Assembly: GCA_025928375.1 (NCBI GenBank)
Contig: JAICJP010000007.1
Coordinates: forward strand, 1 to 33,667
Reading direction: 5' to 3'
DNA length: 33,667 nucleotides
Origin: Candidatus Sulfotelmatobacter sp.
Lineage (GTDB): Bacteria > Acidobacteriota > Terriglobia > Terriglobales > Acidobacteriaceae
Within the stretch, counting starts at the first letter, position 1. Each line of letters begins with the position of its first letter. A model generated the notes under the pieces. The model was given only the letters and a program-made list of their open reading frames with translations, had not been told where the DNA came from and searched no databases. Position numbers and translations under genes: made by a program. Positions 1 to 33,667 of the stretch are shown in pieces.

Positions 1-293
1 GCGGGTTTTCATAGCATTAGCCAAGGCGAGAGTGGATGCTTATGTTTTGTTTCCATTCCGGCCAAACATCTAGATACGCCTTTCCATCGGAAATCGTGGC
101 GCCGATGGTTTCATTCCAAGCTCTCACGTCAAATGTCATAAGCAACACAAAGTCGCTACTTCGCGATGCGGTTGCCAACATCGGAACCGCACATTATTGA
201 GCTTTGATCCACTCCCTTCCGTCTCCTAGTACCTTCGATTCGTGCCGCGAGTCTAAGGAGCTCGAATGCTGGCGCCCACAGCGAACGATCTGA
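1..293. other. intergenic region at the left edge, no gene recognised
   Basis: No reading frame with a recognisable product was seen on either strand between the window edge and the stop codon of the GH106 gene. The minus strand has an ATG at positions 12-10 followed by three codons that run off the edge; this could be the start of a downstream gene, but too little is visible to call it. The stretch is the region downstream of the rhamnose operon, and no clear stem followed by a T-run was seen. Confidence 0.5.
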
Positions 294-3200
294 CTAGTGG
301 CTATCCTCGCGAATTACTGTGACTGGGCCGAGGAGACCCGAGGGCAGCAATGGCGAGTTCGCCTTGTAAGGTTTCACGTCGGCAAACGTGAGTTTCGTGG
401 CCCCAGGCTGCTCGTCGCCAATGAGGCGGTTCACCCACGCGTTCACCACTTGAATCGTGACTTCGTTTTCGCCTGGCTTTAACGCCGTGCTCACCTCAAC
501 TCGAAAGGGCGAGTGCCAAGGCTCACCCACTCTCTTTCCGTTGACGCTGACTACCGCTAGGTTCTTTACCTCCCCCAAATCAATCCATAGTCGGACCCCT
601 TTCTTGAACCAGTCAGGCGAAGCTTGCACTGTCTTCGTGTATGTGCCGATACCGGAGAAATACTTTACCTCCGGATCGGTGTTTAAGCTCCAGTCCGAAA
701 GCTGGTCCATTGTGATGGAACTGGGGGCACCGCGCCCGGCTTGAAACGAAACTTTCCAAGGACCATTGATGGTTGTCAGGGTTGTTTGGGCGGTATGTGG
801 AAGCGTGTGCGAATCCTGCGATGTTGCTTTGCGGAAGACGACAAAGACTGTGCCCCAAGCCTCCAGGTGAAGCGGAACCGTCGTGCGTCCGTCAGCAATC
901 TTGTAGGAGACGTTTTCTGCCATGCCGGTCTCGGCGCGCCATAATTCTGGCTGCTTGCCAGAAACGCGGAAGGTGGCATCAATTGCCTGATCGTGATCGC
1001 TGCGGCTGTCCACGAAATAAAGATCTCCGTCGGTCAATTTGCGATGAACAAATTCCACGACGGAATCCGTACCCGCTTTGGAATAGTCGAAGTCTGGCTT
1101 GACGTTAAGAGAACTGAAAACCTGCTCCAGATTCTGGCCCGCGTACACAGTACCCTTTCCGACTTTGTGGACGCCGCTACCATCGCCGAACAACTCCGAG
1201 GAAAGCTTCTCGAATTCAGCTGTGTCGTCGGCCAGACTGGCATCGTCGTTGGGCTTCGGACCTGCGACCACTGCGCCATTCTGCACCAGGGAATGGATGG
1301 CTCTCAGCACGGGAAGTGACATATGGCGGCTGTAGGGGTCGAGTGCGAGGAGCTTATACTGCATGCCGCTCTTCGTGACGATCTCGCCGTTGGAGACGCT
1401 AAGTTCGTGAATCAAAGCGTCTGCGTTAATGTAGTCGAATCCGTAGCCTGCCGGGACATCCGGGGCTTTATGTTGGAAAATGGCAGTCAGATTGGAGTCT
1501 TCGCCGTAGAAATACAGCAAATCGGCGGCAAACCGGCCCTGCTGCAGCATGTAGCTGGAACGAGCCAAGTAGTCGATCCAGCTGCCGGCCTGCTCCGCCC
1601 ATGTTTCGTTGCGGTTGAACCACTGTCCGAAAGGACCAAGTGTGAGCCCCGGAGCCTTTCCAACCAGAGGTTGATGCGCCGATTCGTGAATCACAAACCG
1701 ATTGATTCCGTTCAGCAATTCCTGGTCGGCAGTGGGTTTAAGAGTCGCAGGAGACCAGGCCCAAGGCGCAGCGGCGGCGGTCAGTGACTCCGCTGCAGCA
1801 ATGTTTTGTCCATAAATGTGGGCGACCGATGCCGATTCACGATCGTCCGCGTTGTAGCCAAACTGCGGCTCGTTGACCCCGGGTCGCTGCGTCCACATAG
1901 CGCTCATGGGCACTTCGTTCATCTTTTTCACTTCCATGCCGTCGGCGACGAAAGCTCGTCCATCTTCATGGGACTCTCCGTAGTGCTTCATCCCGCGCTC
2001 GTGAAGCGTTTCTTCCAACTGCTGATAGTGCTCGTTGGCAATCAGATCTGCGATAGTCTTCCGGAAATCCCACAGGAACCGATCGCTGTCTTCCGCGCTC
2101 TCTACGATTCGACCCGTGAGCACCGGCAGCCACGGTGTTGGATCATAGCCGCGGAGTCTGCGGAACTGCCCCAGCATCTTATCGGTCCAGTTCTGCGATC
2201 CAGCTTCCCAGCTATCGTTAATGACATACTGGATTCCTCTCTTGCCCATTTCCTCTGCGCCGACCGTTTCCTTGTAGCTGTCGAGGTATTTCTCGAAATA
2301 ATCCTTCACGAAACGGCGATCGAGCTTGTCGACTTCTAATCCAGTTGCCTCCGGTGTGGCCGGGTGATTGGTAATTCCCAGCAAGGAATAACCAATTCGC
2401 AGAACCATCCACTTACCTTCTGGGGCGGTCCAATCCAGAGTGCCATCGGGCCGCATCTTTGAAGTCAGGTCGACGACCTCAGATTTTTTGATGGTGCTTT
2501 GAGGATCGACCTGTGGAGTCGCGTACTGATAAAGATCGGGCTCAGGTACAAACGCGGCTTTTTCCTGGAACCGGTTTACCCGCGCATCAGTGTGAAGCAC
2601 CAGTTCGGCCACCTCGTACGCAGTCGGCCGGGGTGGCGCGCTGATCCCGAACGACGCGGGATCGATCCCCTCAGCCCAAGGTGGAATCGGAGGCGGCGGC
2701 ATCCGTTTAAAATTCACGCGGAAGAATTTCGCAGTAACCGGCGCAAACGAGACGGTGTGTGCAGGCGCCCGCCCCCCGCTCAAGCTGACGATTTTGCGGA
2801 AATTCTGCCCGTCATCACTCGCCTCCAGCGTCTTGTCGGGGGCGGCAATTCCGGTGATCAGTTCCTGAATGAAGCCCGGGTCCTTGGTCACGTACGTCGT
2901 GGACCGAATGGTGTGCGGGGAAGGATATTCGAACTGGATCCACGATTGCGAACCGAGCTCTGGAATCGGAACGTTGGTGGTCTTCTCGAGGTCGCCATCG
3001 GTCAACATCGTTGCATCGAGTCCCTGGCCGCTCGACGTGATCTTTGGCTGCGCTGCATCTTGCTCCGACTCGCCGCCTGCGAGCCGGAATGCTACGACCG
3101 CGGCATCCGCATAAAACTCGGGCGGGTGGGCCGCAGGCGCCCCGAATTCCTCGCGGATGCCAATGTTCTGAAACGCGCCAGTTGTAGCGGGTGGATGAGC

Positions 3201-3677
3201 TAGACTGCCCGTAAAGGGCTTTCCACCTTCTATCAAGGTTTCGCTCCACACATATTTCTTCATGCCTTGAGAAGGTGGTACCCATGGTCCGCCCGTTTCG
3301 CTCCAGCCGGGAGAGCCGGCGATCGCTATCTCCATTCCTAACTCGTCGCCAAGATGGGTAGCGTACTTAAATGCCTCTTTCCATTCGGGAGTCATGTACG
3401 CGAGCCGCTTGTCGACCACTTGCGGCGTCTGTAGTGCGGCATCGAAGTTCTGATATCCGGCAATTCCAACGCGGTGCATCCACTCGAGATCGAGTTTGAT
3501 GCCCTCCTGCGTGATGTTACCGTTCATCCAGTGCCACCAAACCCGCGGTCGCGCGGAACTGGGGGGATTGTCGAAGCCTTTCTTCAGTGGGTGAGCCGTT
3601 TTTTGGGCAAAACCTGCTCCGGCAAGACAAAGAAGGCTGAGAACGGCCGCAAAAGTTCGTGTCCATGCTCGTGTCAT
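294..3677 (-). CDS. secreted alpha-L-rhamnosidase, glycoside hydrolase family 106
   Basis: Predicted to hydrolyse terminal alpha-L-rhamnose from plant or microbial polysaccharides (rhamnogalacturonan is a plausible source) or glycosides, in the periplasm or outside the cell. The 1127-residue length fits GH106. Residues 1-24 form a signal peptide ending in GAGFA before QKTAHP. Just after it comes the GH106-typical segment RVWWHWMNGNIT, and the C-terminal 150 residues look like a beta-sandwich (galactose-binding fold). An upstream in-frame ATG at 3890 would put 71 hydrophilic residues before the signal peptide and run into rhaT, so I chose the ATG at 3677, which has GGAG about 11 bases upstream. 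It is the last gene of the rhamnose operon, 29 bases after rhaT. The family call is by motif and context; linkage preference is unknown. Confidence 0.9.
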   Translation of the reverse strand: MTRAWTRTFAAVLSLLCLAGAGFAQKTAHPLKKGFDNPPSSARPRVWWHWMNGNITQEGIKLDLEWMHRVGIAGYQNFDAALQTPQVVDKRLAYMTPEWKEAFKYATHLGDELGMEIAIAGSPGWSETGGPWVPPSQGMKKYVWSETLIEGGKPFTGSLAHPPATTGAFQNIGIREEFGAPAAHPPEFYADAAVVAFRLAGGESEQDAAQPKITSSGQGLDATMLTDGDLEKTTNVPIPELGSQSWIQFEYPSPHTIRSTTYVTKDPGFIQELITGIAAPDKTLEASDDGQNFRKIVSLSGGRAPAHTVSFAPVTAKFFRVNFKRMPPPPIPPWAEGIDPASFGISAPPRPTAYEVAELVLHTDARVNRFQEKAAFVPEPDLYQYATPQVDPQSTIKKSEVVDLTSKMRPDGTLDWTAPEGKWMVLRIGYSLLGITNHPATPEATGLEVDKLDRRFVKDYFEKYLDSYKETVGAEEMGKRGIQYVINDSWEAGSQNWTDKMLGQFRRLRGYDPTPWLPVLTGRIVESAEDSDRFLWDFRKTIADLIANEHYQQLEETLHERGMKHYGESHEDGRAFVADGMEVKKMNEVPMSAMWTQRPGVNEPQFGYNADDRESASVAHIYGQNIAAAESLTAAAAPWAWSPATLKPTADQELLNGINRFVIHESAHQPLVGKAPGLTLGPFGQWFNRNETWAEQAGSWIDYLARSSYMLQQGRFAADLLYFYGEDSNLTAIFQHKAPDVPAGYGFDYINADALIHELSVSNGEIVTKSGMQYKLLALDPYSRHMSLPVLRAIHSLVQNGAVVAGPKPNDDASLADDTAEFEKLSSELFGDGSGVHKVGKGTVYAGQNLEQVFSSLNVKPDFDYSKAGTDSVVEFVHRKLTDGDLYFVDSRSDHDQAIDATFRVSGKQPELWRAETGMAENVSYKIADGRTTVPLHLEAWGTVFVVFRKATSQDSHTLPHTAQTTLTTINGPWKVSFQAGRGAPSSITMDQLSDWSLNTDPEVKYFSGIGTYTKTVQASPDWFKKGVRLWIDLGEVKNLAVVSVNGKRVGEPWHSPFRVEVSTALKPGENEVTIQVVNAWVNRLIGDEQPGATKLTFADVKPYKANSPLLPSGLLGPVTVIREDSH

Positions 3678-3706
3678 AGGTAGTGTGTCTCCAAAAATCG
3701 CCAATA

Positions 3707-4921
3707 CTAATGCGAAGTATTTGCCAATCCCAGATAGTTGCCGTAGCCGACGATCACTGTCGATGCGACGAGAAGAAGCAATGCCAGTGTCAGCAGGGAA
3801 GCAGCGCGCACACCCGCACCCTTCCACTCCTTGAACCCGATTCCCCAAAGGCTGCTGAAAATGATGATGCTCGCCATATGCAGTGTCCAACTGGAAAAGC
3901 CATAGCGGCCCATCTGGCTCTCTCCCATGGTGTAGAAGAAAAATTGGAAGTACCAGGTCGTGCCGGCCAAAGCGCAGAGAAGATAGTTCCGCAGCATGGG
4001 CGCGCGCAGTACGGACTGTGCCGCCTCTGGTTGGACCATTAAGGCAGCTTGCGCGGAACTACGCGCCGATGATCCGCTGTGCTGTACGACTTCTCGGCTC
4101 GGAGCGTCCAGAGCAGTTTCGATGATTGGCTCGTCCGTAAGTCCATCCCTCCGAATCTCCGAGTTGAAGAATTGATATCCGCTCTTGTTGCGCTTCAATA
4201 GAATCAAACACCAGATGAAGTTCGTAAGAAACCCGCCGATCAATACAACCGTCAACACGGGGAGTCCTTGCCACAGCTTAGGCGTGCCGTGTCGAATGGT
4301 TAAGGCCTTGATCGGATCACCTGCCGCGAGTCCATAGGCGAAGCAGGCGCTCATGACTCCGGAGAGCACGGCGACGCCGACTCCTTTTCGCAGATCAAAT
4401 TCTTCAATGGCAGCTTTCTGCTGCTCGGGGGACATGACGCGTTCTTTGGAAATTCCCGCCAGACCTGCCGCGGTAATGCCAGCGAGGCAAACGAAAATTC
4501 CGAACAGGATCACACGACCTGACGTTGTCCCCACGACCTGGGTCATGAACTGACCGCGAAAAATTGGTGGCATCAGGGTGCCGAACGCAGCGCACAGGCC
4601 AAGCACCACGGCCATTCCAAGCGACAAGCCCAGGTAACGCATGGTTAGGCCGAAGGTGAGTCCTCCCACTCCCCACAACAGCCCGAAGAAAAATGCCCAG
4701 AACAGAGCAGCCGCGGGAGCTTGCCCGAGCACGGCAAACAAGTCTTTTGTAAGTAGGGAGGCCAAGATCCACGGAGCGATGATCCAACTGAAGAATCCTC
4801 CGGCAAGCCAGTAAGTTTCCCAAGCCCAGTGCTTCACTCCTTTATAAGGGACGTAGAAGCTGCCGGAGGCGAGACCGCCCAGCCAGTGAAACAACACCCC
4901 CAATGCCGGATTAGGATTCAT
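3707..4921 (-). CDS. rhaT: L-rhamnose/proton symporter RhaT
   Basis: Inner-membrane carrier importing L-rhamnose with protons. The N-terminus (LFHWLGGLASGSFYVPYKGV) and the segment WLAGGFFSWIIAP are typical of RhaT, and about ten hydrophobic segments alternate with short loops. At 404 residues it is longer than the roughly 344 of the E. coli protein. The extra length is mostly a hydrophilic, Ser/Ala/Glu-rich loop at about residues 254-308, between the membrane segments ending LILLKRNKSGY and beginning RNYLLCALAG. It starts 18 bases after rhaM and ends 29 bases before the rhamnosidase, so it is within the operon. The function follows from family and context; the loop's role is unknown. Confidence 0.93.
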   Translation of the reverse strand: MNPNPALGVLFHWLGGLASGSFYVPYKGVKHWAWETYWLAGGFFSWIIAPWILASLLTKDLFAVLGQAPAAALFWAFFFGLLWGVGGLTFGLTMRYLGLSLGMAVVLGLCAAFGTLMPPIFRGQFMTQVVGTTSGRVILFGIFVCLAGITAAGLAGISKERVMSPEQQKAAIEEFDLRKGVGVAVLSGVMSACFAYGLAAGDPIKALTIRHGTPKLWQGLPVLTVVLIGGFLTNFIWCLILLKRNKSGYQFFNSEIRRDGLTDEPIIETALDAPSREVVQHSGSSARSSAQAALMVQPEAAQSVLRAPMLRNYLLCALAGTTWYFQFFFYTMGESQMGRYGFSSWTLHMASIIIFSSLWGIGFKEWKGAGVRAASLLTLALLLLVASTVIVGYGNYLGLANTSH

Positions 4922-4939
4922 TCAGTCCTCGATAGCGAC

Positions 4940-5257
4940 CTACAGGTGGAACACTTCTTCCAACGGACGCATGGCCCGGTCCGGCGGCGCGCCATCGGGT
5001 TGAACGAAGAAGCCGCCCATCTCGCGTTGCCAGCGTTCATTTACTTGCTTTTGCGCCATGCCTGCTCGCGCCTGCTCGAAATTTTCAGTCTCCAGATATC
5101 CGACGAGAAGACCATCCTCACGCAAAAATAAGGAATAATTGCACCAACCGGTTTCACGCAAAGCCGCCTGCATCTCAGGCCAGACGTGCCGATGCCGTTC
5201 TTTGTATTCTTGAAGCCGATCTTGCTTGACCTGCAGCACAAAACAGATGCGTTGCAT
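4940..5257 (-). CDS. rhaM: L-rhamnose mutarotase RhaM
   Basis: Small enzyme (105 residues, almost the same as E. coli RhaM) that interconverts the alpha and beta anomers of L-rhamnose, so that imported sugar is in the form used by the isomerase. The start is the ATG at 5257 (MQRICFVLQV), preceded by GAGGAG with 6-base spacing; the open frame extends further upstream into the aldolase gene, but that extension is not protein-like. Tyr18 and His22 in the segment EYKERHRHVWPEM match the positions of the known catalytic pair of the E. coli enzyme, and the ending with paired Trp and Met residues followed by EEVFHL is typical. It lies 10 bases after the aldolase/dehydrogenase gene. Confidence 0.95.
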   Translation of the reverse strand: MQRICFVLQVKQDRLQEYKERHRHVWPEMQAALRETGWCNYSLFLREDGLLVGYLETENFEQARAGMAQKQVNERWQREMGGFFVQPDGAPPDRAMRPLEEVFHL

Positions 5258-5267
5258 TTCCGCTCCT

Positions 5268-7484
5268 CTAACGTAAGTAAGCCTCAGACAAACCACCGTC
5301 GACGGGAATAATGTGGCCGGTGGTTTTGCCGCTCTGCTCGCCAGCCAGCCAGAGGATGGCATTCGCACAATCTTGCGGCAGGATGGGGCGCTTGGTCAGC
5401 GTTCGCTGCGCATAAAAATCGGCCAGCTTGCCCCGAAGTTCCTCCGTTGTTTCGTTCTCTGAGAATTCGATTCTGTACTTTTGCAGCGACTGCATCACGC
5501 GATCGCGAGGAAACATGGTTGAACCTGCGACCACGGTAGCGGGAGCGATTCCATTGACGCGAACCTGTGGACTGAGCTTAATCGCCAGCTCGCGAATGAG
5601 GTGGTTCAACGCAGTCTTGCTCGTGTCGTAGGCTTCGCTGCCTCTCTTGGGGACGACCGCATTGGCGGAGCTCGTCAACACCATCGTTACTGGCAGGTTT
5701 TGATCGTTGATCACCCACTGAGTGGCACGGGCGAGCAGGTAGTTGCCGGTTACATTCACCTGAAAGGTGTTCGCCCACTGTGCGTCTGACAGTTCGCCAT
5801 CCGAACCAGCGACGGGATAAATGGCCGCGGTGTTGACCACGATGTCAATTCCGCCGAACTTCGAAATCGTGAACCGAGCAGCTTCTGCCGGAGAATTGGA
5901 CGACCCGAGATCAATCGCTGTGGCAGCGACGAATTCCGGCGAAGAAATCGCCCCCGCTTGCTCAGCTACTTTGGCGGCTCCTTGCTCGTCGAAGTCGGCA
6001 ACAACGACGTGTGCCCCCTTGGCCGCCAACAGCAATGCAACTTCGCGTCCTATGCCACTCGCTCCGCCAACGACCATCGCGATCTTGCGGCTGAATTCTG
6101 CTTCCGCAGGCATCCGCTGAAGTTTGGCCTCTTCGAGTGCCCAGTACTCGATCCGGAACGCCTCCGAGCGGGGAAGCGCAACGTAGTTGTGGAACTCAGC
6201 GAATTGCTGAGATTGCTCCGGAGTTCGAGCCTGCGGAAGGGGGTGCGATACCTTGCCGTCCTCCAGAGCATTGGCTCCCGCCATGACGTGGATCGCGTTG
6301 ATGAAGAATTCGGTCGTGATCCGGGCTTCCTTCTTGTTCTTGCCGAACCCGAAGAGACCTAAGCCGGGAATAACAACCACGGAGGGATTAGAATCGCGAA
6401 GTTTGGGCGAATCGTGAGTGGCCCATTCCTCGTAGTACTTTTTGTAAGCTGCTCGATAACCAGCGGCGTCGCTCCGAATGCGGTCCTTGAGAGCCTGAAC
6501 ATCTTCCTTTTGCGGATCCCAACGGAGAAACCACGGGCAAACCCGTGTGCGCAGGAAATGGTCGGGGCAACTAGTGCCCAGTGCGCTCAGTTCCTTCGCC
6601 CACCTGGATCCGGCGAAGGTCAGCGCGTCCTCGTTATCGGTGAAATGAGCCAAGACTCTGCGGTTCGAAGATACTATCCCGCGCAGAGCAGGAAGAATGT
6701 CAATCGCGATGCTTTTGCGGTCCAGAAGCGGCGAGTGTTCGACCCCTCCAAACAGGGCACCTTTTTTCTCTTGATGGCGCTGGATGAACTCGCCCATCTG
6801 GTCAATCGTGTGAATGCTGTTGAGGTAGCATTCGCGCTGTGTCATGCCCCAAGTGAAGAGACCGTGACCTCCCAGGACCAGTCCCTCAACACCGGGATTT
6901 TCCTTCACGGCTTGTTCGATCAGCAACGCCAGTTCGAATCCGGGGCGCTGCCATGGTACCCAGACGATCTTGCGATCGAATTCCTTGTTGAACTGTTCCA
7001 ACTTGCGTTTACCGTTGGCGCTGGCGGCTAGCGCAATCGCCCAGTCGGGGTGGAGATGGTCGACGTGCGGAAAGGGCAGAAATGCATGCAGGGGAGTGTC
7101 GATGGAAGCGGCTACACGGTTCTCTCCAAAGGCAGAGAGCGGATAGTAGCGGACCATCTCGTCTTCGTACCTCTCGCCCCGATAGAGTTGCTTCAACTGT
7201 TCGAGACGATCGAGATGAACCAATGCGAACCCCGATTCCGTAATCGAGCCGATGTCGCCACCGCTTCCTTTCACTACAAGGACTCGGGCCAGTCGGCCAG
7301 TGAATGGATCCGGCAGCTCGATTTTCGAACTCGTGTTGCCCCCGCCGAAGTTGGTGATTCGGAGGTCCGCTCCGAGCAAGTTTGAGCGATAGCGCAGAAG
7401 CGCCAAATGATTGTCCCCCAGAGCACGGGCGTGATCTTCATTCCAGAGGTCCTTCAAGTAGATGGTTTGTTTAATTTCAGGCAT
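5268..7484 (-). CDS. bifunctional rhamnulose-1-phosphate aldolase / L-lactaldehyde dehydrogenase
   Basis: Two-domain cytoplasmic enzyme of 738 residues. The N-terminal class II aldolase domain (about 1-430) would split L-rhamnulose 1-phosphate into dihydroxyacetone phosphate and L-lactaldehyde; the histidine cluster HVDHLH at 140-145 and His207 in GGHGLF are the probable metal ligands. The C-terminal short-chain dehydrogenase domain (about 467-738) has the nucleotide motif GGASGIG near 474 and the catalytic YDTSK at Tyr619/Lys623, and would oxidise lactaldehyde to lactate. This is the RhaEW/YuxG-type fusion known from bacteria that lack E. coli-type RhaD. The ATG at 7484 overlaps the rhaB stop by 8 bases; the 85 codons upstream are a shadow of rhaB. 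Confidence 0.94.
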   Translation of the reverse strand: MPEIKQTIYLKDLWNEDHARALGDNHLALLRYRSNLLGADLRITNFGGGNTSSKIELPDPFTGRLARVLVVKGSGGDIGSITESGFALVHLDRLEQLKQLYRGERYEDEMVRYYPLSAFGENRVAASIDTPLHAFLPFPHVDHLHPDWAIALAASANGKRKLEQFNKEFDRKIVWVPWQRPGFELALLIEQAVKENPGVEGLVLGGHGLFTWGMTQRECYLNSIHTIDQMGEFIQRHQEKKGALFGGVEHSPLLDRKSIAIDILPALRGIVSSNRRVLAHFTDNEDALTFAGSRWAKELSALGTSCPDHFLRTRVCPWFLRWDPQKEDVQALKDRIRSDAAGYRAAYKKYYEEWATHDSPKLRDSNPSVVVIPGLGLFGFGKNKKEARITTEFFINAIHVMAGANALEDGKVSHPLPQARTPEQSQQFAEFHNYVALPRSEAFRIEYWALEEAKLQRMPAEAEFSRKIAMVVGGASGIGREVALLLAAKGAHVVVADFDEQGAAKVAEQAGAISSPEFVAATAIDLGSSNSPAEAARFTISKFGGIDIVVNTAAIYPVAGSDGELSDAQWANTFQVNVTGNYLLARATQWVINDQNLPVTMVLTSSANAVVPKRGSEAYDTSKTALNHLIRELAIKLSPQVRVNGIAPATVVAGSTMFPRDRVMQSLQKYRIEFSENETTEELRGKLADFYAQRTLTKRPILPQDCANAILWLAGEQSGKTTGHIIPVDGGLSEAYLR

Positions 7485-8958
7485 AAACCATCTCGCAATA
7501 CTGCTCGAAGCGTTCCAAATGACGGTCCCATTTGTCAGTTTCGACCGGCTCAAAGACCTCCGTCGCAAACGAACGATCGACAATCGCGCGGACTTCTCGC
7601 AGGCACGATGCCTGACCCGTGGCCAGGAGTTGAACAGCGATATTCCCCAGAGCCGTGGCCTCGGCTGGGCCAGCCAGAACTCTTCTGCCGGTGGCATCCG
7701 CCGTGAATTGATTGAGGAGCTTGTTTTTGGAGCCTCCACCGATCACTCTGATTTGCTCGAATCGCTGGCCGCTTAGTTGCTCCAAATTCCGCAAAACCAA
7801 TCGGTATTTCAATGCGAGGCTCTCAAGGACACATCTCACATACGCGCCCTGCGTTGCGGGTGCAGATTGATGTGTTTTTTTGCAGAAGTCATCGATAGCG
7901 CCCAGCATATCTGTTGGGCGAAGAAAGGATTCGTCATCCGGATCGACAAGGTGTGCAAAAGCCGTCTCTCGTCGCGATAGGTCGATCAGTTCACTGTAAT
8001 CAGCGGTCTGGCCTCGCGAGCTCCAGCAGTTTCGGCACCCCTGGAGCATCCATAATCCCATCACGTTCTTGAGCAGCCGAGTCGTACCGTACACACCACC
8101 TTCATTAGTGAAGTTCGCCTTGAGCGCTTGTGACGAGAGAATCGGGGCGTCGAGTTCCGTCCCGATCAGTGACCAGGTTCCGGAACTCAGGAATGCAGTG
8201 TCACCGCGAGCGGTAATCGCAGCGACTGCCGAACCCGTGTCGTGGCACGCAGGGGCGATCACGGGAGTTCCGGTCAAAGATGAATTTGACGCGATCCCGG
8301 GTAGCAAAGTTCCGAGCGTGCTCCCAGCCTCGGCAATCGGGGCGGGCAGATCTGATCGCAGACCCAACTTTTCCATCAAACTCGTTGCCCAAGTACGGCG
8401 CACTGGATCCACGAATTGGGTTGTGGTTGCATTCGTGAACTCGCAGACCGCATTTCCAGTCAGCCAAAAATTGAAGAGGTCCGGAATTGTTACCAGTTGC
8501 TTGGCCGCCGCAATAATGTTTGGCGTGTCTCTCTGTGCAGCAAAAAGCTGATAAAGAGTATTGATCGGCATGAATTGAATGCCCGTGGCTCGATAAATGT
8601 CCTCCTTCGGAACCTTACGGAAGACTTCTTCCATCGCCCCTTGCGTCCGCCGGTCGCGATAGTGGTATGGATTCTGCAACAATTCGCCCTGGTCTCCCAA
8701 CAGAGCGTAGTCGACGCCCCAACAATCCACGCCCATTCCCGCGAGTGGCTTTTGCCCTACGCTGGATAGAGCCGTTCGCATTTCGAGCCAAAGCCGAGCA
8801 ACATCCCAATGGAGAGCACCTCCATATTCGACCGCTTCGTTCGGAAAGCGGTGTATTTCCTCTATTGAGAGAATTCCCGAACACAGATGCCCCAGCACGG
8901 CGCGCCCACTTTCGGCGCCGAGGTCGAAAGCCAAATATGTTTTTGACAAATTAGGCAT
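7477..8958 (-). CDS. rhaB: L-rhamnulokinase RhaB
   Basis: FGGY-family sugar kinase, 493 residues, phosphorylating L-rhamnulose at O1 with ATP. The N-terminal phosphate loop FDLGAESGRAVLG (Asp12), the conserved segment GVDCWGVDYALLG (76-88), the catalytic base Asp240 in ACHDTGSA, the ATP-binding SSGTWSLIG and the later GGGSKNKLLNQ (407-417) are all present. I chose the ATG at 8958 rather than the one four codons upstream because it overlaps the rhaI stop by 8 bases (ATGCCTAA), mirroring the junction with the next gene (ATGCCTGA); the protein then begins MPNLSKTYLAFDLG. It is the second gene of the operon. Confidence 0.94.
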   Translation of the reverse strand: MPNLSKTYLAFDLGAESGRAVLGHLCSGILSIEEIHRFPNEAVEYGGALHWDVARLWLEMRTALSSVGQKPLAGMGVDCWGVDYALLGDQGELLQNPYHYRDRRTQGAMEEVFRKVPKEDIYRATGIQFMPINTLYQLFAAQRDTPNIIAAAKQLVTIPDLFNFWLTGNAVCEFTNATTTQFVDPVRRTWATSLMEKLGLRSDLPAPIAEAGSTLGTLLPGIASNSSLTGTPVIAPACHDTGSAVAAITARGDTAFLSSGTWSLIGTELDAPILSSQALKANFTNEGGVYGTTRLLKNVMGLWMLQGCRNCWSSRGQTADYSELIDLSRRETAFAHLVDPDDESFLRPTDMLGAIDDFCKKTHQSAPATQGAYVRCVLESLALKYRLVLRNLEQLSGQRFEQIRVIGGGSKNKLLNQFTADATGRRVLAGPAEATALGNIAVQLLATGQASCLREVRAIVDRSFATEVFEPVETDKWDRHLERFEQYCEMVYA

Positions 8959-10141
8959 AGGAAGAAACATTATGTGCGTTCTTCGCTGCCCGCGCCTTGG
9001 TGATGCGCTCCAGATATCCGCTCTGGCGAAACGCCACCATCGGATCCTTCGGTAATCCTTTGGAATCCCGCCATTCCTGGATTACCGGGCGGACATCTGC
9101 CGCGAACGCGTCCTGAAGCCGCGATTCCGCTTCCACGAGATCGCATTTTTTCTGCGCCGCTGCAAGCCGCTCGTAATCCACCAGCGCTGCTTTTGCAAAT
9201 AGTTGCTGGGCCATCGTGACAGTCTGGATCATGGCTTCGATTTTGCCCTTCAAATTGTGACTCTGATCGACCATGTAGGCGATGTCAGCCCGCCTTCCCG
9301 TCTCCCATTCAAAGAAGCGAATCTCGTGGAAGATGCGGAACACCTGATAGGGATCGATGGATCCCATCGTGAGGTCGTCGTCGGCGTAGCGGCGATCGTT
9401 GAAATGAAAGCCCCCAAGCATCTCTTCCGACAGCAGCCACGCTACGATCTGTTCAATATTCTGAGCCCCATAATGGTGTCCGGTATCAACGAGAACTTTG
9501 GCTTTCGGTCCGGCCGCGCGGGAAAGCAGCAGCGCCATTCCCCAATCGGCAATATCTGTGTGATAAAAAGCAGGCTCAAAAGGTTTGTATTCGACGAGCA
9601 TTCTCTGATCCGGGAACAGCTCCCCATGCGCTTCTCTTAACGCTTCCACGAACCAATGCTTCCGTTGCCGGATGTTCGCCGTTCCCGGATAATTCGATCC
9701 ATCGGCAAACCAAAAGGAGATGTCCCTGCTCTTCAGGCGCCGCGCAATCTCGATGCTGTCTTTGGTATGCCGCAAAGCGCGTTCGCGAATCGATTCCTCG
9801 GGATTTGCGAAGGATCCGTACTTGTATTCCTGATCTTGAAACAGGTTGGGATTTATGGAACCGGGGGCGACGCCATAGCGGCTGGCGAACCGCTTGATCT
9901 CTTCGGTGCTCTGTGCGCCGCCCGGACAGTCCCACAAGACATGCAGTGCGATAGTCGGGCACACACCGGTGAGCAGATGTACCTGACCTGCGTCACTGAA
10001 CTTCTCCTCCGTAGTGGTTGCCGCCGCCGCTTGAATGAATTTTCCAAAACGAGTGCCTGTATTCGCAAAGCCCCACGATGGAAGCTCAATGCGGAATGTC
10101 TCCAATGCGGCAAAAACCTTCTCCATTATGGATGAATGCAT
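8951..10141 (-). CDS. rhaI: L-rhamnose isomerase, RhaI (Pseudomonas stutzeri) type
   Basis: Cytoplasmic metal-dependent isomerase converting L-rhamnose to L-rhamnulose, 396 residues. It belongs to the RhaI branch of the xylose-isomerase-like TIM barrels, not the E. coli RhaA branch. Probable metal ligands are Glu184 (VEYKPFEP), Asp219 (LVDTGHH), His246 and Asp249 (FHFNDRRYADDDL). The first ATG (10141) has GAGAGGG about 5 bases upstream; the second ATG five codons in has none. This is the promoter-proximal gene of the rhamnose operon, transcribed divergently from the regulator. Two operator-like palindromes lie in the intergenic region ahead of it. Confidence 0.94.
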   Translation of the reverse strand: MHSSIMEKVFAALETFRIELPSWGFANTGTRFGKFIQAAAATTTEEKFSDAGQVHLLTGVCPTIALHVLWDCPGGAQSTEEIKRFASRYGVAPGSINPNLFQDQEYKYGSFANPEESIRERALRHTKDSIEIARRLKSRDISFWFADGSNYPGTANIRQRKHWFVEALREAHGELFPDQRMLVEYKPFEPAFYHTDIADWGMALLLSRAAGPKAKVLVDTGHHYGAQNIEQIVAWLLSEEMLGGFHFNDRRYADDDLTMGSIDPYQVFRIFHEIRFFEWETGRRADIAYMVDQSHNLKGKIEAMIQTVTMAQQLFAKAALVDYERLAAAQKKCDLVEAESRLQDAFAADVRPVIQEWRDSKGLPKDPMVAFRQSGYLERITKARAAKNAHNVSSYA

Positions 10142-10216
10142 ACGACCCTCTCTTGCGGTTGGAGATTACAGCGCTGAGTCAGCGAAGGTCACGGATTTGT
10201 TCGGGTGCTTCATGCG

Positions 10217-10231
10217 TTTTGTATTGCGAAA
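10217..10231 (+). promoter_or_regulatory. candidate rhamnose-regulator operator, site 1
   Basis: The 15-mer TTTTGTATTGCGAAA is an imperfect 7-1-7 palindrome about 76 bases upstream of rhaI. It shares its sequence with three further sites (10567-10581 on the other strand, 11899-11913 and 12025-12039). Weaker relatives with 11 of 15 consensus bases lie nearby at 10263-10277 (reverse strand) and 10302-10316. Site and consensus are seen in the sequence; binding by the neighbouring regulator is inferred. Confidence 0.5.
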
Positions 10232-10566
10232 CTCACATTGGCCCTTCTTGCAGTCCCAAACGGATCACAATGCAAGACATGTTCTCCGACCAGCACGCTA
10301 GTTTTGCATAGCCGACGACTCCAGGCGCCCCGCATGGTTTCGCTTTGTAGAACAGCCAGTTCGGGCCCACGGCTGAACAAAAATAAGTGTGTCAGGCCCA
10401 TAATTTCTTGGCCAATATCTGATAGATGCTTTTCCTTGATGAGAAACGAGAGCTTTCCCGACCGCAGAAAATGTCGTTCACCGGCAATTTTTGCCCGGAG
10501 CGGTTTTTCGGAAACATTTCTAAGATTGAGCTTTGATACCTTAAGCCACAAACGGACCAGCGTTAA

Positions 10567-10581
10567 TTTCGCTTTGCAAAA
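10567..10581 (-). promoter_or_regulatory. candidate rhamnose-regulator operator, site 2
   Basis: On the minus strand this reads TTTTGCAAAGCGAAA and matches site 1 in 12 of 15 positions. It lies 28 bases before the regulator's ATG and overlaps a possible -35 element (TTTGCA at 10573-10578), which would suit autoregulation. The similarity with site 1 extends past the 15-mer in inverted orientation, with 25 of 34 bases identical between 10213-10246 and the reverse complement of the stretch just upstream of the regulator. Confidence 0.5.
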
Positions 10582-10609
10582 CGCAAAAAATAGATCATTA
10601 TGTCCAACC

Positions 10610-11782
10610 ATGCCCCCCACTCAGAGTCGAGATCGATACCTCGTGAAATCGATCGTTCACTCTTCTCAACTGCTAGGCGCATTTCGTTCTCCGGGCGAAG
10701 CCCTGCCGCTGAAAGAGATCGCTGCGCGCTGTGGTCTGCCGAAGACCATGGTTTTTCGGCTTCTCTACACGCTCGAAAAATGCGGAATGGTCGATAAGGT
10801 TGGAAAGAACTTGTATCAATCGCGCGTGCACCCATGGAAGCAGAGACTATATCGACTCGGATACGCCGCCCAGGGTACGGACTACCAATTCTCGCGTGAG
10901 GTATCGGAAGGTCTGCAGCGGGCCGCTGCATCTGAAGGCATCGAGTTGATCTGCATGGACAACCGGTACAGCGCCAAGATCGCGCAGCGAAATGCAGACC
11001 AGCTCGTGCGCGAAAAGGTAGATCTTGCGATCGAATTCCAGACGGATGAGGAAGTGGCGCCTATCGTTGCGGCCAAATACCGCGAGGCCGGCATTCCCAT
11101 GATCGCCATCGATATTCCTCATCCCGGAGCCACCTACTATGGGGCTAACAACTATGAGGCGGGTTTGATCGGCGGACGTTATTTGGGCCGCTGGGTCAAG
11201 GAACACTGGCACTCCGAGACAGATGAGATTCTGCTTCTTGAATTGAAACGGGCAGGTAATCTTCCACGGATGCGTTTGTCTGGTTTGCTGGTAGGCATCA
11301 ACATGATCCTGCCATCGGCGGCGAATTGCCGCGTTACTTACCTGGAGGGCGATGGAGGACTCGGTCCCAGCTTCGAGACGGTTCGGAGGCATCTGCGGTC
11401 TTCCAATGCAAGGCGGGTTCTGGTCGGAGCGATTAACGATCCCAGCGCTCTAGGTGCATTGCGTGCTTTTCAGGAAGCCGGCAGGGCAGAAAATTGCGCC
11501 GTCATTGGGCAGAATGCTTCGCCGGAAGGACGGGCTGAGCTTCGTCAACCAAGGACTCGGTTTGTTGGATCCGTGGCGTATTTTCCTGAACGTTATGGGG
11601 ACGACCTTATCCGGGTGAGTCTGGACATCCTCAATCAACGTCCCGTTCCTCCCGCAGTATTTGTCGAACACAAGCTCATCACCCCAGGAACGGTGGATCA
11701 TTACTATCCCAACGATGCGCTGACAAAGTTGGTGCGGGCGGAGCCATTTGACGCCTCTCTTCGTGGATTTTCCGCTCACTGA
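10610..11782 (+). CDS. transcriptional regulator: IclR-like HTH fused to a LacI-type sugar-binding domain
   Basis: Probable regulator of the rhamnose genes, 390 residues. Residues 15-70 look like an IclR-type winged helix-turn-helix (LPLKEIAARCGLPKTMVFRL, then LYTLEKCGMVDKVG). From about residue 90 the protein resembles a periplasmic-binding-protein fold of the ribose/LacI type: ICMDNRYSAK, LAIEFQTDEEVAP, IPMIAIDIPHPGATYYGANNY and VAYFPERYGDDLI. No signal peptide is present, so it should act in the cytoplasm. The ATG at 10610 starts the recognisable protein; the open frame extends upstream through the operator region without protein-like sequence. There is no clear ribosome site. It is divergent from rhaI and precedes the TonB receptor. 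Ligand and mode (repressor or activator) are inferred from position only. Confidence 0.82.
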   Translation: MPPTQSRDRYLVKSIVHSSQLLGAFRSPGEALPLKEIAARCGLPKTMVFRLLYTLEKCGMVDKVGKNLYQSRVHPWKQRLYRLGYAAQGTDYQFSREVSEGLQRAAASEGIELICMDNRYSAKIAQRNADQLVREKVDLAIEFQTDEEVAPIVAAKYREAGIPMIAIDIPHPGATYYGANNYEAGLIGGRYLGRWVKEHWHSETDEILLLELKRAGNLPRMRLSGLLVGINMILPSAANCRVTYLEGDGGLGPSFETVRRHLRSSNARRVLVGAINDPSALGALRAFQEAGRAENCAVIGQNASPEGRAELRQPRTRFVGSVAYFPERYGDDLIRVSLDILNQRPVPPAVFVEHKLITPGTVDHYYPNDALTKLVRAEPFDASLRGFSAH

Positions 11783-11898
11783 AGGCTTATCCACCAATCG
11801 CAACCGCCTGCCAACCACTTCTTATTCGCACCTTGATGCAGCGGCGACCTTGCGCTTCAAAAGGCTGCGCCTCCTAACAATCCTAAAAGCTCGATCTT

Positions 11899-11913
11899 TT
11901 CTGCATTGCAGAA
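11899..11913 (+). promoter_or_regulatory. candidate operator, site 3 (perfect palindrome)
   Basis: TTCTGCATTGCAGAA is a perfect 7-1-7 inverted repeat in the 419-base leader between the regulator and the TonB receptor. It matches the consensus of the sites next to rhaI, which suggests that receptor and catabolic operon belong to one regulon. Confidence 0.52.
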
Positions 11914-12024
11914 CAAAATGCAGTAAATCGCTACAGGCTTAGACCCCTCGGTAAGACCCACAGTGAACCACCAATCGCCTGACGGATAACGATTTGGTTG
12001 AACTCCTTCCCGCGCGAATGCGAG

Positions 12025-12039
12025 TTCTTCATTGCGAAA
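12025..12039 (+). promoter_or_regulatory. candidate operator, site 4
   Basis: TTCTTCATTGCGAAA shares 12 of 15 bases with site 1 and lies 126 bases downstream of site 3 (start to start), a distance that could allow looping. It sits 162 bases before the receptor start codon. No convincing -35/-10 pair could be fixed in this leader. Confidence 0.48.
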
Positions 12040-12201
12040 TGCAGACTGTTTCTCGGTTGCAGGTTGACGATGCCCGCGGAGCAGTGGGAGTATCCGCCCC
12101 CAGTAAGCGGCGACAGCCGTCTGGGGCAGGGCAGAATTCAGCGTCGTATTAAGAGTGCCGTCCGAACTCCATGACACAGCAGCGTCGCCAGGAGAAAACC
12201 T

Positions 12202-15200
12202 ATGTCCGCGACGACACGCATTCTCTTGCTCAGCTTCCTGCTGATTTCGACCGCGGGCCTCGTGTATGGCCAAGGCGGAGCGTCCGGAACGATCCTGGGA
12301 ACCGTCACCGATAATTCCGGAGCGGTCGTGACCAAGGCGTCTGTCGACGTTACTAATGTCAACACCAACGTCACAAAACACACCGAAACAAGTTCTTCCG
12401 GTGACTTTACTGTCCCCTATCTCACGCCGGGAACCTACCGGGTCACGGTACAGTCGCAAGGTTTTCTGAAGTCAGTCGTAGACAAAATCGGATTAGTGGT
12501 GGGTCAGGAGGCTCGTGCCGATGTCGTTTTGAAGCCCGGTGCGACGACTGAAACTGTGGAGGTGCAAGGGCAGAGTGTGGCTCTGGACACCGACAGCTCC
12601 GCGCTTTCCCAACTGGTGAGTCAGGAGCAAGTAGAGGCTCTTCCGTTGAATGGGCGCAACTTCATGCAATTGCTGCTGATCGGCGCCGGTGCGGTAACGG
12701 TGGGTGGCGAGCAGGGTACCATGCGTCAGGGCGAAGGGAATGCCGTGAGTATCAACGGCGGTCGGCCTGAAGGCAACAACTACACGTTAGATGGATTGAT
12801 CAACACCGATACGGCGCTGATTACTCCGGCCGTGATTCTGTCTCAGGATGCGATCCAGGAATTCAAGGTGGAGAGCGGCACATATTCGGCCGAATACGGA
12901 TACAGTGCGAGCCAGATCAACATCGTGAGCAAGAGCGGCACTAACCAAATCCACGGGTCAGTATTCGAGTTCAATCGCAATGACACGTTCGACGCGTCAC
13001 CATTCCCCACATATACCGATTTCAAGTCGGGAATCCCAACGAAGAACCCGGAGTTACGCCAGAACCAGTTCGGATTCGTGGTGAACGGACCGGTCTACAT
13101 TCCGAAGGTGTATGACGGCCGCAACAAGACCTTCTTCCTGGCGAACTACGAGGGCTGGCGCATCGTCAATGGCGCACGGGTGAACTACACGATGCCCAAT
13201 CCGGCGACCTTGGCCGGCGATTTCTCGGGTGAGACTTATCCGGCTGGAGTCGCTGGTTTGCCCGGTGGTCCTCTGCCCGCCTACGGCACTCCCGATTGCA
13301 CTGCCCTGCTAGGCGCCGGCTACAACTGCATGCCGGTTGACCCGCTTACCGGACAGCCATTCCCCGGGAACGTCATTCCTTCAAGCCGCTTTACCAGCCG
13401 GATCGGGCAGGTTGCGGTTGCCAACCAATTCTGGGCGACTCCGACGGTTCCCAATCAGCCTGAGGGAGTCGTCAACTACATCAAGAATTATGGCTTCCCT
13501 TTGACCACCAACCAGCAGACCTATCGTGTGGATCAGAACCTCGGCAGGTTTGGTTCGGTCTTTTTCCGTTTCACTAAAGCCCATTATCAGAACAGCGGGC
13601 CGTACAACTCCAACGATCTTGTCCACGGCACTGAACTGTATTTCGAAGACCAGAAGAACTATGCCGGATCCTACACTCTCAACCTTGGACCTAAAAACGT
13701 AAATACGTTCCGCATGGGGTACCTGCATGCGAACGCGCCCCAGGGAGGCGTCGCCATCCCTGCCTCCCAAGTGGCTGCCCTTGGGGAAACCGGGGTATTC
13801 ACGAAGTTTGGGCCTCTTCAGCAGACGTGGCCCAACGTTGGACTGACGGGGTACGGCAGCGGCGGCGGCTCGGTCAATTCGTACAGCGGATCCGAGCAGC
13901 CCGCGTGGGAGTTTGCCGATTCGTTCACTTCGATTCACGGAAAGCACACCATTGGAGTGGGTTTCGACATACGCCGTTTGAAGTTGATTCGTAACCTGGA
14001 TGACGACTTTTATGGCGACTGGAACTTCAGTTCGTCTTTGATTCTCACTAACAGTGCGATTAACCCTAATACGGGTCTGTCGAGTTGTCCTAACCCGGCG
14101 GTGTCGGTCAATGGAGGGACGGCCGCCCCCCTGTGCGGCACCGGTAATGCGATTGCCGACATGATGCTGGGATACTACTCGTCGGTGGGCGGATTCGTCC
14201 CTGGTCCACTGAGCCCAACGAACACCGCCGGCAACCCGCAGACGCACGTGTTTAATTACTATGCCCCCTATGTGCAGGATGACTGGAAGGTGACGCAGAA
14301 GTTGACCCTCAATCTGGGGTTGCGGTGGGATTACCGGGCCGCCGCCTATGAGCAATCGAACCACTTCTTCTGGCTTGACGTGACTAACCCCAATGGCGGG
14401 CTGTGCTACGCCGACAAGGCGCTGTCGAGGAACGGTGTGGCGCCGGGAGGAGATGCAACCAGCGGCCCCATCTTGAGGTACTGCGGCTCCGTACCCCATC
14501 CGGGCTCGAAGAAACCCTTCGCTCCGAGAGTAGGCTTTGCCTACCGGCTCACTAATAAGACGGTGGTGCGCGGCGGCTACGGAATCTTCTTTGACTCTTC
14601 GGAAGGACGTGAAATCGACGACTCTGCGGACATTTATCCGTATAGTATTCGAAACAACTTGAGCCCCGGATCCGATCCGACCATACCATTCAAGCTCAGC
14701 AACCAGCAGTTCGCGAGTTTCTCCACCTTGGCGCCCTTCCCCGCATCCACCCTGTCGTTCCTGGCGGTGATCGAGTCGGAGAATCCCATCAATCCCTATG
14801 TCCAGTCGTGGAATGTGTCAGTCGAGCGCGAACTTGCCCGGAACACGACCTTAGAAGTGAACTATATCGGAACCCATGCGGTCCACCTGCTCGACCGTCG
14901 CAACATCGCGCAGCCGTTCCCCATTCCTGCATCCAGCCTGGCGTTCTGTCAGCACCAGGACGCGACAGGCGCGTACGACAACCTCGGAGTAGCCCCCTGC
15001 ACGAACTCAAGTCGGTTGCCGTATAAGAATTTCACCAGTTTCTACATCAACAGCGACTGGCACGGCTATTCTCATTACAACGCGATGAACGTGAAGCTTG
15101 AGCATCGCGCCGGCGACTTGGCCGTAACCGGAATCTTCACCTGGGCGAAGAGCATGGATGACAAGTCGGCGGCGGCCGGAGTCGGGGCCACGGGTGAAGG

Positions 15201-15846
15201 CTTCCAAGGCACGATGGACAATCATCATCCCGAACTGGACTACGGACCTTCGGACTTCAACGTCGATCATCGATTCGTGGCCAGCTACGTGTATCAATTG
15301 CCAATCGGTCGGGGAAAGAAGGTGCTGGGAGGAGTCGGGCGGGCAGCCAACCTGCTAGTCGGCGGTTGGGAACTCACCGGCATCACTACGTTCCAGACCG
15401 GATTCCCCTATAGTGTCTACGCCAACGACATCGGCGGAGTTCTCCAAGCTGTTCCGCAGCGTGCGGACCGCGTTTCCGGCTGCGGCATCCACGCCAGCCT
15501 GTCTGGTCCGTTCCAGCGTCTGAACCCGGCCTGCTTTACGCAGCCGCCTCTCGGTGTGTTCGGGACTACCGGGCGAAACATTCTGCGCCAGCCCGGTATC
15601 AACAACTGGGATATGGGTCTGGGAAAGGCGTTCGCGATCAGTGAACGGGTCAAAGTCGCCTTACACGTGGACACGTTCAACACCTTCAACCATCACCAAT
15701 ACGCTGGTGACGTGGGCGGCTTGGTCCTCGCAGGGTCGGGCGGCAATGCTGCCATCTCCCGTACGGTCGGTGCTTCCGACTTCGGTCAAATCGTCCAGTC
15801 ATCATCGTCTCGTATCCTTCAACTTAGTGGGAAGTTAACCTTCTGA
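12202..15846 (+). CDS. TonB-dependent receptor, carboxypeptidase-regulatory (Oar-like) type
   Basis: Outer-membrane receptor of 1214 residues, probably bringing rhamnose-containing oligosaccharides into the periplasm using TonB energy. Residues 1-23 are a signal peptide ending VYG. Residues 27-115 form the carboxypeptidase-regulatory-like domain (GTILGTVTDNSGAVV ... TPGTYRVTV). The plug domain follows, with LPLNGRNFMQLLL near 150 and VSINGGRPEGNNYTLDG near 185, and then a long beta-barrel ending in LSGKLTF with a terminal Phe, as usual for outer-membrane barrels. AGGAG stands 8 bases before the ATG. Two operator-like palindromes upstream and the position after the regulator link it to the rhamnose operon. 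The substrate is inferred. Such receptors are numerous in Acidobacteria. Confidence 0.92.
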   Translation: MSATTRILLLSFLLISTAGLVYGQGGASGTILGTVTDNSGAVVTKASVDVTNVNTNVTKHTETSSSGDFTVPYLTPGTYRVTVQSQGFLKSVVDKIGLVVGQEARADVVLKPGATTETVEVQGQSVALDTDSSALSQLVSQEQVEALPLNGRNFMQLLLIGAGAVTVGGEQGTMRQGEGNAVSINGGRPEGNNYTLDGLINTDTALITPAVILSQDAIQEFKVESGTYSAEYGYSASQINIVSKSGTNQIHGSVFEFNRNDTFDASPFPTYTDFKSGIPTKNPELRQNQFGFVVNGPVYIPKVYDGRNKTFFLANYEGWRIVNGARVNYTMPNPATLAGDFSGETYPAGVAGLPGGPLPAYGTPDCTALLGAGYNCMPVDPLTGQPFPGNVIPSSRFTSRIGQVAVANQFWATPTVPNQPEGVVNYIKNYGFPLTTNQQTYRVDQNLGRFGSVFFRFTKAHYQNSGPYNSNDLVHGTELYFEDQKNYAGSYTLNLGPKNVNTFRMGYLHANAPQGGVAIPASQVAALGETGVFTKFGPLQQTWPNVGLTGYGSGGGSVNSYSGSEQPAWEFADSFTSIHGKHTIGVGFDIRRLKLIRNLDDDFYGDWNFSSSLILTNSAINPNTGLSSCPNPAVSVNGGTAAPLCGTGNAIADMMLGYYSSVGGFVPGPLSPTNTAGNPQTHVFNYYAPYVQDDWKVTQKLTLNLGLRWDYRAAAYEQSNHFFWLDVTNPNGGLCYADKALSRNGVAPGGDATSGPILRYCGSVPHPGSKKPFAPRVGFAYRLTNKTVVRGGYGIFFDSSEGREIDDSADIYPYSIRNNLSPGSDPTIPFKLSNQQFASFSTLAPFPASTLSFLAVIESENPINPYVQSWNVSVERELARNTTLEVNYIGTHAVHLLDRRNIAQPFPIPASSLAFCQHQDATGAYDNLGVAPCTNSSRLPYKNFTSFYINSDWHGYSHYNAMNVKLEHRAGDLAVTGIFTWAKSMDDKSAAAGVGATGEGFQGTMDNHHPELDYGPSDFNVDHRFVASYVYQLPIGRGKKVLGGVGRAANLLVGGWELTGITTFQTGFPYSVYANDIGGVLQAVPQRADRVSGCGIHASLSGPFQRLNPACFTQPPLGVFGTTGRNILRQPGINNWDMGLGKAFAISERVKVALHVDTFNTFNHHQYAGDVGGLVLAGSGGNAAISRTVGASDFGQIVQSSSSRILQLSGKLTF

Positions 15847-15875
15847 GAAATGGCGTCACGCTACCTGACTACTCC

Positions 15876-15907
15876 GCCACGCCTTTCGGGGCGTGGCAGA
15901 TTTTTCT
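15876..15907 (+). terminator. rho-independent terminator after the TonB receptor gene
   Basis: A perfect 8-base stem (GCCACGCC / GGCGTGGC) with a 6-base loop is followed by AGA and a run of five T, ending 29 to 61 bases after the receptor stop. It should end the receptor transcript. It also argues that the TPR gene starts downstream at 15925, because the longer open frame starting at 15850 would run straight through the hairpin. Confidence 0.85.
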
Positions 15908-15924
15908 TGAGGTACACTCGGGAC

Positions 15925-17136
15925 ATGTTTCACTTCCCAAGGTCCCTATTGAAGGGTGCGGCATTTGCTATTTCTCTCTGGGCCTGCGCCGGGTATTGCC
16001 AAAGCTCGAACGATGCGGAGATTGAGCGCTATTCTCAGGAGGGGCAAAAAGCGTTAGCAGAGGCACGCTACCCTGACGCCGAGCGCGCTTTCGAAAAGCT
16101 TCGGAGTCTCGAGCCCGACGTTCCCGAGATCTATGCCAACCTGGGGCTCATCTACTTTCAGGAGAAAAAATTCGAGCAGGCGGTTTCGACCTTGCGACAT
16201 GCCCTGAAGGTCAAACCGGCACTCCCCAAGCTTGACACCCTGCTGGCCATGTCGCTATCAGAACTGGGTGAATATCAGGAGGCCCTGCCGGGGCTGGAAA
16301 AGGGGTTCCATCGCTCACCGGATCCGGCCATCAAGCGGATGTGCGGCCTGCAGTTGGAGAGGGCCTACACCTGGCTACACGAGAACGGCAAGGCAGTGGA
16401 GATCGCACTGGATCTGGATCGTCTCTATCCCAACGATCCCGAGGTTCTGTATCACAACGCGAAGATCTTTGGAAATTCTGCTTTCCTGAGTGTACAGAAG
16501 TTGGCCAAGATCGCTCCCAACTCCGTTTGGCGCCACGAGGCGGCGGGCGAAGCCTATGAAAGCCAGGGATCTAACGTTCAGGCGATCGATCAATATCAGC
16601 GAGTGATTGCTATCGACCCTAACCGGCCGGGCGTCCACTATCGACTGGGTCGAACGTGGCTTGCCCGCTCACGGGATGATAGCTCTACAGATGATCGCAA
16701 ACAGGCGATGAAAGAGTTCGAAAAAGAACTAGAGCTCGATTCCAGCAACGCTAATGCGGCGTACGAACTCGGGGATATGTATCGTTCCTCAGGCCAACTC
16801 AACGAAGCCAAAGATGCGTTCGAGCTGGCCCTGAAGTCTCATCCGGACTTTGAGGAGGCGCATCTAGGTCTGGCATCGGTCCTGATGTCACTGAGGCAGC
16901 CGGCGCTTGCGCTGCCACATGTTCAGAAAGCCATCGCTTTGAATCATGACGACGCTGTGTCCTGGTATCGGCTGGCGAGAGCGGAAAAGGCGCTGGGTCA
17001 CACGGCGGAGGCCGAGAAGGCGGATGCCGAATTTCAGCGACTGCGAGGGAACTCCAGTGAGCACATCGCAGCGCCGGCGATATTCTCGCCCGATCAGGTC
17101 ACGAAGCAGGAAGTCGATCCGAACTCTTCGCAGTAA
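15925..17136 (+). CDS. exported tetratricopeptide-repeat protein
   Basis: Protein of 403 residues made almost entirely of TPR-like helical pairs after an N-terminal export signal (FPRSLLKGAAFAISLWACAG, cleavage probably near YCQ). Repeats can be recognised at ALAEARYPDAERAFEKL, EIYANLGLIYFQEKKFEQA, ANAAYELGDMYRSSGQLNEA and SWYRLARAEKALGHTAEA. TPR proteins act as protein-protein scaffolds; nothing here names a partner. The ATG at 15925 is 18 bases after a strong terminator with a weak GAGG 12 bases ahead. Expression therefore needs either read-through or a promoter within the terminator region. It ends 8 bases from the stop of the convergent GH39-like gene. A TPR gene following an Oar-like receptor is a recurring acidobacterial arrangement as far as I recall; this is not verified. 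Confidence 0.82.
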   Translation: MFHFPRSLLKGAAFAISLWACAGYCQSSNDAEIERYSQEGQKALAEARYPDAERAFEKLRSLEPDVPEIYANLGLIYFQEKKFEQAVSTLRHALKVKPALPKLDTLLAMSLSELGEYQEALPGLEKGFHRSPDPAIKRMCGLQLERAYTWLHENGKAVEIALDLDRLYPNDPEVLYHNAKIFGNSAFLSVQKLAKIAPNSVWRHEAAGEAYESQGSNVQAIDQYQRVIAIDPNRPGVHYRLGRTWLARSRDDSSTDDRKQAMKEFEKELELDSSNANAAYELGDMYRSSGQLNEAKDAFELALKSHPDFEEAHLGLASVLMSLRQPALALPHVQKAIALNHDDAVSWYRLARAEKALGHTAEAEKADAEFQRLRGNSSEHIAAPAIFSPDQVTKQEVDPNSSQ

Positions 17137-17144
17137 TGCTGTGC

Positions 17145-18644
17145 TTACGGTAGGGCTACAACCGCTACCGAGTAGCCAGCCAACTTCACGATATCGGTGT
17201 TCAGCTTCGCCGTGGCCGGAGGGTTGAACGCCGTGGTCTGATCGACATAGTTCACCTGTCCGCCTGCCGAGCCTGCAACCGAAACGTCGAAGGTACGGTC
17301 GCGCTTATTTACCAGGAGTACGCGCCTTTTTCCATTCTTTGCAACAAAAGCTAGTGAGTACAGGTAAGCGTTGTTTGGGGAAGATGCAGTTGCGGGGGCG
17401 ATCTCCACCTGGTTGTCACCCAGCCCAAAATGATCGTGAAGGAGTTTCAGTACCCAGAAACGGGCGTTGGGTTTACCGTTGTTCCAATCAACCATGGAGA
17501 CGCTAGGGAATTGGGTGGGAAAGCCGACCAGCTGAGACTCGCCCGCGACGTCAATCCCAAGTTCCGTCAATTGACCGAAAAGATAGGCGTACATCGCTCC
17601 AGCCAGGTTCCAATAGGACTCCGGAATGGGCTTTGAGACATGCCCCGGTTCTCCTTGTGCTTGGTCGTCGGCTGAGATTACCCCTAGTTCGTCAACCGTA
17701 GTTTTCGTTTCTGGCGATAGACGCTTTCGGATCGCCTCTATATAACGAACAGTCTTCAGAAATCCTTCAGCCTGAGCGAAATACGTGAACTGCTCGACTT
17801 CGGGTGTTTCGTCGAGGGTGGGAACTGCGTAGAAATGATATGAGATGAAATCGAGAGGTACACCCGGCTTGTGGTTTTTGTGATCCAGAAAATATTCGAA
17901 ATACTTCGGATTCGTTTCCATTGCTAACGCCAATCCCACAAACCTGGTGTCCGGTTGCACTTTCTTCATTGCCAGCACGACTTCGTCGTAGAGGCGGGTG
18001 TAGGTTTCCGGGCTGATGTGATGCTCAAAATCAACTTCATTCAGAACCTCCCAGTAAGGGACCGAATAGTGGTACCCCGACTCGTGCCGCTTGCCGAATT
18101 CATCCGTGAAGCCTCCTTTGGTGTACCAGGAGAGCAGCCTGGCGTAGTACTCGGCTACTTCCTTCATAGTCGGGTCGCGGAGTTCAGCCCCCTGTTCATA
18201 ATCCCAACTGACTTGCGTGGGATCTGCCGGATAGGCGACTGGTTTATCTGTCTTGTACATCCATTGCGGGATAGTGCTGAAGTTTAAAATCGTGGAATGT
18301 CCTTTGGTGGCTTCCAGAAAATCGATGGTCATGGGGTCGATCTGTGTAAAATCCCAGGAAGTCTTTCCCTCCTTTGGCGGCTCCAGTTCGGCGACTCCAA
18401 GCTTCGGATAAGGGAGCCACGGTACGTAGCGCACGTAGTCAGCCCCGAGTTCATGCAGAGCCTGAAACGCGTTATCGTGGACGGGCGTCCCCCTCTGAAG
18501 CGGAGGATTCACCACGACCTGTAGCGTTGGTGTGGTTTTGGTTGTGCCAATCACCTTGTCCCAATGTACGATCAGCCGGGTTGGCTGATCTTGGCCGATA
18601 GCTAAGGTACTGAAGAGCAATAACATCAACGCCGGGATTTTCAT
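17145..18644 (-). CDS. secreted glycosidase resembling glycoside hydrolase family 39 (clan GH-A)
   Basis: Predicted exported retaining glycosidase of 499 residues. Residues 1-17 are a signal peptide (MKIPALMLLLFSTLAIG). The body looks like a TIM barrel with the clan GH-A pattern: acid/base Glu203 in YWEVLNEVDFEH and nucleophile candidate Glu319 in TTVDELGV. FISYHFYAVP before the second Glu also fits GH39. A C-terminal beta domain contains KRRVLLVNKRDRTFDVSV. GH39 includes beta-xylosidases and alpha-L-iduronidases, but the substrate cannot be read from sequence. It is convergent with the TPR gene and divergent from an arabinose/fucose-isomerase-like gene, which suggests a shared sugar substrate. 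Family assignment is moderately sure; another GH-A family is possible. Confidence 0.78.
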   Translation of the reverse strand: MKIPALMLLLFSTLAIGQDQPTRLIVHWDKVIGTTKTTPTLQVVVNPPLQRGTPVHDNAFQALHELGADYVRYVPWLPYPKLGVAELEPPKEGKTSWDFTQIDPMTIDFLEATKGHSTILNFSTIPQWMYKTDKPVAYPADPTQVSWDYEQGAELRDPTMKEVAEYYARLLSWYTKGGFTDEFGKRHESGYHYSVPYWEVLNEVDFEHHISPETYTRLYDEVVLAMKKVQPDTRFVGLALAMETNPKYFEYFLDHKNHKPGVPLDFISYHFYAVPTLDETPEVEQFTYFAQAEGFLKTVRYIEAIRKRLSPETKTTVDELGVISADDQAQGEPGHVSKPIPESYWNLAGAMYAYLFGQLTELGIDVAGESQLVGFPTQFPSVSMVDWNNGKPNARFWVLKLLHDHFGLGDNQVEIAPATASSPNNAYLYSLAFVAKNGKRRVLLVNKRDRTFDVSVAGSAGGQVNYVDQTTAFNPPATAKLNTDIVKLAGYSVAVVALP

Positions 18645-18981
18645 TTAAGGCTAGTCTCCATCCAATCTCCGGAATGCTTTTTTGGTTCTTGAAGCACGGA
18701 ATGTTGCCATTAGCTCCGGCCATCAGTCAATTTTTAAACGCGAGCGTCAAAGTATTTCGCCTTGGAAAATGTTTGCCATGGCACTGGCCTCGGCTCTGAT
18801 GCAGCGTCAGGGCCTGCTGCCCGAAGCATGTAGCCTTTGGCGAACATACTATTACGCAATGGCATTTGCTCCGTCTTTACCTTGTCTATTTCGCGCTTCG
18901 AAACGCCAACAGTTGCCGCATGCTGCTTGTGGCCCAAAGGAACAAAGGCTATCCTTGCGACGTTCTGCACTCTGGAGAGCC
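18645..18981. other. divergent intergenic region between GH39-like and isomerase-like genes
   Basis: This 337-base stretch should hold the promoters of both flanking genes. The open frame of the isomerase extends upstream through it, but its translation is not protein-like and the good ribosome site is only at 18974. None of the 15-base rhamnose palindromes was found here, so these genes appear to be outside that regulon. A 10-base palindrome (18774-18783) is present, with no partner copy seen. Confidence 0.5.
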
Positions 18982-20415
18982 ATGAACACAGGGGATCAAC
19001 TTAAGGTTGGGCTGTTCGGCATCGGTCTTGACGCCTATTGGTCGCAATTCCCGGGATTGAGGGAACGACTCACCGGCTTTACCGAGCAGATCGCAAGAAA
19101 GCTGGAAAACCTCGGCGCGCGAGTCATCGAATTGGGACTAATTGATACTCCCGAAAAGTCGTTCTCGGCTGGTCACCAGTTCCGCAAAGCGGACGTCGAT
19201 CTCATCTTCCTGCATGTCACCACTTATGCTTTGTCTTCAACGGTATTGCCTGCGGTGCGGCGCGCGAAAGTGCCTGTGGTCATTCTGAACCTCGCGCCGG
19301 CGCCCGCCGTGGATTACTTCAATTTCAATCGACTTGGGGATCGAACGAAGATGACAGGAGAATGGCTGGCGCACTGCCAGGCTTGCCCCGTACCGGAGAT
19401 CGCAAACGTACTTCAGCGCTGCCGCATTCCATTTTTCCAGGTAACTGGCATGCTCGAAGATGATGCAGAGGCATGGACAGAAATCGCCGAATGGATTGAG
19501 GCGGCTCGCGTCGCTCATGTCATGGAGCATAACCGTCTCGGCGTTATGGGCCATTATTACGGGGGGATGCTTGATATCTATTCCGACCTGACCCAGCAGA
19601 GCGCCTATTTTGGCGGTCACGTCGAAGTCATCGAAGTGGAAGAATTGGCCGCGCTCCGCAACCAAGTTAACGAGGCAGATGTAAGCGGACGCGTCGCAGA
19701 GTTCAAGAGCATTTTCGATGTCCAACCGGATTGTTCTGAAGAGGAGCTCCGGAGAGCTGCCGGAACTTCAGTGGCGCTGGATCGGCTTGTGGAAAGCCAC
19801 GCGCTGGGCTCACTCGCGTATTACCACAAGGGCACCGGTAGTGCTGAAAATGAAGATTTGATTAGTTCCATCATCCTAGGAACGAGTCTTTTGACGGGCC
19901 GCGGGATTCCAGTCGCTGGCGAATATGAAATCAAAAACGCCCAGGCCATGAAAATCATGGACTCATTCGGCGCCGGAGGCTCCTTCAGCGAGTTCTATGC
20001 AGTGGACTACAACGATGACGTTGTTCTCATGGGGCACGACGGTCCGGGACACATCGCCATCGCGGAGGGGAAGACAAAAGTGCGCCCTCTTCAGGTGTAT
20101 CACGGCAAAGTTGGTCAAGGACTTTCAGTGGAGATGTCGGTGAAGCATGGGCCAGTGACCCTGCTTTCGGTCGTACAAACCGCAGAGGGCGAACTAAAAC
20201 TGCTGAGTGCGCAGGGAGAGTCCGTGCCAGGACCGATCCTTGAAATTGGGAACACGAATAGCCGTTACCGATTTTCCCTGGGGGTAAGAAAGTTTCTCAC
20301 GGAGTGGAACGCTCAGGGCCCTGCGCACCACTGTGCGGTTGGCATTGGCCACGCTTCCGGTAAGCTGGAGAAGCTCGCTGCTCTTCTCGGAATGGAATGT
20401 GTTCAGGTTTGTTGA
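18982..20415 (+). CDS. L-arabinose/L-fucose isomerase family protein
   Basis: Cytoplasmic aldose-ketose isomerase-like protein of 477 residues, close to the 500 of AraA. The four metal/catalytic positions of AraA appear conserved in order: Glu314 (AGEYEIKNA), Glu337 (GGSFSEFYAVD), His352 (LMGHDGPGH) and His449 or His450 (GPAHHCAVG). The N-terminal half is a Rossmann-like domain (KVGLFGIGLDAYWSQF, VIELGLIDTPE). The ATG at 18982 has GGAG six bases upstream. It is divergent from the GH39-like glycosidase, so a released pentose or deoxyhexose is a reasonable substrate, but no matching kinase or aldolase is nearby. Specificity is not determined; I do not assign araA. Confidence 0.8.
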   Translation: MNTGDQLKVGLFGIGLDAYWSQFPGLRERLTGFTEQIARKLENLGARVIELGLIDTPEKSFSAGHQFRKADVDLIFLHVTTYALSSTVLPAVRRAKVPVVILNLAPAPAVDYFNFNRLGDRTKMTGEWLAHCQACPVPEIANVLQRCRIPFFQVTGMLEDDAEAWTEIAEWIEAARVAHVMEHNRLGVMGHYYGGMLDIYSDLTQQSAYFGGHVEVIEVEELAALRNQVNEADVSGRVAEFKSIFDVQPDCSEEELRRAAGTSVALDRLVESHALGSLAYYHKGTGSAENEDLISSIILGTSLLTGRGIPVAGEYEIKNAQAMKIMDSFGAGGSFSEFYAVDYNDDVVLMGHDGPGHIAIAEGKTKVRPLQVYHGKVGQGLSVEMSVKHGPVTLLSVVQTAEGELKLLSAQGESVPGPILEIGNTNSRYRFSLGVRKFLTEWNAQGPAHHCAVGIGHASGKLEKLAALLGMECVQVC

Positions 20416-20894
20416 CCGAGAATTTATTGTTGAGAAAATGTCCAAACATTCGGCAAATCGGGCCAGCCGCGAAGTAAGCGACGCCACGAACCGAAGCACA
20501 TGCCGGAACCAGTGTCAGGGTGGGCAAAGAAAGGGCACAATTCGATTTCCTCAGAGGCGCGACCGCTCGTTGGCATACGGCACCGGATATTACCATGTTG
20601 AATTTCGCATCGGCCACACCGTAAACCTTTGGCGGTCACCGCTCGACCGCCTGCCGAAATTCGGAAATCTTTTAACGCAGCATTGCGATTCGAGCGTATG
20701 CGCGGGTCAATGTGGAGGTATCGTCGGCAAACCGGAACTTATGGCGTAGAAACTGACCACCTACGACAAAGATTCTAACGGTTTAGCTGAGTGGGCGCTC
20801 ATTGGGCACGGCGGAGGCGATGCCAGGTCACGGCAGACTACCCGGCTTTCCACGGGCTACCCGCAATCAAACCCTTACCGGGATATCTAGTCCT
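20416..20894. other. convergent intergenic region, no gene recognised
   Basis: The 479 bases between the isomerase-like and aminotransferase genes contain only short open frames with no recognisable product. No T-run terminator was found for either convergent gene. The composition is slightly more mixed than in the flanking genes, and the stretch may be decayed sequence, but no homologue could be recognised. Confidence 0.45.
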
Positions 20895-21968
20895 TCAGAT
20901 TTCCCCCAGCGCCAGGCTTATTCTCTTCAATCCTTCGCGGAACATTTCCGTGTCTACTCCCATACCGATACGGAAGTGATTGGGCAGACCGAAGAAATCT
21001 CCAGGCACAGCTGAGGTCTCATGCTCGGTGCGCAGCCTAGCTAGGAAATTATCAACGGTGCCCGTGGCCAAATGCAGAATGGCGGTTGTTCCAAATTCAG
21101 TATAGGGAGCGGAAACGCCTTCCTGGCTGATAAGGAACTCTCTCAACAATGTGCGGTCCGTTTCTAGGATCTTACGTCCCCGCTCACGGATATAGTCTAG
21201 ATTTTCCAGTGCTACCACACTCAACAGCTCGGCCGGATGCGCAGGTATGGACGCGAACAGGTCGTTCAGCCGCCACATGGCACGAGCTAGATCGGGCTTC
21301 GCCAGAATCCACCCGCAGCGAAGGCCGCTTAGGCCGTACACCTTGGTCAAACTAGTGGTGGCGATGAACTCCGGTCCGAGCTGAAAAGAAGTGTTCGGAG
21401 TGTCGCTGTAAACAGCGTCGAGATAGACTTCGTCGACCAGTACACGCGCTCCCACGCTGCGGGCCAGGTCCCCAATCTCGCGCAGCACGGAATCGGAAGC
21501 CAGCACACTGCTGGGATTATGAAGGTTGGTTAGCACAATTAATTTGGTCTTTGACGTCATTGCGCGACGAACTTCAGCAGGATCGAGCGCATACATATTG
21601 TCTTCATCACGCACAAAAGTTTTTACTGTCGCGCCCAAATATAAGAGCGTGGAAGTGAGCAACTCATAGGTCGGCTGCTCAATCAGAACCTCGTCGCCTG
21701 GATCGATGAGCGTGGCCATTGCCAGATGATTGGCCATGGAGGTGCCGGCGGCGGTCACCACGCAATCGGGATCGACACCGGATTTATTCGCGATGGCACG
21801 CTGCAGGGGAGCGTAGCCGTACGAGCTGTCGCCGTTGATCTCCAACTGATCGATTTTCACGTGAAGCTCACGTAAAGGAAACGGACCCACGCCGCTGGTC
21901 GCGAGATTAAACTTCGCACGGCTTTGCATCTTGGCCCACCGCATGTAATCGGAACGTCGATGTTTCAT
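20895..21968 (-). CDS. PLP-dependent aminotransferase, class I/II
   Basis: Fold-type I pyridoxal-phosphate enzyme of 357 residues. Lys209 in TTSLTKVYGLSGLRCGW is the probable Schiff-base lysine; NLHNPSS (148-154) and DEVY (179-182) are the usual cofactor-binding segments, and AAGTSMANHLAM (73-84) the phosphate loop region. It is shorter than typical aspartate aminotransferases (about 400). The start ATG overlaps the stop of the amino-acid permease by 4 bases (ATGA), so the two are translationally coupled and the imported amino acid is probably its substrate. The substrate is unknown. Its N-terminus begins directly with the short segment before NLATSGVGPF, as in the MalY/PatB-like or alanine-type subgroups. 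Confidence 0.88.
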   Translation of the reverse strand: MKHRRSDYMRWAKMQSRAKFNLATSGVGPFPLRELHVKIDQLEINGDSSYGYAPLQRAIANKSGVDPDCVVTAAGTSMANHLAMATLIDPGDEVLIEQPTYELLTSTLLYLGATVKTFVRDEDNMYALDPAEVRRAMTSKTKLIVLTNLHNPSSVLASDSVLREIGDLARSVGARVLVDEVYLDAVYSDTPNTSFQLGPEFIATTSLTKVYGLSGLRCGWILAKPDLARAMWRLNDLFASIPAHPAELLSVVALENLDYIRERGRKILETDRTLLREFLISQEGVSAPYTEFGTTAILHLATGTVDNFLARLRTEHETSAVPGDFFGLPNHFRIGMGVDTEMFREGLKRISLALGEI

Positions 21969-23302
21969 AGGTTCGGCGCAGGTGGGTTCCGCCGCGCATG
22001 ACGGCTCCAGTACAAATATACCGGGACGCCAGCCAGCAGAATGATCAACCCAATAACAGAATTCGCGGGGAAAGTGGCGACCGTTGTAATCACGATGGCG
22101 GCACAGACCAACACAAAAAGACCTGTGGTGTAAGGATGACCCGGGGCCAGATACAACTTTTGGGGCGAGGCCTGGATTCTTCGTCGGAACACAAACAGCG
22201 ACGCGGCCGTCAGGCCGAACGAAATGAAATCAACTGCGATCACGTAGTTCAGGATCTCCTCGTAGCGTCCCGAAAGCGCAATCACGGTCGCGGTCACGCC
22301 TTGCAGCACAATGGCAACAACTGGAACTCCGGTACGAGGAGCAAGCCAGCCCACGCTCTTAAAAAAGAGACCATCCCGAGCCATGGCGTAGTAAACCCGG
22401 GGAGCGGTCAGAATCCCCTGGCTCAGAAAACCCAATGTGGAGACGGCGATACCGAACGCAATCCATCGCGCGCCTCGCACACCTACAGCCGCGCGCATTA
22501 CAGCCGATGCGGGAGTACGGGTTGCAGCCAGTCCGTCCGGACCGAGCACGCGCAAGCAAACAAAATTGACCGCCAGGTAGAGGACGATCACCCCGACCAC
22601 ACCGATCAGCAGTCCTCGGGAGAGATCGCGGCGGGGATCACGCATTTCGCCAGCTACGAAACTTGCGGTCTGCCACCCGCCGTACGCGAACGCAACGGGA
22701 ATCATGGCGGCGCCGATCGCGTGACCTAGTCCGGACGAAATCGGATGGTCGAGCAAAGGCAAGGCTTGCACCGTGCCGCCGCCCCGGAGAATCCCCACTA
22801 CGACCATCGCGGCGATGGCGGATGCTTTGAGTAACATAAGGACACTCTGCACAGTGCTGCCGGCGCGCACTCCAAGGCAATTGATCGCTGTGAGACCCAG
22901 CAGAGTTCCGGTCGCGATGAGCCCATCGCTTGCCGAGAACCCAGTAATTTCACGATAGTACCGGCTGAACGTGACCGCCACTGCCGCCATCCCGCCGGTC
23001 TGGGTTACAAGAAGGAGGACCCATCCATAGATGAACGCGACCGAGGGATGATAAGCCTCGCGCAAGTAAAGGTATTGTCCTCCGGCGCCCGGCAAGCGCG
23101 ATGCAAGCTCCGCCCAGATGAAAGCGCCGAGTAAGGCAAGGCCTCCACCTAGGAACCAGACGCCCAGAATTAAGAATGGAGTGTGCACGCGGAGGGCAAC
23201 CACATAGGGATTGATGAAGATACCGGAGCCGACAATGCCGCCCATGACAATCAGTGTGGCATCGAATACTCCGAGCAATTGGCGAGGTTTGACGGGGTCC
23301 AA
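21965..23302 (-). CDS. APC-family amino-acid permease
   Basis: Inner-membrane amino-acid transporter of 445 residues with about twelve hydrophobic segments. The first carries the APC hallmark VMGGIVGSGIFINPYVVA, followed by WFLGGGLALLGAFIWAELA and the LPGAGGQYLYLREAYHPSVAF loop. The layout resembles the LAT/SteT branch of exchangers (serine/threonine or broad neutral amino acids). The start is a TTG at 23302 (protein MDPVKPRQLL), with AAGGG about six bases upstream; no suitable ATG is available. Its stop overlaps the aminotransferase start by four bases. Upstream lies a broken NamZ-like gene on the same strand, which may once have belonged to the same unit. Confidence 0.9.
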   Translation of the reverse strand: MDPVKPRQLLGVFDATLIVMGGIVGSGIFINPYVVALRVHTPFLILGVWFLGGGLALLGAFIWAELASRLPGAGGQYLYLREAYHPSVAFIYGWVLLLVTQTGGMAAVAVTFSRYYREITGFSASDGLIATGTLLGLTAINCLGVRAGSTVQSVLMLLKASAIAAMVVVGILRGGGTVQALPLLDHPISSGLGHAIGAAMIPVAFAYGGWQTASFVAGEMRDPRRDLSRGLLIGVVGVIVLYLAVNFVCLRVLGPDGLAATRTPASAVMRAAVGVRGARWIAFGIAVSTLGFLSQGILTAPRVYYAMARDGLFFKSVGWLAPRTGVPVVAIVLQGVTATVIALSGRYEEILNYVIAVDFISFGLTAASLFVFRRRIQASPQKLYLAPGHPYTTGLFVLVCAAIVITTVATFPANSVIGLIILLAGVPVYLYWSRHARRNPPAPNL

Positions 23303-23455
23303 GAATCACCCTTAGGGAAACGCTGTCCACTCGAAACACACTACGTCGGACCACAGATCTGACCGGGATCACCTTACCATAGCCGTCATGATGGGCTTTT
23401 GAGCGCATCACCGGCCCCCCGGCCAGTGCGAGCCGTAAGCCTTAATCAGTTCCGG

Positions 23456-23781
23456 TTACGCTTTGGCGAGAATATCAATCGTCCTGCGGCCCTCGACATC
23501 GAAGCCAGTGTGGTTGGTGATAACACCGACTGCACGTGGGGAGGGCGGGTCGGAACCCGGACTTCTCGGAAACCATCGTGTTCGAGGACGTCGATCCCGT
23601 TCATCACGATTCCATTGTTTGGGGCTGGTCCATGCGCAGCAATTTGTGGCCGGCAGAGACCATCTGCGGAGGCTGCGCTGTCCGATACTGCGGGCTGCGA
23701 TCTGGACATAAGCAAGACAGCAGTGAAGGTCACGAGAAGAAGGTTCTGGCACTCACGCGGGAATTGTAGTTGCAATTGCAC
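23456..23781 (-). pseudogene. frameshifted N-terminal stub of a NamZ/DUF1343 (exo-N-acetylmuramidase-like) gene
   Basis: The minus strand encodes, from the ATG at 23781, an export-like N-terminus (LLLVTFTAVLLMSRS) and then GIVMNGIDVLEHDGFREV, which is how mature DUF1343 proteins begin. The continuation expected in this family, VGVITNHTGFDVEGRRTIDI followed by LAKA, is present but in another reading frame, ending at a stop at 23456. So there is a frameshift between roughly 23580 and 23540. The protein then stops after about 100 residues, whereas DUF1343 proteins are about 400. The rest of the gene is absent; the permease begins 153 bases further on. The family is recognised from the NHTG segment; the identification is confident, the decay history inferred. 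Confidence 0.78.
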
Positions 23782-24161
23782 CCACGGGGACAGCGAACGA
23801 TTCAGTTGCGATTCGCCAAGGAGGCGTGCAACTCGACAAATAAAAGCCCATCGTGAATAGGGTTAGCCCATGACGGCGCCTGTTTCTGTCAGTTGTTCAA
23901 AAAAGAGCAAATCACTCACTCAGACCGGTTTACGCTCGATTTCGGGCATAGGTACCGATAGACAGGCTTCTAGAAAGTGAAAGAGAGTATTCCCAGTTCG
24001 CCCGCGAGCCATGTCTATGAACAAGCGAGTGTGCCAACTGTGTGCAGAATTCATCCCGGCAACGCGGGCGACTTAAGAGAACCACCGACTTACTGTCGGT
24101 CAGCCGAAAAGTATGGTTCTGCTGGCTTTTTCGGCGCTCCAGTGCGTGCCAGAGTTAGCTC
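23782..24161. other. non-coding stretch with two adjacent hairpins
   Basis: No recognisable gene was found in these 380 bases. Two stem-loops stand side by side: ACCGAC/GTCGGT at 24084-24100 and GCCGAAAAG/CTTTTTCGGC (one bulge) at 24103-24135. The second lies just downstream of the HugZ-like gene on its strand and could stabilise or end that transcript, although no T-run follows on the minus strand. Confidence 0.45.
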
Positions 24162-24647
24162 TCATTGGGCCTGCGAGTGAGCTTGTTGCACCATTTCCAC
24201 AAGCATTTTCCGAGTTTCAGCCGGATTGCTTACCTCCCTCGAGAAAGCGATGCGGGTGCCACGCATTCGGTAAGCCGTTTTCAAGCGGACATGAAAGCCG
24301 AGGCGATCTACTGCGGTCATCGTCGCTTCCGTCGAGTCGATGTGAGCAAATGTCCGTGCAATCATGATGAGCGCATCCTTGTGGTCGGTGTTCATGTGCT
24401 GAATGATTTCGGTCATTGAGTCTGCGAGAGGGTCGGGTTGACTGCGGTCATAGTCGGAGGCAGATACCCAGCCCATCACTCCGAAGGCTCCCACGTAATA
24501 AACATCGACGACGTCCATGCGGTAAAAAGAAGAGTCTTCAAAGTCTACCCAATATCTGCTGTTGGCATGACGCTCGAGGTAGAGCTTGCGCGCCTCGGCC
24601 AACTCGGGCTTCCGTACTGGCAGAAGATTTCCTAGCAGCGTTACCAT
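24162..24647 (-). CDS. HugZ-like / DUF2470 protein, N-terminally shortened
   Basis: The 161-residue product has the C-terminal part of pyridoxamine-phosphate-oxidase-like haem-utilisation proteins: MVTLLGNLLPV, ARKLYLERH, FRMDVVDVYYVGAFG-like strands and, from about residue 75, a DUF2470 domain (MTEIIQHMNTDHKDALIMIA). Full-length family members are about 230-260 residues and carry another 80-100 residues of split-barrel before the VTLLG strand. Here translation begins exactly at that strand. The codons upstream in frame lack family motifs and reach a stop about 34 codons back. It may be a decayed gene or a short variant. The complete family binds flavin or haem; this version may not. A tRNA-Phe fragment lies 180 bases upstream. 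Confidence 0.68.
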   Translation of the reverse strand: MVTLLGNLLPVRKPELAEARKLYLERHANSRYWVDFEDSSFYRMDVVDVYYVGAFGVMGWVSASDYDRSQPDPLADSMTEIIQHMNTDHKDALIMIARTFAHIDSTEATMTAVDRLGFHVRLKTAYRMRGTRIAFSREVSNPAETRKMLVEMVQQAHSQAQ

Positions 24648-24824
24648 CGTTGCTCCAAGTGGGCTAATTGGACGACGCCAAAAGCTTCTGGGCTGCGCTC
24701 TACCAATGCTATCCGGCCTGTTTCGAGGTGATTAGCGCCAAGGTTACGAGCTCCTCGCCCTCCAATTGGGCTGTCATGTGAATCATGAAGAAGGGAAGGG
24801 AAGTGACTGAAATTCTTTAAGTTG

Positions 24825-24876
24825 TGGTGGCCAGGGAGGGAGTTGAACCCCCGACGCCAGCCTTTTCAGGGCTGGA
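24825..24876 (-). tRNA. 3' half of tRNA-Phe (GAA), probable attachment-site remnant
   Basis: On the minus strand there is an anticodon stem (CAGCC/GGCTG) with loop CTGAAAA (anticodon GAA at 24867-24865), variable loop GCGTC, T-arm GGGGG-TTCAACT-CCCTC, 3' acceptor strand CCTGGCC, discriminator A and encoded CCA. All fit tRNA-Phe. The 5' part is missing: upstream of position 26 neither a D-arm nor the expected GGCCAGG acceptor strand follows at the right distance. A 3' half with CCA and no 5' half is what integration of a mobile element into a tRNA gene leaves at one end. It is not expected to give a functional tRNA. Confidence 0.7.
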
Positions 24877-24910
24877 TACAGCCAGCCTATCTCCCTTTTT
24901 GGTCAGCTAC

Positions 24911-25066
24911 TTAACGTGTCGAGGTGGCCACAGTTTTGTGACCACTCTGTGACCAGCGCCGATGTTCGCCTAAGCGTCGGCTGAACCGGCTGAACGAGGT
25001 CTGCGGAATCAGACCCTGTAGAGGGTTGCCATTCGAGGATTTACGCACTGGGCTTATCCTCTGCGA
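24911..25066 (-). pseudogene. possible integrase C-terminal tail next to the tRNA fragment
   Basis: A short open frame ends at a TAA at 24911, 35 bases before the tRNA-Phe 3' half, on the same strand. It ends in RRWSQSGHKTVATSTR, a type of tail I associate with tyrosine recombinases whose genes abut their attachment site. The catalytic Arg-His-Arg-Tyr region is not present: going upstream, an in-frame stop appears after about 50 codons. So at best this is a remnant. The assignment rests on position and a weak motif. Confidence 0.3.
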
Positions 25067-25260
25067 CTGAGCTTCTAATAATTAATCAACCGTCCGGCGA
25101 AACATGCCCCAGCATACTAATGGGGCGATGCATCGAAACCGCGGCTGCACTTCCATCTTCCTCGTTGGTGTAGCGGGGATGTTGCAGCTGGAGGTTACCA
25201 CTTGTACGAGCGCAACCGGAACCGAGTCCACAGTCGGTGTGGACGTTCCGTAGCGTGCTG
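25067..25260. other. upstream region of the histidine-kinase operon
   Basis: This stretch carries two stem-loops: GCCCCA/TGGGGC at about 25106-25126 and GTCCAC/GTGGAC at 25226-25244 with a 7-base loop. The second overlaps a possible GTG start (25237) of the kinase frame. No clear promoter pair could be fixed. Confidence 0.4.
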
Positions 25261-27072
25261 ATGAGAGTCACCCCTGCGCTCACAGCAGGTATCATCATGC
25301 TCATGGGAGGCAGAATCCGCCTTTGGATCATTGCAGCATCGGTGGCTGGACTTATCGCCCTAGCCGTTGTGAGCTGGTTGTCCTATCGCAACACCAAAGA
25401 ACTTATTGCTGCTAATGGGCGCCTCGCACAGGCGCACAAGCTGATTGAGGACCTTACCGCTCTGCACTTGCTGCTGGACGATGCCGAGTCCAGTTGCCGC
25501 GGCTATGCGTTGAGCGGGAAAGACGACTACCTCAAACCCTATGACGTAGCTCTTACCCAACTCGATATCACCACGCAAGTACTTGGGCATGATCTTGCGG
25601 ACGACCCGAATCGTTCCCGGCAGTTTCAGGAACTGGAACCGATCATCCAGGCTCGGCTGGAGCTGATGAAGGGACTTGTAGATGCGCGGCGAAAGCGCGG
25701 GTTTGAAGCTGCGGTTCGCGTGGTGCAATCGGACCGCGGAAAGAGACTCGCGGATGAAATCCGGCGAAGGATCTCAGCCATGCAAGCGGAAGAGCGGAAC
25801 GATCTGCTCGACCGAGAGAGGGAGTCAAGGGAGCGAGCACGTAGCACAATTCTTGTGGTCGGCGTGACCTGCCTGCTGGGTATCGCGCTGCTGCTCGCTG
25901 CTTCGGTCGTAATTTACAGACTCAACCGGCAGAGCGAAAAGGATCACCTTGCCCTGCAAAATGCGGAACGGATTCAGCGCACCATCCTCAACAGTGCCGC
26001 TTACAGCATGATCTCCACCGACCCCGCCGGATTGATCCAGCTGGCCAACGCGGCAGCGGAAAAGTGGCTCGGGTACACAGGCGCAGAACTAGCAGGAAAC
26101 ACCGTCACCATCGTACACGATGCTCGCGAGTTGCAGTCCCGGGGCGACCAGTTGACACGGGCCATGGGCATGCCCGTACCGGGCGACTATCAAGCCTTAG
26201 TCACAAAAGCGAGATATGGCGTGGCGGACGAATTCGAGTGTGCCTATATCCGAAAAGATGGCACGCGGTTTCCGGTGTTGCTCGCGGTGACGGCGCTACG
26301 CGGTGGAGATAATGATCTGGCCGGGTACCTGATGATCGCGGCTGATCTCAGCGATCGGCACGCCATGCGAAAAATGAAAGACGAGTTCGTGTCGGTTGTC
26401 AGCCACGAACTGAGGACGCCCCTCACGTCCATCAAAGGCGCGCTCGGACTTTTGGCGCGCGGCGTCACGGGCGCGCTGCCTCCGAAAGCGGATGAAATGG
26501 CGCAGATCGCTCTTACCAACGCTGACCGATTGAGCCGTTTAGTGGATGACATTCTCGATCTGCAGCGCATCGAATCGGGGCGAATCGCGATCGACATGCG
26601 GACATGCGACATCGCTGATCTCATGAGGCAATCCGTCGAATCCGTGCATTTGGTGGCCGAAGGCGAAGGCATAACGATCGCGATTTCCCCTTGCCAGGGG
26701 TCGATTAGAGCTGATCAGGAACGCATGGTACAGGCATTCGTCAACCTGCTCGGGAATGCCGTCAAGTTCTCGCGGCGCGGCGGCCGGATCGAGTTTGCAG
26801 CCGAGCGAACCGGCAGCATCGTGGTCTTTCGAGTTAGGGATGAAGGCCGAGGCATTCCGAAGGACAAGCTGGAAACAATTTTCGAGCGGTTCGAGCAGGT
26901 AGACGCTTCTGACGCGCGTGAAAAGGGGGGCACCGGCTTAGGTCTTGCGATCTGCCGGAGTATCGTGGAGCAACACGGCGGCCGCGTCTGGGCGGAGAGC
27001 GAACTCGGCCGGGGCAGTACATTCTGTGTGCAGTTGCCGCTTGCCGAAGCCGATGCCGTCACTGCAAGCTGA
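25261..27072 (+). CDS. sensor histidine kinase with CHASE3 and PAS domains
   Basis: Membrane-bound kinase of about 603 residues. A first membrane segment (LWIIAASVAGLIALAVVSWL) and a second (ILVVGVTCLLGIALLLAASVVIY) enclose a roughly 150-residue extracytoplasmic CHASE3-type domain with the typical DAESSCRGYALSGKDDYL. A PAS domain follows (ILNSAAYSMISTDPAGLIQLANAAAEKWLGY). Then comes HisKA with phospho-acceptor His in FVSVVSHELRTPLTSIKG, and HATPase with N-box NLLGNAVKFS, DEGRGIP, FERFEQ and GTGLGLAIC. There is no attached receiver domain. The start is uncertain: GTG 25237, ATG 25261 and ATG 25297 are all possible and none has a good ribosome site. It is the first gene of a four-gene phosphorelay; the signal is unknown. 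Confidence 0.9.
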   Translation: MRVTPALTAGIIMLMGGRIRLWIIAASVAGLIALAVVSWLSYRNTKELIAANGRLAQAHKLIEDLTALHLLLDDAESSCRGYALSGKDDYLKPYDVALTQLDITTQVLGHDLADDPNRSRQFQELEPIIQARLELMKGLVDARRKRGFEAAVRVVQSDRGKRLADEIRRRISAMQAEERNDLLDRERESRERARSTILVVGVTCLLGIALLLAASVVIYRLNRQSEKDHLALQNAERIQRTILNSAAYSMISTDPAGLIQLANAAAEKWLGYTGAELAGNTVTIVHDARELQSRGDQLTRAMGMPVPGDYQALVTKARYGVADEFECAYIRKDGTRFPVLLAVTALRGGDNDLAGYLMIAADLSDRHAMRKMKDEFVSVVSHELRTPLTSIKGALGLLARGVTGALPPKADEMAQIALTNADRLSRLVDDILDLQRIESGRIAIDMRTCDIADLMRQSVESVHLVAEGEGITIAISPCQGSIRADQERMVQAFVNLLGNAVKFSRRGGRIEFAAERTGSIVVFRVRDEGRGIPKDKLETIFERFEQVDASDAREKGGTGLGLAICRSIVEQHGGRVWAESELGRGSTFCVQLPLAEADAVTAS

Positions 27073-27089
27073 ATTGTTCTGGATTCACG

Positions 27090-27503
27090 ATGCCGAAAAC
27101 CGTGCTTGTGATCGACGATGATCGGGATATTCGAGAAGTAGCCAAGACCAGCCTGGAACTGGTGGGAGGCTTCATGGTCATTCTGGCCGATTCAGGGAAG
27201 AGCGGAGTGGACCTTGCGCAACAAGCAAGGCCGGACGCCATCATCCTGGACCTGATGATGCCCGACCTGGATGGACAACAGACTCTCGTCCAACTCAAGC
27301 AACTGCCCGAAACAGCCTCGATTCCCGTAATCATGCTGACGGCGAAGGTGCAGGCTAGCAAGAAGGAACTCGTCAGTAAAGGAGCCGCGGGCGTACTGGT
27401 TAAACCTTTTGATCCGATGCAATTATCCGATCAAGTTTGCGAAATATTGGGCTGGACTCTAACCGGGAAGGATGTGGGCCACGATGGCTCCCCAAAAGAG
27501 TGA
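27090..27503 (+). CDS. stand-alone response-regulator receiver protein
   Basis: Single CheY-like receiver of 137 residues with no output domain. Acidic pocket Asp10/Asp11, phospho-acceptor Asp54 (ILDLMMPDLDG), Thr84 (VIMLTAK) and Lys105 (GVLVKPFDP) are all in place. It starts 17 bases after the kinase stop and its 3' end overlaps the HPt gene by 20 bases. The likely role is the intermediate receiver in a phosphorelay: kinase to this protein, to the HPt protein, to the LuxR-type regulator. That order is inferred from gene content. Confidence 0.92.
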   Translation: MPKTVLVIDDDRDIREVAKTSLELVGGFMVILADSGKSGVDLAQQARPDAIILDLMMPDLDGQQTLVQLKQLPETASIPVIMLTAKVQASKKELVSKGAAGVLVKPFDPMQLSDQVCEILGWTLTGKDVGHDGSPKE

Positions 27504-27840
27504 CGAAGTTCGCTCAGCGCTGGAAAAAGTCTGGCTCAGCAGCAGGCCTGAGGCGTTGAGACGGCTAGCGACGCTGGAACGCTTTGCCGAAACCTTGCGT
27601 TCAGGGACCTCCGATCAGATGTCTTGGCAGAACGCCCTGTCGGCAGCCCACCGGCTTTCGGGTTCGCTCGGGATGTTTGGACTCAATGAAGCTTCTTCCT
27701 GTGCCGAAAAGATTGAGGCTCTGCTGGGAGACGGTCCAACACCGGACCTAGCGGCAACGGTCAGCCTGGTTGAGCGCCTGCGAATGCTGCTGGCACGAAC
27801 GCAAGCGTCTAGCAGAGAACCGCAGAGGCGCGATTCATGA
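27484..27840 (+). CDS. histidine phosphotransfer (HPt) domain protein
   Basis: A 118-residue, mostly helical protein carrying the HPt signature: His56 in SAAHRLSGSLGMFGL (pattern His-x-Leu-x-Gly-Ser), then EKIEALL. The open frame starts four codons earlier at 27472; I chose the ATG at 27484 because it begins a more typical MAPQKSDEV. It overlaps the receiver gene by 20 bases and the next regulator by 4 (ATGA), so all three are probably made together. It should shuttle phosphate from the lone receiver to the downstream response regulator. Confidence 0.85.
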   Translation: MAPQKSDEVRSALEKVWLSSRPEALRRLATLERFAETLRSGTSDQMSWQNALSAAHRLSGSLGMFGLNEASSCAEKIEALLGDGPTPDLAATVSLVERLRMLLARTQASSREPQRRDS

Positions 27841-28517
27841 AGCGTACAACCGTCAAGCCGGCCGTCGTTACAGTCTTGATCGCCGACGACGACCCAATCG
27901 TTCGCCAAGCAGTGCGATCCGTCCTTGATGTCTCAGGCGGGTTCAGGGTTGCGGGTGAAGCTGAAGATGGGAAGATGGCGGCCGAACTCGTCAAAGAAAC
28001 CGACCCCGACATTCTGCTTCTTGATCTGCTGATGCCGAACCTCCCCGGGTTGGAGGCGCTTCGAGCCATCACCACCGCTGGCTCGGAAGTCCGAACTATC
28101 CTGCTCTGCTCTGCCATCAGTGCCAAGCAGGTTTTGGAGGCATTACAACTGGGCGCGCGAGGAGTGATTTTGAAAAAGAGGGTAGCGGAACTGGTACCGG
28201 CGCTCGAAGCGGTGATGAGAGGCCAATACTGGATCGAGAGTCAAAGCGTATCCAACGTGGTGCAGATCGTGCAACAGCTGGCCGCGGCGAACACCCAACC
28301 TCCCCAGCCGCAGAACCGCTTTGGCCTAACCGCCCGCGAGACCGAGATCATCTCGTTCATCACGCAGGGCTGCATGAACCGCGACATTGCCAACTCGCTC
28401 TCCATCACGGAGGAGACGGTCAAGCGCCATCTCACCAACATCTTCAACAAAGTAGGGATGTCGAACCGCCTCGAACTAGCCCTGTTTGCCATTGAGCACG
28501 GACTAGTTCGAAAGTGA
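27837..28517 (+). CDS. LuxR/NarL-family response regulator
   Basis: DNA-binding response regulator of 226 residues. The receiver has Asp17-Asp19 and phospho-acceptor Asp63 (ILLLDLLMPNLPG). The C-terminal LuxR-type helix-turn-helix has LTARETEIISFITQGCMNRD and ITEETVKRHLTNIFNKVGMSNR. It is the output of the phosphorelay encoded upstream, joined to the HPt gene by an ATGA overlap. Its targets are unknown, but the adjacent envelope/stress genes are obvious candidates. Its 3' end overlaps the convergent lipocalin gene by 15 bases. Confidence 0.93.
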   Translation: MKRTTVKPAVVTVLIADDDPIVRQAVRSVLDVSGGFRVAGEAEDGKMAAELVKETDPDILLLDLLMPNLPGLEALRAITTAGSEVRTILLCSAISAKQVLEALQLGARGVILKKRVAELVPALEAVMRGQYWIESQSVSNVVQIVQQLAAANTQPPQPQNRFGLTARETEIISFITQGCMNRDIANSLSITEETVKRHLTNIFNKVGMSNRLELALFAIEHGLVRK

Positions 28518-29075
28518 CCTCGCTGCGGGTTGCCCGCTGCGGGGCGACTGACGAGTCTTGATCAGTTTTTCAGGATCGTAGCTTGCCGCCCGAATTTGCT
28601 CCACGATCTGCTCGTAGGTCGTTCCATCCATCTCTGGTGTGCGGCTCAGGATCCAGAGATATTTCCGCCTCGGTTCCCCGACAATGGCATAGCGGTAATC
28701 CGAATCAAGGCCAATCACCCAGTAGTCACCGTAAAAAGGCCAAAAGAAGGTCACCCTCAGTTTGGCATTGGTTGTCTTGTCCGCGATCTTGGCCGTGCCG
28801 CGCGCCGTCTTTATCTTTCCGTCCTTCTGACGGCACGAGTTCACGACCAGAACTTTGCCGTCTTTGCGGAGCGTGTACGCGGCGGTGGTATCGGATTGGC
28901 AATCCCGCTGGAAACGGTTGGGATAGCGCGCGATCTCGTACCAGGTACCCGTATACCGGCTGAGATCCACGCTGTCGACCGTCCGCAACGGCGGACTAGT
29001 TGTAGATTTGGCCGAGCCCGAACCCAGAGAAACCATGAATATCACGCCAACTACCGCTGCCGTCATCAGGTTCAT
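28503..29075 (-). CDS. bacterial lipocalin (Blc-like), exported
   Basis: A 190-residue lipocalin with the family signature YTGTWYEIARYPNRFQRDC after an N-terminal export segment (AAVVGVIFMVSLGSGSA). The typical later strands VTFFWPFYGDYWVIGLDSDY and VGEPRRKYLWILSRTP are present. Unlike E. coli Blc there is no lipobox cysteine, so it is probably a soluble periplasmic protein. Lipocalins of this group bind fatty acids or lysophospholipids and are linked to envelope stress. I chose ATG 29075 over GTG 29084 because AAGGAGG is 11-12 bases from the ATG but only about 2 from the GTG. It is convergent with the LuxR-type regulator gene and divergent from the fasciclin gene. Confidence 0.9.
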   Translation of the reverse strand: MNLMTAAVVGVIFMVSLGSGSAKSTTSPPLRTVDSVDLSRYTGTWYEIARYPNRFQRDCQSDTTAAYTLRKDGKVLVVNSCRQKDGKIKTARGTAKIADKTTNAKLRVTFFWPFYGDYWVIGLDSDYRYAIVGEPRRKYLWILSRTPEMDGTTYEQIVEQIRAASYDPEKLIKTRQSPRSGQPAARSLSN

Positions 29076-29250
29076 GACTGTCACTCCCTCCTTATAGACG
29101 CTTCTTTAGATGGTGCGGCCAGCGGAAATGCCCTACGACCAAAGTCGTAGGGGCCTGCTACCCGCGCGGAATTTCCAGTCACAGCGCTTCCGGCGATACT
29201 CGCAATCGTTGATGGGCGAGGCACCCAAATTCAAGATGAGGAGAAATTCC

Positions 29251-30195
29251 ATGAAGAGACTCTACATGGCATTTGTGGCGACCGTGCTGATGAGCATCGG
29301 CGCATTCGCCAGTCACACCCGCCAGGACATCGTTGACACCGCTGTCCAGGCGGGATCTTTTAACACTCTGGCACAGGCGCTGAAAGCGGCGGACCTGGTT
29401 GACACCCTGAAAGGGCAGGGACCGTTCACCGTGTTCGCGCCGACGGATGAGGCATTCCGCAAACTGCCGCCAGGCACTGTGGAAGTGCTGCTGAAGCCAG
29501 AGAACAAGGAACAGCTGCGTTCGATCCTGACCTACCACGTGGTACCAGGAAGGGTCACCGCGAGCGATGTGGTCAAGCTGACGTCAGCCAAGACCGTGAG
29601 CGGACAGGAAGTCCGCATCAGCGTTCTTAAGGGCGTAGTGCGGGTGAACGACGCCAAAGTTACGAAGACCGACCTTGCCGCTAGCAACGGCCTGATTCAC
29701 GTGGTCGATCGCGTGATTGTTCCACCGATGGGCGAGGTGTCGCAAGTGTCAAAGATTGACGACATGCTGGCCGACTTCGAAAGCAAGGCGATCGAAACTC
29801 GGCGTGATGCTGCGATGCTGGAGTCGAAGAGGCGCAACCCGCAACTCAATTGGCAGACCCATGCCGATAAGCTCAGCGTCATGAAGCAGCACATTAACGA
29901 GATGGGCAAGATGCTGGCGGAACTGGAGGGGATGAAGTCCAAGGCCACGGTGTTCCAGGAGAAGGCAATCGAAACTGCACGCCCACCCCTCGAAGACTTG
30001 GCGCAGCGTGTGGAGAAGGGTATTAACTGGATCAACGAAGATCGGCGGAGTATCACCAAAGCCGAGTACAAGGACAACCTGCACGGGATTTGGAGCAGCG
30101 CGGATCAGCTTTACCGGAACGTGGACACCATCATCGACTACCACGAAGCCCGGATGCGTCTGCACGAACTCGCGGAGGAACCGGTTGCGCGTTAA
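29251..30195 (+). CDS. exported fasciclin-domain protein with C-terminal helical extension
   Basis: Protein of 314 residues. An export signal ([15 protein letters not shown]) is followed by one fasciclin (FAS1) domain at about 24-158 with [44 protein letters not shown] and [17 protein letters not shown]1 domains mediate adhesion. The remaining 150 residues are charged and helical ([42 protein letters not shown]) and I do not recognise them. The start is ATG 29251, with GATGAGGAGA about 9 bases ahead; the longer frame from 29110 is not needed. A hairpin lies between this gene and the BON gene. Confidence 0.88.
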
Positions 30196-30213
30196 GGCGC
30201 GCTGCCAAAACCA

Positions 30214-30243
30214 GGGTGGGTGTGGGCAGGCCCACACTCACCC
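30214..30243 (+). terminator. stem-loop between the fasciclin and BON genes
   Basis: GGGTGGGTGTGGGC pairs with GCCCACACTCACCC (13 of 14 pairs) around a 2-base AG spacer. No T-run follows, so this may be an RNA-stability or processing hairpin rather than an intrinsic terminator. Confidence 0.45.
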
Positions 30244-30285
30244 AAGTTGTAACTCGATCAAATCTATAAGGAGAGGAATACGAAT

Positions 30286-31035
30286 ATGAAATCGATTGCG
30301 ATGTGGATGTTGCTCGTAGCGCTGGCCCTACCGGTCAGCGCTCAACAAAAAAGTGAAGGTCGCTACAACCAGCAGATTCGGGCTAAAGCCGCAGAGGAAC
30401 TGGGCAAACGCGACAAATTCAAAGGGGTCACGGCCACGGTGGAAGACGGCATCGTGACCTTGACCGGGAACGTGGAACTGTACATCGACAAGGTAGATGC
30501 CGAGAAGCGCGTGCGCAAGATCCAGAACGCGGATGGAGTTCGCAATCACATCGAGGTCGCCAGCAGCGTTCACGATGAGATCCTGCGCGATCAGCTCTCG
30601 AACAAACTGCGCTATGACCGAATCGGGTATGGGATTGTCTTCAACAATCTGACCTTGAGTGTTGAGAACGGGGTTGCAACGGTGGCAGGCAAGGTAAGGG
30701 ACTACCCGGACCGCGACTCAGCCATTGCCATCGTGGAGACCACGCCCGGAGTGAAGGACGTAATCGATGAGATCGAAGTGGCGCCGACCTCTATTAACGA
30801 TGACCGCCTGCGCATCGCGCTGGCCCGCTCGATCTATGGCAACTCTGCGCTGCAGAAGTATGCCATCGATCCGCAAGCACCGATTCGCATTGTGGTGGAA
30901 AACGGCAATGTCGAACTTCATGGTGTTGTGACGAACAAACTGGACAAGCAGGTGGCTTATACGCAGGCCAGCTCTGTCCCAGGGGTGTTCAGCGTGAAGA
31001 ACAACATCATGATTGCGTCGGAGATGAGCCGATAA
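30286..31035 (+). CDS. exported triple-BON-domain protein
   Basis: A 249-residue protein. The signal peptide is residues 1-19 (MWMLLVALALPVSA then QQK). Three BON repeats follow at about 25-92, 97-165 and 170-245, each with the pattern of a Gly/Val-rich strand pair: VEDGIVTLTGNVELYIDK, VENGVATVAGKVRDYPDRD and VENGNVELHGVVTNKLDK. BON domains bind phospholipid and occur in osmotically induced or envelope-stability proteins such as OsmY. AGGAGAGG stands about 9 bases before the ATG. It follows the fasciclin gene by 90 bases and precedes the membrane protease; a shared envelope role is inferred. Confidence 0.9.
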   Translation: MKSIAMWMLLVALALPVSAQQKSEGRYNQQIRAKAAEELGKRDKFKGVTATVEDGIVTLTGNVELYIDKVDAEKRVRKIQNADGVRNHIEVASSVHDEILRDQLSNKLRYDRIGYGIVFNNLTLSVENGVATVAGKVRDYPDRDSAIAIVETTPGVKDVIDEIEVAPTSINDDRLRIALARSIYGNSALQKYAIDPQAPIRIVVENGNVELHGVVTNKLDKQVAYTQASSVPGVFSVKNNIMIASEMSR

Positions 31036-31044
31036 ACCAAAGCC

Positions 31045-31070
31045 AGGCCCCGCCGGAGAAGGCGGGGCCT
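31045..31070 (+). terminator. GC-rich hairpin between the BON and M50 genes
   Basis: A perfect 10-base stem (AGGCCCCGCC / GGCGGGGCCT) with a 6-base GGAGAA loop lies 10 bases after the BON stop and ends 25 bases before the M50 start. No T-run follows, so it may lower, but not abolish, read-through. Confidence 0.5.
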
Positions 31071-31095
31071 GTCGCTAAGCGGGGAGGATAGAACA

Positions 31096-32235
31096 ATGAA
31101 ATGGTCATGGAAGATCGGCACGTTCGCTGGAATTGCGGTTTACGCGCACGCCACATTTGTCCTGTTACTGGGCTGGATCGCGCTCACTCACTGGATGCAA
31201 TACCAGAGTTTCCTTGCAACGCTACAGGGCGTTGGTTTCATACTCGCACTCTTTGGGTGTGTGGTTCTGCACGAATATGGTCATGCCTTAGCAGCGCGTA
31301 AGTTTGGCATCGCCACGAAAGACATCACGCTGCTGCCCATCGGTGGCTTGGCCCGCTTGGAGCGAATACCGGATAAACCGGACCAGGAACTCTGGGTTGC
31401 ACTGGCTGGACCGGCGGTCAATGTTGTGATCGCAGCCCTGCTGGCGGCGTACTTATCCCTGACCGGCCATTTTCAACCGGTACAGCAAATCGGGCTAACC
31501 CACGGGGTGTTCCTAGAGCGCGTGATGTTCGCCAATCTGTTTCTGGTGGGCTTCAACATGATCCCGGCCTTCCCCATGGACGGCGGTCGGGTTCTCAGGG
31601 CGCTTCTGGCGAAGCGGATGGAATATGCCAGGGCCACGCAGATCGCGGCCAGTGTGGGCCAGGGACTTGCCTTCGTATTCGGATTTCTCGGTCTGTTCAC
31701 GAATCCGTTCCTAGTGTTCATTGCTTTCTTTGTCTGGATCGGCGCGGCACAGGAGGCAGCGATCGCGGAGACGAAGTCGGTGCTGGGATCCGTTTCTGCG
31801 AAGGACGCGATGATACCGGAGTTCCGCACCCTGTCTCCGCGGGATGAGCTATCGCAGGCCGTGAAGCTCGTCTTGAACGGCTGGCAACAGGACTTTCCGG
31901 TGGTGGATCAAGGACGGGTCGTCGGCATGCTCCTGCGCTCGGACATGATCGCAACCCTGGCAACCGGAGGCGTCCACTCCACCGTTGAACGTACGATGCG
32001 ACGGGATTTCCCGGTGGCTTCGCCGTCTGAACCTGTGCCATCGGTCTTCGCGCGGTTGCATGAGGCCGAGGTTGCGACTGTACCCATTGTCGAAGAGGGC
32101 AGGTTGGTCGGCGTCATCACCTTGGAGAACATGACCGAGTACATGATGATCCATGCTGCCTTGGACAACGCGAAGAAGAAGAGCAATGGCCGAGCCGAGA
32201 TGGAGTCGTTCAATTTAGGGGCTCAGCGCTTCTGA
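31096..32235 (+). CDS. site-2-protease-like M50 metallopeptidase with CBS pair
   Basis: Intramembrane zinc protease of 379 residues. The motif HEYGH (His59, Glu60, His63) and the second motif NMIPAFPMDGGR (Asp162) supply the zinc ligands, set within about six hydrophobic segments. From about residue 235 two CBS domains follow (AKDAMIPEFRTLSPRDELSQ and ERTMRRDFPVASPSEP), which usually bind adenine nucleotides and tune activity. This is the Rv2625c/SpoIVFB-like subgroup, not RseP, because a PDZ domain is absent. GGGGAGG is about 8 bases before the ATG. The substrate is unknown; neighbouring envelope genes suggest a stress role. Confidence 0.92.
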   Translation: MKWSWKIGTFAGIAVYAHATFVLLLGWIALTHWMQYQSFLATLQGVGFILALFGCVVLHEYGHALAARKFGIATKDITLLPIGGLARLERIPDKPDQELWVALAGPAVNVVIAALLAAYLSLTGHFQPVQQIGLTHGVFLERVMFANLFLVGFNMIPAFPMDGGRVLRALLAKRMEYARATQIAASVGQGLAFVFGFLGLFTNPFLVFIAFFVWIGAAQEAAIAETKSVLGSVSAKDAMIPEFRTLSPRDELSQAVKLVLNGWQQDFPVVDQGRVVGMLLRSDMIATLATGGVHSTVERTMRRDFPVASPSEPVPSVFARLHEAEVATVPIVEEGRLVGVITLENMTEYMMIHAALDNAKKKSNGRAEMESFNLGAQRF

Positions 32236-32290
32236 CTGAGCAACACCGCGGACACCAGTGACCAGATTGTCCGGCGAAGGAGATTCAAAC

Positions 32291-32539
32291 TTGCAGAGCA
32301 AGAATAAGAAGCTGCTCGCAGTGCTGCTGGGTTGGGCGTTCGTCGCCCTCGGCGTAGTTGGCGTGGTCCTGCCTATTCTGCCGGGAATACCGCTCCTGTT
32401 TGTTGGCCTGCTCGTTCTCTCTTCAGAATACGTGTGGGCCCATCATTTGCTGGGAAAGATTCGGGAGCGCTTCCCGGCCGCATCAAGAAAAGCTCGACAG
32501 TGGGTTGGGGTGCCCCCCTGCCGAGGTGACCGCCCGTAG
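32291..32539 (+). CDS. small PGPGW-type membrane protein
   Basis: An 82-residue protein with two close hydrophobic segments (LLAVLLGWAFVALGVVGVVL and IPLLFVGLLVLSSEYVWA) separated by the turn PILPGIP, the pattern of the PGPGW/DUF454-like family of small inner-membrane proteins. Function is unknown. I chose TTG 32291 because AAGGAG is about 7 bases upstream; a GTG 11 codons earlier lacks a ribosome site and adds only hydrophilic residues. It sits between the M50 protease and TerC. Confidence 0.7.
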   Translation: MQSKNKKLLAVLLGWAFVALGVVGVVLPILPGIPLLFVGLLVLSSEYVWAHHLLGKIRERFPAASRKARQWVGVPPCRGDRP

Positions 32540-32632
32540 CCTTGACAAGTGTTTTTATGTGCACAGAGGTTCGCGAGCGTCGTGTGCGGCGAGCAGTCAC
32601 GTGGCAGAAACCCTGATGAGTGAAAGACTCTT

Positions 32633-33667
32633 ATGACTGGCTTGTCACTGTTTCCTTTTGTCGATTACTGGTGGTTCTACGGCGCCTTCACGCTCTTTGT
32701 CTTAGGCATGCTGGCGCTGGATTTAGGCGTCTTCCACCGCCGGGCGCATGAAGTCTCGGCGCGCGAGGCCCTTTCTTGGAGTGTGGTTTGGACCGCCTTG
32801 GCGCTCGGGTTTGCTGCCCTTCTCTACGGTTATTGCCTGTGGAAGTTCCCGATCGATCCACGCCTGGGCAGCAATCCAGGGGCGATGGACGGAAGTCTAG
32901 CCTGGCGGGCTACTCTGGAGTTCTTGACTGGCTTTCTCATCGAGAAGTCACTCGCCTTGGACAACATCTTTGTTTTTGTCGTGATCTTTCAATTCTTTGC
33001 CATTCCCGCGAAGCACCAGCATCGCATTCTGTTCTTCGGCATCTTGGGCGCATTGTTGTTGCGCGTGATCTTTATCGCTCTTGGTGCGGTGCTTCTGCAA
33101 TACAAGGCGGTAGTCATCTTCTTTGGAGTATTGCTGATAGCGACGGGAGCGAAGATCCTGTTCGCGCCGGTAAAGCCGATTGACCCAGAGGCGAACCTGG
33201 TTATCCGCCTGCTGCGCAGGTTTCTTCCGGTCACATCCCAGGTCAACGACCAACACTTCTTTCGCCGCGTTGTGGGAAAGCTGCACGCGACGCCCTTGCT
33301 GGTGGCCCTGGTATTCATTGAAGTGTCCGACATCATATTTGCCGTGGACTCTGTGCCGGCGATCTTTGCCATCACCAGCGAGCCATTGATCGTATTCACT
33401 TCGAACGTTTTCGCAATATTGGGAATGCGCGCGCTCTATTTCCTCCTCGCTGGTGTGGCGCAGAAATTCCACCTGCTCAAGTACGCGCTGGGGACGATTC
33501 TCGTGTTCGTAGGCTTGAAGATGGCCTGGCTGAACGAGGCTTTCGGCGGCAAGTTCCCGATCAGTTGGTCGCTGGCCATCATTGCTTTCATCCTTATCTT
33601 CTTCTTTGTTCTGTCCTTGACTAGTTCATCGCGCGCCGCGTCAGCGAAACGTGAGAAATTGCGCTGA
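32633..33667 (+). CDS. TerC/Alx-family integral membrane protein
   Basis: A 344-residue membrane protein with about nine hydrophobic segments. The family-typical LALDNIFVFVVIFQFFAIP, with its intramembrane Asp, is in the first half, and FIEVSDIIFAVDSVPAIFAI in the second. Members of this family (Alx, TerC) are linked to manganese export, alkaline pH or tellurium resistance. The gene is complete, the TGA being the last three bases of the window. It begins 93 bases after the PGPGW-type gene with only a weak ribosome site. Cargo is not shown by sequence. Confidence 0.93.
   Translation: MTGLSLFPFVDYWWFYGAFTLFVLGMLALDLGVFHRRAHEVSAREALSWSVVWTALALGFAALLYGYCLWKFPIDPRLGSNPGAMDGSLAWRATLEFLTGFLIEKSLALDNIFVFVVIFQFFAIPAKHQHRILFFGILGALLLRVIFIALGAVLLQYKAVVIFFGVLLIATGAKILFAPVKPIDPEANLVIRLLRRFLPVTSQVNDQHFFRRVVGKLHATPLLVALVFIEVSDIIFAVDSVPAIFAITSEPLIVFTSNVFAILGMRALYFLLAGVAQKFHLLKYALGTILVFVGLKMAWLNEAFGGKFPISWSLAIIAFILIFFFVLSLTSSSRAASAKREKLR

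Follow-up and report, generated by a model that had tools for sequence, protein, structure and literature searches.

The window analysed here, a stretch of DNA of 33,667 nucleotides, is a whole contig (C319) of a Candidatus Sulfotelmatobacter sp. genome assembled from a metagenome (G000; 4.49 Mb in 484 contigs, 84% complete). From lower to higher coordinates, its minus strand carries a gene with a CREG beta-barrel and a DUF2470 domain, as assigned by Pfam (24162..24647), a putative left end of a neighbouring island (24670..24824) that closes with a degenerate tRNA-Phe-like piece (24670-24705), the 3' half of a tRNA-Phe gene from the anticodon loop to CCA (24825..24874), and a conserved block (24875..24981) that runs from GCCGACGCTTAGGCG to the core of the attachment site and contains TGGTCACA twice (24948-24955 and 24937-24944), the copies being spaced by 11 bp. 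Further to the right, the plus strand is occupied by an accessory operon (25237..32235), in which Pfam recognized a CHASE3-PAS kinase, a response regulator, an Hpt protein, a LuxR-type regulator and fasciclin, BON and M50-CBS proteins, and by a gene of the TerC family (32633..33667, also by Pfam) that runs off the contig.

The first-pass annotation of this DNA had described a displaced tRNA-Phe 3' half, and that description was borne out. The half, which forms the core of the right-end attachment site, is 96% identical over 50 bp to the intact tRNA-Phe that ARAGORN located on the minus strand of another contig (C153:1376-1451), the single intact one found in this incomplete genome; the longest exact run that the two have in common, a shared block of the kind the annotation had proposed to look for, is 24 bp. 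The two mismatches are both sides of one T-stem pair, G..C in the half and C..G in the intact gene. Since the genomes compared contain 23 intact tRNA-Phe genes, 20 with one form of this pair and 3 with the other, derivation of the half from a working gene fits. A 36-nt pattern of the 3' end, searched in the genome with up to three mismatches, occurred at three sites, namely the half in the window, a second half (C1:17968-18003) and the intact gene, as against none for the backward control, which argues that the half is not a product of chance. A complete tRNA was not found at this position, as the annotation had anticipated: ARAGORN reported zero tRNAs in the window, and Rfam gave no match there that reached its gathering score. 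With a relaxed threshold, Rfam listed three matches between 24600 and 25300, of 13-22 bits and each under its own gathering score; because that scan omitted a further match, which scored lower, overlapped and belonged to the same clan (tmRNA/tRNA), a weak partial tRNA match may exist at the half. A complete tRNA-Phe, such as had been expected beyond the window, does exist in the genome, on the separate contig C153.

Adjacent to the half lies a block that recurs as a unit in related genomes. Matches to a 221-bp query that included the half were sought in 61 genomes, an 86-bp query limited to the block was matched in 18 of 300 genomes, and an exact pattern of the block hit 17 stretches in genome_contigs; the same exact pattern, searched with a phage origin in mind, hit zero stretches in viral_contigs, where records near the window's genome may be absent. 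Once identical copies had been dropped, 29 distinct copies of a 35-bp anchor (24936-24970) were left, 22 of which continue into a tRNA-Phe 3' end whose last 12 bases start 90-101 bp past the anchor, while the other seven are truncated or degenerate. The consensus of the 28 copies long enough for this comparison drops to background directly upstream of GCCGACG, and their upstream DNA (>=149 bp) falls into 22 groups, 17 of them single copies; the remaining five groups (11 of the 28 copies) have some DNA in common, from 39 bp to 789 bp, and one of these groups contains an ORF with a nucleotidyltransferase domain. Among public records that bear the block, the labels are Acidobacteria, Acidobacteriaceae, Terriglobales, Terriglobia, Candidatus Sulfotelmatobacter and, once, Verrucomicrobia, on the strength of which the host is placed in the Terriglobales.

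Some individual copies of the block are worth recording in their own right. About 740 bp upstream of it are common to G033:C8:5653-6330, L052:81-707 and L076, and this shared DNA holds similar ORFs in G033 and L052, the one in G033 carrying the nucleotidyltransferase domain. Two truncated copies from different genera, G000:C365:14376 (L030) and G150:C2:21655 (L079), have an identical 789 bp upstream, owing either to recent transfer or to a common contaminant contig. The block was also seen in metagenome-assembled genomes labelled Verrucomicrobia and Acidobacteria gp5 (L054, L055), which reflects either wide transfer or misbinned contigs.

A short frame ending WSQSGHKTVATSTR beside the half had initially been taken for the tail of an integrase. 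The frame is indeed present, on the same strand as the half; coding by it is unsupported. It stays mostly open inside the block because the DNA there is conserved, one-base differences near the start shift it, and the frames before and after the block differ between copies, so that the peptide is most plausibly a chance by-product of an end that does not code. Moreover, an integrase ORF was found within 400 bp upstream of none of the 20 block-bearing halves, as far as the contigs reach, those of G290, G256:C78 and L059:7699 ending less than 400 bp upstream of the half. The conservation at the DNA level, the 22 upstream contexts in 28 copies and this 0/20 count led us to reject the integrase tail in favour of a conserved DNA end-block with repeats spaced by 11 bp. 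The same results weigh on the fuller version of that reading, in which a single old island, bordered by ordinary chromosome on its left, would have had its integrase gene decay to a short tail beside the half. Loss of an integrase is thinkable here, as G033:C8:15397 and G028:C115 each have an integrase ORF, oriented like the half, whose end lies a short way ahead of the repeats and the half. However, the 29 block copies are alike as DNA and their consensus falls away directly upstream, and the left side of the half, as described below, has a left-end-like piece together with a permease gene of very restricted distribution; we regard this version as quite unlikely.

The TGGTCACA repeats of the block are most likely arm-type integrase sites, a proposal founded on what is generally known of tyrosine integrases. 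When a repeat pair was defined as a perfect 7-mer pair with a period of 10-12 and sought in windows of 110 bp, two duplicate contigs having been removed beforehand, such pairs occurred upstream of halves in 25 of 39 windows compared with 599 of 20000 random windows (3.0%). By class, 17 of the 20 block-bearing halves, whose windows are homologous and hence non-independent, and eight of the 19 other halves had a pair, two of these eight not being arm-like (G033:C202, and G027:C14:9723, which has another pair that is arm-like). Of 61 windows downstream of tRNA-Phe 3' ends, 19 had a pair; at the left end in the window itself, none is clear. The motif varies by element and includes TGTTCC, CCCACGAT, CAGTCCGC, TTACCCGCAG and GGTCACA, among others.

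How such elements come to lie beside a tRNA-Phe half is documented by relatives. In G134 (8 contigs, 100% complete), a single contig carries, in this order, an intact tRNA-Phe, GGTCACA, an integrase gene (Pfam Phage_integrase), cargo, GGTCACA repeats and a half, the element measuring 30,761 bp from the tRNA end to the 50-bp half. In G178, a genome of the same genus, the sequence that immediately follows the tRNA can be aligned, starting at base one, with that which immediately follows the half in G134 (83% over 585 bp), which indicates that G178 is free of the G134 element; the DNA before the tRNA is 73% identical between the two over 598 bp, and the G134 half is identical to the 50 bp at the 3' end of the G178 tRNA (100%). 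This pair shows an insertion placed exactly at the 3' end of tRNA-Phe and marked by a 50-bp half, and the difference between the two genomes is either a gain in G134 or a loss in G178. The G178 site holds another element with its own integrase, whose DNA is 71% like that of the G134 integrase. At its right end, the G134 element resembles the block in the window, with GGCAAACACCGAC versus GGCGAACATCGGC before the repeats; otherwise only the tRNA half is common to the DNA of the element and of the window. Of its ORFs, ten were scanned with Pfam, one being the integrase and the cargo including KaiC, response-regulator, Crp-type and phospholipase C domains. A similar layout with a different motif is seen in G304:C38, where TGTTCC repeats follow an intact tRNA-Phe and recur at the opposite end, behind an integrase.

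By analogy with the layout of the G134 element, the half in the window most probably represents the right end (attR) of an island targeted to tRNA-Phe that extends toward higher coordinates, in agreement with the direction proposed at first. The operon on that side, previously suggested to lie inside the island, behaves as accessory DNA: the kinase has a match at E<=1e-60 in one of 36 congeners (G022), as compared with 24 of 36 for the DUF2470 gene on the left. The gene order from the kinase to the M50-CBS protein is common to the window and G022:C15, for which the search with the 221-bp query reported no tRNA-Phe half and all Rfam matches were under the gathering score. The TerC-family gene, for which no match was seen in the 17 loci compared, is probably inside the island as well. 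No integrase was identified by Pfam among 19 ORFs of the window, where the contig stops within the island, nor were integration or transfer genes seen by Pfam in the 8.7 kb of the island at hand. In a comparison of ten proteins with PHROGs, which likewise bore on a phage origin, integrase families were hit by three integrases and kinase or unknown-function families by the kinase; a cargo protein had a hit in an unknown family, and the other five had no match. In the gap between the right-end block and the kinase gene, a weak match to the nadA riboswitch family was noted on the minus strand (25143-25189; 22 bits with a gathering score of 37.5, E 0.02).

The DNA on the left of the half resembles the left end of another island, a point missed at first. 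The piece at 24670-24705 is a degenerate tRNA-Phe, from the D arm to the variable loop, located just before the DUF2470 gene, with which the genes left of the junction begin. Comparable pieces follow six other tRNA-Phe 3' ends at a distance of 112-120 bp (C1, G031, G033:C8:15397, G326, L061 and G027:C82), and because the copy in G027:C82 follows an intact tRNA-Phe, the piece most likely marks an element's left end. In C1, G031, G326 and L061 the right-end block is followed by the tRNA-like left end, in the same order as in the window; outside the tRNA-like piece, the likeness of the window's left end to the others is weak. The genes further left are themselves unevenly distributed: three of the 24 congeneric matches to the DUF2470 gene are fragments, homology to G012 is limited to this gene (24136-24662), and the permease further left has no match at E<=1e-120 in any of the 36 congeners and has matches in three more distant genomes, so that both sides of the half look accessory. 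The left side is thus probably the left end of another island, and the half a junction in a tandem array. The tRNA-Phe-like piece keeps this near-constant spacing of 112-120 bp in seven loci, the window included.

With a good deal of confidence, we therefore interpret window positions 24670-24981 as the junction of two islands integrated site-specifically at tRNA-Phe. An element that carries a tRNA-Phe 3' half in its attachment site would recombine with the host tRNA-Phe near the anticodon by means of a tyrosine integrase, which would bind the GGTCACA repeats; the recombination would rebuild the tRNA gene and push the old 3' half to the far end of the element. Here that far end would be the half at 24825-24874, beside the right-end block with its two GGTCACA repeats, the element itself being on the higher-coordinate side and the lower-coordinate side beginning with the left end of another element, in the manner of a tandem array. 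The island would have lost its integrase and would rely on others to move, and the array would join the intact tRNA-Phe on C153.

Were the junction an artefact, the repeated half and block would have led the assembly to join DNA of two places or of two organisms. The assembly is metagenomic and in 484 contigs, and in relatives some contigs have a tRNA-Phe half as their first or last feature (G029:C18, G029:C65, G030:C53); such repeats seem to break assemblies and thereby to hide arrays. On the other hand, the longest exact runs with the genome's other copies are the 24 bp shared with C153 and 33 bp with C1, and the succession of block and tRNA-like left end recurs in four other loci, which makes a false join very improbable. 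That the block is a dispersed repeat, spread for example by a transposon, with an incidental tRNA piece and no attachment site, is hardly credible: the block does occur in many genomes and seven of 29 copies lack the tRNA-Phe 3' end, but the G134/G178 insertion is placed exactly at the tRNA-Phe 3' end with its 50-bp half, and different tRNA-Phe elements have the same layout with other repeats.

Support for the notion of a junction between islands comes also from the islands that could be read from end to end. Five of them end in the block, and in none was an integrase found, either by phmmer (five seeds, frames of at least 50 aa, E<=1e-5) or among 25 hand-chosen ORFs submitted to Pfam, which covered 5/9 of the ORFs of at least 110 aa in G033 and 5/6 in L061. 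These islands are those of G015:C9 (7.8 kb, with metal efflux), L059 (4.4 kb), L061, which is the same as G256:C296 (6.0 kb, with dynamin, Usp and a Na/H exchanger), G202:C173 (4.8 kb, measured as far as an intact tRNA-Phe because the island has lost its own half, with a nitroreductase) and G033:C8 (9.9 kb, with a TonB plug and an E1-E2 ATPase); the left end is of the CAGTCCGC type in three and tRNA-like in two. This count suggests that the island in the window, too, is probably a decayed, cis-mobilizable-like element, which may be mobile. Two or three halves lie on one contig in G022, G027, G033, G011 and G015. A point against this reading is that left and right repeats, compared by eye, agree in only three of 14 complete intervals (G134, G304 and one in G022), so that many intervals look composite rather than like single intact elements.

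The place probably adds one more case to the tRNA-targeted islands that accrete in tandem, a kind whose principles are well known; the candidate novelties, which may prove to be new, are the host group, the end-block and the tRNA-like left end. In the open-licence literature we found no paper on tRNA-Phe islands in Acidobacteria, which does not prove that none exists. According to the passages on Islander drawn upon here (PMC4383910), tRNA-gene islands are bounded on one side by the intact gene and on the other by a displaced 3' fragment that is oriented like it, sites centred on the anticodon form one described class, and tandem arrays are described; the window departs from that layout in having its intact tRNA-Phe on another contig. 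Islander, as presented in those passages, accepts only candidates that bear an integrase, whereas none was found in five of five readable block islands. The parts considered of a report on the ssrA islands of Dehalococcoides (PMC3146451) describe tandem islands bounded by repeats of the RNA-gene 3' end, with conserved adjacent DNA and with 15 islands devoid of an integration module. Our islands are like these in their arrays, their 3'-end repeats, the conserved DNA beside the repeat and the members without integration genes, but in that account the target is the tmRNA, the recombinase is of the serine family and the repeat is 20 bp. The island in the window may also be akin to the CIMEs, formed by decay and accretion, as outlined in an excerpt of PMC5704250, where attachment sites are kept, integration genes are lost and elements lie in tandem; by comparison, it is known from its right end only, the other end being outside the contig. 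Additive flexible islands at tRNA genes, as far as the relevant sections of PMC4119200 and PMC10872708 go, share with the islands described here successive cassettes at a tRNA target, 3'-end repeats and metal efflux cargo; they differ in belonging to other phyla and using other tRNA genes, and those sections are without conserved end-blocks or tRNA-like left ends. Tycheposons, as described in the section used of PMC10872708, are alike in their tRNA border, tyrosine recombinase and varied cargo.

In fragmented genomes, the end-block together with a tRNA-Phe half offers a checkable border mark for islands. Such a mark is useful for the abundant and hard-to-grow soil acidobacteria, in which integrase-less islands are missed by tools that require an integrase, such as Islander in the passages cited above (PMC4383910), and it places signalling and metal-handling operons on apparently exchangeable DNA.

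The integrases that might serve such islands were sought across the genomes. One integrase family was represented by 28 loci in 22 of 300 genomes, with repeats often after the integrase stop codon beside tRNA-Phe or tRNA-Ala(cgc). In four of the 28 loci, as judged by eye (L150, L155, L168 and L177), GGTCACA stands next to the integrase stop codon at tRNA-Phe, with one clear copy in L155 and an uncertain frame in L177; several integrase ends among the loci examined were guessed by a simple rule. This family was commoner in block-bearing genomes (6/18 versus 16/282, P=0.0008), as was its GGTCACA type (2/4, P=0.019), both by tests chosen post hoc. G000 itself has no match to the family at E<=1e-80; none of its nine tyrosine-recombinase matches is on C319, C153 or C1, and no GGTCACA pair was seen at these nine loci of a genome that is 84% complete. 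Among the elements inspected, we found no integrase-bearing island that ends in exactly the window's block, nor one with a GGTCACA-type integrase at one end and the exact block at the other; the islands that combine a CAGTCCGC left end with an integrase are cut off by the ends of their contigs. A more ambitious proposal, which we consider unlikely as a whole, would make of these observations a cassette system of the Terriglobales: a unit of ~150 bp, composed of arm repeats and the tRNA-Phe half, would be the working end, the cargo would vary, and cassettes without an integrase would be moved in trans by the GGTCACA-type integrases of some genomes into growing tRNA-Phe arrays, much like an integron built on tRNA halves. 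The pairing of integrases and repeat motifs could let integrase specificity be read from sequence.

Other tRNA genes were encountered in the course of these searches. Members of the same integrase family lie at tRNA-Ala(cgc) or its 3' half in several genomes (L164-L167, L169-L173 and L176), and further tyrosine-recombinase matches of G000 are near tRNA-Lys, tRNA-Met, tRNA-Glu and tRNA-SeC (L199, L200, L201 and L203, on C111, C427, C258 and C213).
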